64,000 nucleotides of DNA from Chlorobium sp. (GTDB lineage Bacteria > Bacteroidota > Chlorobiia > Chlorobiales > Chlorobiaceae). The DNA lies in the NCBI GenBank assembly GCA_005862285.1, contig SZXW01000010.1, positions 620,001 through 684,000 of the forward strand, in the 5' to 3' direction. The notes under the pieces are model-generated. The model did not search any database. It was not told the DNA's origin and worked only from the letters and a program-made list of their open reading frames with translations. The position numbers and the translations under genes are program-made. Shown here piece by piece: positions 1-64,000 of the stretch (positions are counted from its first letter, which is position 1; each line of letters opens with the position of its first letter).

Positions 1-1
1 A

Positions 2-118
2 GGGAAAAGTTTCTCAGGGAACGGCTCGATGGTTTATGGAACGATCGATACCGGTTATGATTGCAGTGAAACCGGTTGCTCTTTGTATATTCAAGCCAAT
101 GCTTTCAAAGGGAATTGA
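2..118 (+). CDS. C-terminal end of an unidentified protein (5' partial)
   Basis: An open frame enters from the left edge of the window and stops with TGA at 116-118. It encodes about 38 residues rich in Gly, Tyr and Ser with two cysteines (motif DCSETGC), which looks like the end of an exported or extracellular protein. The stop is directly followed by the ATG of the TolC-type gene, so the two are probably in one operon. No family can be recognised from so short a tail. The alternative frame 1-60 also ends nearby, so coding is likely but not certain. Confidence 0.35.
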   Translation, partial: GKSFSGNGSMVYGTIDTGYDCSETGCSLYIQANAFKGN

Positions 119-1525
119 ATGCAGGCTTTTTTCATCATGAAAGATCCAGTTATGAACAAGAGGATAAGCACGTTACTGTTTTTCTTTTTCCTGCTCTTCG
201 GGTATCCGGCATTCTCGCAGCTTCACGCGGCAGAGACATCTGCCGGCATGCCAGTTTCTCTTGAGGATGCCGTTCGTATAGGGCTCGAGAAAAGCCGCGC
301 ACTTGAAATCGCCCGACTCGACAGACAGATGGCGGGCCAGAAAATCCGCGAAACCTGGTCACAGGTTCTTCCGCAGATTTCGGCGGATTTTACCTATACC
401 CGCACTATCCAGCCAATGGTGCTCATTCTTCCACCCAGTCCTCTTTTCCCGAATGGCCAGTTTAATATAAGCACCGATAACGCGGGTGCCGCGAATGTCA
501 ATGTCAACCAGTCTGTTTTCAACCTCGCCGCGATTGCGGGTATCAGGGCGGCAAATGTCGTTCGCAGAATGAGTGACGAGGCATACAGGAATGCCGAAAC
601 CGGAGTCATTACCGATATTAAAATGGCCTATTTCGATGCACTGATCTCGAAAGACCAACTGAGGCTCATCGAACAGAGCATTTCGCGCTGGGAAGAATCA
701 CGTAAAGACACAAAGGCGATGTTCCGCCAGGGAATAGCCGCCGACATCGATACCCTCAAAGCTTTTCTCTCGGTCGAAAACCTAAGGCCCGATCTCATTC
801 AGGCCCAGAACCGCGTCGGTATCACCATGACGAAGCTGAAAAACGCCATGGGCATATCTCCTGACAGCAGTATTATCCTTACCGGAAAGCTCGAAGTGCT
901 TCCTTCATCTTATCCTTCAGAAATCACAGCAGCATATAGCGAAGCCCTTGCATCGAGGCCGGATCTTCATCAACTCGAGCTTCAGGTCAAGGCGGAGGGA
1001 GAACAGGTTTCCGCAGCAAATGCCGAGCATTTTCCGATACTTTCAGCGTTCGGGAAATGGGAAAAACAGACTGGTTTCAACGACGATACGAGGCTTGCCG
1101 ATGCTCTATGGCCTGTATCATCTTCGGTTGGTCTGAAGGTATCGCTTCCTATCTTTACAGGCTTCCGCATAAGCGCAAAAGTTCAGGAGGCCAGGATCGC
1201 TCAGCTTCAGACAAAGACAAGGTATGAGGATCTCAAGGCAAATATCCGTGCGGAAATTGAAATAAGACTGTCGAATTTCAGGGAGTCGCAGAAACGGATC
1301 GAGGTTCAGTCAAAAACCATCGGCGTAGCCGAGAGAAGTTATAAAATTTCCCTGTTGCGTTTCAGGGAAGGAATTGGTTCGCGACTGGAACTCACCGATG
1401 CCGAACTGCAGCTCAACAAGGCAAAAACCAATCATCTGCAGGCAATCTACGACTATCTTGTTGCCAGCGTTCAGCTTGACAAGTCTTTGGGTAGATCCTC
1501 GTCTCAGGTTTTGACGGCGAAATAA
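119..1525 (+). CDS. TolC-family outer membrane efflux protein
   Basis: Outer membrane channel of the TolC/OEP family, which forms the exit duct for tripartite efflux pumps or type I secretion. The 468-residue product begins with a hydrophobic signal peptide (FFFFLLFGYPAFSQLHAA). Two OEP repeats of long amphipathic helices follow, with the usual spacing and a length typical of the family. The ATG at 119 is preceded by AAAGGG at good distance and abuts the previous stop. The ATG at 152 gives a more standard signal peptide and is the alternative. No inner membrane or adaptor gene is visible here; partners should lie to the left of the window. The gene overlaps the convergent methyltransferase by 22 bp. 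Confidence 0.9.
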   Translation: MQAFFIMKDPVMNKRISTLLFFFFLLFGYPAFSQLHAAETSAGMPVSLEDAVRIGLEKSRALEIARLDRQMAGQKIRETWSQVLPQISADFTYTRTIQPMVLILPPSPLFPNGQFNISTDNAGAANVNVNQSVFNLAAIAGIRAANVVRRMSDEAYRNAETGVITDIKMAYFDALISKDQLRLIEQSISRWEESRKDTKAMFRQGIAADIDTLKAFLSVENLRPDLIQAQNRVGITMTKLKNAMGISPDSSIILTGKLEVLPSSYPSEITAAYSEALASRPDLHQLELQVKAEGEQVSAANAEHFPILSAFGKWEKQTGFNDDTRLADALWPVSSSVGLKVSLPIFTGFRISAKVQEARIAQLQTKTRYEDLKANIRAEIEIRLSNFRESQKRIEVQSKTIGVAERSYKISLLRFREGIGSRLELTDAELQLNKAKTNHLQAIYDYLVASVQLDKSLGRSSSQVLTAK

Positions 1526-2442
1526 ACCAGGCTCGATGACCGGCCGGGGTGGATAATGCTTCTGCCTCCATAAAAGCCGGCCTTGAAGAGCGCCCATGCT
1601 TTGCTGAAGAGATGAAACGGTTTTTTCAGGTTGCTGCACGCGAGTTTTTCACTGAAGAAAAAATTATACAGCGTGTCCGGAAAGTAAGTTCTGGATGCGA
1701 GGATCCTGAGTTTATGCCTTTCGAGAAGTTTTTCGAGAGTGCCGGGAGAAAAATGAAAGAGATGGCGGGGTGCATCCCAGGCAATCCAGTTTTCCCGGTA
1801 ATGTTCCGCATCGAAACTATCTGCATTGGGAACTGCGATTACTATTCTGCCCTCCGGGGCGAGCATTTCTGATATACGGGCAAGTGTTTCATTTATGGTA
1901 TGGATATGTTCGAGAGCATGCCACAGGACAATGCGGTCGAATGTTCTTGCTTCCCACATTCCTGAGTGAATTGAACCGTGTATTTCAAGATTGAATGCGC
2001 TCCTTGCATGTTCCGCTGCAGCGGTGTCGGGTTCGATTCCTGCAAGCTGCTGAAGAGGGATGCCTTTTTTCCGGTGCAGATAGTCGAGAAGATCACCGGT
2101 TGAGCAACCGATTTCGAGAACTGAAAGCTTATGGGCCGGTTTCTGCGTTTCCTGGATGATGATTCCGGCACGATATCCAAGCAGCAGCCGGTGCAGTGCG
2201 AGATAAATCTGTTCGCCGCTGCAGGTTGTATCTTCACCTGTTAAATGAGGATCGTAGCGGCCGTTGCGGTAGTAAAATGGAATTTCCGCCTGCCCGGGGC
2301 GTGGATTGAGCATCAGAAGTCCCGATTTGCAGGAACGGACGAGATTCCATTTTTTTTCACCCGTTGTATCAAACCGGTCAGATACATGAAGAAACGAAGA
2401 GAACTCCGTTGAAAGGCTGATTGGGCAGGGGGGGATTTCCAC
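1504..2442 (-). CDS. class I SAM-dependent methyltransferase (Methyltransf_23 type)
   Basis: Rossmann-fold methyltransferase of 312 residues. SAM-binding motif I is visible as VLEIGCSTGDLLDYL around residue 110, an acidic residue follows in the next strand, and the post-motif 'LWHALEHI' is typical of the Methyltransf_11/23 group. The N-terminal 90 residues include 'NPRPGQAEIPFYYRNGRYDP', a region common in methyltransferases acting on sugars or glycans, so a cell-surface sugar substrate is possible but not shown. The gene starts 12 bp after the HIT hydrolase on the same strand, so the two are probably co-transcribed. The 3' end overlaps the TolC gene tail to tail. Confidence 0.8.
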   Translation of the reverse strand: MEIPPCPISLSTEFSSFLHVSDRFDTTGEKKWNLVRSCKSGLLMLNPRPGQAEIPFYYRNGRYDPHLTGEDTTCSGEQIYLALHRLLLGYRAGIIIQETQKPAHKLSVLEIGCSTGDLLDYLHRKKGIPLQQLAGIEPDTAAAEHARSAFNLEIHGSIHSGMWEARTFDRIVLWHALEHIHTINETLARISEMLAPEGRIVIAVPNADSFDAEHYRENWIAWDAPRHLFHFSPGTLEKLLERHKLRILASRTYFPDTLYNFFFSEKLACSNLKKPFHLFSKAWALFKAGFYGGRSIIHPGRSSSLVYFAVKT

Positions 2443-2454
2443 GGGCGGAAGAGG

Positions 2455-2973
2455 TTATTGACTTTCCGCTTCGAGAAGTTCGGTGATAGCCTTTTTCAGA
2501 TTTCTGTAAGTCAGTATCATATCGTTGCTGAGCACTTTAGCGTCGGCGAGAACAGGCATGAAATTCGTGTCGCCGTCCCAGCGCGGGACAATATGGAAAT
2601 GGATATGGTTGTCGACGCTGCCGCCCGCTATCCTGCCCAGGTTGGCACCGAGATTGAAGCCATGAGGCCTCAGCGTGATTTTCAGGGCTTTCATGCACAG
2701 GTCGGTCAGTTCCATGACCTCGAGCTTGGTTTCTTTGTCCAGTTCGGAAAATTCAGGGGTCTGAATGAAGGGGATCACCATCAGATGTCCGCAATTATAA
2801 GGATAGAGGTTCATGATGATGAAGCATTTTTTTGCCCTGTGAAGAACAAAGTGCTGCTCGTCCTCTTCGGGAGGGATATCTGAAAAAATCGATTTCCCTG
2901 AATCGCCGAGGGTTTTATCTTCCTTGAAAGACTGCATATATACTTCACGCCACGGTGAGTACATTCTTTGCAT
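2455..2973 (-). CDS. HIT family nucleotide hydrolase/transferase
   Basis: Histidine triad protein of about 172 residues. The catalytic motif is clear: NHIHFHIVPRW gives H-x-H-x-H-x-x, and the upstream region 'NLYPYNCGHLMVIPF' is the conserved nucleotide-binding strand of the family. The product probably hydrolyses dinucleoside polyphosphates or aminoacyl/phosphoramidate nucleotides in the cytoplasm. The frame remains open further upstream only because it runs through the tRNA-Leu gene. The start is therefore placed at the ATG 36 bp downstream of the tRNA 3' end; ATG codons 9 and 36 bases further in are alternatives. The methyltransferase gene follows 12 bp downstream. Confidence 0.85.
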   Translation of the reverse strand: MQRMYSPWREVYMQSFKEDKTLGDSGKSIFSDIPPEEDEQHFVLHRAKKCFIIMNLYPYNCGHLMVIPFIQTPEFSELDKETKLEVMELTDLCMKALKITLRPHGFNLGANLGRIAGGSVDNHIHFHIVPRWDGDTNFMPVLADAKVLSNDMILTYRNLKKAITELLEAESQ

Positions 2974-3008
2974 GGAAAAGGTATCCCGATAAATTGCAAG
3001 TTTCTGTA

Positions 3009-3096
3009 TGGTACCAAAGGTGGGACTCGAACCCACACGAGTTATGCACTCACTGGATTTTGAGTCCAGCGCGTCTACCAGTTCCGCCACTTTGGC
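3009..3096 (-). tRNA. tRNA-Leu (anticodon CAA)
   Basis: The 88-nt cloverleaf has acceptor arm GCCAAAG/CTTTGGT, a long variable arm typical of leucine and serine tRNAs, and the T-loop GGTTCGAGTCC. The anticodon stem CTGGA/TCCAG encloses loop CTCAAAA, giving anticodon CAA for UUG codons. The 3' CCA is encoded. It lies 14 bp downstream of a second leucine tRNA on the same strand. Confidence 0.95.
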
Positions 3097-3110
3097 TTGT
3101 TATCGAGGCG

Positions 3111-3192
3111 TGCGAGAGAAGGGACTCGAACCCTTACGCCTCACGGCACTAGTTCCTAAGACTAGCGTGTATACCAATTTCACCACTCTCGC
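3111..3192 (-). tRNA. tRNA-Leu (anticodon TAG)
   Basis: The 82-nt cloverleaf has acceptor arm GCGAGAG/CTCTCGC with discriminator A and a long variable arm. Anticodon stem CTAGT/ACTAG with loop CTTAGGA gives anticodon TAG for CUN codons. The CCA is not encoded, unlike the neighbouring tRNA-Leu(CAA). The two genes probably form one transcript on the minus strand. Confidence 0.94.
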
Positions 3193-3301
3193 ATGAGTGC
3201 CAGAGAATATACGTGGTTTTTATTTTAATAAAAACTATCTTTCGACATACTTTTTCAGGTATGTAACTAAAAAAATTCACTATCGTGAGACCCGAAAGCC
3301 C

Positions 3302-3895
3302 ATGAAGTTTGATCTACACCGCTTTGCAAACTTGGTTTCATGGGTTATCAGTCCGATTGTAGTTGCACCTGTGGCATATATGGCGATTGTCCTTGTCGGA
3401 TATGGAAATAAACCTGAAAATATTTCCCATCTGTCTGTGCTTTTTGCATCAAGCACCATTGTTCCCATGCTTCTGATCTACGGACTGAAAAAAACAGGGA
3501 AGGTTTCCGATTACAATATCACCTTCAGGGAGCAGCGATTTCTTCCTCTGCTTGTACTCGTTGCGGTCAATGTGCTCGGGTATGAATTCATGCAGCAGCT
3601 TCATCCTCCGAGACTGTTGTCAGGCATATTGCTTTTCAATGCCGTCAATACTGTTCTGATTCTGCTGATCACCCTTCAGTGGAAAATCAGCATCCATCTT
3701 TTTTCCTTCGCGTCATCGGTTGCACTGCTTTTTATGCAGTTCGGTTTCAACTCGCTCTGGCTGCTTGCCGTTTTGCCCCTGTTGATATGGTCGAGGATTT
3801 TTCTTAAGGCTCATAACTTCATGCAGACACTTGTTGGCACCATTGTCGGGTTTGCGGTGATGTTTGCGGAGTTAAAATGGTGGACAGGATTGTGA
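3302..3895 (+). CDS. PAP2-like integral membrane protein
   Basis: Polytopic membrane protein of about 197 residues with roughly six hydrophobic segments. The order of conserved blocks resembles membrane phosphatases of the PAP2 superfamily. A 'WKISIH' block follows the middle segments, and a late 'WSRIFLKAHNFMQTLVGTIVG' segment corresponds to the SRxxxxxHxxxD region. The usual central PSGH motif is degraded to SFAS, so phosphatase activity is doubtful. The ATG at 3302 begins a compact signal/membrane start (MKFDLHRFANLVSW). An upstream in-frame ATG at 3197 lies almost against the tRNA and is unlikely. The stop overlaps the next gene by 19 bp. Confidence 0.55.
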   Translation: MKFDLHRFANLVSWVISPIVVAPVAYMAIVLVGYGNKPENISHLSVLFASSTIVPMLLIYGLKKTGKVSDYNITFREQRFLPLLVLVAVNVLGYEFMQQLHPPRLLSGILLFNAVNTVLILLITLQWKISIHLFSFASSVALLFMQFGFNSLWLLAVLPLLIWSRIFLKAHNFMQTLVGTIVGFAVMFAELKWWTGL

Positions 3896-4938
3896 AAAGG
3901 AAAAAATTTGCCGTTGTCATAACGACTTACGGAGAAGTTGAAAAACTGACGGTAGCAAATCTCTGGCCAAGTTCCAGAAAGATTCTCAAAGTCGTGACCC
4001 GACAGATTGTCAGAATTCCCGAAACACTGATTTATTTTATAGCTGATTATCGTTCTGCTAAGCATTATATCAACTGGAAGCTCAACCGCTACCATTCATC
4101 GTTCCTTGCCATTCACCGGGCGCAGACAGAACAGGTGGCAGGTTACATCGCTGAAAGCAGCAGCCCGGTACTAGCCAACAAAGATGTCAGGGTAATCGAG
4201 GCATATTATTTTGTTCCTCCATATCTTGATATCATGCTCGAGAAGCTGCAGAAGGAATATGACGGTATCATTCTGGTGCCGATGATTCCTGTCGAATCAG
4301 CTTTTTCTTGCGGGATTGCCTGCCAGATGGTAATGGATACCTGCAAGGAGGGCATGCTCGGTACTGTGAGGGTTATCAGCAAAATGTGGAAGGATGAGCG
4401 GCTGCACCGTATCTATACCGATTATCTTTTCAGGCAGCTCGACGGAGCGATAAAAGGGATTCGAGGCGGAAAGGTTGGTCTGGTGCTTGTCATTCACGGT
4501 ACACTTGTCAGGGACAGAGCCGGAAATCCTCCGAAGGTTTTTACAGGGCTCGAAGAGACCGAGGAGTTTTTCAGGATCATGAAACGGAAGATTATGGAAC
4601 ATCCTGAAAACATTTTTCTCGATGTCCGGCAGGGTTGCATCAATCATTCGAGAGGCGGGCAATGGACGGAAGACACTGTCGACAAAGCCCTTGAAGAGTT
4701 CAAAAGAGAAGGGTACCAGGCTGTCGTCATGTTTCCGTACGGTTTTTTCGCCGACAACAGCGAAACCGAATTCGACTCGAAAGGCAAGCTCGATCAGGCG
4801 AATTTCCCTTTGTCACAGTATATAAGATGTATAAACGATTCACCGGAATTTGCCCGGTGGCTGGCTGACAGGGTGCTTGAAGAGGTTCAGGCGCTCAGCA
4901 ACCTGCAGAATGCTTTTGAAAGCCTTGAACGTAAATAA
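3877..4938 (+). CDS. ferrochelatase-like protein (HemH superfamily)
   Basis: A 353-residue protein with the two-half fold expected of ferrochelatases. The catalytic His region is 'LVIHGTLVRDRAG' around residue 207, and the conserved acidic region is 'PYGFFADNSETEFDS' around residue 290. In classical HemH the equivalents are a His in the first motif and a Glu in the second; both are retained. Chelatases of this type insert Fe2+ into porphyrins. The sequence is divergent (long basic N-terminus, residues 1-60), so a specialised chelatase or a non-catalytic paralogue is possible. It overlaps the upstream membrane protein gene by 19 bp and the downstream TPR gene by 29 bp, which indicates a tightly coupled operon. 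Confidence 0.7.
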   Translation: MVDRIVKRKKFAVVITTYGEVEKLTVANLWPSSRKILKVVTRQIVRIPETLIYFIADYRSAKHYINWKLNRYHSSFLAIHRAQTEQVAGYIAESSSPVLANKDVRVIEAYYFVPPYLDIMLEKLQKEYDGIILVPMIPVESAFSCGIACQMVMDTCKEGMLGTVRVISKMWKDERLHRIYTDYLFRQLDGAIKGIRGGKVGLVLVIHGTLVRDRAGNPPKVFTGLEETEEFFRIMKRKIMEHPENIFLDVRQGCINHSRGGQWTEDTVDKALEEFKREGYQAVVMFPYGFFADNSETEFDSKGKLDQANFPLSQYIRCINDSPEFARWLADRVLEEVQALSNLQNAFESLERK

Positions 4939-5566
4939 TAAACTGCCGGAAGAATTGAATACAGTAACTTTCGATGAAGTCGAGCGGCGGGAGGAAGTCC
5001 TGCGGTGTGATCCGGAGAATGCAGGGAAACTGCTCGATCTGGCGCTGGCGTATATCGATCTTCAGCGCAATGCCGAAGCTGTAGAGCTTCTTGACCGCTG
5101 CATCCAGGATAGAAGCAGGGATGCGGCAGCTCTCTATGCGAGGGCGGTTGCATACCTCTCTTTGAACGATTACCGCAAGGCCGGGAATGATTTTCTGCGA
5201 GTTCTTGTCCTTGAGCCGGAAAATGTGGATGCTCACAGGCATCTCGGAGTAATCCAGCTCATGCTCGGCAAGGAGGAGGCTGCCATGAAAACGATCAGAA
5301 AAGCGCTTGCGATCGATCCGGATTGTGCAGACCTTTATTGTGTGCTTGGCGATGTCCATCTCGACCTTTGCGAATATGACCAGGCAAAGGAAGCGTTCGA
5401 CAAAGCTGTCGAGCTTGCACCGGAGCAGGCCGAGCCTCACTGCAAGATTGCCATGTATTATCTTTCACGGGGCGATATGAAAGGCCTGAAAAGAGAATAC
5501 GAACTGTTGAAAACACTTGATGCATCGATGGCGGAACAGATCGGAAGCCTGTTTTTCACAACCTGA
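4910..5566 (+). CDS. TPR repeat protein
   Basis: A 218-residue protein made mostly of tetratricopeptide repeats. Successive 34-residue units are visible from about residue 40 (LLDLALAYIDLQRNAEAVELL, then AAALYARAVAYLSLNDYRKA, then VDAHRHLGVIQLMLGKEEAA, then ADLYCVLGDVHLDLCEYDQA). No signal peptide is seen, so it is probably a cytoplasmic scaffold. The chosen ATG lies inside the end of the ferrochelatase-like gene. The translational overlap suggests a functional link to that enzyme or to the membrane protein of the same operon. Confidence 0.75.
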   Translation: MLLKALNVNNKLPEELNTVTFDEVERREEVLRCDPENAGKLLDLALAYIDLQRNAEAVELLDRCIQDRSRDAAALYARAVAYLSLNDYRKAGNDFLRVLVLEPENVDAHRHLGVIQLMLGKEEAAMKTIRKALAIDPDCADLYCVLGDVHLDLCEYDQAKEAFDKAVELAPEQAEPHCKIAMYYLSRGDMKGLKREYELLKTLDASMAEQIGSLFFTT

Positions 5567-5572
5567 AGAGCC

Positions 5573-5827
5573 ATGAAACTATTTCCCGATAACGAAACGA
5601 AGAAACGGTTCATGAAAACCGGTCTTCCATTTCTCCTCGGCTTTGCCTGGGTTCCTATCATCTGGATGGTACTTACCGCACTGCTTGGCCCGGTTCTCTA
5701 TGTCCTGACCGGTTCATGGGTGATCACACAGTTGATCATCGTAATATTTGCCTTTCTTTTCACCTATCTGTTGTTGACGGTATTCAGGCGTTTCAACAAA
5801 AGAGTTTACAGTGAAAAGTCTGAATGA
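5573..5827 (+). CDS. small two-helix membrane protein of unknown function
   Basis: An 84-residue protein with two strongly hydrophobic segments (about residues 16-44 and 49-68), flanked by charged ends. It starts 6 bp after the TPR gene stop, so it is the last gene of the operon that begins with the PAP2-like protein. I do not recognise a family. Confidence 0.6.
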   Translation: MKLFPDNETKKRFMKTGLPFLLGFAWVPIIWMVLTALLGPVLYVLTGSWVITQLIIVIFAFLFTYLLLTVFRRFNKRVYSEKSE

Positions 5828-5953
5828 ATGATGCTTTATGCAACTTGATATTATTTGTGTTGTAATTTTTTAGGGATTTTGTTCTGTTGACCTGAAAAAA
5901 GTCTGTTTATTAAAAAAGGTGATTTATTATCGGCATCAAAAAGAAATTTTTTT

Positions 5954-5961
5954 TATATTTG
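5954..5961 (+). promoter_or_regulatory. possible -7 promoter element upstream of nuoA
   Basis: The 216-bp gap before nuoA holds TATATTTG at 5954-5961. This matches the TAnnTTTG -7 element known from Bacteroidetes promoters and lies 82 bp before the ATG. It is the only recognisable candidate for the start of the long nuo transcript. Whether Chlorobi sigma factors use this element is uncertain. Confidence 0.3.
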
Positions 5962-6043
5962 CGCACCTGAGCCGGAGACCGGATTTATCAAGAGTTTAAA
6001 GAACATTGTGCCGGTTGGCCGGGTTTAACTCAAAAGGCATAAC

Positions 6044-6475
6044 ATGGATCAAACCTTAAGTAATTTTGGCAATGTTTTTGCATTCCTCCTTCTCGGTATC
6101 GTATTCGTAGCAGGAGGTTTTCTTACCGCCCGTCTTCTGCGCCCCAACAGACCCAATCCTGAAAAAAATTCAACTTACGAATGCGGTGAAACCGCGGTGG
6201 GAAGCGCATGGGTGAAATTCAATATCAGGTTTTACGTCGTCGCGCTGATTTTCATCATTTTCGATGTCGAGGTTGTTTTTCTTTTCCCCTGGGCTACTGT
6301 GTTCAAGCAGCTCGGTCAGTTTGCCCTTATAGAAGCTCTTGTATTTGCAGGTATCCTGATTCTCGGGCTTGTTTATGCCTGGGTCAAGGGTGATCTCGAC
6401 TGGGTAAGGCCGACTCCCAATATTCCGAAGATGCCCGAGATGCCGTCGGAAACATCCCGGACAATCGGGGACTAA
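6044..6475 (+). CDS. nuoA: NADH-quinone oxidoreductase subunit A
   Basis: Complex I membrane subunit A (NdhC/ND3 homologue), 143 residues with three transmembrane segments. The conserved loop is present as '[24 protein letters not shown]', including the Cys that marks the active/deactive switch loop, followed by '[15 protein letters not shown]'. It is the first gene of an eleven-gene operon nuoABCDHIJKLMN. The C-terminal 20 residues ([19 protein letters not shown]) are polar and variable. Confidence 0.95.
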
Positions 6476-6506
6476 ATACTATTCACCATATTTTACCTCA
6501 GACGTT

Positions 6507-7076
6507 ATGGGTTTACTTGATGCCGCAATAACAAAGCACAACGTGCTGGTGACATCGGTTGATAATGTTCTTAACTGGGCGCGCCTCTCTTCCTTGTGGC
6601 CGATGGGTTTCGGTCTTGCCTGCTGCGCTATCGAGATGATGGCCACCAACGCATCCAATTACGATCTCGAGCGTTTCGGGATATTTCCCCGGTCATCGCC
6701 TCGTCAGTCCGATCTTATGATCGTTGCGGGTACCGTTACCATGAAAATGGCTGAAAGGGTTGTCCGCCTTTACGAACAGATGCCGGAACCTCGTTATGTC
6801 CTGTCGATGGGCAGCTGTTCGAACTGCGGCGGTCCATACTGGGAGCACGGCTACCATGTGCTCAAGGGTGTCGATCGTATCATACCGGTTGATGTCTATG
6901 TGCCGGGATGTCCGCCAAGGCCCGAATCGCTGATTGGCGGTCTGATGAAAGTCCAGGAGCTGATCAGGATGGAGCAGATCGGGATTTCCCGTGCCGATGC
7001 CCTGAAAAAGCTCGCCGAGAAAAGTGCTGATCCGAAGATGGTGATCCAGCGGGAACGCAATGCTGTCAGTGTATAA
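6507..7076 (+). CDS. nuoB: NADH-quinone oxidoreductase subunit B
   Basis: Peripheral-arm subunit (NdhK/PSST homologue), 189 residues, which carries the terminal iron-sulfur cluster N2 that passes electrons to quinone. All four ligand cysteines are visible: the tandem pair in '[12 protein letters not shown]', one in 'GSCSNCGG' and one in '[11 protein letters not shown]'. The short C-terminal extension after 'ALKKLAEKS' is not conserved in the family. It lies 31 bp after nuoA and 22 bp before nuoC. Confidence 0.96.
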
Positions 7077-7098
7077 TCATTAAAAGGCCAGGAAAGAG

Positions 7099-7617
7099 AT
7101 GGAAGAAGGAGCGGTTTTGTCGCAGGCAGTGAAGGAAAGCGCAGAAGCTTATGCGGTTATCCATGAAAAATTCGGCGATGCGGTGTCGGCTTTTGATGCC
7201 AACCCCACCATGCCGTTTTTCGAGGTGCTCGATGTTGCTCTCTGGCAGAAGATAGCTCTGTTCATGCGTGATCATCCCAGGCTCAGGTTCAATTACATGG
7301 CCTGCCTCTCCGGTGTCGATTATCCGGCGGAAGAAAAAGTCGGTATTGTCTGCAATCTCGAGTCTCTCGGGGAGCTGAACCACAGGATCGCCGTGAAGGT
7401 CAGGTGCGCTCGTACCGGCGGTTCAATTCCGACAGTTTCGTGTGTCTGGCATACGGCCAACTGGCACGAACGTGAGGCTTATGATATGTACGGTATGGTT
7501 TTTGCCGGTCATCCGGATCTGAGAAGGATTCTCTGTCCCGAGGACTGGGAGGGTTATCCGCTTCTCAAGGATTACAAGGTGCAGGAGACGTACCACGGTG
7601 TGAAAGTGCCTTATTGA
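7099..7617 (+). CDS. nuoC: NADH-quinone oxidoreductase subunit C
   Basis: Peripheral-arm scaffold subunit (NdhJ/30-kDa homologue), 172 residues. The diagnostic family signature is '[23 protein letters not shown]' followed by '[11 protein letters not shown]'. It is a separate gene here and not fused to nuoD as in some bacteria. It ends at TGA 7615-7617, within the short spacer before nuoD. Confidence 0.94.
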
Positions 7618-7658
7618 CAGGGAAAAAAGGGTTTACAATAGAAAAAAGCAGCTCAAGT

Positions 7659-8861
7659 ATGAAGGAATTAGATACAGCTGGACAGGGTTCGATCAGGGTA
7701 ACCCGGAAAAGCGGCAACGTTGTTGTTCTTGAAAAGGACCTTGCGACCGAGCAGATGGTGCTTGCCATGGGTCCCCAGCATCCTTCGACACACGGTGTTC
7801 TCAAGCTCGAATGTCTTACCGACGGAGAGGTTGTCACCGAGGCTGAGCCATATCTCGGTTATCTGCACCGTTGTTTTGAGAAGCATTGTGAAAATGTCGA
7901 TTACCCCGGTATTGTGCCGTATACCGACAGGATGGATTATCTTGCCGGTATGAACAGCGAGTTTGCCTTCTGTGTGGCTGTCGAAAAACTCCTCGACGTC
8001 GAAATTCCAAGGCGTGTCGAATTTATCAGGGTCATTGTGGCAGAGCTCAACAGGATCGCTTCCCACCTTGTGGCAATCGGTACCTACGCTATCGACCTTG
8101 GTGCATTTACTCCGTTTCTTTTCTGTTTCCGTGACCGTGAACATATTCTCAGCCTTCTCGAATGGGCTTCCGGTGCAAGAATGCTCTATAATTATATATG
8201 GATCGGTGGCCTTGCCTATGATGTGCCTGCTGATTTTCCGAGGAGGCTCAAGGAGTTTGTCGATTATTTCAGACCTAAAACCCGTGAGCTTTTCAAGCTT
8301 CTGACTGAAAACGAGATCTTCGTCAAGCGTACGAAAGGAATCGGCATCATGCCGGCCGATGTAGCCATCAACTACGGATGGTCCGGTCCGATGCTCCGCG
8401 GATCCGGTGTCAAATGGGACCTCAGGAGGAACGATCCCTATTCGGTATACCCGGAACTCGATTTCGATGTTCCTGTTCCGGACGGAAAGTTCTCCGAAAT
8501 CGGTGACTGTCTTTCACGCCATCTTGTCAGGGCCATCGAAATGGAGGAGAGCCTCAATATTATCGATCAGTGCCTCGAGAAAATGCCTTCATCGGAAGGT
8601 TTCGATCCAAGAGCGGCCATCCCTAAGCGTATCCGGCCGAAAGCCGGTGAAGTTTACGGCCGTGCAGAAAATCCGAGAGGCGAACTTGGGTTCTATATCA
8701 TGAGCGACGGAAAATCCACGAAGCCGCTGCGCTGCAAGGCTCGGTCCTCGTGTTTCGTGAACCTTTCGGCCATGAAAGACCTTTCCAGAGGTCAGTTGAT
8801 CCCTGATCTTGTCGCTATCATCGGCAGTATCGATATCGTTCTCGGGGAGGTTGACAGATGA
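7659..8861 (+). CDS. nuoD: NADH-quinone oxidoreductase subunit D
   Basis: The 49-kDa subunit, about 400 residues, which forms the quinone-binding pocket with NuoB. It is related to the large subunit of [NiFe] hydrogenases. Visible signatures are '[15 protein letters not shown]', '[16 protein letters not shown]' and '[15 protein letters not shown]'. The start is placed at ATG 7659. The frame is open to a TTG at 7614 that overlaps the nuoC stop, giving 15 more residues, but the ATG gives the more usual N-terminus. The gene overlaps nuoH by four bases (ATGA). Confidence 0.95.
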
Positions 8862-9976
8862 GTATATCCGCATTATCGCAAATCAGCATGCCGCTTCTTA
8901 TGGGTAGTTCGATCAACGCCTGGTCCGACTGGATGACAGGCTTCAATCCGATGGGAATTCCCCTCGGACTCATTATCCTTGCCGCTATTCCGCTCGTGTT
9001 CATTGCGGTCTATGCGCTTACCTACGGAGTTTACGGAGAGCGCAAGATCTCCGCCTTCATGCAGGACCGTCTTGGTCCGATGGAAGTCGGTTACTGGGGA
9101 ATCCTGCAGACGCTTGCCGACATTCTCAAGCTTATCCAGAAGGAGGATGTTGTTCCGACCTCGGCGGACAAGTTCCTTTTTGTGATTGGCCCCGGAATCC
9201 TGTTTGTCGGTTCTTTTCTCGCTTTTGCGGTGCTTCCTTTCAGCCCGGCATTTATCGGGGCGAACCTCAATGTCGGTTTGTTTTATGCGATCGGTATCGT
9301 ATCGATAGAGGTTGTCGGCATTCTTGCCGCAGGGTGGGGTTCCAACAATAAATGGTCGCTTTACGGGGCTGTCCGCAGTGTCGCGCAGATCGTGAGCTAT
9401 GAAATTCCTGCTGCGATCGCCCTCCTTTGCGGTGCGATGATGGCCGGTACACTCGACATGCAGAAGATTACGATGCTGCAGTCCGGTGATTTCGGTTTCG
9501 CACATTTTTATCTGTTTCAGAGCCCTATCGCATGGCTTCCTTTCCTTATCTATTTCATCGCATCGCTCGCAGAAGTGAACCGTGCGCCTTTCGATATCCC
9601 TGAAGCGGAATCGGAGCTTGTAGCCGGTTACTTTACGGAATATTCAGGCATGAAGTTCGCCGTGATCTTCCTTGCCGAGTACGGCAGCATGTTCATGGTT
9701 TCCGCGATCATATCGATCGTATTTCTCGGCGGATGGAATTCTCCGCTGCCGAATATCGGAGGTCTGGCCCTTAATACATGGACCAGCGGGCCGTCATGGG
9801 GTGCATTCTGGATCATCATGAAAGGGTTCTTCTTTATTTTTGTGCAGATGTGGCTTCGCTGGACGCTTCCCCGTCTCAGGGTTGACCAGCTCATGTACCT
9901 CTGCTGGAAAGTTCTTACCCCTTTCGCCTTTGTCAGTTTCGTACTGACGGCAATCTGGGTCATTTATGTGCCATAA
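8858..9976 (+). CDS. nuoH: NADH-quinone oxidoreductase subunit H
   Basis: Membrane subunit at the junction with the peripheral arm (ND1 homologue), 372 residues with about eight transmembrane helices. Family blocks are '[16 protein letters not shown]', '[14 protein letters not shown]', the conserved '[26 protein letters not shown]' loop that lines the quinone channel, and a C-terminal '[13 protein letters not shown]'. It is translationally coupled to nuoD. The first 30 residues are longer than in many homologues. Confidence 0.96.
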
Positions 9977-10021
9977 GAGAAGTTCAACAAGTCAAAGCCG
10001 GAACAGCAAAGACGAAAGAGT

Positions 10022-10690
10022 ATGAGCGAGTATTTCAGTAATATAAAAAACAGTGCCGTTACCATTGCCACAGGCATGGGCATCACCCTGAAGCACTTCA
10101 TCAATGCGATCCATCGCAAGGGTGACGCAGGCGTCGCTGAAAAGGACTATTTCAATCAGGTTGACGGTCTCTGTACACTCCAGTATCCGAAGGAAGTGAT
10201 ACCGACACCGAAAATCGGCCGCTATCGTCTTCATAACGATATCAACGACTGTATCGGTTGCGGCCAGTGCGTAAGGGCTTGTCCTATTTCTTGCATCATG
10301 ATGGAAACCATCAAGGTTCTGCCTGAAGATTTCGCCGTGTGCGGAAAGACATCCGACGGTCAGCAGAAAAAGTTCTGGATTCCAGTTTTTGATATCGATG
10401 TCGCAAAATGTATGACCTGCGGCATCTGTACAACAGTATGTCCGACCGAGTGCCTTGTGCACACCGAGGTCAGCGATTTTTCGGAATTCGACCGCAGCAA
10501 CTTCATATACCACTTCGGCAACCTTACAAGAGACGAAGCGGAAGCGAAAAAGCGCAAGGCTGCCGAAGCAGCAGCAAAAGCGGCAGCTGAAAAGAAAGCA
10601 GCGGGAGAGCGACCGGCACCCGCAGCAAAACCGGCACCGGCGGCAAAGCCGGCTCCAGCAGCGAATCCGGGTGAGAAGGGCGGAGAATAA
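10022..10690 (+). CDS. nuoI: NADH-quinone oxidoreductase subunit I with Ala/Lys/Pro-rich tail
   Basis: Ferredoxin-like subunit (TYKY homologue), 222 residues, carrying clusters N6a and N6b that bring electrons towards N2. Two 4Fe-4S motifs are visible: CIGCGQCVRACP around residue 77 and CMTCGICTTVCP around residue 129. After about residue 175 comes a low-complexity tail of alternating KAAA and AKPAP units, which is absent from typical NuoI. In organisms lacking NuoEFG this subunit is the presumed docking point for ferredoxin. The tail could contribute to partner binding, but that is inference. Confidence 0.94.
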   Translation: MSEYFSNIKNSAVTIATGMGITLKHFINAIHRKGDAGVAEKDYFNQVDGLCTLQYPKEVIPTPKIGRYRLHNDINDCIGCGQCVRACPISCIMMETIKVLPEDFAVCGKTSDGQQKKFWIPVFDIDVAKCMTCGICTTVCPTECLVHTEVSDFSEFDRSNFIYHFGNLTRDEAEAKKRKAAEAAAKAAAEKKAAGERPAPAAKPAPAAKPAPAANPGEKGGE

Positions 10691-10718
10691 GCGAACATAA
10701 TCAATATGCTCTATTGCT

Positions 10719-11240
10719 ATGAGTAACCAAGCGTATACAATAATTTTCTATCTCTTTGCGGCGATCACGGTCTTTTCCGCGGCCTTCGTGGTTTTTTCCC
10801 GGAACGTCATTTACTCCGCATTTTCACTGCTCTTCACCTTTTTCGGTGCGGCGGCCATCTATGTTTTCCTGAGTGCCGATTTCATCGCCGTCACCCAGGT
10901 CGTGGTTTATGTCGGAGGTATCCTCGTCCTGCTGCTTTTCGGTGTCATGTTCACCAACAGCATCATGCAGACCGATCTGAAGACCGATGTGCTTAATATG
11001 GTGCCGGGTACCATCTTGCTTGTTGCTACGCTCACCGGTATTCTGTACACCTTTTATTCGACTCATTCATGGATGCCATCCACGAAACAGTTGCAGGGCA
11101 GCATCGTCGAACGTATCGGGTTCGAGACCATGTCCGGGTTTGTGCTTCCATTTGAAATGGCTTCGATCGTACTGCTGGTAGCCCTTCTCGGTGCTGCTTT
11201 TCTCGCGCGTTTCGAGAAGCAGGGAAATAAAGAACAATAA
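10719..11240 (+). CDS. nuoJ: NADH-quinone oxidoreductase subunit J
   Basis: Membrane subunit (ND6 homologue), 173 residues with five hydrophobic segments. The conserved third helix region is visible as 'VVYVGGILVLLLFGVMFT'. It sits 28 bp after nuoI and 11 bp before nuoK. Confidence 0.93.
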   Translation: MSNQAYTIIFYLFAAITVFSAAFVVFSRNVIYSAFSLLFTFFGAAAIYVFLSADFIAVTQVVVYVGGILVLLLFGVMFTNSIMQTDLKTDVLNMVPGTILLVATLTGILYTFYSTHSWMPSTKQLQGSIVERIGFETMSGFVLPFEMASIVLLVALLGAAFLARFEKQGNKEQ

Positions 11241-11251
11241 GAAGAGAGAAC

Positions 11252-11569
11252 ATGGAACAGTTGACACACATAGGCCTCAACCATTATCTGACGATATCGG
11301 CCTTTCTTCTCGGGTTCGGCCTTTTCGCGGTCATGACCCGAAAAAATGCCATCGTCATCCTCATGGGCGTCGAGCTTATTCTCAATGCCGCGAACATCAA
11401 TTTCCTTGCTTTTTCAAAATACAACGGAGACATGGCCGGGGTGATGTTCAGTCTGTTCGTGATTGTTCTCGCTGCGGCCGAAGCCGCCATAGCGCTTGCA
11501 ATCGTGATCAATATTTTCAAGTTGTTCAGGAGCGTCGATGTCTCGAGCATCGATACCCTGAAGGAGTGA
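11252..11569 (+). CDS. nuoK: NADH-quinone oxidoreductase subunit K
   Basis: Membrane subunit (ND4L homologue), 105 residues with three helices. The conserved glutamates of the proton path are present in 'MGVELILNAANINFLAF' and 'LAAAEAAIALAIVI'. The size and position between nuoJ and nuoL are standard. Confidence 0.95.
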   Translation: MEQLTHIGLNHYLTISAFLLGFGLFAVMTRKNAIVILMGVELILNAANINFLAFSKYNGDMAGVMFSLFVIVLAAAEAAIALAIVINIFKLFRSVDVSSIDTLKE

Positions 11570-11623
11570 AGGGCGTAATCCGCACTATCAGTTTTAATTT
11601 TTTCTTGTAAACACAAATAGAAC

Positions 11624-13915
11624 ATGCACAGTTTAATTCAGTTATCAATAGTCGTACTGCTGCTGCCGCTGCTCTCTTTCGTCATTCTTATTTTCTTCAA
11701 CCGCCGGCTTCCGAGAAGAGGCGATTTCGTAGGGGTGGGAATACTTGGCACTGCATTTGCAATATCCCTCTACATGTTCTGGACGGTTATTGTACAGACT
11801 TATGATCCTGCTTTCAAACTTGCCTGGGATTTCACCTGGATCGATCTTGGAAATGTACCCAATGTCGGACCGCTGAAAATCAAGATGGGCATCGTGATTG
11901 ACAACCTGACGGTCATCATGCTCGCCATGGTAACGCTCATCAGTCTGCTTGTGCACCTTTACTCGACAGGGTATATGGCAGGCGACAAGCATTATGGACG
12001 CTTTTTTGCCTATCTCGGTATTTTCACCTTCTCGATGCTCGGCATCGTGCTTTCGGACAACCTCTTTTCGATCTACATGTTCTGGGAGCTTGTCGGTCTT
12101 TCTTCCTATCTGCTGATCGGGTTCTTTTTCGAAAAGCAGAGCGCGGCCGATGCACAGAAAAAAGCGTTCCTCACTAACCGTGTCGGCGATATCGGCATGT
12201 GGCTCGGTATCCTGATCCTTTATTCGCAGTTCCATACCTTCGGCTACCAGGAAATTTTCAATAATCTCGCTGCAGGCAAGTTCACCATGTCAAATGCATG
12301 GCTGACAGCTGCCGGTGTGCTGCTCTTCATGGGATGCGTCGGTAAATCAGCACAGATTCCCCTGCATATCTGGCTTCCTGACGCCATGGAAGGTCCGACT
12401 CCCGTTTCGGCACTTATCCATGCAGCTACCATGGTTGCCGCAGGTGTCTATTTCGTAGCAAGAATCTTTGCGCTCCTCACACCGGATGCTCTGCACGTGA
12501 TCGCTTTCTGCGGCGCTCTCACCGCCTTCATGGCTGCCACTATCGCGATCACCCAGAACGATATCAAGAGGGTGCTGGCTTATTCCACCGTTTCCCAGCT
12601 CGGTTACATGGTGCTCGGCCTCGGTGTCGGCGCCTACTCCGCCGCGCTTTTCCACCTTCTTACGCACGCTTTTTTCAAGGCATGCCTCTTCCTCGGTTCC
12701 GGTGCGATCATCCATGCGATGCACCATGAACAGGACATGCGCTGGATGGGCGGCCTGAGAAAACACATGCCCTGGACATTCGCTACATTCACGTTTGCAA
12801 CGCTCGCACTTGCAGGACTTCCGCTAACAAGCGGTTTCATGAGCAAAGATGCCATCCTCGCCAGCGCGATCGGTTTTGCAAAGGTTGAAGGAGGCGGTAT
12901 ATACTATATCATTCCGGTACTCGGTTTCTTCTCGGCCATGCTTACCGCTTTTTACATGGGCCGCCAGATATGGCTTGTCTTCTTCGGTGAAAGCCGTACC
13001 CATCTGAAACCGGCTGAAGAACATCACGGGCATGATGCCCATGCCGCTCAAGGTGGTCACCACGGCCATGACGACCACGATGCGCACGACGAGCATCACG
13101 GTGTTCATGAGGTTGCCTGGAACATGAGGGCCCCGCTCGTCATTCTTGCTTCACTCTCGGTCTTCTTCGTCTTCTCGCCCGATCCGCTCGATGGCGCCAA
13201 GGGCTGGTTCATGCACATGGTGCAGACCCCGCAGACTGTCGTGGGCCGTTACGTATCCGAACATCCGAAGGCGATGGTTACAGCGGAAACTGCATTGATG
13301 GCCGAAGCTGTTCAGCCTGAAGCATCCCATGCCATTACCGATGCTTCGCATGCCAATGCGGAACCGGCACATGCCGCTGCCGGGAATCATGGAGAAGGAC
13401 CGGTATTCACCGATGAACGGCAGGCGGAACTTGCACACGGTTCACATGCGGCCCACTACCCCGCAATCATCATATCGAGCATTATGGTGGTGATCGGTAT
13501 CAGTATGGCACTTGTCGTCTTTGCATTCAGGATCATCGATCCGGACAGGACAGCTGCAGCCATTCGTCCGCTTTACCTCTTCTCATACAACAAGTGGTAC
13601 TGGGATGAAATGTACGAGGCTACCGTCATCAGGTTCTCCATACTGCTGTCCAAAGCTCTTTCCTGGTTCGACGCGAAGATTGTCGATGGCATCGTGAACG
13701 GAGTAGCCATCACAACAAGGAATTTCGCATTTGCCAACGGAAGCTTCGATAAATATGTTGTTGACGGACTGGTTAACTTCACGGCATTTGTTGTGAACAC
13801 GACCGGCGGCATCCTGAGAAAATTCCAGACAGGAAAAGTACAAACCTATGTCGTTCTGGCTCTTCTTGCCGTGGTCGGATATTTTATCTATTACTTTACA
13901 AAACTGATCTACTAA
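11624..13915 (+). CDS. nuoL: NADH-quinone oxidoreductase subunit L with His-rich insert
   Basis: The distal antiporter-like proton pump subunit (ND5 homologue), 763 residues. That is longer than the roughly 610-650 residues common in the family. Core motifs are present: 'FFAYLGIFTFSMLGIVLSDN', 'FWELVGLSSYLLIGFFF', 'GKSAQIPLHIWLPDAMEGPTPVSALIHAATMV' split across helices, and the C-terminal lateral-helix region. The extra length lies between late helices. Residues about 466-496 are an Asp/His-rich stretch (HHGHDAHAAQGGHHGHDDHD), and residues about 566-615 hold further His and Ala. These inserts could bind metal ions; this is inference from composition only. Confidence 0.95.
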   Translation: MHSLIQLSIVVLLLPLLSFVILIFFNRRLPRRGDFVGVGILGTAFAISLYMFWTVIVQTYDPAFKLAWDFTWIDLGNVPNVGPLKIKMGIVIDNLTVIMLAMVTLISLLVHLYSTGYMAGDKHYGRFFAYLGIFTFSMLGIVLSDNLFSIYMFWELVGLSSYLLIGFFFEKQSAADAQKKAFLTNRVGDIGMWLGILILYSQFHTFGYQEIFNNLAAGKFTMSNAWLTAAGVLLFMGCVGKSAQIPLHIWLPDAMEGPTPVSALIHAATMVAAGVYFVARIFALLTPDALHVIAFCGALTAFMAATIAITQNDIKRVLAYSTVSQLGYMVLGLGVGAYSAALFHLLTHAFFKACLFLGSGAIIHAMHHEQDMRWMGGLRKHMPWTFATFTFATLALAGLPLTSGFMSKDAILASAIGFAKVEGGGIYYIIPVLGFFSAMLTAFYMGRQIWLVFFGESRTHLKPAEEHHGHDAHAAQGGHHGHDDHDAHDEHHGVHEVAWNMRAPLVILASLSVFFVFSPDPLDGAKGWFMHMVQTPQTVVGRYVSEHPKAMVTAETALMAEAVQPEASHAITDASHANAEPAHAAAGNHGEGPVFTDERQAELAHGSHAAHYPAIIISSIMVVIGISMALVVFAFRIIDPDRTAAAIRPLYLFSYNKWYWDEMYEATVIRFSILLSKALSWFDAKIVDGIVNGVAITTRNFAFANGSFDKYVVDGLVNFTAFVVNTTGGILRKFQTGKVQTYVVLALLAVVGYFIYYFTKLIY

Positions 13916-13955
13916 GAGGGATTTTATTTAATTTGAAAACCTACAGATACGGAAC

Positions 13956-15593
13956 ATGCTCAGTATAATTGTCTTTCTGCCTATTCTTGCCGGTCTGGTG
14001 ATTCTTGCCGTGCCATCATCACAAAAGCAGGTAATCAGAATTGTTTCATTGCTTGCGGCGCTTGCCCAGATAGTGATTGCGCTTCTGATCTGGCGAGGTT
14101 ACGATCCCTCAATGGCCGGAATTATCGCGGCTCCCGGAGGATCTCCTGCTGGTTCATTCCAGTTCATCGAGCGCCTTCCATGGATAAATATCGATCTCGG
14201 CAATTTCGGCAAGCTCAATATCGAGTATTTCCTCGGTGTTGACGGTATTTCCATCTCAATGGTTATCCTCACTGCGCTGATCTCTGCCATAGGTGTACTG
14301 TCGAGCTGGACGATCCAGAAACAGGTCAAAGGGTACTTCATCCTGTATAATCTGCTTGCAACAGCGATGATGGGCTGTTTCGTGGCGCTTGATTTCTTTC
14401 TCTTCTATGTATTCTGGGAAATCATGCTGCTTCCGATGTACTTCCTCATCGGTATGTGGGGCGGACCGAACCGTGAATATGCAGCTATAAAATTCTTTCT
14501 TTACACGCTGTTCGGCTCCGTGTTCATGCTGCTTGTCATGATCGGCCTATATTTCAGCGTTATCGATCCGGTTACCCATAATCATACATTCAGCCTTGTC
14601 GCCATGGCAAGTCAGGAAAACTATATCAAAGGAGCTATTCTCGGCCCTGACAACACTTTATGGCGGTATGTAGCCTTTATCGTTCTGTTTATCGGTTTTG
14701 CCATCAAGGTTCCGATGTTCCCGTTCCATACCTGGCTGCCAGACGCACACGTCGAGGCTCCGACCCCGATTTCCGTCATTCTTGCAGGTGTTCTTCTTAA
14801 GCTCGGTACTTACGGAATGATGAGGATCAACTTCCCGCTTTTCCCGGAAGTTTTCCATGCATCGCTCTATGTTATCGGCATCTTCGGCGCCATCAATATC
14901 ATCTACGGCGCATTCTGCGCGCTCGCCCAGCAGGACCTCAAGAAGATGGTCGCATACTCTTCCATCAGCCATATGGGCTATGTGCTGCTCGGTCTTGCAG
15001 CCGGCAACAGCGAAGGCATGCTCGGCGCTCTTTACCAGATGTTCAACCATGGCACCATCACAGCCATGCTCTTCCTTCTTGTCGGCGTGATCTATGACCG
15101 CGCCCATACCCGCCAGCTCGATAAATTCGGCGGTCTGGCTTCCTATATGCCGGTATATGCCGGAATCGTAACCGTAGCATGGTTTGCTTCGCTCGGTCTT
15201 CCGGGTCTCAGCGGCTTCATTTCCGAAGCGTTCGTTTTCGTCGGTGCTTTCAGCTCCGTTACGACCCGCAATATCGCCATCGTTTCCGTGCTCGGCATCG
15301 TTTTCGGTGCTGCCTACCTGCTCTGGTCGCTGCAGAGGATGTTCCTCGGTACAAGGAAGCCGGATGCGGCATATGACCTCGAAGTCGGTTCAGACGGACA
15401 TGAGCATATCCATTTCCATGACTGGAAAGGAAAACTTGATCTCGATGCACGCGAACTTGTCATGCTTGTTCCGCTTGCCGTCATCATCATCGCACTCGGA
15501 ATCTATCCTATGCCTGTGATCGGTCTGCTCACGACAAGCATCAACAAGCTTGTCACTGTTCTGACTCCGGTCGTGATGACATCGATGAATTAA
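13956..15593 (+). CDS. nuoM: NADH-quinone oxidoreductase subunit M
   Basis: Antiporter-like proton pump subunit (ND4 homologue), 545 residues with about 14 helices. Motifs include 'FYVFWEIMLLPMYFLIGMWGG', 'KVPMFPFHTWLPDAHVEAPTP' and 'AYSSISHMGYVLLGL'. Between the last helices lies a short His-rich loop (DGHEHIHFHDW, about residues 480-490), echoing the His-rich inserts of the neighbouring NuoL. The gene is 40 bp after nuoL. Confidence 0.96.
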   Translation: MLSIIVFLPILAGLVILAVPSSQKQVIRIVSLLAALAQIVIALLIWRGYDPSMAGIIAAPGGSPAGSFQFIERLPWINIDLGNFGKLNIEYFLGVDGISISMVILTALISAIGVLSSWTIQKQVKGYFILYNLLATAMMGCFVALDFFLFYVFWEIMLLPMYFLIGMWGGPNREYAAIKFFLYTLFGSVFMLLVMIGLYFSVIDPVTHNHTFSLVAMASQENYIKGAILGPDNTLWRYVAFIVLFIGFAIKVPMFPFHTWLPDAHVEAPTPISVILAGVLLKLGTYGMMRINFPLFPEVFHASLYVIGIFGAINIIYGAFCALAQQDLKKMVAYSSISHMGYVLLGLAAGNSEGMLGALYQMFNHGTITAMLFLLVGVIYDRAHTRQLDKFGGLASYMPVYAGIVTVAWFASLGLPGLSGFISEAFVFVGAFSSVTTRNIAIVSVLGIVFGAAYLLWSLQRMFLGTRKPDAAYDLEVGSDGHEHIHFHDWKGKLDLDARELVMLVPLAVIIIALGIYPMPVIGLLTTSINKLVTVLTPVVMTSMN

Positions 15594-15632
15594 CGTGAAT
15601 TAAGTGACGTAAAAGAATAAACGTAGAGAATT

Positions 15633-17168
15633 ATGTTCGAGCTGCCATCAGGTGCTGAAATTCAGGCGATCATTGCAACTCTCAATGCAAGCGTTGGGTT
15701 TTTTATACCTGAAATATTCCTGTCCGCGCTTTTTATGCTCCTGATCGTGATCGATCTCGCAGTTAAAGACCGGAAAAACGATTTACTTGCAATGACGACC
15801 CTTTTAGGTCTCGCTGGTAGCATGTACTTTATCTATCAGCAGCATGCGATGCCTGCGGGGGAGTTCTTTTTCGGGATGTATGTTCTCGACGAGTTCGCAT
15901 TGTTCTTCAAATACTTCTTCGTCGTCTCCGGCATGCTGGCCGTCATCGTCACTATGGCGGACGATCAGTTCGATCGCGAGGTAAAGAGTATCGGAGAGTA
16001 TTACGCGATTGTCGTTGCCATGGTCATCGGCATGATCATGATGGCTTCTTCAGCCGACCTCCTCATGATTTTTCTCTCGATGGAGCTTGTCGGACTTTCA
16101 GCCTATGTTCTCACCGGCTATTTCAAACGTAACGCCAGTTCGTCGGAAGCAGCCCTGAAATACCTCGTTTACGGTGCGGTTTCATCAGGCCTCATGATTT
16201 ACGGTTTCTCGCTGATTTATGGCCTGACCGCCCAGACCAATCTTCTGAAGATCAGTGCGGAACTTGCCGTTCACGGCTACGATCCTCTGGTGATGATTCT
16301 TGCAACCCTGCTCATTCTTGCCGGGTTCGGCTACAAGATCGGCGCAGTTCCTTTCCACTTCTGGAGTCCCGATGTGTACGAAGGAGCACCCACGCCGATT
16401 ACCGCCCTGCTGTCGGTTGCATCGAAGGCGGCCGGTTTCGCTCTTCTCGTCCGTTACTATTTTATATCGGTTCCCCACGGCCTCAAGCCTTATGAGGATT
16501 TCGCCGGGATAGACTGGCACTCGCTGCTTATACTTATTGCCGCAGCTTCCATGATTTACGGAAACGTTGTCGCGTTGTGGCAGAAAAACGTCAAAAGGCT
16601 GCTTGCCTACTCCTCTATCGCTCATGCCGGATATATCCTTCTCGGCATCATCGTAATGGACAAACTCGGTACCCAGGCGACCCTTGTTTATCTGCTTGCC
16701 TATTTCCTCATGAACTTCGGAGCTTTTTACGTCGTCATTCTCATCGCCAACAAGACCGGCAGCGAAAATCTGGACGATTATCGCGGTCTCGGCAAGACAA
16801 TGCCTCTTGCCGGAGCGGCCCTGACCGTATTCCTCATTTCTCTTGTCGGCCTTCCCCCCACTGCAGGTTTCATCGGCAAGCTGATGATCTTCGCCTCACT
16901 GCTGAACAAGGGATCGCTCTATATGGTCCTTGCGTTCATCGGCATCATGACGAGCGTCATCTCGCTCTACTATTACATGCTGATACCGCTCAACATGTTC
17001 CTGCGCGACTCGACCCAGACAGAACAGAGGAACATGAGCATCTCCATGACAGCTCGTATTGTCATGGTCGCGCTTATGGTTCTCACGATATATTTCGGTA
17101 TCTACTTCGCTCCTATGATGGAGTTTGCAAACTATTCATCGGCCATGTTCGGCATGAAATTCCAGTAA
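15633..17168 (+). CDS. nuoN: NADH-quinone oxidoreductase subunit N
   Basis: Antiporter-like proton pump subunit (ND2 homologue), 511 residues. Visible blocks are 'SMELVGLSAYVLTGYFKRN', 'KIGAVPFHFWSPDVYEGAPTP' and 'AYSSIAHAGYILLGI'. It is the last gene of the operon and is followed by a strong terminator. No nuoE, nuoF or nuoG lies on either side, which is the known 11-subunit form of Chlorobi and cyanobacteria. Confidence 0.95.
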   Translation: MFELPSGAEIQAIIATLNASVGFFIPEIFLSALFMLLIVIDLAVKDRKNDLLAMTTLLGLAGSMYFIYQQHAMPAGEFFFGMYVLDEFALFFKYFFVVSGMLAVIVTMADDQFDREVKSIGEYYAIVVAMVIGMIMMASSADLLMIFLSMELVGLSAYVLTGYFKRNASSSEAALKYLVYGAVSSGLMIYGFSLIYGLTAQTNLLKISAELAVHGYDPLVMILATLLILAGFGYKIGAVPFHFWSPDVYEGAPTPITALLSVASKAAGFALLVRYYFISVPHGLKPYEDFAGIDWHSLLILIAAASMIYGNVVALWQKNVKRLLAYSSIAHAGYILLGIIVMDKLGTQATLVYLLAYFLMNFGAFYVVILIANKTGSENLDDYRGLGKTMPLAGAALTVFLISLVGLPPTAGFIGKLMIFASLLNKGSLYMVLAFIGIMTSVISLYYYMLIPLNMFLRDSTQTEQRNMSISMTARIVMVALMVLTIYFGIYFAPMMEFANYSSAMFGMKFQ

Positions 17169-17194
17169 ATCGGAGCAGAAAAGGAAAATTATCC

Positions 17195-17232
17195 AATCCC
17201 GTTATTCCATGAGGTTTAACGGGATTTTTTTT
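17195..17232 (+). terminator. rho-independent terminator of the nuo operon
   Basis: A perfect 10-bp stem AATCCCGTTA / TAACGGGATT (17195-17204 and 17217-17226) with a 12-nt loop runs into eight T residues. It begins 27 bp after the nuoN stop. Confidence 0.9.
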
Positions 17233-17305
17233 GGTATTGTTGTATATTATATAAACGATTGTTATTTTAGCGTAAATATACGGTAACTCCTTCCGCTTGT
17301 CTTTT

Positions 17306-17341
17306 CTGAATTATTTCAGTTTTTTTCTTAGATTTATCTAA
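17306..17341 (+). promoter_or_regulatory. two palindromes in the hydrogenase promoter region
   Basis: The 150-bp leader before the hydrogenase genes holds two 14-bp palindromes 22 bp apart. They are CTGAA-N4-TTCAG at 17306-17319 and TTAGAT-TT-ATCTAA at 17328-17341. A possible -10 (TATAAA, 17353-17358) follows. Their position just upstream of a promoter-like sequence suggests operators for a dimeric regulator. No regulator gene is adjacent. Confidence 0.35.
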
Positions 17342-17384
17342 TATTTTTTCCCTATAAACTGATCCTTTCAAAACGGAGGTATTA

Positions 17385-18470
17385 ATGCAAAGTAACCAGA
17401 CCTTTGCCGATCTGTTCAGGGCCAGGGGAGTAAGCCGCAGGGATTTTCTCAAGTTCTGTTCCCTTACCTCGGTTTATCTCGGCCTTTCACCATCGATGGT
17501 TCCCAGCATTGTGCATGCCATGGAAAACAAGACGAGAACACCGGTATTGTGGCTCCACGGTCAGGAATGTACCTGTTGTTCGGAATCCTTCATCCGCTCT
17601 TCCCACCCGAGAATCGAAGATCTCCTTTTCAACATGATTTCCCTTGATTACGATGATGTGCTCAGCGCTGCTGCCGGTCACCAGCTCGAAGCCGTACGCA
17701 GGAAAATCATGAAAGAGTACAAGGGCAAGTACATTCTTGCCGTAGAAGGGAATGTATCGACAAAGGATGACGGGGTTTACTGTATGGTCGGCGGCGATTC
17801 TTTCCTGAACATCATAAAGGAGACTGCAGCCGATTGTGCCGCAATTATCGCATGGGGCGCATGTGCCTCTTTCGGCTGCGTTCAGAATGCCGAACCCAAC
17901 CCTTCCGGAGCGAAACCGATCGATGAAGTCATCAAGGACAAGCCGATCGTGAAAGTTCCGGGATGTCCGCCGATTTCAGAGGTCATGACCGGTGTCATTA
18001 CGCATTTCCATACCTTCGGTACCCTGCCTGATCTTGACCGTTTCGGCCGCCCGAAAGCTTTCTACAACACGAGAATCCATGACAAATGCTACAGGCGCGC
18101 ATTCTTCGATGCGGGCATGTTTGTCAGGAGCTTCGACGATGAAGCCACGAGAAAGGGATGGTGCCTGTACAAGATGGGTTGCAAAGGCCCAACCACCTAT
18201 AACTCCTGCTCAAAGATCCAGTGGAACGAAGGGACAAGCTTCCCGATCGGTTCCGGTCATCCGTGCATCGGCTGCTCCGAGCCGAATTTCTGGGACCGGG
18301 GACCGTTCTACAAGAGGCTGGCTGAGGTTCCGTTCCTTGGAAGCGACAGTAATGCCGACAGGATCGGTATGATCGCTTTGGGTGCCGCTGCTGCCGGTGC
18401 CGCTGCACATGCAGCTGTAACTGCAGTTAAAAAGACGCAAGAAGACAAGCATGAAAAAGATAAAGCATAA
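17385..18470 (+). CDS. hupS: [NiFe] uptake hydrogenase small subunit
   Basis: Electron-transfer subunit of a group 1 periplasm-facing hydrogenase, 361 residues. A Tat signal with twin arginines is clear at residues 17-24 (SRRDFLKF). The proximal cluster begins with '[10 protein letters not shown]', and further Fe-S ligands are visible in '[10 protein letters not shown]', 'VPGCPP', 'KMGCKGP' and '[12 protein letters not shown]'. A hydrophobic Ala/Gly-rich helix near the C-terminus (about 332-352) would anchor it in the membrane beside the cytochrome b subunit. GGAGG lies 5 bp before the ATG. The large subunit gene follows after 14 bp. Confidence 0.96.
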
Positions 18471-18484
18471 CCGGGAGTGAGCTC

Positions 18485-20203
18485 ATGGCAAAAAAAATTG
18501 TTGTAGATCCGATTCCCCGTATCGAGGGACATTTGAGGATCGAAGCGAAACTGAACGACAGCAATGTTATAGAAGATGCATTCAGCAGCGGCACGATGTG
18601 GCGCGGCATTGAAATAATTCTCAGAGGGCGTGACCCGAGGGATGCCTGGGCATTTGCCGAGCGCATCTGCGGTGTCTGTACGACGGTGCATGCACTTGCT
18701 TCCGTCCGCTGTGTCGAGGATGCGCTTGGTATCGCCATACCGCCGAATGCACGCATCATCCGCAACCTCATGAATGCAACGCAGCAGACACAGGACCACC
18801 TGGTGCATTTCTACCATCTGCATGCGCTTGACTGGGTTGACGTGGTCAGCGCACTGAAAGCCGATCCGAAACAGGCTTCAGCGATAGCGCAAAGCATCTC
18901 TTCATGGCCGAAATCATCCGTCGGCTACTTCAAGGATCTGCAGCAGAAGCTCGTCGGGTTTGTCGAAAGCGGGCAGCTCGGTATTTTCGCGAATGGATAC
19001 TGGGGTCATCCGGCATACAAGCTTCCTCCGGAAGTTAACCTGATCGCCGTAGCCCATTACCTCGAAGCGCTCGATTTCCAGAAGGAGATCATCAAGATCC
19101 AGACAATTTTCGGCGGTAAAAACCCGCATCCTAATTATCTGGTCGGAGGTATGGCATGTGCAATCGATCCGAACAGTGATACTGCGATCAATATCGAACG
19201 CCTTTCGATGATCAAGAAGATTATAGATGATACCAACACGTTCATCGACCAGGTCTACATTCCCGACCTTATCGCTATCGCAGGCTTCTACAAAGGATGG
19301 CTCTATGGCGGAGGCCTCGGCAACTATCTCACCTACGGTGATTTCCCTGAAACTACCCTTGCCGATTTCAAGTCTCTGCTATGGCCGAGAGGTGCTATCC
19401 TGAACAAGGACCTTTCCACGGTGATCGATGTCGATCCGAGAGATGCCTCCCAAGTTACCGAAGAGGTAAGCCACAGCTGGTACACCTATTCGAAAGGCGA
19501 CAGCAAAGGGCTTCATCCATGGCAGGGTGAGACAAAACCGAGTTATACCGGTCCGAAGCCGCCATTCGAGCATCTCGATACCGACAAGAAATACAGCTGG
19601 CTGAAAACGCCGCGCTGGAAAAATCATCCTATGGAGGTCGGCCCGCTCGCACGCGTGCTTGTCGCCTATGCGAAAGGTGATCCGATGATCAAGGATACCG
19701 TTGGGCTGGTACTGAAAAAGCTCGAAGTCGGCCCTGAAGCACTTTTCTCGACGCTCGGACGTACGGCTGCAAGGGGGATCGAATGCAAGCAGACAGCCGG
19801 TTTCATGCGCCATTTCTACGATCAGCTTGTCGCTAACATCAAGACTGGCGATTACCGCACGTTCAACGGTGAGCGGTGGGACCCATCGACCTGGCCTAAT
19901 GAATGCAAGGGATTCGGATACACCGAAGCTCCGAGGGGCGCGCTTGGGCACTGGATCCATATCGAGAACGAGAAGATCAAGGAGTATCAGATTGTCGTGC
20001 CTTCAACCTGGAACGCCTCACCGAGAGACGGCAATGGTAATTCCGGGGCATATGAAGCTGCGCTTAAGGGGACACCTATGCACAATCCCGAACAGCCGCT
20101 CGAGATCATCAGGACCGTGCATTCCTTCGATCCATGCCTTGCCTGCGCATCTCACGTTTTCGATGTGAACGGCAAGGAGATAACGACGGTTAAAATCGTT
20201 TAA
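18485..20203 (+). CDS. hupL: [NiFe] uptake hydrogenase large subunit
   Basis: Catalytic subunit, 572 residues, which binds the Ni-Fe(CN)2CO centre and oxidises H2. The N-terminal ligand motif is RICGVCTTVH (Cys62 and Cys65), and the C-terminal motif is DPCLACASH (Cys551 and Cys554). Maturation normally removes everything after that His, here the last 15 residues (VFDVNGKEITTVKIV). This implies processing by a dedicated endopeptidase, for which the gene at 21008 is the obvious candidate. The sequence is complete with no sign of decay. Confidence 0.97.
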   Translation: MAKKIVVDPIPRIEGHLRIEAKLNDSNVIEDAFSSGTMWRGIEIILRGRDPRDAWAFAERICGVCTTVHALASVRCVEDALGIAIPPNARIIRNLMNATQQTQDHLVHFYHLHALDWVDVVSALKADPKQASAIAQSISSWPKSSVGYFKDLQQKLVGFVESGQLGIFANGYWGHPAYKLPPEVNLIAVAHYLEALDFQKEIIKIQTIFGGKNPHPNYLVGGMACAIDPNSDTAINIERLSMIKKIIDDTNTFIDQVYIPDLIAIAGFYKGWLYGGGLGNYLTYGDFPETTLADFKSLLWPRGAILNKDLSTVIDVDPRDASQVTEEVSHSWYTYSKGDSKGLHPWQGETKPSYTGPKPPFEHLDTDKKYSWLKTPRWKNHPMEVGPLARVLVAYAKGDPMIKDTVGLVLKKLEVGPEALFSTLGRTAARGIECKQTAGFMRHFYDQLVANIKTGDYRTFNGERWDPSTWPNECKGFGYTEAPRGALGHWIHIENEKIKEYQIVVPSTWNASPRDGNGNSGAYEAALKGTPMHNPEQPLEIIRTVHSFDPCLACASHVFDVNGKEITTVKIV

Positions 20204-20215
20204 ACGGAGTCAGTC

Positions 20216-20899
20216 ATGGGCAGATTAATTGAAGAAATCTACGTCTGGAGGCTGCCTGTAAGGCTTTATCACTGGATAAACGCCATTTGTACAGTGCTTC
20301 TTCTTCTGACGGGAGTTTACATTGCCGCACCTTTTTTGAATCCGCCTGTTGGTGAAGCGGTCTGGTACAAACAGATGTCGTGGTGGCGCTATGTGCATTT
20401 CGCTGTTGCATTCATTTTCATTGCCAACTTTCTGTTCAGGATGTACTGGGCCCTGTTCGGCAATGACAAGTATGGACGTTTCGGCGGATTCAGGCCCTGG
20501 TCGCCAGCCTGGTGGGGGCAGCCTTTCAGGGAGCAGGTGGAATCCTATCTTTTCCTTCGCTCTGATGAACCGAACTATGTCGGCCACAACCCGGTTGCAG
20601 CGCTGGCTCACTTTGTGTTCATTTTCTGCGGGTCGAGCTTTATGATCCTGTCCGGTCTTGCGATGTATGGTGAAAACAATCCGGGAGGATTTTCATCAGT
20701 GTTGACAGGCTGGATGGTCCCGCTTTTCGGGGGCAGCTACACACTGCATTTCGCACATCATCTCATGGCATGGATTTTCCCGTTGTACCTTGTCGTACAT
20801 CTCTATGCAGTTTTCCGTCACGATATCGTCGACCGTACAAGCGTGACATCGTCGATCGTGACAGGTTACAAGCATAAGGTTGAGGAGGAGCCAGTCTGA
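20216..20899 (+). CDS. hupC: Ni/Fe-hydrogenase b-type cytochrome subunit
   Basis: Membrane diheme cytochrome b that passes electrons from the hydrogenase to the quinone pool, 227 residues. Four hydrophobic helices are visible. Likely heme-ligand histidines are in 'VRLYHWINAICT', 'WRYVHFAVAF' and 'HFAHHLMAWIFPLYLVVHLYAVF'. It starts 12 bp after hupL and completes a structural set that feeds the same quinone pool as complex I. Confidence 0.95.
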   Translation: MGRLIEEIYVWRLPVRLYHWINAICTVLLLLTGVYIAAPFLNPPVGEAVWYKQMSWWRYVHFAVAFIFIANFLFRMYWALFGNDKYGRFGGFRPWSPAWWGQPFREQVESYLFLRSDEPNYVGHNPVAALAHFVFIFCGSSFMILSGLAMYGENNPGGFSSVLTGWMVPLFGGSYTLHFAHHLMAWIFPLYLVVHLYAVFRHDIVDRTSVTSSIVTGYKHKVEEEPV

Positions 20900-20935
20900 G
20901 GTAAAATCATTGACTGTTTTTATCAGCTTTAGTAG

Positions 20936-20984
20936 ATGCCCGTTGCGGGGTGACCCCATCCTGCAGCGGGCATTTGTATTTTTT
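20936..20984 (+). terminator. strong hairpin with U-tract between hupC and hupD
   Basis: ATGCCCG-TT-GC pairs with GC-AG-CGGGCAT (20936-20946 and 20963-20973). Inside it is a second stem GGGG-TGA-CCCC (20947-20957). A T-rich run (TTGTATTTTTT) follows. The structure ends the structural gene part of the operon or attenuates read-through into hupD. Confidence 0.75.
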
Positions 20985-21007
20985 CAGAAAACATTTTAAG
21001 AGCTAAC

Positions 21008-21484
21008 GTGAAGTTTGATCGTATCAATGTCATAGGTCTTGGAAACGTTCTTTACGGAGATGAAGGGTTCGGAGTCCAGGCCGTGAAAAGTTTCCTTGAA
21101 TCGAGTGAGTATCCTGATTCCGTAAAATGCATCGATGGGGGAACACAGGGAATCTATCTGCTCGATTATCTCGAATCGGCTGATGCCGTGATCGTATTCG
21201 ATGCTCTCATTCCTCTTGATTATGACCGTCAGGTTTATGTCTACCGGAACGAGGAGCTTCCGGGATTTATCCACCGCAAGATGTCCTCCCATCAGATGGG
21301 GTTCAGCGAACTGATCGGTCTTGCGAGACTTCGAGGCAACATGCCGCGTGAAATTGTCCTGATCGGTATACCACCTAAAGACCTCGAGCTTGGCATCGGG
21401 CTGAGTTCTGAAGTTTCATCGCTTCTTCCGGAAGCGGTGCTTGCGGGGAAAGAGATTGTGGACGAGTGGCTTTCGGTTTCATGA
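21008..21484 (+). CDS. hupD: hydrogenase maturation endopeptidase
   Basis: Protease of the HyaD/HybD/HupD family, 158 residues, which cleaves the C-terminal peptide from the large subunit after nickel insertion. The N-terminal signature 'VIGLGNVLYGDEGFGVQAVKSF' contains the first metal-sensing acidic residue, and 'DALIPLDYDRQ' and 'SSHQMGFSELI' match the other nickel-ligand regions. The start is GTG with no strong ribosome site. It lies 108 bp after hupC, beyond a terminator-like hairpin. The accessory hypABCDEF genes are not in this window. Confidence 0.93.
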   Translation: MKFDRINVIGLGNVLYGDEGFGVQAVKSFLESSEYPDSVKCIDGGTQGIYLLDYLESADAVIVFDALIPLDYDRQVYVYRNEELPGFIHRKMSSHQMGFSELIGLARLRGNMPREIVLIGIPPKDLELGIGLSSEVSSLLPEAVLAGKEIVDEWLSVS

Positions 21485-21490
21485 TTGCGA

Positions 21491-21528
21491 ATCCCGGTAC
21501 CTTCGAAAACCGGGTACCGGGATGCAGT
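21491..21528. terminator. bidirectional terminator between hupD and folE
   Basis: A perfect 11-bp stem ATCCCGGTACC / GGTACCGGGAT (21491-21501, 21513-21523) with an 11-nt loop is followed by GCAGTTTTT on the plus strand. It separates the converging hupD and folE genes. Confidence 0.8.
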
Positions 21529-21537
21529 TTTTAAAGG

Positions 21538-22224
21538 TCAGGGATGGATCAGTCTGAGGAATTCGTTCCTTGTCGATTGCGATGTAATGAACTGACCCGA
21601 CATGGCAGAAGTGGTGGTGACCGAGTTCAGTTTTTCAACGCCACGCATCACCATGCACATATGCCGGGCTTCGATTACAACCCCGACGCCTTTCGGGCGC
21701 AGCACATGCTGGATGGCATCCCGTATCTGCTGAGTCAGTCTCTCCTGAACCTGAAGCCTTCTGGCAAACACCTCGACGACTCTCGCAAGTTTCGATAGTC
21801 CAACGATTTTCCCGTCCGGGATATAAGCCACATGAGCCTTACCGAAAAAGGGCAGCATGTGGTGTTCGCACATGGAAAAAATATCGATATCCTTCACCAG
21901 CACCATCTCGTCGTAGGTCTCGGTGAAAACCGCATTTTTCAGGAGCTCTTCCGGGTTCTGGCTGTATCCTGACGTGAGGAAACGCAGTGACCTGGCAACA
22001 CGTTCCGGTGTTTTCAGCAGCCCTTCGCGGCCTGGGTCTTCCCCGAGGCCTTCAAGCATCGTGCTTACTGCTCCTTCGAGCCTGTTCATGACCACCGGTT
22101 CGGTTTCCCGCAGCACATCGACGCATTCGTCGTCATCACAGCAGCAGCCTCGTCCTGATTGAACGTGCTTATTCTCCGAAATAGCGGACTGTATTTTTTC
22201 CTGTTTCATGTATTTTGACTTCAT
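21538..22224 (-). CDS. folE: GTP cyclohydrolase I
   Basis: Makes 7,8-dihydroneopterin triphosphate from GTP, the first step of folate and biopterin synthesis. The product is about 228 residues. The zinc Cys and catalytic His lie in '[21 protein letters not shown]', and further ligands lie in '[11 protein letters not shown]'. The N-terminal extension contains an unusual Cys/Asp run ([11 protein letters not shown]). ATG 22224 is chosen because AGGGAG lies 10 bp upstream; ATG 22209 is possible. The start overlaps the end of the PTPS gene, so the two are translationally coupled. Confidence 0.93.
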
Positions 22225-22618
22225 GGAGAGAGAACTCCCTGTTATTGATTTTGTTGAATCGTTCTTCAAGTATATCCCACACCAGAACGGCAAGGACTTC
22301 GGTTGTCGGCACGCAGTTCTGAAGTTCGGTTACGTCGTGGTTCAGATGTTTGTGGTCGAAACGTTCCGTTATTTCCTCCTCAAGTATCGATTTCAGTTCC
22401 TTCAGATCGAAAAGGTACCCTGTAACCGGGTTGACGGTACCCGAGAGGGTTATTTCAAGCTGATAGTTGTGCCCATGACCGTACTTGCTGCCGCATTTGC
22501 CGTAAAGGCTGCTGTTTTCGCTGTCGGAAAGCTCAGGATTGTAAAGACGGTGGGCGGCATTGAAATCGATCCTTCTGGTGACGTATATTTTCCTCGGTTT
22601 TTTTAAAAGATCGTTCAT
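22169..22618 (-). CDS. 6-pyruvoyltetrahydropterin synthase
   Basis: Second enzyme of biopterin synthesis or of queuosine synthesis (QueD), 149 residues. Zinc-binding histidines are in '[10 protein letters not shown]' and '[10 protein letters not shown]', and the late 'DHKHLNHDV' is conserved. The catalytic Cys is spaced C-x5-HGH ([10 protein letters not shown]). That spacing is associated with biopterin-forming PTPS, while bacterial QueD has C-x3-HGH. Coupled to folE, this points to synthesis of a tetrahydrobiopterin-type pterin, as known in Chlorobium (limipterin, tepidopterin). No sepiapterin reductase gene is in the window. Confidence 0.88.
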
Positions 22619-22828
22619 GAAAATGCAGAAGTTGGTTGTTCGGCTGTTTCGGAAAGAGAAAATAATGAATCAGGAAATGCTTATTTTTGTTTTAAATAAC
22701 CTGAGCCGATTCCTATAAGTTTCATTCCTGGATATGAAGTTTGCCGCCAGGGTGATAATGAAACTTTCAGGACGGAACAGTATGTTTCATTACGAGTTTC
22801 CATAATATTGACATCTCAGTTGACAAAT

Positions 22829-23242
22829 ATGCATGCAACGGTGACATTCAGGAGCAGAATGCCTCTTTCAGGCATCAATGACAAGGGAAATGAAACCCTT
22901 TTCGATACATCACCGGAGTTTTCGGGAACCGGATCGGCGGCTTCACCAATGGATACCGTGCTGGAAGCGCTCGGAGCATGTTCGATGATGGATGTTCTTT
23001 CGATTTTGAAGAAGATGAAGCGTGAACCGGTGTTGCTTGAAACCCGGCTCGATGCTGAACGGGCTGACGATCATCCGAAAGTATTCACTTCAATCCAGGT
23101 AATCTACCGGCTTGAAAGCCCCAGCTGCAGGCAGGAGGAACTCGAAAAGGCAGTCCGCCTGTCGATGGATAAATACTGCAGCGTTGCGGCCATGCTGAGG
23201 GCATCCGGCTGCGCTATAAACTGGTCGGCGGAACTTGTCTGA
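22829..23242 (+). CDS. OsmC/Ohr family protein
   Basis: About 137 residues with the OsmC fold. The Cys-containing helices 'TVLEALGACSMMDVLSILKK' and 'SMDKYCSVAAMLRASG' supply the two cysteines of the thiol peroxidase centre. The product probably reduces organic or fatty-acid hydroperoxides, or handles reactive sulfur species. The ATG at 22829 is chosen over an in-frame TTG 21 bases upstream. Thioredoxin follows 29 bp downstream, so the two form a small redox operon. Confidence 0.82.
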   Translation: MHATVTFRSRMPLSGINDKGNETLFDTSPEFSGTGSAASPMDTVLEALGACSMMDVLSILKKMKREPVLLETRLDAERADDHPKVFTSIQVIYRLESPSCRQEELEKAVRLSMDKYCSVAAMLRASGCAINWSAELV

Positions 23243-23271
23243 TCAGTAACCTTTAAACAGGTATTTCAACC

Positions 23272-23577
23272 ATGCCGAAATCATTTGAAGATCTTGTTAA
23301 AAACAGCACCCTTCCTGTTTTTGTCGATTTCTGGGCCGACTGGTGCGGGCCCTGCAGAGCGGTAGCTCCTGCGGTCAAGCAGCTTGCCGAGGAATTCAGC
23401 GGAAAGATCGTTGTGGTGAAAATCGATATCGACGAGCAGCCCGGCGTGGCCGGTCGCTACAAGATACAGGGAGTTCCAACCCTTATGATTTTCAGGAATG
23501 GAGAGGTCATCTGGCGTACTTCCGGTGCAATACCATATTCCCAGTTGAAAGCTCAGGTGACGAAGGCACTTTCCTGA
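23272..23577 (+). CDS. trxA: thioredoxin
   Basis: A classical 101-residue thioredoxin with active site WADWCGPCRAVAP (Cys28 and Cys31 approximately) and the cis-proline region 'QGVPTLMIFRNGEV'. It is a cytoplasmic dithiol reductant. Its position after the OsmC-like gene suggests that it can re-reduce that enzyme. Confidence 0.95.
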   Translation: MPKSFEDLVKNSTLPVFVDFWADWCGPCRAVAPAVKQLAEEFSGKIVVVKIDIDEQPGVAGRYKIQGVPTLMIFRNGEVIWRTSGAIPYSQLKAQVTKALS

Positions 23578-23605
23578 TAAGCCGTATATAGAGCTTTCCA
23601 GTGGT

Positions 23606-24025
23606 TCAGGAAGAGCGGATATGCGCGAGATACTCTTCGAGTACCGGGAGGTCGGCTTCGGGAAAGGTGTAGAGGTTGATTTCTCCGGGCGTTATCCAGT
23701 GGAGGTCTGCATGCTCCAGAGCTTTGGGTTCTCTTTCTTGCAGCAGGCAGCGGTAAGGTATCAGCATCAGGGAAAAGTCAGGGTATTTATGGAGCACAGG
23801 GGTAAGCCGCATTATGATTTTCACCGTTATGCCGAGTTCTTCCTGCAGTTCCCTCAGCAGAGCGCTTTCTTCGGGTTCATTTTCGTGTACCTTCCCTCCG
23901 GGAAATTCCCACAGGGATGCCATCGATTTACCTTTCGGTCGTTGTGCAATAAGGAACTTGCCGTCCTTTTCAATAATCGCACAGACCACATCCCCGATAT
24001 GCGGGACCTTTTTTACATCTGCCAT
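23606..24025 (-). CDS. Nudix hydrolase (MutT-like)
   Basis: 139 residues with a complete Nudix box, GGKVHENEPEESALLRELQEELGI in part, matching Gx5Ex7REUxEExGU. The N-terminal 'VVCAIIEKDGKFLIAQRPKGKSMASLWEFPG' is typical of 8-oxo-dGTP diphosphatases, which clean oxidised nucleotides. It converges with trxA with only 28 bp between them. Confidence 0.85.
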   Translation of the reverse strand: MADVKKVPHIGDVVCAIIEKDGKFLIAQRPKGKSMASLWEFPGGKVHENEPEESALLRELQEELGITVKIIMRLTPVLHKYPDFSLMLIPYRCLLQEREPKALEHADLHWITPGEINLYTFPEADLPVLEEYLAHIRSS

Positions 24026-24208
24026 AGCGCGAGACTCGGAAATGTCAATAATATCTGATGCATGATGCAGCCAAAGCCCCTCGACGGAGCTTTCGCGGTA
24101 TTTGTTAGCCCAATATCTTTAAAGCAGACAGCTGCTTTCCTTCGTTATTAAGTTTATCATTCATTATTTATACAACCAAGTATTAAAGCGCAGTTGGGCA
24201 ATTTACCT

Positions 24209-24240
24209 TGCCTGAAAACATGTAGTCATGTGTTCAGGCA
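24209..24240. other. 13/14-bp hairpin in the Nudix to toxin-antitoxin gap
   Basis: The 334-bp gap 24026-24359 has no gene. It contains TGCCTGAAAACATG / CATGTGTTCAGGCA (24209-24222 and 24227-24240), one mismatch, with loop TAGT. No T-run follows, so it is not a simple terminator. A smaller stem AAAGCAG/CTGCTTT lies at 24121-24138. Confidence 0.5.
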
Positions 24241-24324
24241 CCCTTGAAGTTATTAATACAAGAATACTTACTGGATCAAATGGTTAAAAACTGAAAAAAT
24301 CCCTTGATTATGACCCTCTATCGT

Positions 24325-24345
24325 TATAACATATGGTATAACATA
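24325..24345 (+). promoter_or_regulatory. direct-repeat operator of the toxin-antitoxin operon
   Basis: TATAACATA occurs twice in the same direction, at 24325-24333 and 24337-24345, with a 12-bp period. It overlaps the probable -10 region and lies just before the ribosome site GGAGG (24348-24352). AbrB-type antitoxins usually bind such sites to repress their own operon. Confidence 0.5.
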
Positions 24346-24359
24346 ATGGAGGTTTTTTT

Positions 24360-24581
24360 ATGCGTGCGACGGTAACAAAAATTGGTAATTCGACAGGCGT
24401 TATCCTGCCAAAGGCAGCGGCTGAGCGCCTTAAGGTCAAGCAAGGGGATGTTGTGTTTTTAACGGAAACGACAACAGGGTACACGGTCACACCCTATGAC
24501 CCTGAATTTGCAGAGCAAATGGAGGCGGCACGTCGCTGCATGTCCGAATACAAAAACGCTCTTCACGAGCTTGCTAAATGA
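24360..24581 (+). CDS. AbrB/MazE-type antitoxin
   Basis: A 73-residue DNA-binding antitoxin. The N-terminal swapped-hairpin domain is visible as 'VTKIGNSTGVILPKAAAERLKVKQGDVV', and the C-terminal tail (EQMEAARRCMSEYKNALHEL) would cover the toxin. GGAGG lies seven bases before the ATG. It overlaps the Doc toxin gene by four bases, which keeps the two proteins in balance. Confidence 0.88.
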   Translation: MRATVTKIGNSTGVILPKAAAERLKVKQGDVVFLTETTTGYTVTPYDPEFAEQMEAARRCMSEYKNALHELAK

Positions 24582-24973
24582 GTTGGCGCTGGCTTCTGGA
24601 TGGTGTGGTCATGGCGATACATGACGAACTGATTGCCGAGCATGGTGGAAGCACCGGGATTCGTGATGAAGGTCTTTTGTCGTCAGCCCTTGCCCGTCCG
24701 AAAAATCAAGCACACTATGGCGATCCGTCTGTCTTTGATTTGGCCGCTGCGTATGCCTACGGCATTATTCGCAATCATCCGTTTGTTGACGGCAACAAAC
24801 GCACCGGTTTTTTGGCTTCCTATGTGTTTCTGAATATTAACGGATGGCAACTGATATCGTCGGAAGCCGAAGCTGTTAACGCGGTCTTGGCTTTGGCGGC
24901 AGGTGAAATAGATGAACCCAGCTTTTCGGGCTGGCTGAAAAACAAGTCCGTTATTCAGTCAGAACAGGAATAA
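24578..24973 (+). CDS. doc: Doc-type toxin (Fic/DOC family)
   Basis: A 131-residue death-on-curing toxin. The Fic core motif is HPFVDGNKRTGFLA, which retains the catalytic His and the DGNKR anion hole. Doc kinases phosphorylate elongation factor EF-Tu. The length and the N-terminal 'HDELIAEHGGSTGIRDEGLLSSAL' match the family. It is normally a mobile stabilisation or defence module. Confidence 0.92.
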   Translation: MSWRWLLDGVVMAIHDELIAEHGGSTGIRDEGLLSSALARPKNQAHYGDPSVFDLAAAYAYGIIRNHPFVDGNKRTGFLASYVFLNINGWQLISSEAEAVNAVLALAAGEIDEPSFSGWLKNKSVIQSEQE

Positions 24974-25065
24974 CAAATGAAAGATCGAAAACATCTCGTT
25001 TCCGTTGAAGTTGAGTCGTAGCGGAAAGGGACATCCTGTATTGAAAACTCCAAACACAAAAATCC

Positions 25066-25755
25066 ATGCTGAAATCAATCCATTGTCGTAGCATTGATTT
25101 ATCGATTCTTGCCGGAATGATCATGTTGCTATTTCTTCCTCTGCGATCTGATGGAAGAATGAGAAGCGTGAACGAAAACATAAGGATCAAAACGCAGATT
25201 CCTGCCGGAACTATTTCGTTGTCTGCATACACGATTGGACAGGAATTCGGTGGTGGAATCATCTTTTATATCGACAGCACAAAACAGCATGGACTTATTG
25301 CCGCAAAAGAAGATATAACCAGTTCCTATACCGATGCATGGACCGGCATTCAGTTTATATCCCAGTTCAGGTGGAGTACCGGGCAATTTACGTTGCAGAA
25401 CGACACTGATTATGCTTTCAGAAAAGTTTATACCAGCACGGCTTTTGGGCAGGGTGCTTCCAATACGGATAAAATCCTTGCAAAATATCCCCCGTGGATT
25501 TATCCGAACACCGCAGCAGCTGTCGCAAGAGCATATCGGGGTGGAGGCTACAGTGACTGGTTTTTGCCCAGCAAGGATGAACTGCACCAGCTCGATTTGC
25601 AGAAATCCGTTGTCGGAGGTCTCGATGGAGATCTCTACTGGAGTTCGTCAGAAGATGGTTCCGAACATGCGTGGTACGAGAGTTTTCCTGCCGGCCATCC
25701 CATGTCTTATTATAAGTGGAGCTATAGTCGAGTGCGTCCAGTCAGGGCATTTTAA
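25066..25755 (+). CDS. DUF1566/Lcl-type secreted protein
   Basis: A 229-residue protein with a hydrophobic N-terminus (about residues 14-27), then a lectin-like domain of the DUF1566/Lcl_C kind. Features are 'IGQEFGGGIIFYID', 'GYSDWFLPSKDELHQL', 'DLYWSSSEDGSEHAW' and the C-terminal 'SRVRPVRAF'. Such domains are found in surface-exposed, carbohydrate-binding or sorting roles. It follows the toxin-antitoxin pair by 92 bp. A second protein of related architecture (FISUMP) lies at 35432. The function is unknown. Confidence 0.75.
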   Translation: MLKSIHCRSIDLSILAGMIMLLFLPLRSDGRMRSVNENIRIKTQIPAGTISLSAYTIGQEFGGGIIFYIDSTKQHGLIAAKEDITSSYTDAWTGIQFISQFRWSTGQFTLQNDTDYAFRKVYTSTAFGQGASNTDKILAKYPPWIYPNTAAAVARAYRGGGYSDWFLPSKDELHQLDLQKSVVGGLDGDLYWSSSEDGSEHAWYESFPAGHPMSYYKWSYSRVRPVRAF

Positions 25756-26093
25756 ATATAAAGCAAGGAACTCCTGAACGTTATTCAGTAACGGCAAAAG
25801 CGGAAAAATGAAACCGGTTTTCTATTCATGTTATGAATGGAACCCGATGGCGTTCAGTGTTTAGCCGCATGATTCGTGAATAATAATTGCTGTTCTTGAA
25901 CATTGTTCCGAAATTGGCTGTCACGGAGGCTAAAGCCTTTGATCGGGTTGTCCTTGAGGTTGATCCTGGAGAAAAATGCGGGACGCTCATGACTATTTAT
26001 ACTGCCGTTCAAAATTGAATCCCTTCTGTTTACCTTTTTGAATCCCGTCTTGCTGATTAACGCATATCCCTCATTGCCAAGAAGTTATTCTCT

Positions 26094-26127
26094 CGACCAT
26101 ATGGTCGCATTTTCGACTATACGGTCG
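26094..26127 (+). promoter_or_regulatory. tandem palindromes, probable NtrC-type enhancer
   Basis: A perfect 14-bp palindrome CGACCATATGGTCG (26094-26107) and a near copy CGACTATACGGTCG (26114-26127) are spaced exactly 20 bp apart. They lie about 90-123 bp upstream of a sigma-54 promoter. The arrangement is that of an upstream activating sequence for an NtrC-family protein, and the last gene of the operon encodes one. The gap 25756-26361 otherwise holds no convincing gene; a 43-codon open stretch at 25887-26018 has protein-like composition but no start signal. Confidence 0.6.
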
Positions 26128-26216
26128 GAAATGCTATCCTGTCATGTTGAGGGGATTAACGCTGATTGACTTGTAAATAGCAATAAAAAATAGGGATACG
26201 ATTTATTGCGTCTGAC

Positions 26217-26232
26217 TGGCATGTCTTTTGCA
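26217..26232 (+). promoter_or_regulatory. sigma-54 (-24/-12) promoter
   Basis: TGGCATGTCTTTTGCA matches the consensus TGGCACRNNNNTTGCW at all fixed positions but one. The invariant GG (26218-26219) and GC (26230-26231) are exactly ten bases apart. It lies 130 bp before the cytochrome gene and downstream of the tandem palindromes. Confidence 0.7.
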
Positions 26233-26361
26233 ATGACTGATTGGGTGTCACTTGTAACCTTCGGGACGGTTTGAAGGATAGCCGGGCTGATTCCGAGTGA
26301 TATACTCAGCATGAAACGAATACCAGTTATTCTGAAAAAATTATTACAAGGGAGTGTTGTT

Positions 26362-26799
26362 ATGAAAAAGATCATCTATGCGTGTATGGTATCCGGAATC
26401 GCTTCAGGGTTTTTACCGACTGTGATGTCGGCTGCAGTACTGAATGGCGAAGCTGTTTTTACCAGGAACTGCAGTGTCTGCCATTCCATCTACCCGCCTC
26501 CGAAATCAGCGCCGCCGGTCATTCCTCTGGCAAACCGCTACCATCAGAAATTTGCGACCAAAGAGGAGGGTGTTGCCCACATGGCGGCGTATTTGAAAAA
26601 CCCCGATAAAAACCAGGCCATCGATGTCCAGGCGGTATCCCGGTTCGGGCTCATGCCCGCACTGTCTCTTCCCGATGCGGAGCTGAAGGCGGTGTCGGAG
26701 TGGTTCTGGGAGCAGTACAATCCAGCAATGGGCAGAGGACGTGGCATGGGGAGAGGATGGGGGATGGGCAGAGGCCAGGGGCAGTGCATAAACCAGTGA
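26362..26799 (+). CDS. secreted monoheme cytochrome c with Gly/Arg/Met-rich tail
   Basis: A 145-residue periplasmic protein. The signal peptide runs to about residue 24 (…GFLPTVMSAA), the heme motif is CSVCH, and a likely axial Met is in 'RFGLMPAL'. The C-terminal 20 residues alternate Gly, Arg and Met (GRGRGMGRGWGMGRG), unlike a normal class I cytochrome, and may bind metal or a partner. The ATG at 26362 is preceded by GGGAG. It is the first gene downstream of the sigma-54 promoter and is followed after 13 bp by the DUF4405 gene. Confidence 0.82.
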   Translation: MKKIIYACMVSGIASGFLPTVMSAAVLNGEAVFTRNCSVCHSIYPPPKSAPPVIPLANRYHQKFATKEEGVAHMAAYLKNPDKNQAIDVQAVSRFGLMPALSLPDAELKAVSEWFWEQYNPAMGRGRGMGRGWGMGRGQGQCINQ

Positions 26800-26812
26800 C
26801 ATGGAGACGAAC

Positions 26813-27646
26813 ATGAAAAAAAGATTCAGCTGGAGGATTTTCATCAGTTTCGGACTGCTGCTTTCGTTTCTGATGCTGCTTGTTTCAGGCGTGATACTCT
26901 ATATCTCTCCTCCAGGCAGGGTGGCCAACTGGACGGACTGGCGAATGCTCGGTCTGACAAAAAGAGGGTGGATCAACCAGCACACGATTTTTGGTTTCGG
27001 TTTCATGATTTTGTCGATATTTCATCTTTTTTTCATCAACTGGAAGGCATTTCTGTCCTATCTGAAAACAAAGGCAAGCGCAGGGTTGAAAAGTCCGTTC
27101 GAGCTGTTCGTCAGCCTTTCGCTTGCGCTGTTTTTCGGGGTCGGGACCTATTTTTCCCTGCAGCCTTTTTCAGCGGTTATCGATTTCGGAAACAGCATCT
27201 CCGCATCATGGGAGCAGCAGGACAAGCAGCCACCCGTACCTCATGCCGAGGCCATGACGCTTGCCGAACTCGCACAGCAGCCGGGGCTGGGCGGTGATGC
27301 CGAAGCCCTGAAGGCGAAGCTCGAAAAAGCCGGATTCACAGTTGTGTCGGTTCAGGAGACCCTTGCCGAAATAGCCGTCAAGAACCATACAACGGCAGAA
27401 AATGTTTATAGATATATTGCTCCTGAAAAAAGAGGGGCGAAGATATTGCCGTCCGAAGGGCTTGGCCGTAAAACCCTTGAGGAAATAGCCAATGATAACG
27501 GAATATCGGCCGTTTCCCTGCAGCTGGCGCTTCGCCAGAAAGGTATTGAAGCCCAAACCGGCATGAGCATGAAAGATATAGCAGAAAAGAACCGTATCGG
27601 GATGAACGAATTACGCCGGATTATCGAAAACATGATAAGCCGGTAA
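26813..27646 (+). CDS. DUF4405 membrane protein with C-terminal repeats
   Basis: A 277-residue protein. The first 130 residues contain four hydrophobic segments with histidines ('NQHTIFGFGFMILSIFHLFFINWKAF' region), as in the cytochrome b-like DUF4405 family. The remainder is soluble and holds helical repeats of the form 'TLAEIAVKNHTTAENVYRYI', 'TLEEIANDNGISAVSLQLAL' and 'MSMKDIAEKNRIGMNELRRI'. These resemble tandem helix-turn-helix-like units. The partner is probably the cytochrome c encoded just upstream. GGAG lies seven bases before the ATG. Confidence 0.72.
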   Translation: MKKRFSWRIFISFGLLLSFLMLLVSGVILYISPPGRVANWTDWRMLGLTKRGWINQHTIFGFGFMILSIFHLFFINWKAFLSYLKTKASAGLKSPFELFVSLSLALFFGVGTYFSLQPFSAVIDFGNSISASWEQQDKQPPVPHAEAMTLAELAQQPGLGGDAEALKAKLEKAGFTVVSVQETLAEIAVKNHTTAENVYRYIAPEKRGAKILPSEGLGRKTLEEIANDNGISAVSLQLALRQKGIEAQTGMSMKDIAEKNRIGMNELRRIIENMISR

Positions 27647-27729
27647 GAATGTTCCGGCTTGGCGGTTGCTGTGTGAAAGGAATATTTCTGAAACAGATGA
27701 AACAGGAGAAGCTTAAGGAAAAAAGGGTA

Positions 27730-29739
27730 ATGATGCTTTCACCAAAGTATCTGGGAGGGCTGTTTACCCTTTTTGTGCTCCTGTTTCTCGGAACGGCGAT
27801 TTTCGAATATAACTACCGGAAATCCGAGATCGAACATGTCATGCGTGAAGAGGCCGCCCTGCTCATGCATGCACTGAGGGAAGGGGCTGAAAATGCCATC
27901 ACCGGTTACAATGAAAACAGAGCTCTCCTTACCGGAAGCCTTATCGATCAGCTTCGACTTATCGACCGCTTGGACAGACAGCATGAGCTGACTTCGGCGG
28001 ATCTTTCCACCATTGCCGGATCAAGCGGTATTTATCGCCTCAATATCTTCGATCGCAGCGGAAAGCGCGTCGCCTTCAGTTCGCCTCCCGATCATGCACC
28101 TCTCGAACGGGAGTGTGGTCACAGGATGTTGCTGCAGCCGGTTTTATCCGGCGAGAAGGATTCCCTGCTGCTCGGGATCAAAGAGAGCGCTTCCGGCCGT
28201 GGACCGCGGCTGATTGCCGCCGTCAGACGCAGCAGGGGCGGTGTGATTGCCGGTAATGTCGATGCGACAGGGCTGCTTGATCTGCGCCGGAAACTTGGTG
28301 TTGAACAGCTCATTCAGCGCATAGGAGCAGACAAGACCGGGATCGATTATATCATCTGGCAGGATACAAACCGAATTCTGGCCGCTACGCCGAATATTTC
28401 GAAAACATCGGTTGTCCGGCCGGACTCTTTTCTCGAATCGGCCATGCATACGCAGATACCGCTGACCCGGATGACCGAATTCGGCGGCAGAACGGTATTC
28501 GAAGTCGTGAATCCCTTTTATGACAACAAGACCAATATCGGGCTTTTACGCATCGGGCTGAAAGCGGATCATTTTACCGTCGCTCTTGAGAAGCTGCGAA
28601 ACCGTCTTTTCATGCTGCTTGGACTTGTTGCCATCGGAGCACTTGTCATGTTCAACCTCGTCATGGCTCGAAGAAATGAAACCGAAATGAAAGAGGCATA
28701 CCGGCGGGTACAGACATTTTCATCGACCATTCTTGAAAGCATGGCGGATGCGGTCGTTACGGTCGATGCCGACAGTGCCGTGACCCTGGTCAACAGACCG
28801 GCGGAAAAGCTCTTTCAGCTCTCATCGAAGGAAGCTCTCGGCAAACCGGTGCAGCTGGTATTTCCTGAATGCCCGGAATTTCTCTCCGGCATCATGGCTG
28901 CAAGAGAGAGTGGAACGCTCAATCGCGAATTTCTCTGTTCTGCAGGCGGCAGAGAGCATTGGCTGGCTGGGAATTTCAGCCTCATAACCGGAAGCGGAAA
29001 CCAGATCGAGGGAGCTGTTGCCGTACTTCGCGACCTGACGGAGCAGCGGGCGATGCAGCAGGTAATCGACCGGCAGGAAAAACTCCGGGCAATTGGAGAG
29101 CTGGCTTCGGGTGTGGCACATGAGATCAGGAATCCGCTGAACGCCATCGGTATACTGGCCCAACGTCTCGATATCGAATTCTCTCCGACTGCCGATGAAT
29201 CAGAATACCGCCATCTGGTTCGAACCGTGGTATCCGAGGTAAACCGTGTCAATACGATTATCCAGCGGTTTCTCAAATTCGGCCGGCAGCCGCAGCTTTT
29301 GCCGGTACCGGTGAACCTCGATGAGTATATAGCGAGTTATGGAACCGTTCTGCAGAGCGAGGCGGAAAAAAAAGATATCCGGTTTACAATACAGACCGGC
29401 TGTAAGAGAACGGTTGTGATCGACAGGGAGCAGATGCAGCAGGTGCTGCTCAATATCGTCCGAAATGCTGTTGAAGCCACCGCAAAAGGGGGAAGCATAG
29501 CTCTCAGGGTATACGGCCGTGGAAACGAGGCGGTCATCGAGATTGCCGATACCGGCACAGGAATTCCTGCCGCGAAACTGCCTGAAATATTCAACCTTTA
29601 TTTTACCACCAAAGATGACGGAACCGGAATGGGGTTGAGTATCGCGAACCAGATCGTGCACGCTCACGGGGGCATGATCGAGGTTTCCAGCAGGGAAGGA
29701 GAGGGGAGTGTCTTCAGCATTGTGCTCCCCTTTGCATAA
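27730..29739 (+). CDS. PAS-containing sensor histidine kinase (NtrB/ZraS-like)
   Basis: About 669 residues. The architecture is an N-terminal transmembrane helix, a roughly 270-residue periplasmic sensor region, a second helix near 'LFMLLGLVAIGALVMFNLVM', a PAS domain (VQTFSSTILESMADAVVTVD onward), then HisKA with phospho-acceptor HEIRNPLNAIG and an HATPase domain (NIVRNAVEA, DTGTGIP, GTGMGLSIA). This kinase class pairs with sigma-54 activators, and the activator gene follows after 41 bp. The start is uncertain; ATG codons at 27649 and 27697 are in frame, but AAGGA spacing favours 27730. Confidence 0.88.
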   Translation: MMLSPKYLGGLFTLFVLLFLGTAIFEYNYRKSEIEHVMREEAALLMHALREGAENAITGYNENRALLTGSLIDQLRLIDRLDRQHELTSADLSTIAGSSGIYRLNIFDRSGKRVAFSSPPDHAPLERECGHRMLLQPVLSGEKDSLLLGIKESASGRGPRLIAAVRRSRGGVIAGNVDATGLLDLRRKLGVEQLIQRIGADKTGIDYIIWQDTNRILAATPNISKTSVVRPDSFLESAMHTQIPLTRMTEFGGRTVFEVVNPFYDNKTNIGLLRIGLKADHFTVALEKLRNRLFMLLGLVAIGALVMFNLVMARRNETEMKEAYRRVQTFSSTILESMADAVVTVDADSAVTLVNRPAEKLFQLSSKEALGKPVQLVFPECPEFLSGIMAARESGTLNREFLCSAGGREHWLAGNFSLITGSGNQIEGAVAVLRDLTEQRAMQQVIDRQEKLRAIGELASGVAHEIRNPLNAIGILAQRLDIEFSPTADESEYRHLVRTVVSEVNRVNTIIQRFLKFGRQPQLLPVPVNLDEYIASYGTVLQSEAEKKDIRFTIQTGCKRTVVIDREQMQQVLLNIVRNAVEATAKGGSIALRVYGRGNEAVIEIADTGTGIPAAKLPEIFNLYFTTKDDGTGMGLSIANQIVHAHGGMIEVSSREGEGSVFSIVLPFA

Positions 29740-29780
29740 ACGTTTTTTTCGATAATGTTGTCAACAAGGATCAGGCTACG

Positions 29781-31139
29781 ATGGACAGTACCATACTTGT
29801 CGTTGAAGATGAAAGCATTCAGCTCGAGAGCATTGCGGGTTTTCTCTCCAAACAGGGTTACCGGGTGCTTAAAGCTTCGCATCCTCAGAGAGCCCTTGAG
29901 ATCGCCGGTGAAGAAGCTGTCGATATCGTGCTTTCCGATTTCAGAATGCCCGGGATGAGCGGCGTCGAGCTGCTGTCGGCATTGAAGCACCGTAATCCCG
30001 GTATCGAGGTTATCATCATGACTGCTTACGGAAGCGTGGAGTCGGCTATCGAGGCCATGAAACTCGGAGCGGTCGATTACATCACCAAACCAGTCGACCT
30101 TCACCAGCTTCAAACCATGATCCGCAACACCCTCGAGAGGAAGCAGCTTATCAGCGAAAACAGGCTTCTTCGAACACAGCTTTCGGAGCGGTTCGGTTTT
30201 CAGGGCATAATCTCGCAATCCTCCGCAATGGATCAGGTGATGAACATCGCCGGAAGGGTCGCCTCCAGCAATGCGGCGGTACTCATTACCGGAGAAACCG
30301 GAACCGGCAAGGAGCTCATCGCAAAAGCCGTTCATTTTTCCAGCTCCCGGTGTGACAAGCCCTTCATTGTGGTCAATTGTGCGGCACTTCCTGAAACCCT
30401 GCTTGAAAGCGAGCTTTTCGGTCATGAAAAAGGTGCTTTCACAGGAGCTGAAAGATTGCGGAGGGGACGCTTCGAAATGGCGCAGGGCGGCACTCTTTTC
30501 ATCGATGAAGTTGGCGAAATACCGCTCTCTCTGCAGGTAAAGCTGCTCAGGGTACTGCAGGAAAAAACGTTCGAGCGTGTGGGTAGTTCCACTCCCCTTA
30601 CGGCCGATGTGAGGATCGTTGCAGCGACAAACCGCGATCTGGAAGCGATGATTCGCGAGGGTTCGTTCCGCGCGGATCTCTACTACCGTCTCAATGTTGT
30701 CTCCATCCGGATTCCGCCGCTGCGGGAGCGCCGCGATGATATACCACCGCTTGTAGACACGTTTATTCGACGGTTCAGCGAAGAAAACGGAAAGCAGATC
30801 AACGGGATTTCAAGGGAGGCGATGGATGCCCTGATGAAATATTCCTGGCCGGGCAATGTACGTGAACTCGAAAATATCGTTCAGCAGTCCGTTGTGCTCT
30901 CCCGTTCTTCGACCATTACCAGGGACGATCTTCCCATCAGGTTATCCGAACCCCCTCCGGAAGGTTCCGGAACGGATGAGGGGCAGGGGACCTTTACCGA
31001 AAAGGTCGAAGCCTACGAGCAGGCGATGATTCTCGGAGCCATGAAGGAGGCCGGCAATGTGCAGACGCGGGCAGCGGAGATGCTTGGAATCAGCGAGCGG
31101 CACCTGCGGTACAAGCTGAAGAAATACGGCATGAAATGA
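29781..31139 (+). CDS. sigma-54-dependent response regulator (NtrC/ZraR family)
   Basis: A 452-residue transcription activator. The receiver domain has phospho-acceptor Asp53 (LSDFRMPGMSGVE). The AAA+ domain has Walker A GETGTGKE, the sigma-54 contact loop GAFTGA, Walker B GTLFIDEVGE and the R-finger region. The C-terminal Fis-type helix-turn-helix is 'TRAAEMLGISERHLRYKLKKYG'. It is the expected partner of the kinase encoded upstream. It is also the likely ligand of the tandem palindromes at 26094-26127, so the operon would activate itself. Confidence 0.92.
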   Translation: MDSTILVVEDESIQLESIAGFLSKQGYRVLKASHPQRALEIAGEEAVDIVLSDFRMPGMSGVELLSALKHRNPGIEVIIMTAYGSVESAIEAMKLGAVDYITKPVDLHQLQTMIRNTLERKQLISENRLLRTQLSERFGFQGIISQSSAMDQVMNIAGRVASSNAAVLITGETGTGKELIAKAVHFSSSRCDKPFIVVNCAALPETLLESELFGHEKGAFTGAERLRRGRFEMAQGGTLFIDEVGEIPLSLQVKLLRVLQEKTFERVGSSTPLTADVRIVAATNRDLEAMIREGSFRADLYYRLNVVSIRIPPLRERRDDIPPLVDTFIRRFSEENGKQINGISREAMDALMKYSWPGNVRELENIVQQSVVLSRSSTITRDDLPIRLSEPPPEGSGTDEGQGTFTEKVEAYEQAMILGAMKEAGNVQTRAAEMLGISERHLRYKLKKYGMK

Positions 31140-31189
31140 AACGGGATTTGCATTGTGAATTTGTCATTCCGGGTTTTTCAGTCTTTTTC

Positions 31190-31274
31190 TTGTCATTCTG
31201 AACGAAGTGAATCCATAAGAGAAAAGTCAGGAAATGGATGATTCACTTCATTTCATTACGTTCAGCATGACGGA
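31190..31274. repeat. intergenic inverted repeat (GTCATTCTGAACGAAGTG family)
   Basis: The 381-bp gap 31140-31520 holds no gene. Its main structure is an imperfect inverted repeat: TTGTCATTCTGAACGAAGTG plus GAATCCAT, mirrored as ATGGATGATTCACTTC and ACGTTCAGCATGACGG, with a short insertion in one arm. Extra GTCATTC copies flank it at 31162 and 31281. A related copy is at 41797-41837. This kind of element is common between genes in Chlorobi and Bacteroidetes. Confidence 0.65.
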
Positions 31275-31520
31275 ACGCGATGTCATTCTGAGTCCCCTGT
31301 ATACGGCGCTACCGCCCACGGAGTATGAACAATAAATCCCTAAATTTTGGGTAGTGAATATGCTAAAAGCAGTACTTGTTCATTGAAAGCGGAGCGAAGA
31401 ATACATGTGTTATTCTTCTAATCTGTTGTAAAGGATTAATAAAAAGTCAGACTTGCCGGGGGTGGTAGCAATCGTCGCGAAATGCTGATACGTTCTTTGA
31501 AGTTATGAACTTGTGAAATT

Positions 31521-31763
31521 ATGAAAAAGCTGTTTTTGATCATTTTTCTGGGTACGTTTTTCAACGCTACGGCAAACGCTGCACCAAACACTGTCTTGAT
31601 TGCTGTATTTGATCATAGCCGACTGACTGCAGCAACGCAGTGTATCAGATGTCATAAGAGTAATCAACCCGATGATGATCGGCATCGTCAAACAAAGGAA
31701 AATTGCTCAACGTGCCATTCTACTGATCGCTGGAAACCGGTAATTAATAATGCAACGCAGTAG
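31521..31763 (+). CDS. small secreted diheme cytochrome c
   Basis: An 80-residue protein with a signal peptide (MKKLFLIIFLGTFFNATANAA) and two heme attachment motifs, CIRCH and CSTCH, about 22 residues apart. Extra histidines (FDHSRL, DDRHRQ) may be axial ligands. It is much smaller than usual diheme cytochromes and resembles one unit of multiheme proteins. It is probably a periplasmic electron carrier of the sulfur/redox island. No gene partner is on the same strand nearby, and a terminator follows 200 bp downstream. Confidence 0.8.
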   Translation: MKKLFLIIFLGTFFNATANAAPNTVLIAVFDHSRLTAATQCIRCHKSNQPDDDRHRQTKENCSTCHSTDRWKPVINNATQ

Positions 31764-31961
31764 TATGCATGATACGGCCGATTTTTGGGGATTGTCAATT
31801 TCCGATTACACCACATGGCTTAGCAGTAAAAAGTCCGGTTAAAAACCGAGCATTTTTTGTCATGCCGCTCCTCTTGATTTTTTATCTTTTGGATAGTTGC
31901 GCTTGCAAAGGCAGGATTATTTCCAATCACTGTTACAATAATTTGGCTGGTATTGAAGTGA

Positions 31962-31995
31962 AAAGCGAAGAAGAAACTCTCTCCTTCGCTTTTTT
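31962..31995 (+). terminator. terminator hairpin
   Basis: AAAGCGAAG (31962-31970) pairs with CTTCGCTTT (31984-31992) and runs into T residues. It lies between the diheme cytochrome gene and the oppositely oriented NifX-like gene and could serve both. Confidence 0.7.
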
Positions 31996-32019
31996 GATGA
32001 GTAATTTAATTCTTCTTTA

Positions 32020-32388
32020 TTAATGGCACCCATGACCCTGACATGCTTGTTGCGGTGTAACTTTTTTCAGGACTCCGCTGTTGAAACGTCTTAAAGTCTC
32101 TTCAAGCGTAGGGGCCATCTCTGCCATATAGACAGCAATCCCCATCGACTGCAGTTTGGCTGCTGCCCCGGCTCCAATTCCATTACACAGTAAAACACTG
32201 ATGCCGAGTCCTGAAAAGAAACCGGCAGGAGTGCATGATCCATGATCATGATGATTTGATGCATTGGGGATAATTTCAATAGTATTGGCATCCATATCGG
32301 CAACAGCATAAAAGGGTGCGCTGCCGAAATGGCCACACACTTTTGAACTCTGCCCTGCTTGTTCATCCAGCGGAACAATCACTTTCAT
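32020..32388 (-). CDS. NifX/NifB-C-like dinitrogenase cofactor family protein
   Basis: A roughly 122-residue protein of the dinitrogenase iron-molybdenum cofactor family (COG1433 type). The N-terminal 'VIVPLDEQAGQSSKVCGHFGSAPFYAVAD' and the core 'VLLCNGIGAGAAAKLQSMGI' match. Histidines and cysteines cluster in 'ASNHHDHGSCTPAG' and the C-terminal QGHGCH, suggesting metal binding. The start at 32388 is preceded by GGAG at nine bases. Standalone members are not limited to nitrogenase maturation and often accompany DUF134 proteins, one of which is at 34226. Confidence 0.82.
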   Translation of the reverse strand: MKVIVPLDEQAGQSSKVCGHFGSAPFYAVADMDANTIEIIPNASNHHDHGSCTPAGFFSGLGISVLLCNGIGAGAAAKLQSMGIAVYMAEMAPTLEETLRRFNSGVLKKVTPQQACQGHGCH

Positions 32389-32551
32389 AGGTTTTTTCTC
32401 CATTGCTTGTTTGCGAATTCATTTGTTTTCCCCTCTGGCCACGCCATCCCTTCGGGCAACTTTCATACCTCTGAACCAGACTATAAGGCTGAAGAGCCTG
32501 CTCATATTCTCTGTGATTTGTTGACATTTCCTTTTCAGTTATGCAAATCAC

Positions 32552-32580
32552 TTGTTTTATTATGAGCATATGATTATAAT
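32552..32580 (+). promoter_or_regulatory. sigma-70-like promoter of the OsmC/flavoprotein genes
   Basis: TTGTTT (32552-32557) and a perfect TATAAT (32575-32580) are separated by exactly 17 bp, 38 bp before the OsmC-like ATG at 32619. This is the best housekeeping-type promoter seen in the window. Confidence 0.65.
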
Positions 32581-32618
32581 TGTAAGTAAGGTGTATTGCA
32601 AACATTTTCTGTTTTTTT

Positions 32619-33032
32619 ATGAAAAGTGAAATGATCATTACGTTTGCCGGTGGAAAGAAGGTCAATGCAGAGTATGGCGATTTTACCATTCAGACCGACC
32701 AGTCTCCATATGCAGGGGGAGAGGGTTCCGCTCCTGAACCGTTTACCTTGTTTCTGGCTTCAATCGGTACCTGTGCCGGTATTTTTGTCCTGTCTTTCTG
32801 CCAGAGCAGAAGTATTCCTACAGATGGAATCCGACTCGTTCAGTCTCATTTTGTCAGGGAGTCAGGCCGGGGCATAGGAAAAATCGAAATTGCCATCGAG
32901 CTGCCATCGGACTTTCCGGAAAAATACAAGGATGCGGTTATCAGCGCAGCAAATCTCTGCGCGGTTAAAAAGCACATTCAGGACCCACCCGAATTTGTTG
33001 TTAAAACAGTTCACGGTAATCATCAGGGTTAA
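32619..33032 (+). CDS. OsmC family protein
   Basis: A 137-residue OsmC-fold protein. The first conserved Cys is in 'FLASIGTCAGIFVLSFCQSR' and the second in 'VISAANLCAVKKHIQDPPEF', which are the expected helices. It differs from the copy at 22829 and resembles the 'predicted redox protein' branch. It starts a plus-strand run with the SQR-like flavoprotein 18 bp downstream, so a role in reactive sulfur or organic persulfide handling is plausible. Confidence 0.82.
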   Translation: MKSEMIITFAGGKKVNAEYGDFTIQTDQSPYAGGEGSAPEPFTLFLASIGTCAGIFVLSFCQSRSIPTDGIRLVQSHFVRESGRGIGKIEIAIELPSDFPEKYKDAVISAANLCAVKKHIQDPPEFVVKTVHGNHQG

Positions 33033-33050
33033 AGAGAGAGTGCGAGAGAG

Positions 33051-34223
33051 ATGAAAAAAGTGATGATTCTGGGCGGAGGTATTAGCGGTGTCGCTGCGGC
33101 CATCGCATTCCGTAAAAAAGGATTTGATGTCGAACTTGTTTCGGAACGGGACTACCTGTTTATCTATCCTATATCGATATGGATTCCGGTTGGAACAGCA
33201 GAGTTCAGTGATGTTTCAATACCTCTCTCCAAACTGGCCAGGAAGCACGGGTTTCTTCTCACTGTCGACAAGGTTCTTGCTCTCGATGGGATTAATAAAA
33301 CGGTTACTCTTGCAAGAGGAGGTCTTCGTCACACTTCATCCCTTGTTGTGGTCGCTCTTGGTGCTTCAAAACTGAACCCTCAGGGAATTGAGCATACGCT
33401 TTCAATTTGTGGTAAACCGGAAGATTCCCTGGAGCTGAAAAACAGGATAAAAGAGCTTGTTAGAAGAGGTTGCGGCAACATAGCATTCGGATTCGGCGGT
33501 AATCGCCTGGACCCAAGCGCTGTCAGAGGTGGGCCAGCATTTGAGCTTTTTTTCAATCTGCATCATCATCTTGAAAAACTTGGCATTCGTGACCGCTTCG
33601 AGATGACCTTTTTCGCTCCCATGGCGGAACCGGGAGCCCGGATGGGAAAAAAGACCCTTGCAGCATTGGGAAGCATGTTTACGGCCAACAACTTCAAGAC
33701 ACATTACGGGAAAAAAATCAGCCGGTTTGAAAAGAACGGTATTGTTTTTGACGACCAGAGCGTGCTCGAGAGTGATCTGATCATGTTTATTCCGGCGAGT
33801 GAAGGTCATGAAGTAATAAAAGCCTCCAACCTTCCTCAAAACGAGGCGGGTTTTATTCGTATCGATAATTTCTGCAGGGTAGAAGGTATACCCGGATGGT
33901 ACGGTATCGGTGATGTCGCGGCTCTTGATGGCCCCGAATGGAAGGCAAAGCAGGGGCATATTGCTGAATTTATGGCAGGAGTCGCTGCTGGTATTGCATC
34001 AATAGAGCATCTTGGTCGAGAGGGGAACATGGAGGGTTATCAGCAACATTTAAATATTCTCTGTGTGATGGATATGGGTAATGGGGCCGGATTTATCTAT
34101 AAAGACAGTTTCCGGGAGCTTTTTATTCCGATGCCGATTGTCGGGCATTGGCTCAAAAAAAGCTGGGGGATTTACTACAAACTTTCAAAAATGGGAAGAA
34201 TTCCACGAATTCCCGGGATGTAA
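33051..34223 (+). CDS. SQR-superfamily FAD oxidoreductase (middle Cys missing)
   Basis: A 390-residue flavoprotein. The N-terminal dinucleotide fold is 'VMILGGGISGVAAAIAFRKKG', and the second FAD block is 'GWYGIGDVAAL'. It resembles sulfide:quinone oxidoreductases, including an amphipathic C-terminal region that would sit on the membrane. Of the three Cys of canonical SQR, Cys120 (LSICGKPED) and Cys338 (ILCVMDMGNGAG) have counterparts. The middle one, normally just before the GPAYEF-like block, is absent; the block reads RGGPAFEL. It may therefore use another substrate or a different mechanism. DUF134 follows after 2 bp. Confidence 0.85.
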   Translation: MKKVMILGGGISGVAAAIAFRKKGFDVELVSERDYLFIYPISIWIPVGTAEFSDVSIPLSKLARKHGFLLTVDKVLALDGINKTVTLARGGLRHTSSLVVVALGASKLNPQGIEHTLSICGKPEDSLELKNRIKELVRRGCGNIAFGFGGNRLDPSAVRGGPAFELFFNLHHHLEKLGIRDRFEMTFFAPMAEPGARMGKKTLAALGSMFTANNFKTHYGKKISRFEKNGIVFDDQSVLESDLIMFIPASEGHEVIKASNLPQNEAGFIRIDNFCRVEGIPGWYGIGDVAALDGPEWKAKQGHIAEFMAGVAAGIASIEHLGREGNMEGYQQHLNILCVMDMGNGAGFIYKDSFRELFIPMPIVGHWLKKSWGIYYKLSKMGRIPRIPGM

Positions 34224-34225
34224 AG

Positions 34226-34681
34226 ATGAACGATAGAAGAGTTGGCCGACCGACCCAGTGCCGGTCGGTTCAGGACTTGCCGAAGGTTACCTGTTTCAAA
34301 CCGGATGGCATTCGACAAAAAAGGCTTGAAAGCGTCCTGTTGACGGTTGATGAACTGGAAGCGATCAGACTGGCGGACTTGCTGGGTTTATACCAGGAGG
34401 AGGCGGCAAAGCAGATGAATGTATCGCGACCTACCTTCGGCCGTATACTTGAAGCCGCAAGAAAAAAAGTGGCTGAAGCCATTGTCGAAGGCAAGCAGCT
34501 TTGTATCCAAGGCGGTGTTGTTCGTTCGCTTTGCGATTCTGTTCCATCCACTCGTCCTGATATTTGTGTTTGTCCGGATTGCGGCTTTGAACTTCCGCAC
34601 ATGAAAGGGGAGCCTTGCAGAGAGACAACCTGTCCTCAATGCGGGGCGGGATTGACGCGAAAGGGTGGATGCCTTTCCTGA
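34226..34681 (+). CDS. DUF134 DNA-binding protein
   Basis: A 151-residue protein of the DUF134/UPF0251 family. The N-terminus is 'GRPTQCRSVQDLPKVTCFKPDG', and the helix-turn-helix is visible in 'YQEEAAKQMNVSRPTFGRILEAARKKVAEA'. A zinc-ribbon-like tail carries four Cys in 'CVCPDCGFELPH' and 'CPQCGAGL'. Members often occur with NifX-like proteins, as here (32020). It is probably a redox- or metal-responsive regulator of the surrounding genes. Confidence 0.85.
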   Translation: MNDRRVGRPTQCRSVQDLPKVTCFKPDGIRQKRLESVLLTVDELEAIRLADLLGLYQEEAAKQMNVSRPTFGRILEAARKKVAEAIVEGKQLCIQGGVVRSLCDSVPSTRPDICVCPDCGFELPHMKGEPCRETTCPQCGAGLTRKGGCLS

Positions 34682-34702
34682 TCGCCGTCCTGAGTGTATA
34701 GT

Positions 34703-34716
34703 TTTCAATATTGAAA
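34703..34716. promoter_or_regulatory. 14-bp perfect palindrome before methyltransferase gene
   Basis: TTTCAATATTGAAA is a perfect palindrome in the 53-bp spacer between the DUF134 gene and the methyltransferase. It could be a binding site for a dimeric regulator such as the DUF134 protein encoded directly upstream; that link is inference. Confidence 0.3.
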
Positions 34717-34734
34717 CTTGATAATTCTGTTAAT

Positions 34735-35391
34735 ATGGACGAAACATGGAACAGCTCCGATAAATTTAATCGGGAAGCTGCACAATGGGATGAAAACAAA
34801 GGTCGCAGAGCGCTCGCTCATGCCGTAGCTGAAGCAATCATTGCTGCCGCAAAACCGCATAATGGCATGCTTGCACTTGAATTCGGTTGCGGGACGGGCC
34901 TTATCACCATGGAAATTGCCCCGCATGCAGGAACTGTTTTAGCCGTTGATACTTCCAGTGCCATGCTTGCCGTGCTTGATGAGAAAATCCGGACTTCCGG
35001 GGTTACCAGCATCGTAACGACCAGTATCGATATCTCATCGCAACAGTTCACTGATAGCCATGAGCTTTCTTTTGACCTGATCTACAGCAGCATGACGCTT
35101 CACCACATCAGTGATACAGCAGCATTTTTGAATCAGTTATCGACGTTGCTCGCACCGGGTGGCATGATTGCCATAGCTGACCTCGACAGGGAGGACGGCC
35201 TTTTTCATGACGATCCGCTCGAGAAGCTCTATCACGGATTCGAACGTTCGGAACTTGCAGCCATGATCGAGGCCGCAGGACTGCAGAAAACGACATTTGA
35301 AACTGCGTACATTTTCGATAAGCAAAACAGGGAAGGAAAGATAACGGCTTATCCGGTGTTTCTCGTTACGGCGCAAAAACCTGTTTCATGA
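34735..35391 (+). CDS. class I SAM-dependent methyltransferase
   Basis: A 218-residue methyltransferase of the Methyltransf_11/25 type. Motif I is 'ALEFGCGTGLITMEIA', followed by 'VLAVDTSSAMLAVL' and the late 'SSMTLHHI' and 'LAPGGMIAIADLD'. The ATG at 34735 is preferred over an upstream TTG. The substrate cannot be told from sequence. Small methyltransferases next to thiol and sulfide genes sometimes methylate thiols or metalloids, but nothing here proves that. Confidence 0.8.
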   Translation: MDETWNSSDKFNREAAQWDENKGRRALAHAVAEAIIAAAKPHNGMLALEFGCGTGLITMEIAPHAGTVLAVDTSSAMLAVLDEKIRTSGVTSIVTTSIDISSQQFTDSHELSFDLIYSSMTLHHISDTAAFLNQLSTLLAPGGMIAIADLDREDGLFHDDPLEKLYHGFERSELAAMIEAAGLQKTTFETAYIFDKQNREGKITAYPVFLVTAQKPVS

Positions 35392-35431
35392 AAAAGTACA
35401 GAGCACTGATTACTACCCATAGAAACTTGTT

Positions 35432-36106
35432 ATGCTGAAAAGAGCCCATTTCGTAAAAACCGCGGCAGTGATCGTCATGCTTTTGTCTGTCAGCTGCACC
35501 AGCCGACCTCAAAAAATGGTTGATATTGACGGGAACAGCTACAGGGCTGTAAAGGAAGGCTCCATGATCTGGACCGGGGAGAATCTGGATGTATCCCGCT
35601 ACCGGAACGGTGACACGATTCCGGAAATCAAAGACCCGAAAGTATGGGCAACCCTGACTACGGGAGCATGGTGTTATAACGGGAACAACCCGGAAAACAC
35701 CAAAACCTGGGGGAAGCTCTATAACTGGTATGCGGTCCATGACCCGAGAGGCCTTGCGCCGAAAGGATGGCATGTGGCAACTGATGCGGAATGGTCGGCG
35801 TTAAGCGAACTTCTGGGTGGTGCGGAAAGTGCGGGGGGAGCCCTGAAAGCAAAAGAGCTATGGAAAGAACCGAATGATGGGGCTGATAATAAAAGTGAAC
35901 TTGCAGTCCTTCCTGCCGGTGCAAGGCGGGACACCGACGGGGAGTTCATGGCGCCTGGCGGCTACAGCAGGTTGTGGTCCTCAACGGAGTCGATGGAAAA
36001 CACTGCCTGGTGCCGGTCACTTGGTTATTTCGATGCAGCACTTCGTCGAGGCGAGGCAAACAAACGAATTGGTTTTTCCATTCGCTGCGTGAAGGATAAG
36101 GAGTGA
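35432..36106 (+). CDS. FISUMP-domain lipoprotein
   Basis: A 224-residue exported lipoprotein. The signal peptide ends in lipobox LLSVSC (Cys24 approximately). The body is a FISUMP domain of the type abundant in Bacteroidetes/Chlorobi and Fibrobacter, with 'KTWGKLYNWYAVHDPRGLAPKGWHVATDAEWSAL', 'GYSRLWSSTESMENTAW' and the C-terminal 'GFSIRCVKD'. It is related in architecture to the DUF1566 protein at 25066. The role is unknown, probably at the cell surface. Confidence 0.8.
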   Translation: MLKRAHFVKTAAVIVMLLSVSCTSRPQKMVDIDGNSYRAVKEGSMIWTGENLDVSRYRNGDTIPEIKDPKVWATLTTGAWCYNGNNPENTKTWGKLYNWYAVHDPRGLAPKGWHVATDAEWSALSELLGGAESAGGALKAKELWKEPNDGADNKSELAVLPAGARRDTDGEFMAPGGYSRLWSSTESMENTAWCRSLGYFDAALRRGEANKRIGFSIRCVKDKE

Positions 36107-36173
36107 AGCATCACCTTGACCTGAGAAAGTTTAAAAACCTGACATTTCTGACTAATCGCTAAATACTCTAACA

Positions 36174-36377
36174 ATGAATATCGATCGTGTTGTCTTTGCA
36201 ATCGCAGGCTTTTTTGTTCTTTCAAGCATTTTGCTCTCGGTTTACCACAATCAGAACTGGTTATGGTTTACGGGTTTTGTTGGAGCTAACCTCTTTCAGG
36301 CCGCTTTTACCGGCTTCTGTCCTCTTGCCAAAATTCTCAAAGCGGCAGGTGTTGAGCCTGGTCATGCTTTTAAATAG
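36174..36377 (+). CDS. DUF2892 membrane protein (YgaP-type tail)
   Basis: A 67-residue protein with two membrane helices and the '[23 protein letters not shown]' block of the DUF2892 family, including the conserved GFCP. In many bacteria this domain is fused to a rhodanese (YgaP). Here it is separate, 51 bp before an SQR gene and near a free rhodanese at 38159. It may bring persulfide-carrying partners to the membrane. Confidence 0.82.
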
Positions 36378-36428
36378 AATCGCAGTCAGAAAGGCTTTGT
36401 CTGGAAATTGTGAAAACATCATAAATCG

Positions 36429-37883
36429 ATGGCAAAAGTAGTAGTTTTGGGAGCTGGGGTTTCAGGCCATACCGCGGCATCATTTCTCAAAAAAAAGCTC
36501 GGCAAACATCATGAGGTCGTTGTCGTGACCCCTAACAGTTACTATCAATGGATTCCATCAAACATCTGGGTTGGTGTAGGCCGGATGTCCATCGATGATG
36601 TTCGATTCAAATTACAGAAAGTGTATGACCGCTGGGGTATTTTGCTTAAACAGGCAAAAGCGGTTGAGATCCACCCGGAAGGTGACTGTGAGATACAAAA
36701 AGGGTATGTAACCATTGAATATACTGATGGCGTGCGTAATGGTCAGACCGAAAAAGTTGACTATGATTTTCTGGTCAACGCAACTGGCCCCAAGCTTAAT
36801 TTCGATGCGACAGAAGGTCTCGGACCCGATAAAAACACCTTTTCGGTTTGTACCTATAGTCATGCAGCGCATGCCTGGGAGCATCTCCAGGATAATATCA
36901 GAAGGATGAAGGCAGGGCAGAAACAACGTTTTCTGATCGGCACCGGCCACGCTATGGCAACCTGTCAGGGTGCGGCATTCGAATATATTCTTAATGTTGC
37001 CTATGAAATCTCAAAACTTGGTCTTAGTGACAAGGCGCAGATTACCTGGCTGTCCAACGAGTATGAGCTTGGCGATTTCGGGATGGGTGGTGCTTTTATC
37101 AACAGGGGAGGTTATTATACACCGACCAAGGTATTCTCTGAATCTTTGATGGCAGAATACGGTATCAACTGGATAAGACGTGCAGGCGTCCACAGGGTTG
37201 AACCCGGAAAGGCATATTATGAGACGCTTGATGGTGATGAAATGATGCAGGAATTTGATTTCGCCATGCTTATTCCCTCATTCTCGGGTGTCGGATTAAC
37301 GGCTTATGATAAAAATGGAACCGAGATTACGGATAAAATGTTTGCTCCAAACAAGTTCATGAAGGTGGATGCCAATTATACTCCAAAAGCATTCGAAGAG
37401 TGGGCTGCTGATGACTGGCCGTCGATCTACCAGAACCCTCTTTACCGGAATATTTATGCTCCGGGGATTGCCTTTGCTCCGCCGCATCCTATATCTAAAC
37501 CGATGTCGAGTCCGAGTGGACGTCAGATTTTTCCGACAGCTCCGCGCACCGGGATGCCGGCAGGTGTTATGGGAAAAATCGTAGCACTCAATATTGCGGA
37601 AAAAATTCAGGGTGCAGCAGAGCATCGTCACAAAGCCTCGATGAGCAGAATGGGAGCGGCATGCGTTGTGTCGGCAGGATTCGGTTCATTTGATGGCCTT
37701 GGAGCATCAATGACTCTTTTTCCTGTTGTTCCCGACTGGGAAAAATACCCGGATTGGGGTCGTGATATGAACTATTCCCTTGGCGAGGCCGGTCTCGCCG
37801 GACACTGGCTTAAATTCATACTTCATTATCTTTTTTTCCACAAGGCTAAAGGCTACCCTTTCTGGTGGCTGATTCCGGAGTAA
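36429..37883 (+). CDS. sqr: sulfide:quinone oxidoreductase-type flavoprotein
   Basis: A 484-residue FAD enzyme that should oxidise sulfide to polysulfide and reduce membrane quinone. All three catalytic cysteines of canonical SQR are in place: Cys141 (FSVCTYSHAAH), Cys179 (ATCQGAAFEY) and Cys412 (AACVVSAGFGS). The FAD fold 'VVVLGAGVSGHTAASFLKKK' starts at residue 4. The C-terminus has an amphipathic pair of segments ending in 'YLFFHKAKGYPFWWLIPE' for membrane attachment. A DUF2892 gene lies upstream and a 52-residue protein gene lies 35 bp downstream. It is the most likely active SQR in this window. Confidence 0.9.
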   Translation: MAKVVVLGAGVSGHTAASFLKKKLGKHHEVVVVTPNSYYQWIPSNIWVGVGRMSIDDVRFKLQKVYDRWGILLKQAKAVEIHPEGDCEIQKGYVTIEYTDGVRNGQTEKVDYDFLVNATGPKLNFDATEGLGPDKNTFSVCTYSHAAHAWEHLQDNIRRMKAGQKQRFLIGTGHAMATCQGAAFEYILNVAYEISKLGLSDKAQITWLSNEYELGDFGMGGAFINRGGYYTPTKVFSESLMAEYGINWIRRAGVHRVEPGKAYYETLDGDEMMQEFDFAMLIPSFSGVGLTAYDKNGTEITDKMFAPNKFMKVDANYTPKAFEEWAADDWPSIYQNPLYRNIYAPGIAFAPPHPISKPMSSPSGRQIFPTAPRTGMPAGVMGKIVALNIAEKIQGAAEHRHKASMSRMGAACVVSAGFGSFDGLGASMTLFPVVPDWEKYPDWGRDMNYSLGEAGLAGHWLKFILHYLFFHKAKGYPFWWLIPE

Positions 37884-37918
37884 CCTTTTCTCAATGAACA
37901 TCAACTTTTTTTAAAAAC

Positions 37919-38077
37919 ATGGGGACCAACAAAATCAAGGCCTATTATGACGAAGCGTATCCGCCGGTTCCGTCAAAGACAACGCTTTTCTGGCGGAAAA
38001 ATTTACCATGGCAGTTTTTCCGCTTTATAGTACTGAATGTTAAAATCATGCGCATTGTTGTCGGCGGGCACTCCTGA
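37919..38077 (+). CDS. 52-residue SQR-associated small protein
   Basis: A short gene with ATG 37919 and TGA 38075-38077. The product begins 'MGTNKIKAYYDEAYPPVPSK', then has a Trp/Phe-rich amphipathic part (TTLFWRKNLPWQFFRFIVLN) and ends in VKIMRIVVGGHS. The composition is strongly protein-like, and the position 35 bp after the SQR stop suggests co-transcription. The basic, aromatic second half could lie on the membrane. I do not know a name for it. It may be a small subunit or anchor of the SQR. Confidence 0.6.
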   Translation: MGTNKIKAYYDEAYPPVPSKTTLFWRKNLPWQFFRFIVLNVKIMRIVVGGHS

Positions 38078-38158
38078 TTTGTACGTTTCAACCAATTATG
38101 CCCGGCAATTGAACGTTATAGGTTTTAAAAAATGACAATCAATATCGTCATAATTACG

Positions 38159-38533
38159 TCATGAATTTTTGCTGAACAGTTTCAACAGCCATCCCCAAGC
38201 ATTTTTTTGTGGCTTTCCTTTGAATGGCAGGCCTTCTTCTACCCAACGGACAATCCCGGACTGCATATTGACTACTTTGCTGTAGCCTTTTTTCATAAGA
38301 AAACGGGTCGCTGATAAACTTCGGTTCCCAAGGTTACAGGCAATTATAACTTTACGGTCGGCAGGTATTTCCCGAAACCTGTTTTCAAGTTCACGTAAAG
38401 GAATGAGCAGGATTTCGGGAACATCAAATGATTTTTTTGCCACTTCATACGGTTCACGGATATCGACAAGTAATGCGCCTTTTTGAATCATTGCATAGGC
38501 TTTAATGGGGCTGACATCAGGGATGTTTTTCAT
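38159..38533 (-). CDS. rhodanese-domain sulfurtransferase
   Basis: A 124-residue single rhodanese domain. The active-site loop is CNLGNRS, with the persulfide-carrying Cys around residue 81. Other family blocks are 'LLVDIREPYEVAKKS' and 'GYSKVVNMQSGIVRWVEEGLPF'. It probably accepts sulfane sulfur from polysulfide or glutathione/bacillithiol persulfides in the cytoplasm. It is convergent with the SQR run. Upstream, a palindrome at 38689-38707 may control it. A basic C-terminus (KNAWGWLLKLFSKNS) may bind the membrane. Confidence 0.9.
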   Translation of the reverse strand: MKNIPDVSPIKAYAMIQKGALLVDIREPYEVAKKSFDVPEILLIPLRELENRFREIPADRKVIIACNLGNRSLSATRFLMKKGYSKVVNMQSGIVRWVEEGLPFKGKPQKNAWGWLLKLFSKNS

Positions 38534-38688
38534 GGTATTTCTGGTTATCTGGTTAATAAATCGTTCATTTTGTATAGCTCATGCACGCATCCAAAGCTCT
38601 TCGACTGCCATTTCTGGGGACATGAAAGCCTCTTGTTTTAAATGAAATGGCATTGGAATTTAAGTAAATGGATAAAACTGGCTCAAAT

Positions 38689-38707
38689 ACCTATACCGGG
38701 TATAGGT
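38689..38707. promoter_or_regulatory. 19-bp palindrome, possible CsoR/CstR-type operator
   Basis: ACCTATACC-G-GGTATAGGT is a perfect palindrome with one central base. Its ATACC...GGTAT core resembles operators of CsoR-family regulators (copper sensor CsoR, persulfide sensor CstR). It lies 156 bp upstream of the rhodanese start, in the 341-bp gap before the RND remnant, which otherwise shows nothing. No regulator gene of this family is in the window. Confidence 0.45.
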
Positions 38708-38874
38708 TTTCATTATACAAAATAGAAGGTGAAGAACAAGTGGTTTTCTTTTTCTGGAAGTGTCTGTGAAAGGAATGAATTTAAAGTAGACCAGTACTAT
38801 ACGGCTCTGTCTCGTGAGCTTACGCCTGGTATTTCCTGCCTCTGTCTGCTGCTGATAAGAATCAGTCTGTTTGA

Positions 38875-39069
38875 GATTCGGCGGCTGTGAGAACCCGGCC
38901 CATCATCCTTACATCGGGTGCGGTTGTTATCGGGTCGGTCATCATGCTGTTCGACCCGATTTTCCAGGGCCTCGCCATCTCCATGATATGGGGCGGGGTG
39001 CTTTCAACGGTGCTGACACTTGTGGTTGTGCCGCTTGTTTATTATATCGCAGAAAAGAAATCAACATAA
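38875..39069 (+). pseudogene. C-terminal remnant of an RND efflux transporter
   Basis: The open frame encodes about 64 residues matching the last two helices of AcrB/CusA-type pumps: 'VRTRPIILTSGAVVIGSVIM', then a Gly-rich helix and 'TLVVVPLVYYIAEKK' to the stop. A full pump has about 1000 residues, and an in-frame stop at 38872 cuts it upstream. Nothing of the rest of the pump is recognisable before it, so most of the gene has been deleted. The gene behind it is intact. Confidence 0.75.
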
Positions 39070-39087
39070 CGGATGAGGGCAAACCAT

Positions 39088-39396
39088 ATGAAATTTCTTG
39101 CTATAATGGGACACGGAGAGACCCGCCCGAAAGTGCGGGACCTTTTCAGGAAATATCAGGTCAGCATGTTCAGCAGCATGGACATCAGGGGATGCAACTG
39201 CGACAAGAAGGGCATTGACGCACTTTCCTGGTGGCCGGCGGACCAGATGCTCGGTGTCTACTCGTCACTCTGTTTCGCCATTGTGGATGACCACAAGGCT
39301 GACGCGATCATGCTCGAACTTGAACAAAGCCCGATAACCGTTGACGGTGATTTTCCTGCAAGGGCCTTTCTCATGAACGTTGAAAAAACAGTCTGA
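39088..39396 (+). CDS. PII-like / DUF3240-type small protein
   Basis: A 102-residue protein starting 'MKFLAIMGHGETRPKVRDLF', with the alternating pattern of a ferredoxin-like (PII) fold and a CNCD cysteine motif. Genes of this kind follow RND metal pumps in many bacteria and may sense or carry the metal ion. Here the pump survives only as a tail 18 bp upstream. GAGG lies eight or nine bases before the ATG at 39088. No inactivating change is seen. Confidence 0.65.
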   Translation: MKFLAIMGHGETRPKVRDLFRKYQVSMFSSMDIRGCNCDKKGIDALSWWPADQMLGVYSSLCFAIVDDHKADAIMLELEQSPITVDGDFPARAFLMNVEKTV

Positions 39397-39699
39397 AATA
39401 GCTTATTGAGAACATTCATCTATAGGATAGGTGCCAGTCAAAAGCAGCTTGTGCTGTTTGGAGGCCACTCAGGATAGGGAAAAATCACTTTAAAGCGTAC
39501 AAATCAGTGAGTTTAAACCCTTAGGAAGTTCTGGTCAACCGAAAATCCAGGGTTTCCATTGATGTTAAGCATCAGTTGAAAAGCCCTATCGAGGATGCGA
39601 ACGGTTTTTTACCGCTAAGTTATAATCCAATGAGCGTAATAAGAATGAGTTGATTTTTATAATGCGTATTAATGTTGAAATAATTTTAACAGAAAAGCC

Positions 39700-39885
39700 A
39701 TGAAAAAAAATATGGGAAAGACCGATCGGATCATTCGCGCTATCATAGGTATGGTTGTTTTAGCGCTTGGTGTTGTTTACCACAACTGGTGGGGGGCTAT
39801 TGGATTGATTCCATTTATTACTGCACTTATAGGCTTTTGCCCCTTATATACAATTTTTGGTATAAAAACATGCGGGTCCTGTTAA
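39700..39885 (+). CDS. DUF2892 membrane protein (short form)
   Basis: A 61-residue protein with 'GKTDRIIRAIIGMVVLALGVVY', a short loop, a second helix and the conserved GFCPLYTIFGIKTCGSC end. The end has three cysteines that could carry sulfane sulfur or a metal. It is a close paralogue of the protein at 52170. The 303-bp gap before it (39397-39699) has no gene or clear signal beyond a weak imperfect stem near 39440. Confidence 0.85.
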   Translation: MKKNMGKTDRIIRAIIGMVVLALGVVYHNWWGAIGLIPFITALIGFCPLYTIFGIKTCGSC

Positions 39886-39909
39886 TTATTGGACTCCGTA
39901 TAATCACAA

Positions 39910-39943
39910 CCACGATATCAGCAATGCACTGCAGATATCGTGG
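39910..39943. other. 10-bp perfect inverted repeat downstream of DUF2892 gene
   Basis: CCACGATATC (39910-39919) and GATATCGTGG (39934-39943) form a perfect stem with a 14-nt loop, between two converging genes. No T-run follows on either strand. It may act as a weak terminator or transcript stabiliser. Confidence 0.55.
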
Positions 39944-40013
39944 AAAATGTGACCAATAATTTTTACGTGTACAGCACTCCGTTGCTGCTTGTTAACAAAA
40001 GCATGAATATCCA

Positions 40014-41285
40014 TTACACTTTATCACCTGCCCAAGTTCCCAGCTTCCATTGCCAGTGTGGAACCTTACCTCCCATCATGAAATAAGTAGATTTGAAGCC
40101 TACTTTCAGGTCATAATAAAATTTCCCCATTTTCAATATCTGGGTTTCTCCTCCATACCAGCTGTTTGAATGGATGTAGAAGCCTTTTCCGTTTCCCATA
40201 TCACCATAGCAGATGACTTCAGGATTATAGAGTTCCTTGTCAGCTTCTTCAACATCGAGATAACCAATGTCTTTGGCAATTTGACGGGCAACGATATAGG
40301 ATTGGTGGTGCCCGATAGACCCGAGTTTCGGTACAGTAACGGCGGCGGCATCTCCGGCAGCAAAAACTTCAGGGTAATCAGGGTTGCGCATTTCCCTGTT
40401 TGTGATAACAAAACCGGTCTCATCGCATATAGGAAGACCAATCAGAAATGCATGAGGCACCCAGTCTGGAAAAATAATCTTTAGTTCCGCTTCCAGCGAT
40501 TCACCATTTGCAAATTCAATTCCATCTTTGGTTATCCTGCTGATATCCCGCATGTTGTTTTTATACCCGAATCCCATACCGCCAGCAAGTTCAAGCAGTT
40601 GAGCAACAACCTTTTCGCCTGCATCTTCAGCGATAAGTTTTGCCGGAGTAAAAATGGTGATATTTTTTGGTCCACCCTGCTCATGATTTTCAAGCCAAGA
40701 TGCAAGTGAGAGAGCGGTTTCTACAGGCGGGCCTTCACAGGCAGCCATTGCTTCCGGAATGAAATCAAGCTTGCCTTTGATTCCTTGATGAAAACGGGCT
40801 GAACCGATAGCAATTGGACCACCTTTATAATCGCCATTATAGAGATAGTGTCTGAATTTATTGCCATAAAAACCATCTGTCAGCGTTTGGCCGTATTCAG
40901 CAAATCCTTCGATTTTATCGAAGGCAAGGCGATTCCCTAATGCTATTACCAGATAGTCATATGATAAAACATCAGCGGCAGCACCAGGACGTTCAGACGG
41001 TAGAATCGATACCTGCTTATTATCCAGATCAATGCCGGTTACATCCGCCTGAATAAAATGGGTTCCGTCTTTATCCAGTATGGATGCCAAGGGTAGCTGC
41101 AAGGTCGTATTCGGATCTTTGCCATCAAATACCTCAAGCGGAATATTCGGAATGAATAAAAGATAGGACTTTCGATCCACAACGGTTATATCAACATCGT
41201 CTGAAGTCATGTAATCACGGATGTGGCGTGCAATCTGTAAACCGGCAAAACTGCCACCAAGAATCAGAATCTTTACCTGTGCCAT
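40014..41285 (-). CDS. SQR-superfamily FAD oxidoreductase (two-Cys form)
   Basis: A 423-residue flavoprotein with FAD fold 'ILILGGSFAGLQIARHIRDY' and second block 'EVFAAGDAAAV'. Cys183 (AMAACEGPPVETA) and Cys359 (EVICYGDMGNGKG) match the second and third cysteines of canonical SQR, which form the catalytic pair. The first is absent. It probably reduces quinone with sulfide or another sulfur donor, but could instead be a flavocytochrome- or NDH-2-like enzyme. It is the third member of the superfamily within 8 kb and is transcribed alone. Confidence 0.83.
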   Translation of the reverse strand: MAQVKILILGGSFAGLQIARHIRDYMTSDDVDITVVDRKSYLLFIPNIPLEVFDGKDPNTTLQLPLASILDKDGTHFIQADVTGIDLDNKQVSILPSERPGAAADVLSYDYLVIALGNRLAFDKIEGFAEYGQTLTDGFYGNKFRHYLYNGDYKGGPIAIGSARFHQGIKGKLDFIPEAMAACEGPPVETALSLASWLENHEQGGPKNITIFTPAKLIAEDAGEKVVAQLLELAGGMGFGYKNNMRDISRITKDGIEFANGESLEAELKIIFPDWVPHAFLIGLPICDETGFVITNREMRNPDYPEVFAAGDAAAVTVPKLGSIGHHQSYIVARQIAKDIGYLDVEEADKELYNPEVICYGDMGNGKGFYIHSNSWYGGETQILKMGKFYYDLKVGFKSTYFMMGGKVPHWQWKLGTWAGDKV

Positions 41286-41796
41286 AATTTCTCCCGTTCT
41301 ATCATATGATTGTCCAGTTTATTGAACTAGCTGCGTCATCATCGAAAAAAACAAATGAAAAGCAAAAAGCGGGTCTGCCAGCAGTAAAATATTATTTTAT
41401 AAGGGTTTACTTTTCATGAAGAAAAGATGAAATCCCAAAAATAATTCAACTAAATCTAACGATTCATAACAGTCAGATACGGCAAATAATTCAGATTAGA
41501 AGCATCTTTAGGGGAGGGGAAGACCTCAGGGAAGATCGGACATTGCCATACATTCCAAAACCTAATACCTTTTTTTACTGTAAAAGTGAATTATGGAGAA
41601 AAAAATTAATTATCTGGAGTCAAAATTGTGGTGGAAAGGCAGGTTATGTGGGTACTCAGTGCGCAATCTTGAAAGAAGGATGCCCAAGATGGCAAAGTGA
41701 TCACGTACCAAAGTTTCAAACTTCTGATTTGTAACACAGTGTCTGAAGATGCTTGTAAAATAAGGGTTAAAAGCTATGATTGTTTTATAAGAGGAT

Positions 41797-41837
41797 GGAT
41801 TCTTCATTCCGTTACACTTCATTGCGGAATGACACCC
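41797..41837. repeat. intergenic inverted repeat, second copy
   Basis: CATTCCG (41805-41811) and CGGAATG (41825-41831) form a stem. Read on the minus strand, the unit is GGGTGTCATTCCGCAATGAAG, then a GAATCCAT end, matching the order of blocks in the repeat at 31190. The rest of the 651-bp gap 41286-41936 holds short open frames without start signals or family features. Confidence 0.55.
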
Positions 41838-41936
41838 TTTGCATGGATTTCCTTGCGATTTATTGTTGCCGGAACAATAAGGAAGTGCAGCTGATCCGGT
41901 CACGATCGAACCAGTATGGTGCAGCGATTGTTTCGA

Positions 41937-43133
41937 TCACGCGACCGATAACGCCTGACTGACATCCTGCAACAGGTCGTCGAGGTCTTCGAGCCCGGCG
42001 GAAATGCGGACCAGTCCTTCTTCGATCAGGTGGAGCTTGCGTTCCTCGGGGGTATAGAACGAGTGCGTCATGCTGGCCGGATGCTGCGCGAGGCTTTCGG
42101 CATCTCCGAGGCTGACCGCCCGTGTTATGAGCTGCAATGCGTTCATGAAACGCCTTCCGGCTTCGATCCCTCCCCTGAGTTCGAACGCCACCATGCCGCC
42201 GGGGAGCTTCATCTGTCTTTCCGCCAGTTCTCGCTGCGGGAAAGAGGAGAGCCCGGGGTAGTGGCAGACTGCGACCTTGTTGTGTGATGCAAGGAATTCC
42301 GCTATTCCCTGAGCGTTTTCGCTGTGCCGGTCCATGCGTATCGCGAGCGTCTTGAGCCCCCGCAGGATAAGAAATGCATCCTGCGATGAGAGCACGGCGC
42401 CGGTCATGTCTTTCAGGCCGTAATAACGGATATTTGTTATCGATTCTTTCGGGCCGACGATTGCGCCTGCAACGAGGTCTCCATGCCCTCCAAGGTACTT
42501 CGTAGCGGAATGCACGACATAGTCCGCTCCAAGCTCCAGAGGCCTCTGGAGATAAGGGGTGCAGTAGGTGTTGTCCACAATTACCGGTGCCCCGTGAGCA
42601 TGGGCGACAGCCGAAACTGCATCAATATCCACAAGGCGCATGTTGGGATTGGCTGGTGACTCGAAAAATACCGCTTTGGTCCGGGGGCTGATTGCTGCCT
42701 CGAGATTCGCAGCATCGGTCAGGTCGATATGGGTTATCCTGACGCCGAATTTTGCCAGTCCGTGGTTGAAAAAACCAAACGTGCATCCGTAGAGCGTTTT
42801 GTCGGCAATGATCTCGTCTCCGGGGGCCAGAAGCGTCCAGAGCAGCGCAGCTGTCGCACCCATTCCTGAGGCTGTGACAAGCGCGGCTTCGCCGCCTTCC
42901 AGATCGGCAATGCGCTCTTCGAGCAGCGCCGTCGTCGGGTTGCCCGTGCGTGAATAGATAAAGCCTTCCTGTTCCCCCGCAAAGCGTGCGCTTCCGTCTT
43001 CGACGGTAGGGAAGGTGTAGGTCGAACTGACATGGATCGGCGGATTCAGTGCACCGGGCGCTTCATATGGATCATATCCGCGATGTATCGCACGGGTTGA
43101 AAACCCTTTCATATCAGGATTGTTTCTGGTCAT
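41937..43133 (-). CDS. methionine gamma-lyase-type PLP enzyme
   Basis: A roughly 398-residue enzyme of the Cys/Met metabolism PLP family. The PLP lysine lies in 'SATKYLGGHGD'. The active site contains LYGCTFGFFNHG, whose Cys is diagnostic of methionine gamma-lyase and is replaced by Gly or Thr in cystathionine enzymes. The reaction would be methionine to methanethiol, 2-oxobutyrate and ammonia. The product may equally act on homocysteine to release sulfide. The frame is open 64 codons further upstream, but ATG 43133 gives the family N-terminus (GFSTRAIHRGYDP). It stands alone on the minus strand. Confidence 0.85.
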   Translation of the reverse strand: MTRNNPDMKGFSTRAIHRGYDPYEAPGALNPPIHVSSTYTFPTVEDGSARFAGEQEGFIYSRTGNPTTALLEERIADLEGGEAALVTASGMGATAALLWTLLAPGDEIIADKTLYGCTFGFFNHGLAKFGVRITHIDLTDAANLEAAISPRTKAVFFESPANPNMRLVDIDAVSAVAHAHGAPVIVDNTYCTPYLQRPLELGADYVVHSATKYLGGHGDLVAGAIVGPKESITNIRYYGLKDMTGAVLSSQDAFLILRGLKTLAIRMDRHSENAQGIAEFLASHNKVAVCHYPGLSSFPQRELAERQMKLPGGMVAFELRGGIEAGRRFMNALQLITRAVSLGDAESLAQHPASMTHSFYTPEERKLHLIEEGLVRISAGLEDLDDLLQDVSQALSVA

Positions 43134-43336
43134 CGTATCTCGTTCCGGGATTTCAGGCTTCTGAGAGGTATCGGGTTGCATATTAAACAATACGGCAACA
43201 CGATACAACACAATTGTTACCATAAAACCGCACCGGATACAGGATAGACGGGATGCGGTTAAGTATGCGGTTTTTTGTCGGAATTCGTTATTATGGCGCA
43301 GAATTTTTGATTTGACAATATTCAATGAAGAACACT

Positions 43337-43675
43337 ATGAGCGATCTGCCCAACTGCCCGAAATGCAATTCTGAATACACCTATGAGGATGGAACACTCT
43401 ATATCTGTCCCGAATGCGCCCACGAATGGAGCAGTTCGGGGGTTTCATCATCGGAAAAGGTCCGTGTCTGGAAGGATGCGAACGGCAACGTTCTGCAGGA
43501 CGGCGATACCGTGACGGTAATCAAGGACCTGAAGGTCAGGGGTTCTTCATCGGTGATCAAGGGCGGTACGAAAGTGAAAAACATCCGTCTAATCGAAGGT
43601 GATCATGACATCGACTGCAAGGTCGAGGGATTCGGACCGATGCAACTGAAATCCGAATTCGTCAGGAAAGCCTGA
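43337..43675 (+). CDS. yjdM: YjdM family zinc-ribbon protein
   Basis: A roughly 112-residue protein formerly annotated as PhnA. The N-terminal zinc ribbon is [13 protein letters not shown]...CPEC, and the C-terminal beta domain ([24 protein letters not shown]) is typical. The role is unknown; the family is not a phosphonoacetate hydrolase. The ATG at 43337 matches the family N-terminus, and an in-frame ATG lies four codons upstream at 43325. Confidence 0.9.
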
Positions 43676-43751
43676 TGTAACTTTCCCGGTCATGATCGAG
43701 GCGGCAACTACAGGTAGAAGATGGGTATGAGATATTTTTTGCCGGAGTAAA

Positions 43752-43784
43752 TAAAAAAAGGGGCGGTCTTCAAAAGCCGCCCCT
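43752..43784 (-). terminator. terminator of the CsgG-like gene
   Basis: AGGGGCGG (43759-43766) pairs with CCGCCCCT (43777-43784). Read on the minus strand, the stem is followed by a run of seven T residues, as expected for the gene ending at 43800. Confidence 0.85.
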
Positions 43785-43799
43785 CTGTACTGCTGACAA

Positions 43800-44531
43800 T
43801 CAGTCAAGATTGATCGACCCTTTGGTCTTCTCTCTCCTGTTTCTCTCCTTCTGGTAATACTCATCCATACAAGGGCTGTTCTTGCCCTCGATAAGTGAAC
43901 ACTTGAGGTAATCGACAATTTCCATGATACATGCCCTGATGGCCTTTCCTACCGGTGTGTTCTGATATTCGTTGAGGTGGCCGCCGAAGCCTCCGCGGTA
44001 AACGCCAACACTGATGCCGCTGGATTTCGAGGTGGCTTCTACGGTACGCGCATCATAGATTTCACCTGTTTCTACATCTATCACTTTCAGGTCTACAGCC
44101 ATGTATGCTTTATCCTGTCTTCCTCCGAGGCTTACGCCGCCAAAAGAGATGCCGCCGCCGCCGCCGCTCGTATTCTGTTCAAATGCCGATACCGTTGCGG
44201 CAACCAGGTATTTGGCTCCGGTGATCTTTCCAAGTTTCGATCTTGTGCGCGGGTTTACTCTTCCTGATGCTCCCAGGTCCTGTTCCATGATGACAGCATC
44301 GAGCTCTTTGCGTTCGAGCACACGGAAACTGTTCGTCGCAGCGAGTTCAGCAATGAGCATGTCCTGCAGGTCGGTACCGACACTGCCATCCCACCATCCC
44401 GCTGAGGTGTGGTTGGTAAACCTCAATACGCCGAGCCGAGGTCTCTGGTCGCCATAGCCCTGAGCGTATCCCTGCGAATACAGAGAGATGGAAAAAAGAA
44501 ACAGAAACAGTAGAAAAGCTTTAATCCTCAT
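43800..44531 (-). CDS. CsgG/curli assembly-family secreted protein
   Basis: A 243-residue protein with a signal peptide (KAFLLFLFLFSISLYSQGYAQG) and a CsgG-like fold: 'RLGVLRFTNHTSAGWW', 'FRVLERKELDAVIMEQDLGASG', 'AKYLVAATVSAFE', then 'VDLKVIDVETGEIYDARTVEA'. There is no lipobox Cys, so it is not a classical CsgG lipoprotein. It probably forms a periplasmic or outer membrane assembly or secretion component. GGAGG lies six bases before ATG 44531. The region between the signal and the fold is short. Confidence 0.78.
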   Translation of the reverse strand: MRIKAFLLFLFLFSISLYSQGYAQGYGDQRPRLGVLRFTNHTSAGWWDGSVGTDLQDMLIAELAATNSFRVLERKELDAVIMEQDLGASGRVNPRTRSKLGKITGAKYLVAATVSAFEQNTSGGGGGISFGGVSLGGRQDKAYMAVDLKVIDVETGEIYDARTVEATSKSSGISVGVYRGGFGGHLNEYQNTPVGKAIRACIMEIVDYLKCSLIEGKNSPCMDEYYQKERNRREKTKGSINLD

Positions 44532-44856
44532 AATGGTCCTCCGGGGTTTATTAAGGTTGATGGTCAAGATGAAAAGCACATTTTCTTAAGGTATCACAGT
44601 AACAAGTAAAACCAAAGCAGGAAAGGAACTGCAAATCCGTTAACCATCACTTTTTGCGTTCCTTACCTTGACGTATCTGCAGGCAGGCAATACTGTCCGC
44701 AATTCACTCTCATGATAATTTGTAAAATAAGATTGATTTAGTCAACTTTATTTTATGTCAATGTTCGATTGATGAGCATTTTCATGTAAACAATAACAAT
44801 CCTGCGGTATGGAGACAGTTTAACAATCTTCCGACGATTCTGCCACCTTGCAGCTG

Positions 44857-45219
44857 TTAGAAATCGTGTTCGGTCACAACCTCGTTTGCAACGACCAGCC
44901 GCACGGTATAGTCTTCCGTTCCCTCCACAATCGCTTCATACTCGCCCGGGCCTGTTTCTTCAGGTTCATGGACCTTTCCTTTCCTGAAATATTCCAGCCC
45001 GCGCTTCAGGATGGTATCGTCGATATATTCGTCAAAACGGTTCAACGGGATCTGCATGGCTGTTATTTGATGCTTGACGTTATGTTTTTTGCATTCAGCA
45101 TGATAAGCTTCGATCTCAAGGCTTACCGGCTTCTGGACCTGTTCGTTTTTTGTCAATATCATGCTATCGTGAAAACTTTCATAATATCTTTGCTTTGATG
45201 TGGATGTGCGCACCATCAA
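44857..45219 (-). CDS. uncharacterised protein, possible truncated SWIM-type
   Basis: A 120-residue product. The segment 'DDTILKRGLEYFRKGKVHEPEETGPG', then 'YEAIVEGTEDYTVRLVV', resembles the N-terminal repeat that precedes SWIM zinc fingers. The protein stops just where the CxC...CxH finger should begin, so it may be a truncated remnant. It lies next to a RhuM pseudogene in a decayed region. The 277-bp gap between this and the CsgG-like gene (44580-44856) shows nothing clear. Confidence 0.4.
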   Translation of the reverse strand: MMVRTSTSKQRYYESFHDSMILTKNEQVQKPVSLEIEAYHAECKKHNVKHQITAMQIPLNRFDEYIDDTILKRGLEYFRKGKVHEPEETGPGEYEAIVEGTEDYTVRLVVANEVVTEHDF

Positions 45220-45230
45220 CTATCACCTGA

Positions 45231-45777
45231 AAAAAAATATTCAGTGACAGTGAATTGCAGGAAGATTCAGTTATCCGACATTTTCGGATAACTGCCGCTG
45301 TACAAAACAAGATGCACTATGCTGTTCACGGTCAGACAGCAGCCGAAGTCATTGTTGACAGAGCCGACCACCAGAAAGAATACATGGGTCTGACCGGTTG
45401 GGAGGGATCGCCCAAAGCAAAAATTCACAATTACGATGTTTCAATTGCCAGGAACTACCTTTCCGGATTCGAGCTTGCACAAATGCTACGGATTGTTTCA
45501 GCATATCTCGATATGGCTGAACTACAGGCAATGCGACGTATTCCCATGACCATGGCAGACTGGAAACTCGTCTGAATGGATTTCTGAAACTCTGGGACCG
45601 TGAGATTTTACAGGATCCGGGCAAAGTGACAGCAGAAATTGCCAGAGCTCACGCCGAAAGCGAGTTTGAAAAGTACCGGATCGTTCAGGATCGGCTCTTT
45701 GAGAGTGACTTTGACCGCATGCTCGCATGCTCAAGCAGATCGAGTCTCTGCAGAAACCGGAGGAGGGCGATGGGTAA
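45231..45777 (+). pseudogene. rhuM-family pseudogene (deleted and frameshifted)
   Basis: Three stretches match the RhuM 'virulence protein' family. The first (KIFSDSELQEDSVIRHFRIT) belongs to its N-terminal part. It is joined directly to a C-terminal part (VQNKMHYAVHGQTAAEVIVDR, then YDVSIARNYLSGFELAQMLR, then RRIPMTMADW), so the middle is deleted. Near 45570 the frame shifts and continues as 'ILQDPGKVTAEIARAHAESE' and 'FEKYRIVQDRLFESDFDR'. A second shift near 45725 leads to a plausible end, LKQIESLQKPEEGDG. The gene is clearly inactive. Confidence 0.8.
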
Positions 45778-45898
45778 GGGTGGGAGTTCCGGGACTTTTT
45801 TCCGTAACTGAAATAACTCTTCGGGATAAGCGCGAAAACGATTTTCTGTCGCTATTGAAAAGCACCTGCAAGGTTTTGAAATCAGACCGTAATTCCAG

Positions 45899-46060
45899 AT
45901 GAATTTTCGTTTGCTTGTCGGCATAACGGCAGTTATCGCCCCTTTGCTGCATTCAGTGACGGACCTGATGGAGCTTTGTCAGGGTGGATTCTCGACCGGC
46001 CAGCTCTGGCTCAACTACATCGCCTTCCTTCCCATGCCCTGGCTTTTGCTTGGCGTGTAA
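45899..46060 (+). CDS. 53-residue membrane protein or fragment
   Basis: A short gene not obvious by length: MNFRLLVGITAVIAPLLHSV, then a loop with Cys, then a second hydrophobic helix (LNYIAFLPMPWLLLGV), then TAA. The residue pattern is that of a real membrane protein and reads like the first two helices of a longer one. I do not recognise the family. Ribosome site not evident. Confidence 0.45.
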   Translation: MNFRLLVGITAVIAPLLHSVTDLMELCQGGFSTGQLWLNYIAFLPMPWLLLGV

Positions 46061-46263
46061 TAACTCTTCGAGTTGTGAGTGGATACGGCTTTTAACGCTA
46101 TTGAACGTCGTTCCCGGGGCTCTCCGCGCTCTGCATCGATGAACGTTTATTTTGAGTGCTTTGTTTAATAAAGTATAGGGGAAAGATGTATCTGGAAGAT
46201 GCACAACATGAACGGAACAGATAGAGACATACAGATCTTCCGTTAACTTCAAGGGAGAATAAA

Positions 46264-46413
46264 ATGCTTGAATTATTTGCAATCATACTGGCTCTCCTCT
46301 GGATATTGAGCATGGCATTATCATTTACCATGGGCGGATTCATACACAGTTTCCTTGTTTTCGCCATAGCGATTATTGTTTATCGTGTTGCAACGAAACA
46401 GGAATGTTACTGA
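46264..46413 (+). CDS. DUF5670 (lmo0937-type) small membrane protein
   Basis: A 49-residue protein with two hydrophobic helices and the conserved Gly-Gly-Phe-Ile-His centre (LSFTMGGFIHSFLVFAIAII). The family is widespread, around 50 residues, often stress-induced, and has no defined role. The start ATG 46264 follows GGGAG at seven bases, which supports translation. The 304 bp up to the methylglyoxal synthase hold nothing else convincing. Confidence 0.75.
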   Translation: MLELFAIILALLWILSMALSFTMGGFIHSFLVFAIAIIVYRVATKQECY

Positions 46414-46717
46414 CGGACCGCCACGTCCAGCGCTTCCGATTTTCTGAATTGGAATTATGGGGTGAGAAAAGGGGAGCGATGTTCGGGTTCCCGGCATCGA
46501 TCAGCAATCCAACATCACCGGCATGCCTGGATGCCTGTAAACACCTTCTGCCTGCGGACAACCAAATAAACTTGTTTGACTGCCGCCGCATTTAACTGAT
46601 ACGCAAAGTGCTCTACGAGTTTTGTAAACTCAGCTCTAAGCCAGCGAACTATGCAATTTGCGCATTATTAGGGCGGAACGATGGTTTATATCAGGAACAA
46701 TCGAACAGGAGAACGGT

Positions 46718-47191
46718 ATGCAGCAGAAGAAAATCAATATGGTCCAGGACAAGAAAATCGCTCTTGTAGCCCACGACAACAAGAAGCGCGATCTTCTTGA
46801 ATGGGCGAAATACAACAGGGATCTGCTCTCCCATCACGAGATCTATGCAACAGGGACGACCGGCGAAACGCTCACACGGGAACTGGACCTGAAAATCAAC
46901 AAACTTCAAAGCGGCCCGCTTGGCGGAGACCAGCAGATCGGTGCAAAAATCGTCAGCAACGAGATAGATTTCCTGATCTTTTTCTGGGACCCCCTGGAGC
47001 CTCAGCCTCATGATCCGGATGTCAAGGCGCTGCTGCGCATGGCTGTGGTCTGGAATATCCCCATTGCCTGCAACAGGGCTACAGCGGATTTCATGATTTC
47101 ATCCCCCTTGATGGACGGTGAATATACCCGTCTGGTGCCTGATTATGAAGAATACCGTACACGTAACATTGATCTGGGTTCAGGCAAATGA
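46718..47191 (+). CDS. mgsA: methylglyoxal synthase
   Basis: Converts dihydroxyacetone phosphate to methylglyoxal and phosphate, a bypass that frees phosphate when sugar phosphates pile up. The 157-residue product shows the catalytic region '[35 protein letters not shown]' in part (GDQQ block with catalytic Asp) and '[20 protein letters not shown]'. The start at 46718 follows AGGAG at six bases. It stands alone and is followed by a small hairpin. Confidence 0.95.
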
Positions 47192-47294
47192 TGACCTGAG
47201 CCGCCAAAAGGTGCAAGTTGTCTTCGATAATGGCCATACGTGCATATAACCTTTTTAACCGGACCGGATTGTCGGTGTAAAAGCCAATCATTCG

Positions 47295-47318
47295 GGAAGC
47301 GATCCGGGGCTTCCTTTT
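47295..47318 (+). terminator. probable terminator after mgsA
   Basis: GGAAGC (47295-47300) pairs with GCTTCC (47309-47314) over an eight-base loop, followed by TTTTAT. It abuts the end of the opposite M14 gene. The stem is short, so confidence is moderate. Confidence 0.45.
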
Positions 47319-48384
47319 ATAAAGGTGGAGCAACCGTTTCTTCGCTGTTCGCTTCGTAAGGCTCCATGATATAGCCAAGGCAATCCTGCCGGATAATCTT
47401 CACATCGCGGGTGAACATCGATGGTACTACCGGCACCCTGGTGAGAATTCTGTTCCCGCTGAAAAGGAGGTAGAGGCCGGTTACGTCACGGTTCAGGTTG
47501 TCGATGACCATGAGCGGAGGAAGGCCGTTGCGGTAACGACCAATTTCCGTTCCTTCAGGCACCCTCTCGAAATTGAGTGTTTCGAGGTCCTCCCGAAAAC
47601 AGACATCGGTATTGCCGTCGCACTGGCCGAATCCGGGCCGGATGCCTTCGGGCAGGAGTATCCTTGCGGTGGTATGGAACAGATCGTTGTGGTGATTGGC
47701 TGGTGGAGTGAAAAGGCTCTCTTCGGTCAGTTCAAGGCAATGCCGGAGATAATTTTCCACATGCCTTGTTCCTGCCGCAACACCGGATACTCCGCATTCA
47801 AGCGTGACCGCAGGGCATATTGCGGCCAGTGCGACCGCAAGCACTTCGTGCGGTTCCGTAAACCAGACGATGGTTTTGCTGAACCGCCTGGCAAGGCTTA
47901 GGGACTTGTGGTCGAGCCGGTTGACGCAGCCATAGTGCGGGTTTTTGCCGGTGTTGTTATGCAGGTCGATGCCGGCAAGCGGAGCCGCCTTGACGATTTC
48001 AGCCAGAACTTTTCGTGCCAGCAGGTGTTCGGGATAGCGTTCACCCTGCCAGATGCGATTGTAATCGGCCTGCCCGTCGAGTTTCCTTACACCTCGGACA
48101 GCGGCGGCGACGTTGCCGACAAACAGCAGCAACGGTCTCGGCAGCGGATTTAGGGGAGCACCGAACCCGTCGAGGAGCTGCTGCATGGCTGCAAGCCCTG
48201 TTGTTTCATTGCCATGCAGCAGTATCGAAACGAAGAGCGGCGATCCTTTTTCACCCTCGATACGGATGAGCGAAGGGCCGGGAAGGATCGAGTCGAGTTT
48301 TTCGATCGCTATTCCGGTAAACCCGTCGGGCAGTCGATCGAACAGGTGCAGATCGGGAAGATGATTATGGTTCAGATGCTCCAT
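47317..48384 (-). CDS. M14-family zinc deacylase (AstE/aspartoacylase-like)
   Basis: A roughly 355-residue zinc enzyme related to succinylglutamate desuccinylase and aspartoacylase. The zinc site is visible as 'SILLHGNETTGLAAMQQLL' (HxxE) and 'IDLHNNTGKNPHYG' (third ligand). The catalytic Glu is probably in 'AVTLECG'. It would cut an amide bond of an acylated amino acid. The start ATG 48384 lies within the upstream glutamate-cysteine-ligase-like gene (13 bp overlap), so the two are translated together and probably act on the same small-molecule pathway. Confidence 0.8.
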   Translation of the reverse strand: MEHLNHNHLPDLHLFDRLPDGFTGIAIEKLDSILPGPSLIRIEGEKGSPLFVSILLHGNETTGLAAMQQLLDGFGAPLNPLPRPLLLFVGNVAAAVRGVRKLDGQADYNRIWQGERYPEHLLARKVLAEIVKAAPLAGIDLHNNTGKNPHYGCVNRLDHKSLSLARRFSKTIVWFTEPHEVLAVALAAICPAVTLECGVSGVAAGTRHVENYLRHCLELTEESLFTPPANHHNDLFHTTARILLPEGIRPGFGQCDGNTDVCFREDLETLNFERVPEGTEIGRYRNGLPPLMVIDNLNRDVTGLYLLFSGNRILTRVPVVPSMFTRDVKIIRQDCLGYIMEPYEANSEETVAPPL

Positions 48385-49805
48385 TCGTTTACGGGAATGT
48401 TTCTGTTCTGGTTTTCGAGGTATGCCTGGGTCATCGCCCTGAAATCGCGACCATGCCGCCTGATGAAGGTTTTTTGCCACCAGGCGCCGTTCCGGCGCGT
48501 CTCTACGCGTTTTGTCAGAACATCGCCAAGGTAGTATTTCAGGTCATGACTGTCGAATCCTCGCCCGGCAAGAGCCAGCATGGCACCGGGGATCAATTGT
48601 TGCAGCAGAAGTGTATCCACAGGCATAGCTGCTCCCGAGCTCCAGGTGACCATGGAGTCAAGCCCGAAGCGTGAGGCGGCGTAAAAATTCGCACGGGCCT
48701 GTTCGAACGATATCGCAGCCTGGGGAACTTCAGGCAGCAGGTGAAGAACCGCACCATAAAAAAAGAGGATATTGGCAACGATGTCAGGAATCGATGGCCC
48801 TGCCGGAGGTACGCGATGTTCGATCCGCAAGTGAGGGCGGCCATCCTCACCGAATCCTATCAGAGGGCGGTTCCAGCGCCAGATGGTTCCATTGTGCAGC
48901 CGCAGATGGTTCAGTTGGCTGAGATCATCATCGAAAGTTACCGGCAGCAGCACCGGAAATCCGTCGAGATTTTCGAGGAAAACCTCTTTGAGTGAATTGC
49001 GGACGTAATCCCGCCCGAACGTGACGCGAGAAACCATTCTTCCGGAGAGGTCAACGAAAGCAGGGGATTTAACAGCCTGCTCAAATAGAGGAATGCGTGT
49101 TTCATCCCAGAGCTCCCTGCCGAAGAGGAACGGGGAGTTTGCAGTGAGTGCGGCTATCGGCGCCGACAGCACATGGGAGATGTTGTATACGGCGGCTGCC
49201 TTGCTGACGGGAACCTGAAAATGGATCTGCATCGACGTCGTGGCAGCCTCCGCCATGACGTCATGATGGACAACCTCCAGTGAATCATTCGTTCCCTCTA
49301 TGTGTATTTTGAGCGGGTGAGAGGATCTCGTTCGCAGGATTTCACGGTTCAGGGCGTGAAACCGTTGCAGCGAAGAGATGTTCTCAAGCGTCAGCATCCT
49401 GTCCTGCAAGGTCGGCAGGATGCCGGTCATAAGGGTATTGCACCCCATGTCGATGGCATTGATGGTGCAGATATTCCAGAGCTTCTGCAGTTCGTTCTTC
49501 AGGAATTCCGGGAGATGGCGATCAAGAGGATGCGGCGCAATATTGAGTTCGAAGTTGTATTTCGAAAGCTCGGGCACAACAAGAGGATTGTTGACCCGCC
49601 GGAGAAACTCCTCGTTTCTCGGGGTCGGTGCGAAATTCTGATCGATGAGCCATGCTTCGAGCTCGAAGCCGCACATCTCCTGGTGTTTGTCGAAGAGGTC
49701 CGCTGAAAACCACTCCATCAGAATCCGCGTTTCCTTTCTCAGATTCTGTTGAAACTGCCGGAAATCCTTCTCGCTGAACTCTGTTTTTGCTATTTCACTG
49801 CCCAT
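48372..49805 (-). CDS. glutamate-cysteine ligase family 2-like enzyme
   Basis: A 477-residue protein of the GCS2/COG2170 group. It contains 'MCGFELEAWLID' with the Mg/ATP-binding Glu, 'STSMQIHFQV' (reads ATTSMQIHFQVPVS), 'ALTANSPFLFGRELWDETR' and 'RIEHRVPPAGPS'. Such enzymes join the gamma-carboxyl of glutamate to an amine using ATP. The true amine partner is unknown here; it need not be cysteine. The gene overlaps the M14 deacylase gene. A bifunctional make-and-trim pathway for a gamma-glutamyl compound is one reading. Confidence 0.82.
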   Translation of the reverse strand: MGSEIAKTEFSEKDFRQFQQNLRKETRILMEWFSADLFDKHQEMCGFELEAWLIDQNFAPTPRNEEFLRRVNNPLVVPELSKYNFELNIAPHPLDRHLPEFLKNELQKLWNICTINAIDMGCNTLMTGILPTLQDRMLTLENISSLQRFHALNREILRTRSSHPLKIHIEGTNDSLEVVHHDVMAEAATTSMQIHFQVPVSKAAAVYNISHVLSAPIAALTANSPFLFGRELWDETRIPLFEQAVKSPAFVDLSGRMVSRVTFGRDYVRNSLKEVFLENLDGFPVLLPVTFDDDLSQLNHLRLHNGTIWRWNRPLIGFGEDGRPHLRIEHRVPPAGPSIPDIVANILFFYGAVLHLLPEVPQAAISFEQARANFYAASRFGLDSMVTWSSGAAMPVDTLLLQQLIPGAMLALAGRGFDSHDLKYYLGDVLTKRVETRRNGAWWQKTFIRRHGRDFRAMTQAYLENQNRNIPVNEWSI

Positions 49806-50026
49806 CGATGACTGGTTATGTTCGGTCTTACGGATAGGGTATCAGGAACAATCTGTATAATAGCATGATAAGATGCAAATCATTCCCAATCCACCCTCAA
49901 GCAAGGCTTTTTCACTCTTGGCCGATTTACTCAAACTTTACATATTGTACTATTCTGCATCGTGGTCCCGGAACCGGCAAAGCATATGCTTTCCAGGCAT
50001 TTATTTTGACCATTGCGTTGTGAATC

Positions 50027-51031
50027 ATGAAAAAACGCCCCTACAAACGACTGTTTGCAGCTCTTATTCTCGTTTCGGCGGTGGTCTATGCCGTAATCCA
50101 CTACGGTGAGTTCAGTCATTTCGTCGTCCTTCTTCAAAGCATCGAACCGGCATGGCTGATTGTCGCCCTCTTCCTGCAACTTGGCACCTACTGTGCGCTT
50201 GCGATGGTCTGGAAAAGAACCATGCAGCAGGAAGGCGTACGTTTCCAGCTGCGCCGTCTCGTCCCGCTTGCTCTGGCAAAGCTTTTTACGGACAAGGCGG
50301 TACCATCGGGCGGAATCAGCGGTATCGCTTTCGTTTTCAATGCCCTGCGTGAGAGAAACGTAGCGGGGGAGGTTTGCATGAGGGTTATGATTATTGACAT
50401 ACTTTCCTTTTATACCGCAGAAGTCATTGCGGCAGCAGGAGCCCTTTTCGTGTTGTGGCAGCATCACGACATCCGCAAATGGATGGTTGTCGTGGCAGCG
50501 ATTTTTATCGCGGCCGCCCTTTTCATTCCCGGGTCGATACTTTTTCTGAAACGGATGGGCGCGAATGATCGATTACCGGCATGGATTGTCAGGCTGCCGC
50601 TTGTAGCCCCCCTGATTGCTTTTCTGTCAAATGTACCGCAGTCCCGGCAGTACAGGCCGAATCTCAGGCCTCTGTTCTTCATCGAGGTGACCATGTATCA
50701 GTTAACCGTGGTCATTCTTGATGCCATGACGCTCTGGACCATGCTGCAGGCCCTTGGCGAATCTGTTTCGGTGTTCCTTGTGTTCCCCTGTCTGGTTTTT
50801 GCCTCCATGGCGGCCATGCTCAGCCCGATTCCCCTTGGACTCGGCACCTTTGAAGCCGCATGTGCCGGACTGCTCGTCATCTTCAAAATCCGGATCGCAA
50901 CCGCATTGACGGCGACCATTCTTCTTCGGGGCTTCACCCTGTGGCTGCCCATGATTCCCGGGCTGATCGTGACCCGTATGAAATCCGGTACTCCTGATGC
51001 GGGAATCGAGCCCGATAAACTGCATCAATGA
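50027..51031 (+). CDS. lysylphosphatidylglycerol synthase TM-domain family protein
   Basis: A 334-residue integral membrane protein with eight or so helices. It matches the flippase-type domain of MprF (UPF0104): 'WLIVALFLQLGTYCALAMVWKRTM', 'AKLFTDKAVPSGGISG' and 'PIPLGLGTFEAACAGLLVIF'. The soluble synthase domain of MprF is absent, so it should not make lysyl-lipid itself. It may be a lipid or glycolipid translocase. It stands alone on the plus strand. Confidence 0.88.
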   Translation: MKKRPYKRLFAALILVSAVVYAVIHYGEFSHFVVLLQSIEPAWLIVALFLQLGTYCALAMVWKRTMQQEGVRFQLRRLVPLALAKLFTDKAVPSGGISGIAFVFNALRERNVAGEVCMRVMIIDILSFYTAEVIAAAGALFVLWQHHDIRKWMVVVAAIFIAAALFIPGSILFLKRMGANDRLPAWIVRLPLVAPLIAFLSNVPQSRQYRPNLRPLFFIEVTMYQLTVVILDAMTLWTMLQALGESVSVFLVFPCLVFASMAAMLSPIPLGLGTFEAACAGLLVIFKIRIATALTATILLRGFTLWLPMIPGLIVTRMKSGTPDAGIEPDKLHQ

Positions 51032-51153
51032 AAAGGGTGAAGGGATATTGGAAAGGATATTTCAACAAGTGCGGCAGTTGAATATCTGAACCGGGCTTGT
51101 CGCAAAGCATCGACAAACAAAGGGGCCGTGTGCAGGATGAAACAGGATAAAGG

Positions 51154-52023
51154 CTATTTCGAAAAATAGGCGACAAGGCCGAAAGAGAGAAAAAGAATGG
51201 CGGCAAGAACAATGGTCATGTCGCTGAGCTTCCGCATGAACGGCTCCCTGTTCTCATCATACATGTTTGCGATGACCATCACGGCAGCATTGTTCAGGAG
51301 AAGGAAATAGGTGGCCGGGGGGAGAATTTTCGTGAAGGTGAAATAAAACAGGACAAGTCCGGAGATAAGGCTCGTCATGATGAGAAACTGTTTCGTATGC
51401 GGCAGCGGGGAAGTGTTGGCGATAGTTCTGATACCGCTCGAAAGGTCGCCACGCCGGTCGCGTATGTCCCACATCACCTCTATGAAGAACGCGCAGATAA
51501 ACAGATATCCCCAGCAGATCCATGCCTTGAGAGAGAGCTGCCGGCCTTCGAAAAATAGGGGAAGAAAGACCAGAGCGGTCGCCCAGTCGAGCGGCGGTGT
51601 GAGGTTTTTAACGATGTAGATATCTTTCAGACGCCGGGCGCCATTGAGACGCTTCGAGAGAAAGGACGGAAAATTTTTGTGGTTGTAGAGAAATCCGATG
51701 AGGATGATGAGCGCCGTTGTCCAGAATGCCGTTTGTCCGAATTGAAACGCGATGATGAGTGAAATGAAGGAAAGCAGGTAAAAGGTTACGTAGGTGATGA
51801 GAGCTTCGTTCCTGAGGGCGTTCACCTGGCCTTCAGGGTCGTTCATTGCATCCTCGATATCGTCGGTTAGCCGGTTGTCCTGGTATATTGAAAACGTCAG
51901 CAGGAATACGCAGAGTATTGCCCATCCGTTAAGCGGGATATCGAAATAAACTGACCAGCTCGCAGCTCCGAGCGCGGAAAGCAGCGAGAGATGAAGTTTG
52001 TTTCTGAAGAAATAGTGCGGCAT
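51154..52023 (-). CDS. UbiA-superfamily prenyltransferase-like protein
   Basis: A roughly 289-residue membrane protein with about eight helices. Two acidic motifs of UbiA prenyltransferases are visible: 'YQDNRLTDDIEDAMND' (D/N-x-x-x-D) and 'DIRDRRGDLSSGIRT' (D-x-x-x-D). Such enzymes attach a prenyl chain to an aromatic ring or tetrapyrrole. Quinone, chlorophyll or carotenoid pathways are possible, but nothing nearby selects one. The first motif is shifted relative to MenA and BchG, so it is a distinct branch. ATG 52023 is the chosen start; the frame is open a few codons further. Confidence 0.72.
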   Translation of the reverse strand: MPHYFFRNKLHLSLLSALGAASWSVYFDIPLNGWAILCVFLLTFSIYQDNRLTDDIEDAMNDPEGQVNALRNEALITYVTFYLLSFISLIIAFQFGQTAFWTTALIILIGFLYNHKNFPSFLSKRLNGARRLKDIYIVKNLTPPLDWATALVFLPLFFEGRQLSLKAWICWGYLFICAFFIEVMWDIRDRRGDLSSGIRTIANTSPLPHTKQFLIMTSLISGLVLFYFTFTKILPPATYFLLLNNAAVMVIANMYDENREPFMRKLSDMTIVLAAILFLSFGLVAYFSK

Positions 52024-52169
52024 GATATGTTCTGCTTTTCGATGACTTGATAAACGGCAGATCTCTCTTACGTTCAATCAGCATATATGCCACGGTTGCC
52101 TGAATGAACCTCAGGATGATGCTTCAAGAGTCCGGATTGAAAAAAAATGGCGGACCGGATGCGTGTTCG

Positions 52170-52355
52170 TCAACAGTTGCTGCAGCTTTTGAATCCGATG
52201 ATCCTGTATAGAGGACAGAATCCGATTCCTGCGGTAACCAGGGGTATCAGCCCTATCGCTCCCAGCCAGGAGTGGTAGACAAAGCCAAGCGTAATGATGA
52301 TCAAGCCGATTACAGCGCGGATGATACGGTCGGTGGGTCCCATATTCTTGCTCAC
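52170..52355 (-). CDS. DUF2892 membrane protein (short form, GTG start)
   Basis: A 61-residue paralogue of the protein at 39700 with the same order: 'VSKNMGPTDRIIRAVIG', a helix, 'HSWLGAIGLIPLVTAGIG' and the FCPLYRIIGFKSCSNC end with three cysteines. The GTG start is preceded by GGAG at five bases, which decides it over an ATG 15 codons upstream. It lies before a peroxiredoxin gene on the opposite strand. Confidence 0.83.
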   Translation of the reverse strand: MSKNMGPTDRIIRAVIGLIIITLGFVYHSWLGAIGLIPLVTAGIGFCPLYRIIGFKSCSNC

Positions 52356-52628
52356 AGGCACTCCGGATAAGGTTATAATAATTGTAAATGCGGGTCGCAA
52401 TAATTTTCCATATAAACAGTTGAACCATCATATTTCGTTCCTGTCGGTAATTTCGTTACGTGTAGGAAAGTTCCAGCGCTTTTCTTCCGGTAATTCCTGC
52501 TTGGTCATCAATTTGCAGGAAAAACAAGAGCATTGAAACCATATAAGGCTCTGAGTTGTTGACTTGAAATTGGTAACTCATTCACCATAAAGACATTTTC
52601 ACGCCATACACCAATAAGGAGGATATCC

Positions 52629-53087
52629 ATGATCAAGGAAGGAAGCAAAGCTCCGGATTTCACGTTGCCCGATTCGGAAGGGAAAATGGTTTCACTTTCG
52701 GAATATGCAGGCAAACGGGTGCTGCTTGTCTTTTATCCGGGAGACGATACGCCGGTATGTACGAGCCAGCTTTGCAGCTATCGCGATAACTACAACGAGT
52801 TTACGAAAAGGGATATCTCCATCCTCGGTATCAGTCTGAACACCGTTGAGTCACACAAACAGTTCGGCGAGAAGAACGCCCTGCCGTTCACCCTTCTCAG
52901 CGACAGCGGCAAAACGGTAAGCAAGCTGTATGATGCACTGGATTTTCTTGGCATGTCGAAAAGGGCGTATGTGTTTATTGATGAAACAGGTACAGTCCGT
53001 CTGGCGTTCAATGATCTGCTGCCGATTTTCTATCAGGAGACGCGTGACCTTCTGGCAAAAATCGATGAAATGAAGCCTCAGGAATAA
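52629..53087 (+). CDS. bcp: peroxiredoxin (BCP type)
   Basis: A 152-residue thioredoxin-dependent peroxidase. The peroxidatic Cys lies in DDTPVCTSQLCSYRD, with a possible resolving Cys five residues on, as in atypical 2-Cys BCP enzymes. Further blocks are 'APDFTLPDSEGKMVSLSEYAGKRVLLVFYPG' and 'LGISLNTVESHKQFGEK'. It removes hydroperoxides in the cytoplasm. The ribosome site is AAGGAGG, directly before the ATG region. Confidence 0.92.
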   Translation: MIKEGSKAPDFTLPDSEGKMVSLSEYAGKRVLLVFYPGDDTPVCTSQLCSYRDNYNEFTKRDISILGISLNTVESHKQFGEKNALPFTLLSDSGKTVSKLYDALDFLGMSKRAYVFIDETGTVRLAFNDLLPIFYQETRDLLAKIDEMKPQE

Positions 53088-53137
53088 TCGCTATCTTGCA
53101 GCATTTTCGGTATGCCTTCTCTTATCAGGAATCTGTA

Positions 53138-54412
53138 ATGTATTGTCTTATAAAGCTTTTTCCGTTTTTTCCCTCTTTATCTGCAGGATTGCTCCGTTTC
53201 AAAGCCTTGGAATCGTTGTTCAGGGCTTTTTCCTGTTCGGCTGCGCTTACCGTTTCCGTCTTGATGCTGCCGTCCGTCGTTCATGCACAGTCTGTCAGCA
53301 TTGCCGACTATCTTCCTGATTATTCCTCGGATTACGGACCTGTCGTCGGGTGTGGTGTTTCTCTCAGGGAGGATGGTTCAGAATCGGAACCCTACCGTTA
53401 CAGGATGAGCATGAGTGGAGCCATTGCGCCTTTTGTCGATTTCAGGTACAGGCTGCAATTCCGTGGTGATTTCAGGAACCTGTTTCCGAATGCAGCCCTC
53501 TTTCTTGAAGCCGGGACATCAGGGATCGACAGGATGAACTTCTACGGCATGGGCAATGAGCGGTACTATCGGGGAACTGGATTGACGGAAGACGATTTTG
53601 AAATAACAAGCCAGGTCACCGTACTAAAGGCATCATTGCGCTATCCGATGAACATGGCATATTACTGGTTTGCAGGTGTGGGCGGAAAATGGGTAGATCT
53701 TCACCTGATCCAGGGTTCTTATCCCGATCTTCACCGCTCTGAAATACCTGGAATAGACGAAAACTTCGCCGGCAGTTTCCATATCGGGTTCCATTACGAT
53801 ACTCGCGACAATCGTTACAATTCAGCAGCTTCTCCTCACACCGAGAATGGCCGGGCCGGTTCAGGTGAACCCTCCGGTGACAGTTCCGCCGTTTCCGGTA
53901 CGCTTGTCGATATCGAAGCCGCACACTTTCCCCGTTTTTTCAGCAACAGTTGCGATTTTACCAGATTCAGCGGCGAGGTACGGAAGTACATTCCATTTTC
54001 ACCCTCCGGCTATTCGAGACTGGTTGTCAGGGCCGGAGGAGAGAAAATCTGGGGCACTTATCCTTTCTGGGAAGCGGCATCTCTTGGCGGCTCTTCTTCT
54101 CTGAGAGGGTACGATCTGCAGCGTTTTGCCGGTGATGCGTCGCTTTATGCCGGTTCCGAACTTCGACTGGAGGCTGGAAAGTTTACCTTCATCGTGCCGG
54201 TTACCTTCGGGCCTCTCGCATTCCTTGAAACCGGCAGGGTATTTCTCGAAGGGGAGGATTCATCCGCATGGCACACCGCTGCAGGCGGCGGATTGTGGTT
54301 CCGGCTGGACAATCCGCGCTTTACGGCAAGCATTGCCTATGGCACGGGGTTCGACGATGGAAGGCTGATGGATGACCTTGGTATCTATCTGAAAGCAGGT
54401 TTCAGCTTCTGA
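53138..54412 (+). CDS. BamA/TamA-type outer membrane beta-barrel protein
   Basis: A roughly 424-residue exported protein. The signal peptide (SAALTVSVLMLPSVVHAQS) comes after an unusually long 40-residue start. The body matches the Omp85 surface-antigen barrel: 'HIGFHYDTRDNRYNSAASPH' region, 'FRKY'-like 'GEVRKYIPFSPSGYS', and the diagnostic 'ASLGGSSSLRGYDLQRF' loop. There are no recognisable POTRA repeats, so it is a barrel-only member (roughly 16 strands). It ends in Phe (GFSF) as outer membrane proteins do. AGGA precedes ATG 53138. Confidence 0.85.
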   Translation: MYCLIKLFPFFPSLSAGLLRFKALESLFRAFSCSAALTVSVLMLPSVVHAQSVSIADYLPDYSSDYGPVVGCGVSLREDGSESEPYRYRMSMSGAIAPFVDFRYRLQFRGDFRNLFPNAALFLEAGTSGIDRMNFYGMGNERYYRGTGLTEDDFEITSQVTVLKASLRYPMNMAYYWFAGVGGKWVDLHLIQGSYPDLHRSEIPGIDENFAGSFHIGFHYDTRDNRYNSAASPHTENGRAGSGEPSGDSSAVSGTLVDIEAAHFPRFFSNSCDFTRFSGEVRKYIPFSPSGYSRLVVRAGGEKIWGTYPFWEAASLGGSSSLRGYDLQRFAGDASLYAGSELRLEAGKFTFIVPVTFGPLAFLETGRVFLEGEDSSAWHTAAGGGLWFRLDNPRFTASIAYGTGFDDGRLMDDLGIYLKAGFSF

Positions 54413-54432
54413 CCGGTAATGCGCAACTATGG

Positions 54433-54798
54433 TTACAGGATGGAATCAATTTTTTCCGCAAGCTCATCGAGGTTGAACGGTTTGGTGATATAATCAACGG
54501 CGCCGAGCTTCAGCCCTTTTTCACGGTCTTCGCTTTTATCCTTTGCGGTCAGCATCACAAGCGGAATGGCGCGGAAATCCGGGTGGCTTTTCAACTGTTC
54601 CGTCAACGTGAAACCGTCGATCCCGGGCATGGCGATATCGACGATGAGCAAGTCTATTTTCTGCCCGCTCTTCATGACATCGAGGGCCGCCTGACCGTCT
54701 GCCGCAGTGAGCACATTGAATTTTTTGCCGAGGTTATGAGCGAGGAGTCGTCTGATGTTCGGTGAGTCGTCAACTATCAGGATTGTCTGGTCATGCAT
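54433..54798 (-). CDS. single-domain response regulator
   Basis: A 121-residue CheY-like receiver with 'ILIVDDSPNIRRLLAHNL', phospho-acceptor Asp in 'LLIVDIAMPGIDGF', Thr in 'VMLTAKD' and Lys in 'ITKPFNL'. There is no output domain. It lies 25 bp after another receiver gene and forms the end of a phosphorelay operon. Confidence 0.94.
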   Translation of the reverse strand: MHDQTILIVDDSPNIRRLLAHNLGKKFNVLTAADGQAALDVMKSGQKIDLLIVDIAMPGIDGFTLTEQLKSHPDFRAIPLVMLTAKDKSEDREKGLKLGAVDYITKPFNLDELAEKIDSIL

Positions 54799-54823
54799 GA
54801 TTTTTACGTTTTGGATAAAAGAT

Positions 54824-55204
54824 TCAGCTCTGGTTCAGGTACCTGCCTACAATTTCGACTATGGTGGCGGGCTCGACCGGCTTCGTGATATATGCCTGCG
54901 GAACAAGCTGTTCCCCCTCGACCATTTCATGAGCCTGTGCCCGTGCCGTGAGGAAAATGAATGGAATGTTTCTCAGCGTCTCCCTTTGAAGAAGCTGTTC
55001 GCGGAACTGCATGCCGTTCATTCCGGGCATCATGATGTCGCAGAGGATCAGGTCTGGCCGATGTTTTTCACAGTACTCGAGAGCTTCGATGCCGTTTGAC
55101 GCTTCAGCTACCGAATATCCGGCCTTGTTCAGGATATAGCCGATGAGCCGCCTGGAATTGGGCTGGTCGTCGGCGAGTAGAATTGATTTGCTGCCGGTGG
55201 TCAT
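54824..55204 (-). CDS. single-domain response regulator
   Basis: A 126-residue receiver domain. Conserved residues are 'ILLADDQPNSRRLIGYIL', Asp in 'LILCDIMMPGMNGM', 'IFLTARA' and 'ITKPVEP'. It overlaps the hybrid kinase gene by four bases (ATGA), so kinase and regulator are made together. It probably receives phosphate from that kinase. Confidence 0.94.
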   Translation of the reverse strand: MTTGSKSILLADDQPNSRRLIGYILNKAGYSVAEASNGIEALEYCEKHRPDLILCDIMMPGMNGMQFREQLLQRETLRNIPFIFLTARAQAHEMVEGEQLVPQAYITKPVEPATIVEIVGRYLNQS

Positions 55205-57435
55205 GATTCGATTTCCTTTTCAACTTTCAGAAGAGGCAGGTGCACGATAAACCTGGTTCCGTTGTTCAGCTTGCTCGAAACTTCTATGCTTCCGTCATGG
55301 GCTTCGATAATTTCTTTGACGATAGGCAGCCCGAGACCGGTACCCTCGATTTCCTCTCCAGGCCGGTTGACCCGGTAGAACTTTTCGAAAATATTATCGA
55401 GGTCCGCTTCCGGTATGCCGGTTCCCGTATCCTCGACACTGAACTGCATGAATTTGTCGTCATAGCTCAGGGATACCGTGACACGACCGCCCTGCGGGGT
55501 GAATTTCAATGCGTTTCCGATAATATTGATGGCCGCCTGCTTGATCGCATCCGGATCGGCATATACCATGATCGACGGTGTCTGCACATCGAGCCTCAGG
55601 ATTATGTTTTTTTCATCAGCCCTTATTTTCAGAGAGCGGCATACTTCGGCAAGCGTGGTTGACGGATCGATTCCGGTTTTCTTGTAGGAAACCCTTCCGG
55701 AGTCGATTTTCGATATCATGAGCACATCCTCGATCAGTGCCGAGAGCCGCTTGCTTTCATCGTGGATGATCTGCAGGAATTCTAAGAGCGTATCCCGGTC
55801 GAGTTCATCGATATCCCGCATGATCGTGCTCGTGAAACCGAGTATCGAAAAAAGCGGGGTCCTCAATTCGTGCGATACCGTCGAAATGAAATCGTTTTTC
55901 AGACGGACATTTTCCCTGATGAGGCATTCGGACTTTTTCTGTTCGGAAATGTCCCGGATGATTCCGACAAAGCGCCTGTGATGGGCGGTTGTGAAAACAG
56001 CCGAGCTGACGTGTACATCGATGCGCAGTCCGTGTTTCGTGATGATCTGTGTTTCGAAGCGCTCACCTTCATGATGCAGGGCACGCTGGAAATATTTTTC
56101 CGCATCGTGACGAAGTTCCGATGGATAAAGATCGTTGATGCTCATTTCGGAGAGCTCGTCCGGCGTGTATTCGAAAAGCTGCAGGGCCTGCCGGTTCCAT
56201 TCGACAAGAATGCCTGTGTCGATGTCGGCAACGACGATCGCATCGGGAATCGCCTGGAAGAGGTTATGGTATTTTTTCTGGTTGTCCTGCAGCCGTTCCT
56301 CGGCCTGCTTTCTTTCCGTGATATCGACTACGAGTCCTCTCAATCCTACCTGGCCGTTCCTGTCCGTGATGGGTGCAGTGTAAACCAGAACGGGGAAACG
56401 GGTCCCGTCACTTTTGATCGCGATATATTCGTGGCTCTTTGAGAAGACCTCCTCCCTTTTTTCCTTCAGGTTTGCCACCACCCTCATTCTTTCTTCCGGA
56501 GCGAAGAAACGCAGTGCGTGAATACCATTGCCGATGTCTTCCTGCCGGTAGCCGAAGGTATTGAAACCAGCATGGTTCGAATAGGTGATATAGCCGCGGT
56601 TGTCGGATTCGAAAACAGGCTGGGGGAGCAGATTGCTCAAATCCCTGAACCGCTTGATGCTCTCGGCAAGGGCTTCCTGGCTGTTCTTTACCGAAGTTAT
56701 GTCCTGCAGAAGGGTAAGGACGTTGGAGATATCGTTATTGCTGCTGAAGATCGGGCTTACGATGGCATGAATCCAGGAAAGCTCTCCTTTTTTTCCTTTC
56801 CTGCTGAATTCCTGTTCCCAGATCTTTTTTGATGACACGGTCTCGGGAAGTTTCCGGTAAACCTTTCCGAGCAGTTTTTCAGCTTTCTTGATATTCCACC
56901 CGGTTTCAGGCGTCTTTTTGTGCATGTTGTTGTACATGGACGAAAAAGCCGAATTGGTATATTCGATGTTTCCTTCCCTGTCGGTTATCACGACTGCGAT
57001 CGGGCTTTGATCCATTGCGGCTGAAAGAAGCTTGACCTTCTGCTTGAGGGCCGATTCGCAGAGCGCATTGTTCAGCGTTATTTCAAGCCGGTTCGCATCG
57101 ATAGGCTTGGTAAGGTATTCGTACGCGCCGAGCTTGATACACTTGACGGCCAGTTCAATATCCCCCGAGCCGGAAATCATGATCGCTGGCAGCAGGAAAT
57201 TGTTGTCCCTCATGTACTGAAGCACTTCGATGCCGTTTTTGCCGGGCATGCTTATATCGAGCAGTATGGCATCGACAGGTCCGGAGTGCAGGCAGGCAAT
57301 GGCACTGTCACCGTTCGATGCCGGAAGCGGAATGTAGCCGAGCTTTTCGACAATCGTACAGATGATTTTACGGATAACGTCGCTGTCATCAACGATCAGT
57401 ACTGTTGCTTTATCGTGAGGTTCACTCATAGCCAT
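55201..57435 (-). CDS. hybrid sensor kinase with N-terminal receiver and PAS domains
   Basis: A 744-residue soluble protein without membrane helices. Domains in order: receiver (VLIVDDSDVIRKIICTIVEK; Asp in AILLDISMPGKNGIE; KPIDANR), then three PAS-type segments (starting near 'SAAMDQSPIAVVITDREGN', 'FRDLSNLLPQPVFESDNRG' and 'YHNLFQAIPDAIVVADIDTG'), then HisKA with HELRTPLFSILGF near residue 510, then HATPase (DTGTGIPEADLDNIFEKFYR, GTGLGLPIVKEI). The receiver at the start suggests it is itself a target of another kinase. It heads a three-gene operon with two single-domain receivers. Confidence 0.92.
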   Translation of the reverse strand: MAMSEPHDKATVLIVDDSDVIRKIICTIVEKLGYIPLPASNGDSAIACLHSGPVDAILLDISMPGKNGIEVLQYMRDNNFLLPAIMISGSGDIELAVKCIKLGAYEYLTKPIDANRLEITLNNALCESALKQKVKLLSAAMDQSPIAVVITDREGNIEYTNSAFSSMYNNMHKKTPETGWNIKKAEKLLGKVYRKLPETVSSKKIWEQEFSRKGKKGELSWIHAIVSPIFSSNNDISNVLTLLQDITSVKNSQEALAESIKRFRDLSNLLPQPVFESDNRGYITYSNHAGFNTFGYRQEDIGNGIHALRFFAPEERMRVVANLKEKREEVFSKSHEYIAIKSDGTRFPVLVYTAPITDRNGQVGLRGLVVDITERKQAEERLQDNQKKYHNLFQAIPDAIVVADIDTGILVEWNRQALQLFEYTPDELSEMSINDLYPSELRHDAEKYFQRALHHEGERFETQIITKHGLRIDVHVSSAVFTTAHHRRFVGIIRDISEQKKSECLIRENVRLKNDFISTVSHELRTPLFSILGFTSTIMRDIDELDRDTLLEFLQIIHDESKRLSALIEDVLMISKIDSGRVSYKKTGIDPSTTLAEVCRSLKIRADEKNIILRLDVQTPSIMVYADPDAIKQAAINIIGNALKFTPQGGRVTVSLSYDDKFMQFSVEDTGTGIPEADLDNIFEKFYRVNRPGEEIEGTGLGLPIVKEIIEAHDGSIEVSSKLNNGTRFIVHLPLLKVEKEIES

Positions 57436-57539
57436 CGATCATAGGTGATGGTATCTGTTTCAGCATTTTCCAGGAAAACCGTGTCAGGCAAAGATGAACT
57501 AACAACGAAAACCACATGGGCGCCGAAAGACGCAGTCAC

Positions 57540-58199
57540 TCAATCACAGAACAGTACTTTGTAATCCCTGCTTACGAACGTGTTTGCAAGGCGCCTGAGC
57601 TTCTGAGCGCTCTGGTGTTCCTTTTCCAGCACTTTCCACCTGTGGTCGTCCGCAGACTCCTTTTGCCTGAGGAGCTGGTTCTGTTTGGTCTCATGATAGG
57701 TCAGGTCGATGAAGACACCCAGGTCTATGCCTTCTGTCGCTATTGCATACAGCCCATCTATGATAAGCAGGTCGATATGGTTGAAATCGGTAATCAGCAG
57801 GTCCACTTCTTCGGTAATGATATCGACGCAGGGCATGGTCGCCTTGCGGCCGGCTCGGAAATCTTCGATGTTCCGGCTGAGCCATTCACGGTCGTACTCC
57901 TCAGGTCCTATCGATTCGAAGTTGCGCTGTTCCCTGTCGGCCCTGCGTTTCATCGGCTCCACCTTGTAATAGTTGTCCGTGTGAAGGATCTTTACCCTGA
58001 TCCCTTCCTTCTTTATGATAAGAGCAAGAGAGTGGGCGAGTTCCGATTTGCCCGCACCGGACTCTCCTGAAATGGCGACGATCAGTTTCCGTCCGGGATG
58101 CTCTTCATTCATGGCTTCCTTTTCAACCATTACGCGTTCAGCAATGGCTTCAGCCGCTTTTTTATGCTTGTCGCTGATAAGTAGAATATCGCTCAACAT
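57540..58199 (-). CDS. uridine kinase-like P-loop protein
   Basis: A 219-residue phosphotransferase of the uridine kinase/phosphoribulokinase family. The Walker A is [18 protein letters not shown], followed by '[19 protein letters not shown]' and '[24 protein letters not shown]'. It may phosphorylate uridine or a related substrate; exact specificity is not evident. It lies 104 bp upstream of the hybrid kinase gene on the same strand. A MITE-like element lies behind its start. Confidence 0.85.
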
Positions 58200-58315
58200 G
58201 ATCAGGGGGTTGTATGTCGATATGTGATGTTCTGTTCAAGAGCCGCCACAGGGTAAAAGATACTCTTCAGCAGGTAGAACATTCAAATATAAGAAACAGG
58301 AATAATCATTCTTAT

Positions 58316-58457
58316 GGGCACCTCTATTTATTTGTTCCGAAGCCCTATTGCTGCGTTTGGCTGTGCTCGAAATCCTCATGTACTGCATGTACACTCCGGT
58401 TTCTCCGCTCCGTCCGCCTTGCACTCATGCTTCTCACGACAATAAATAGAGGTGCCC
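58316..58457. mobile_element. 142-bp MITE-like element with 17-bp terminal inverted repeats
   Basis: GGGCACCTCTATTTATT (58316-58332) is mirrored perfectly by AATAAATAGAGGTGCCC (58441-58457). The 108-bp inside carries a smaller stem TGTAC-TGCAT-GTACA and no open frame of note. The right end sits one base before a stop codon. No target-site duplication is obvious. It looks like a non-autonomous transposable element or a palindromic intergenic element. Confidence 0.6.
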
Positions 58458-59015
58458 TCATTTCTGGAGAGCTCTGATTTTTTCGATAATCTCGGTGTGA
58501 GGGTGTTTGATGAGATCATCTTCATGTTCAGGCAGGGTGACATGTTTTGCAACGATTTCAAGCATTCGTTCATCGAGGTGCCCTGCAACGTCGAGCATGT
58601 GGTTGAGATGATGCTGCAGTTCGAAGTGAATGAACTTCTCTGCGTTGTGCTTTTTCATTTTTGCGAGAATCTGGGCCAGCATCCCGGATTCGATATGCTT
58701 CGATACTTCTGCGAAATAGTCGAGCGGCAGATCATTTGCATATCCGGTAGCCTGGTCGACACCCATCTTGTAGCATACGCCGGCGGCAATCCGGGGTTTG
58801 ATGTGATCGACCATGAGAGGTATCACGATAAAGTGGGGTATGTATTTGACGATCATGCTGATCGCATGGAAAAGCTCGTCGAACCCTTCGGTCTGCTGGC
58901 TGACAAGGTTTTTTGCCCAGGAAACAACATCATCCCGCTGTTTGTCTGATAGTTGTGCAAGTACTTCCGGTAAGGGGATACCGGCCAAGGCGAGGGTTTC
59001 GTTCAGATCGCTCAT
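58458..59015 (-). CDS. conserved-type protein of unknown function
   Basis: A roughly 185-residue soluble protein, mostly helical, with Met- and His-rich segments: 'ISMIVKYIPHFIVIPLMVDHIKPRIAAGVCYKMG' in part, 'AEKFIHFELQHHLNHMLDVAG' and 'AKHVTLPEHEDDLIKHPHTE'. The several His and the acidic C-terminus could bind metal. No signal peptide. I do not recognise a family. The ATG at 59015 gives a natural start (MSDLNETLALAGIPLPE); the frame is open 20 codons further. The stop touches the MITE-like element. Confidence 0.55.
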   Translation of the reverse strand: MSDLNETLALAGIPLPEVLAQLSDKQRDDVVSWAKNLVSQQTEGFDELFHAISMIVKYIPHFIVIPLMVDHIKPRIAAGVCYKMGVDQATGYANDLPLDYFAEVSKHIESGMLAQILAKMKKHNAEKFIHFELQHHLNHMLDVAGHLDERMLEIVAKHVTLPEHEDDLIKHPHTEIIEKIRALQK

Positions 59016-59213
59016 GCTGAAAATATTATCGTTCAGAGTGTTTGACCGGCCCCGCCGGCTTTCCGGATATTTCAAACTTTAAGTGTATGAAAAAAAAGGC
59101 GAATAGTAAAGCTGTCCGGAAGCATCAGTCCGTATGGCGGCAAAACTCTTCGTTATGCCTATATTGAGCCATTTAATGGTAATGGTGAAACGAACAGGGA
59201 GCATTGAACAGGT

Positions 59214-61097
59214 ATGGTGCTGTTGACAGTAGAAGGGCTGCAGAAGCAATATGGTCTGAAACATCTGTTCTCGGATGTTTCGTTCGGTGTTGACGAACGT
59301 GACAAGATCGGTTTCATCGGAGCGAACGGAAGCGGAAAAAGCACGCTTCTGAAGATCCTTGCAGGGGTTGAAACACCGGACAAAGGCAAGGTCATGGTTG
59401 CCAACCAGAAAAAGATCGCCTGGCTGCCCCAGGATTCTCCTTACGATCCCGATCATACCGTGCTCGAGGCTGTCATGAAGTCCAGCGGCAGGGAGATGGA
59501 CCTTATCTATCAGTACGAACTGATCTGCATGGAACTCGAAGAGAAGCATGGCGAAGACCCGTCGCTTATGGAGCGGATGAGCCGGCTGGCACATGAGATC
59601 GATGTCTCGGGTGCATGGGAGATTGAATCGAATGCGAAAACCGTGCTCGGAAAACTCGGACTGTACGATCTCGATTCAAGAATGGGCGATCTGTCCGGCG
59701 GGCAGCGCAAACGGGTTGCCCTTGCACATACGCTGATCGTGCCGAGCGACGGCATGATTCTCGACGAACCGACGAACCATCTCGATGCGGACAGCGTCGA
59801 ATGGCTCGAACAATATATCAGCCGCTACCAGGGAGCCGTGCTGCTCATCACGCATGACCGGTATTTTCTCGACCGCGTCGCGACGCGCATGATCGAACTC
59901 GACGGCCGGACGGCTATAACCTATACGGGCGGTTATTCGAGTTACCTTCAGCAGAAAGCCGAGATGGAAGAGCAGGCGCAGAGGGATGAACGGAAACGGC
60001 AGGCGCTGATCAAGGAGGAGCTTGACTGGATGCGGACCGGATGCAAGGCGCGCACAACAAAACAGAAAGCGCGTATGCAGAGGGCTGAAAGTCTGGTTTA
60101 CAGCCCGAAGAAGGAAAAAGAGCAGGCGCTCGAAATAGGATTCGGAGCCGGACGCCTCGGGGACAAAATCATCGAGTTCCACAAGGTTTCAAAATCCTAC
60201 GGTGACAAACTGCTGCTGAAGTCCTTTGAATATCACCTCCAGAAAGGCGACCGTATCGGCATCATCGGGGCGAACGGTTCAGGAAAAACCACGCTGTTCG
60301 AGATGATCGCCGGCCGGGTCAAACCGGACAGCGGCCATATCGATATCGGCAAAACCGTGAAAATCGGTTATTACGACCAGCAGAGCCGCGGCCTTGATGA
60401 TGACAAGCGGGTCATCGAATATATCAAGGATGAAGCTGAACAGATCAAAACGCATGACGGCAGCGTGATTTCGGCTTCGAAAATGCTGGAGCGCTTCCTG
60501 TTTGCCCCGTCGGTCCAGTACAACTATATCCGAACGCTTTCCGGAGGTGAACGCCGCAGGCTTTACCTGCTCAGGCAGCTGATGGCTTCCCCGAACGTAC
60601 TGCTTCTTGACGAGCCTACCAACGATCTCGATATTCCGACCCTTCGGGTGCTCGAGGATTTTCTCGACAGCTATGCCGGGTGTCTGATGGTGATCAGCCA
60701 TGACCGGTATTTCCTTGACCGGACGGTCGAATACATTTTCGCTTTTGAAGAAAACGGTGCCGTGAAGCGCTATCCCGGCAACTATTCCGTCTATCTCGAG
60801 ATGAAAGCATCCCGGGAAGAGAAGTTCGAGAAGAAAACAGAGCAGAGGGAAACGAAAAAAGCCGAAAAAACAGTTACCCGGACTGACAAGTTGAGCGGAA
60901 AGGAAAAGCGGGAGCTCGAGATGCTCGAACAATCTATCAGCAAAGCTGAGGCTTTTCAGTCCCAACTGGCGGAACAGCTTGCTTCGGCCGATAACGATTT
61001 CGATCAGCAGAAGAAAATCGGCGATGAACTGCACCAGCTTCAGCAGAAACTCGAAACAGATATGGAACGGTGGGCCCAGCTTGCCCAAAGAGCGTGA
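59214..61097 (+). CDS. ABC-F family ATPase (Uup-like)
   Basis: A 627-residue protein with two ABC domains and no membrane part. First domain: Walker A GANGSGKST, signature LSGGQRKRVALAHTL, Walker B MILDEPTNHLD. Second: GANGSGKTT, LSGGERRRLYLLRQL, VLLLDEPTNDLD. The linker is basic (about residues 240-310), and a coiled coil (LSGKEKRELEMLEQSISKAE onward) forms the C-terminus, as in Uup. ABC-F proteins act on ribosomes or on DNA branched structures. The DNA glycosylase gene follows within 20 bp. Confidence 0.92.
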   Translation: MVLLTVEGLQKQYGLKHLFSDVSFGVDERDKIGFIGANGSGKSTLLKILAGVETPDKGKVMVANQKKIAWLPQDSPYDPDHTVLEAVMKSSGREMDLIYQYELICMELEEKHGEDPSLMERMSRLAHEIDVSGAWEIESNAKTVLGKLGLYDLDSRMGDLSGGQRKRVALAHTLIVPSDGMILDEPTNHLDADSVEWLEQYISRYQGAVLLITHDRYFLDRVATRMIELDGRTAITYTGGYSSYLQQKAEMEEQAQRDERKRQALIKEELDWMRTGCKARTTKQKARMQRAESLVYSPKKEKEQALEIGFGAGRLGDKIIEFHKVSKSYGDKLLLKSFEYHLQKGDRIGIIGANGSGKTTLFEMIAGRVKPDSGHIDIGKTVKIGYYDQQSRGLDDDKRVIEYIKDEAEQIKTHDGSVISASKMLERFLFAPSVQYNYIRTLSGGERRRLYLLRQLMASPNVLLLDEPTNDLDIPTLRVLEDFLDSYAGCLMVISHDRYFLDRTVEYIFAFEENGAVKRYPGNYSVYLEMKASREEKFEKKTEQRETKKAEKTVTRTDKLSGKEKRELEMLEQSISKAEAFQSQLAEQLASADNDFDQQKKIGDELHQLQQKLETDMERWAQLAQRA

Positions 61098-61117
61098 CCG
61101 TGAAAAGAAATGCAGAT

Positions 61118-61822
61118 ATGACCGCAGAGAAGATTCGTTCTAAACTTGAAGAACTCTCTGATCAGGACGCAGCTCTTTTTGCACAGCGGTTTTTCAAAAC
61201 CGGGCAGGGGCAGTATGGCGAAGGGGACCTCTTCCGGGGTATTCGCGTACCTGTGCTGAGGAAGCTTGCCAGCTCATTCGAAGAGACTCCTCAGCAGGAA
61301 GTGCTCGAACTGCTTCATTCACCATATCATGAAGACCGTCTGGTCGCCCTGCTTCTACTGATGCAACGTTTTTCAGGAGCGGAGCAGGTTGGTCGGGAAA
61401 AGATATATGAGCTCTACCTCGCAAACACGCGTTTCATCAACAACTGGGACCTTGTCGATATCTCGTGTCCCCATATCGTAGGCAGGTTTCTGTTTGAGCG
61501 TCCAAGATCGCCGCTCTACACCCTTGCCGTTTCCAGCGATCTCTGGGAAAGAAGGATTGCCATAATATCGACATTCTATTTCATCAGACAGGGGGAGTTC
61601 GATGATACGCTTGCAATTGCAGGAGAGCTGCTCGAAAACCGTGAAGATCTGATTCACAAAGCTGCCGGCTGGATGCTGAGGGAAGTCGGCAAAAGGGATA
61701 TGGCGGCTGAAGAGCGTTTTCTTTTGCAGCATTACCGCAGGATGCCAAGGACCATGCTTCGATACGCCATCGAGCGTTTTCCGGAGGAAAAAAGGCTGCT
61801 TTTCCTCCGGGGTGAGGTATAA
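61118..61822 (+). CDS. AlkD-like DNA alkylation repair protein
   Basis: A 234-residue HEAT-repeat DNA glycosylase of the AlkC/AlkD family, which removes bulky or positively charged alkyl bases. Core signatures are 'GIRVPVLRKLASSF', 'NNWDLVDISCPHIVG', 'LWERRIAIISTFYFIRQGEF' and 'KAAGWMLREVGKRD'. The start at ATG 61118 is preferred; a GTG a few codons upstream is possible. It is 20 bp behind the ABC-F gene and likely in one transcript. Confidence 0.88.
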   Translation: MTAEKIRSKLEELSDQDAALFAQRFFKTGQGQYGEGDLFRGIRVPVLRKLASSFEETPQQEVLELLHSPYHEDRLVALLLLMQRFSGAEQVGREKIYELYLANTRFINNWDLVDISCPHIVGRFLFERPRSPLYTLAVSSDLWERRIAIISTFYFIRQGEFDDTLAIAGELLENREDLIHKAAGWMLREVGKRDMAAEERFLLQHYRRMPRTMLRYAIERFPEEKRLLFLRGEV

Positions 61823-61846
61823 ACCGCCTTTTTTTCAAAAGTTTCT

Positions 61847-64000
61847 TTATTGCTTTTTCTGGAATTCAGGATGGCCTGTCTGCCAGAGACCGAAACTCAG
61901 CACGTCGGCCATCGATGCGAAATCCTTCGTTTTGGTGTTGCCAATACCATGGCCTGACTTGCCGTCCGCATAAAAGAGCACAGGCTTGCCTGAAGCGCTC
62001 GCCTCGGCCAGACGCGCTGCAAATTTTGCCGGCTGCCATGCGATCACCCTCGGATCGTTGAGCCCTGCAGTTACAAGCGCTGCAGGATAAGGCACGTTGT
62101 CGTCAATATTGATGTAGGGGTCCATCTCAATAAGCGCCATGCATTCGCCCCGGCTTTTAACGGTTCCGAATTCAGGTGCGTTTACCGGTCCGTTTGGTGT
62201 CAGCTCTCCACGAAGAGGGTTCATCAGCCCGACCTGGGCGATCACCGCGCCAAACAGGTCCGGTCGTTCTGTCATTGCCCGCCCCACGAGAATTCCACCT
62301 GCACTTGCACCGTTAATTGCAATTTTACCGCTGTGGGTATAGCCGTTTTCATCGAGATAAAGTGCGCAGCTGATAAGGTCTTTCCATGTGTTGGGCTTGT
62401 TTCCTTTCATGCCGCCGGTGTGCCAGGCATCTCCAAGTTCACCGCCGCCCCTGACATGCGCGTATGCGAGGACACCGCCTTTGATGGTCCAGAGCAGCAT
62501 TGCAGGGCTGAAATTAGGAGTCACCGCCTTGCCATAGGCACCGTAACCGTAAAGAAACGCCGGATTGCCGCCGTCTTTTTTCAATCCCGCTTTATAAATA
62601 ACAGAGAGAGGCACCATGACATTGTCATGTGACGGCACCATAAGTTCTTCAACAACGAGGTCGCTGTATTCCGGATATTCAGCTGGAGATGAAAGCGTTT
62701 CCTTGCGGAACTCGTTTTTTGCCGCATCATAGCGGTATCTCCGGAAATCGTTCGCCCAACCTGCAATAACGATCCAGATGTCAGGGAAGAGAAAGTTTTT
62801 CGAAAAAAGCGTAATGGTTCCCGGCTTGAACGGTGGCTGGAGCTCAACGGCTGATCTGCTGCCGTACTCCTGACGGTAAAGTTTTGCTTTTACGCCGTTT
62901 ATCGATTGAGTGTAATAAAGAGCGTCGCTGGTAAGGACAAACGATGTGAGCTTTGCCTGTGGATTTTCAGGGATGACCGTTTCTGCGTGAAGCAAATCCG
63001 GCCTGGCAAGCGCGGTTTTCATAACCTTGAAATGCGGCGCGTTTTTTGGGGTGTAAAAATAGATTTCACTGTTGTTCACCGCAAAATCATGGACTTCGTT
63101 CTCGGGGCGGAAAAGGGGTTTCCAGTTGATTTTAGTTCCGGTCAGTTCGGAAGCGGGCGCATAGTATACAGTCAGCCTCCGGTCGACATTCATGACATAT
63201 GCGAAAAGATAGCCGCATTTGACATTGTATTCGACGCCGGGAATATCTTCGCTCCGGATATTCAGTTGAGGGTCGGTAGATCTCGAGAAGATTTCACGGT
63301 CGGTTGACGGATCGGTGCCTGCGACATGCAGAAAGACTTTGCTGTCGCTCTGAGGGTTCTGACCCGGATTTACAACCGGCAGTAGACGGTTATAGAGAAA
63401 TGCATTTTCATCGGGCAGCCATGAAGGGCTGGCAAACCTGCAGCGGTCTATCTTTTCCGGATAGATTTTTTTTGAAGCGACATCTATGACCAGCAGGATA
63501 CTGTTTTCCGATCCGTTTGCCGAGATCGATATCACTACTTTTGCTCCTTTTTCTGAAGCCGATATGCCGGTAATGACATATTTTTTATCGCTGCCGCCGG
63601 AAAATGTAGCCGGGTCGAACAGCAGGGTTTCCTTGCCGCCGAACCCTTCACGGATGAAAAGTTTGCCGGTTTCATCATCTGGAGTTTCCTTCAGATAGAA
63701 ATACAGGTCATTGTCGGTGACAGAGAGGCTGTAAACCTTTGATGTTCTTCTTTTATCGAAATCCCTGATTTTTTCGAGCAGATCCTTCCGTCCGGGAATG
63801 TTGTCAAGAATGGAACGGGCATGATCAGTTTGTTCCTTCATCCATTGCTGGACTTTCGGATCATCGAGTTTTTCAAGAGGCTGGAATGGATCGGGAATTT
63901 TCAGGCCGTAATACTCATCGACAATCCTGTCTTCAGGAGGTGCGGACAGTTTCTGGTTCGCAGAGTTCTGATCTGCATGAAGAACATACGGAGAGAGAAG
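61847..64000 (-). CDS. prolyl oligopeptidase (S9A), 5' end outside window
   Basis: The frame runs off the right edge and encodes at least 717 residues. The N-terminal piece (PYVLHADQ) looks like the end of a signal peptide, so the enzyme is exported. The catalytic triad is visible: Ser in 'INGASAGGILVGRAM', Asp in 'AGLNDPRVIAWQPAKFAARL' and His in 'DGKSGHGIGNTKTKDF'. A beta-propeller spans the first 400 residues. It cleaves short proline-containing peptides, probably in the periplasm. An internal ATG at 63841 is not the real start. Confidence 0.92.
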   Translation of the reverse strand, partial: LLSPYVLHADQNSANQKLSAPPEDRIVDEYYGLKIPDPFQPLEKLDDPKVQQWMKEQTDHARSILDNIPGRKDLLEKIRDFDKRRTSKVYSLSVTDNDLYFYLKETPDDETGKLFIREGFGGKETLLFDPATFSGGSDKKYVITGISASEKGAKVVISISANGSENSILLVIDVASKKIYPEKIDRCRFASPSWLPDENAFLYNRLLPVVNPGQNPQSDSKVFLHVAGTDPSTDREIFSRSTDPQLNIRSEDIPGVEYNVKCGYLFAYVMNVDRRLTVYYAPASELTGTKINWKPLFRPENEVHDFAVNNSEIYFYTPKNAPHFKVMKTALARPDLLHAETVIPENPQAKLTSFVLTSDALYYTQSINGVKAKLYRQEYGSRSAVELQPPFKPGTITLFSKNFLFPDIWIVIAGWANDFRRYRYDAAKNEFRKETLSSPAEYPEYSDLVVEELMVPSHDNVMVPLSVIYKAGLKKDGGNPAFLYGYGAYGKAVTPNFSPAMLLWTIKGGVLAYAHVRGGGELGDAWHTGGMKGNKPNTWKDLISCALYLDENGYTHSGKIAINGASAGGILVGRAMTERPDLFGAVIAQVGLMNPLRGELTPNGPVNAPEFGTVKSRGECMALIEMDPYINIDDNVPYPAALVTAGLNDPRVIAWQPAKFAARLAEASASGKPVLFYADGKSGHGIGNTKTKDFASMADVLSFGLWQTGHPEFQKKQ

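Follow-up and report, generated by a model that had tools for sequence, protein, structure and literature searches.

A probable self-activating σ54 two-component switch linked to envelope and electron-transfer proteins in Chlorobiaceae

In green sulfur bacteria, a sensor kinase and an NtrC-type regulator probably switch on their own operon together with genes for exported and electron-transfer proteins. The system very likely constitutes a two-component σ54 regulon that is specific to Chlorobiaceae and positively autoregulated, and its hallmark, a tandem operator pair about 89 bp before a σ54-type promoter, is an unusually constant putative DNA switch. The unit was analyzed in a 64,000-nucleotide stretch of a Chlorobium sp. 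assembly (GCA_005862285.1, contig SZXW01000010.1), hereafter the window. The host is a Chlorobium-family genome of 2.61 Mb in which a check for rpoN located the gene (G000:C13:18169-18645, E 2.7e-55). A prior description of this regulon was not found in searches of open-licence PubMed Central papers. Green sulfur bacteria thus gain a concrete, testable candidate σ54 regulon whose operator is defined and whose targets are listed, and two uncharacterised protein families as well as DUF4405 cytochromes would be tied to one switch.

The window unit comprises four genes on the forward strand. It begins with a monohaem c-type cytochrome (26362..26799; PF00034, haem motif CSVCH) that is probably exported, judging by eye from its N terminus, and continues with a DUF4405 membrane protein (26801..27646; PF14358) that carries a C-terminal helical repeat region. 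These are followed by a sensor histidine kinase (27649..29739) with PAS, HisKA, and HATPase_c domains and a weak, below cut-off match to sCache_3_2, and by a response regulator (29781..31139) with Response_reg, Sigma54_activat, and HTH_8 (Fis-type HTH) domains. The domain matches confirm the gene order of cytochrome c, DUF4405 protein, PAS kinase, and NtrC-type activator proposed in the initial annotation. The regulator combines all features of the NtrC-type class, namely a receiver, a σ54 AAA+ domain with GAFTGA, and an HTH, the last being nearly invariant among orthologues. The cytochrome had also been described as having a metal-binding tail; its end is Gly/Arg/Met-rich and varies among relatives, and the assignment was dropped because the tail is not constant.

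Upstream of the operon lies a single tandem pair of operators of the type CGACC-N4-GGTCG, neither assigned to a strand. The first, CGACCATATGGTCG (26094..26107), is a perfect palindrome that is kept in relatives and is proposed to be a site of the NtrC-type regulator; the second, CGACTATACGGTCG (26114..26127), is an imperfect palindrome with two of seven base pairs mismatched. Their starts are separated by 20 bp, which leaves a gap of 6 bp. The σ54-type -24/-12 promoter TGGCATGTCTTTTGCA (26217..26232, forward strand) lies 89 bp downstream of the operators, and within it TGGCATGTCTTTTGC (26217-26231) is the only sequence of the window that fits the -24/-12 pattern exactly; the pattern is weak alone (5 window matches with ≤1 mismatch vs 2.9 expected). 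Both sites and the promoter were verified where the initial annotation had placed them. The joint 34-bp operator pattern matches a single place in the window and is absent from all 100 shuffles. With ≤2 mismatches, the sole match to the core tandem pattern in the 2.61-Mb genome is the window pair, while the backwards control gives 2 per strand, so what stands out in this genome-wide scan is the exactness of the tandem match. Single operator sites at the same tolerance are near background (49 and 50 vs 40 and 43 for the control). The interval between operators and promoter holds a tentative AT-rich element, placed in the window by eye at 26174..26198 (no strand). Its conserved positions, an A at -41 and a T at -20 from TGG, both exceed all 500 block shuffles. 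An IHF site in this spacer was rejected in that form, as the consensus was present in 1 of 42 spacers.

Across the family, the operator pair co-occurs with the regulator, which is present in 39 of 86 Chlorobiaceae genomes. At ≤2 mismatches, the tandem pair occurs in 35/39 regulator-positive vs 1/47 regulator-negative genomes (p=2e-18, although the kinship of the genomes makes p-values overstate independence), and at ≤3 mismatches in 38/39 vs 2/47. One of these 38 genomes, G087, owes its count to an unrelated match, its real pairs having a 7-bp gap; the gap is 6 bp in 45 of 50 matches when gaps of 0-15 are counted. The backwards control at 3 mismatches matches 22/86 genomes, which represents the background at that tolerance, and is without association (10/39 vs 12/47, p=1). 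Of the 39 regulator loci, 37, the window included, have both pair and promoter; the other two (L184, L186) are short contigs. No palindromes were seen at L029 and L030, whose contigs end about 1.2 kb and 365 bp past DUF4405, respectively; their absence is weak evidence because the kinase and regulator genes may be off the contig. In the wider class, the pair (≤2 mismatches) was detected in 36/98 genomes, all within one family, and in 0/12 outside it. Conservation of the pair upstream of homologous operons is hence borne out, and the earlier proposal that enhancer-type tandem sites, a σ54 promoter, and a local kinase and NtrC-type activator form one regulatory unit is supported by these patterns.

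The distance between pair and promoter falls into discrete classes. Among 33 copies with dissimilar spacers (gapped identity below 70%), it is 86-90 bp in 27, 75-79 bp in 5, and 98 bp in 1, and the classes are unchanged among the 24 copies below 65%. The 33 spacers resemble one another about as much as shuffled sequences do (57% vs 56% gapped identity). For synthetic enhancers and Vibrio qrr genes, PMC4740811 describes length changes of about one helical turn, by insertion or deletion, as tolerated and proposes this as an enhancer fingerprint. The Chlorobiaceae copies are alike in their length changes of roughly a helical turn, whereas their regulator, operator, and clustered distances are different. 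This distance set over dissimilar spacers is a naturally occurring test case for the helical phasing of σ54 enhancers, a question approached with those synthetic and qrr systems in PMC4740811.

In 31 of the 39 regulator loci, the pair is located directly 3′ of the regulator, where it precedes genes for small, putatively exported DxDGDG proteins, often a predicted outer-membrane β-barrel, and often cytochrome c/DUF4405. Six regulator-positive genomes carry further copies elsewhere that precede DxDGDG genes, in four of the six on another contig of the draft. The barrel gene occurs in 21/39 regulator-positive vs 0/47 negative genomes and the DxDGDG protein in 29/39 vs 3/47; G024 and G165 are regulator-negative genomes with a DxDGDG gene. 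DxDGDG, which is presumably a cation-binding motif, marks the target met in most stretches scored (32/40), and the two DxDGDG proteins tried had no significant match to any Pfam family. Cytochrome c went unmatched in 16/40 stretches scored, of which two are short contigs and one (L185) is without the regulator, and 11/40 have DxDGDG and the barrel but no match to cytochrome c, the two-haem cytochrome, or DUF4405. At five of the nine window-arrangement loci and at L181, the stretch holds no DxDGDG match, yet cytochrome c and DUF4405 are kept. No DxDGDG or barrel gene of the relatives' type was detectable in the window genome. DUF4405 genes were found in 28 of 31 sampled Chlorobiaceae irrespective of the regulator and are therefore not tied to the regulon in general. 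A model of the barrel from three sequences (pLDDT 36.6) was of too low quality and was left unused. The description of the module as self-contained holds for the window genome, in which only one pair was found, but not for the relatives, with their pairs mostly after the regulator and their additional copies. The nine regulators with the window arrangement form one group on a regulator tree built without L186, whose contig does not show that arrangement, and the self-contained layout is the arrangement of one clade.

The DUF4405 protein matches PF14358 with 60.1 bits (cut-off 26.7) and is proposed to be a b-type cytochrome. His61 and His75 are invariant in 24 sequences, and both fall inside a predicted helix (54-79). 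According to PMC11334425, another DUF4405 protein binds haem b, DUF4405 proteins are linked to membrane electron transfer, and the published model has six helices and four histidines. The family match and the two histidines resemble those DUF4405/FezC membrane cytochromes; in contrast, the window chain has three hydrophobic helices by eye and extra C-terminal repeats, and the published fold would need a dimer. Its own model (pLDDT 71.4, pTM 0.32) found no PDB match at E≤0.001, and no flavinylation gene is present among the ten neighbouring window proteins scanned.

While the presence, co-occurrence, and spacing of these elements are read directly from sequence, their operation is inferred as follows. 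An envelope signal would lead the membrane kinase to phosphorylate the NtrC-type regulator, which as an oligomer would bind both tandem palindromes. From about 89 bp upstream, on one fixed helix face, it would loop onto σ54 RNA polymerase and open the -24/-12 promoter. The sole target found in the window genome is the operon itself, so that control of this operon would create positive feedback on the sensor, with a putative membrane/periplasm electron-transfer pair as output. In relatives, genes for predicted exported DxDGDG proteins and an outer-membrane barrel lie downstream of this switch, as do the same redox genes, and the output would therefore be an envelope-located protein set.

Of known systems, enterobacterial ZraPSR (HydHG; zinc/envelope) offers a close functional parallel. 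It likewise pairs a sensor kinase with an NtrC-type regulator, and σ54 promoters serve a small exported protein as well as the regulators (PMC4987338). In Chlorobiaceae, the promoters are not divergent and the operator differs, and the kinase and regulator score below the NCBIfam equivalog cut-offs for ZraS (194.8 vs 479) and ZraR (434.5 vs 760). The resemblance to ZraSR noted in the initial annotation thus stands as functional likeness but not as family membership, and the best reading is that the system would work like ZraPSR but is not ZraSR. The best NCBIfam matches of the window pair are AtoC (534.3 bits) and AtoS (298.1 bits), which also fall below their equivalog cut-offs (714 and 646), and no acetoacetate gene occurs among the ten neighbouring window proteins scanned.

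Several other explanations bear on the regulation and history of the module. The tandem sites could belong to another transcription factor, with the adjoining regulator a bystander, and G153 and G177 do match the pattern without a regulator match; G177, however, is an 82%-complete genome in 520 contigs. A σ54-type promoter, which requires an NtrC-type activator, follows the pair near almost all regulator loci; this, together with the joint occurrence of pair and regulator across the family, renders a foreign factor highly improbable. Horizontal transfer of a compact unit, as suggested earlier, might account for the patchy presence of the regulator and its several different gene neighbourhoods. 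Restriction of the pair to one family among the 98 class genomes searched, as well as three left-flank genes common to the window, L148, and L154, speaks against it; the transferable unit is not borne out, and such an origin is distinctly unlikely.

The function of the regulon invites readings that are compatible with a self-activating σ54 switch. A ZraPSR-like response to envelope stress or divalent cations, with DxDGDG proteins as the primary output and cytochromes as recruited passengers, is tentative but quite possible: DxDGDG proteins are the prevalent target, also elsewhere in genomes, and ZraR drives periplasmic ZraP and its own zraSR from σ54 promoters (PMC4987338). The loci that keep cytochrome c and DUF4405 without a DxDGDG match, and the absence of a Pfam family for the two proteins tried, weigh against this response. 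A switch dedicated to iron(II) or metal redox, in which inner-membrane DUF4405, c-type cytochromes, and an outer-membrane barrel form an electron conduit governed by metal or redox state, is somewhat unlikely. It draws on the haem b binding and electron-transfer links of DUF4405 proteins, on the grouping of barrel, c-type cytochromes, and DUF4405 at some relatives' loci, and on a Cyc2-like fused cytochrome-porin in the window genome. Like Cyc2, relatives combine a haem protein with a barrel, but in separate genes; their barrel is not fused, does not significantly resemble Cyc2 by BLAST (best E 0.11), and is missing from the window genome, and 11/40 stretches hold DxDGDG and the barrel without a match to any of the redox genes. 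Cyc2 was found in 44/86 genomes by motif and in 22/86 by protein search, and only the latter was counted because the motif also caught FARKY-type cytochromes. Cyc2 is not significantly associated with the regulator (13/39 vs 9/47, p=0.15), and iron oxidation as the purpose of the module was rejected on that ground. It is also conceivable, though unlikely, that the DUF4405 b-type cytochrome, small c-type cytochromes, outer-membrane barrel, and DxDGDG proteins make up a switchable envelope electron conduit under one σ54 two-component system with one-helix-face promoter geometry, of which lineages keep different subsets.

A small c-type cytochrome with two CxxCH motifs (31521..31763, forward strand), absent from the initial annotation, lies just 3′ of the regulator without a tandem pair of its own in the window genome. 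It is a homologue of the gene that several relatives carry between cytochrome c and DUF4405, and is a candidate member of the unit.

The tandem palindrome pair (26094-26107 and 26114-26127, of the CGACC-N4-GGTCG type), its 20-bp start-to-start spacing, the sigma-54 -24/-12 promoter (26217-26232), and the genes for a cytochrome c (26362-26799), a DUF4405 protein (26801-27646), a kinase (27649-29739), and an NtrC-type regulator (29781-31139) all lie where the initial annotation had placed them, with the correction that the second palindrome is imperfect. The 2.61-Mb genome of the window, from the Chlorobium family, also contains rpoN, whose presence the annotation had left to be checked. The tandem pattern occurs in none of 100 shuffles of the window, and its core has a single match in the genome at up to two mismatches versus two per strand for a backwards control. 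Single sites are not distinctive genome-wide (49 and 50 vs 40 and 43 for the control).

The order cytochrome c, DUF4405, kinase is found in eight different genomes (the window and loci L024-L028, L060, and L062), and in 8/8 both palindromes and the -24/-12 element align, so that the pair is conserved upstream of homologous operons. The palindrome arms are largely kept and the centers vary; the -12 element reads TTGA rather than TTGC in L028, L060, and L062. The regulator follows in the window and L024-L028, while the L060 and L062 contigs are cut before its position. The palindromes are absent from two kinase-free contigs (L029 and L030), both of which stop soon after DUF4405.

Across 86 Chlorobiaceae genomes searched for the tandem pattern and the regulator, which include the five genomes behind L024-L028 (G166, G036, G168, G194, and G125), 39 encode the regulator (E ≤ 1e-150). 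At up to two mismatches, the pattern occurs in 35/39 regulator-positive versus 1/47 negative genomes (p = 2e-18), the exception being G153; at up to three it occurs in 38/39 versus 2/47 (G153 and G177; p = 8e-21). Because the genomes are related, neither p-value is a true probability. The backwards control, found in 22/86 genomes at up to three mismatches, shows no association with the regulator (10/39 vs 12/47, p = 1). The positives missed at the stricter threshold are G087, with a 7-bp gap in its pairs, G159 and G187, with three mismatches, and G170, a 3,083-base contig; the G087 match at up to three mismatches is a chance hit. G177 is only 82% complete in 520 contigs, yet has the pair, the promoter, and a gene for a small, putatively exported DxDGDG protein; its regulator may thus simply be missing from the genome data. 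Class-wide, the pattern (up to two mismatches) occurs in 36/98 genomes and in 0/12 outside the Chlorobiaceae, to which this two-component system is confined within the genomes searched.

The sequence evidence makes the module a genuine and conserved system of the NtrC/σ54 two-component type, and no description of it was found in the open-licence PubMed Central literature searched. The likeness to ZraSR drawn by the initial annotation survives as an analogy, in that the proposed way of working would resemble that of ZraPSR, but the window proteins fail the ZraSR family test.

The geometry of the switch is narrowly distributed. Among inter-palindrome gaps of 0-15 bp (up to three mismatches), a gap of 6 occurs 45 times, 7 four times, 3 once, and all others never. 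For pairs with up to four mismatches, the distance from the end of the pair to the closest TGG-N8-TTG, sought between 40 and 140 bp, falls at 86-90 bp in 48 of 55 instances, at 75-79 bp in 6, and at 98 bp in 1, with none at 80-85 or 91-97 bp. By comparison, 513 of 8,000 windows of 120 bp drawn at random from these loci contain a TGG-N8-TTG. Collapsing spacers at ≥70% gapped identity leaves 33 (27, 5, and 1, respectively), and at 65% leaves 24 (18, 5, and 1). The 33 spacers resemble one another no better than shuffled versions do (57% vs 56% gapped identity), although their lengths cluster, so spacer length is conserved and spacer sequence is not. Work on synthetic enhancers and on those of Vibrio has put forward indels of a helical repeat as a fingerprint of enhancers (PMC4740811). 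Two spacer columns, -41 and -20 from TGG, score above all 500 block shuffles, which suggests a further protein or a bend. A candidate promoter-anchored, AT-rich element lies between operators and promoter in the window (26174-26198) and in relatives; it does not match the IHF consensus.

Of 39 fetched stretches, 38 have the regulator and, with the window, make 39 regulator loci. The pair and promoter are present at 37, the other two (L184 and L186) being short contigs. The regulator is followed by a pair at 31 loci and preceded by one at 14; eight loci have both, and six, including the window, only the upstream pair. In 30/31 cases the downstream pair starts 13-54 bp past the point where the regulator match ends, and in L180 it starts 188 bp past that point. 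At nine loci (the window, L148-L154, and L181), the pair precedes the cytochrome c and kinase/regulator genes; L150 lacks DUF4405, and L150-L152 have a second pair 3′ of the regulator, ahead of a DxDGDG gene. As these nine regulators form one group on a tree (SH-aLRT 90; quick method, rooted for drawing only), the window's clade seems to have put redox genes and regulators under the switch. The window shows one rearranged form of the module. Between the module and a left flank that the window shares with L148 and L154 are Fic-family and Lcl_C-domain genes (24578-25755), not found in the other stretches. Neighboring genes at 32020-34681 encode NifX-like, OsmC-like, pyridine nucleotide-disulphide oxidoreductase, and DUF134 proteins, relatives of which are close to the module or to cytochrome c/DUF4405 in several other loci. 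One relative has a second NtrC-type regulator gene near the module (L162:13069-14472).

Target genes were scored in 40 stretches, among them the window and L185, where a hit does not prove operon membership: (i) DxDGDG in 32, (ii) a putative outer-membrane β-barrel in 21, (iii) cytochrome c in 24, (iv) DUF4405 in 24, and (v) a two-haem cytochrome in eight. DxDGDG and barrel alone occur in 11, and two short contigs have no hit. Both names were coined here; the proteins are putatively exported, as read by eye from their N termini, and DxDGDG is presumably a cation-binding motif. In whole genomes, the barrel is present in 21/39 regulator-positive (two of them, G184 and G188, short fragments) versus 0/47 negative, and DxDGDG in 29/39 versus 3/47. 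The barrel matches a putative β-barrel porin family weakly, below cut-off, and shows no significant similarity to the iron oxidase Cyc2. The window's genome, searched whole, has neither gene, and the examined stretches of L148, L149, L153, L154, and L181 (which stops inside the regulator) likewise lack a DxDGDG hit. At six further loci (L187-L192), a pair with 1-4 mismatches stands 87-90 bp from a promoter and is accompanied by a DxDGDG gene. The regulator is about 760 kb away in G071 and 55 kb away in G199; in G056, G162, G191, and G202 the locus and the regulator are on different contigs. Stretches of regulator-negative G024 and G165 searched with the same filter contain no pair.

DUF4405 genes occur in 28/31 sampled family genomes, with or without the regulator. 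H61 and H75, on one predicted helix, are invariant across 24 aligned sequences. One report associates the family with extracytosolic electron transfer and demonstrates haem b binding for one member (PMC11334425). DUF4405 paralogues of other loci (L043, L045, L047-L049, and L051-L054) have a C-terminal CxxCH resembling the one in the small two-haem cytochrome (31521-31763 in the window), so that they look like fusions with part of it; this resemblance hints that the two proteins are partners. The window's genome has another DUF4405 match (G000:C1:89933-90403), which contains an in-frame TAG.

The kinase has a PAS domain and a weak sCache_3_2 match. The window's genome encodes a Cyc2-like fused cytochrome-porin, FARQTGFSCTACH (G000:C1:464819-466162; L208:1820-3163), preceded by a small c-type cytochrome, so the organism may be capable of iron(II) oxidation. 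Cyc2 does not significantly co-occur with the regulator (13/39 positive vs 9/47 negative genomes, p = 0.15). A multihaem cytochrome adjoining cyc2 (L210:446-1687) has repeats, LHSSAGANCSTCHGTSGWKP, that resemble the window's two-haem cytochrome.
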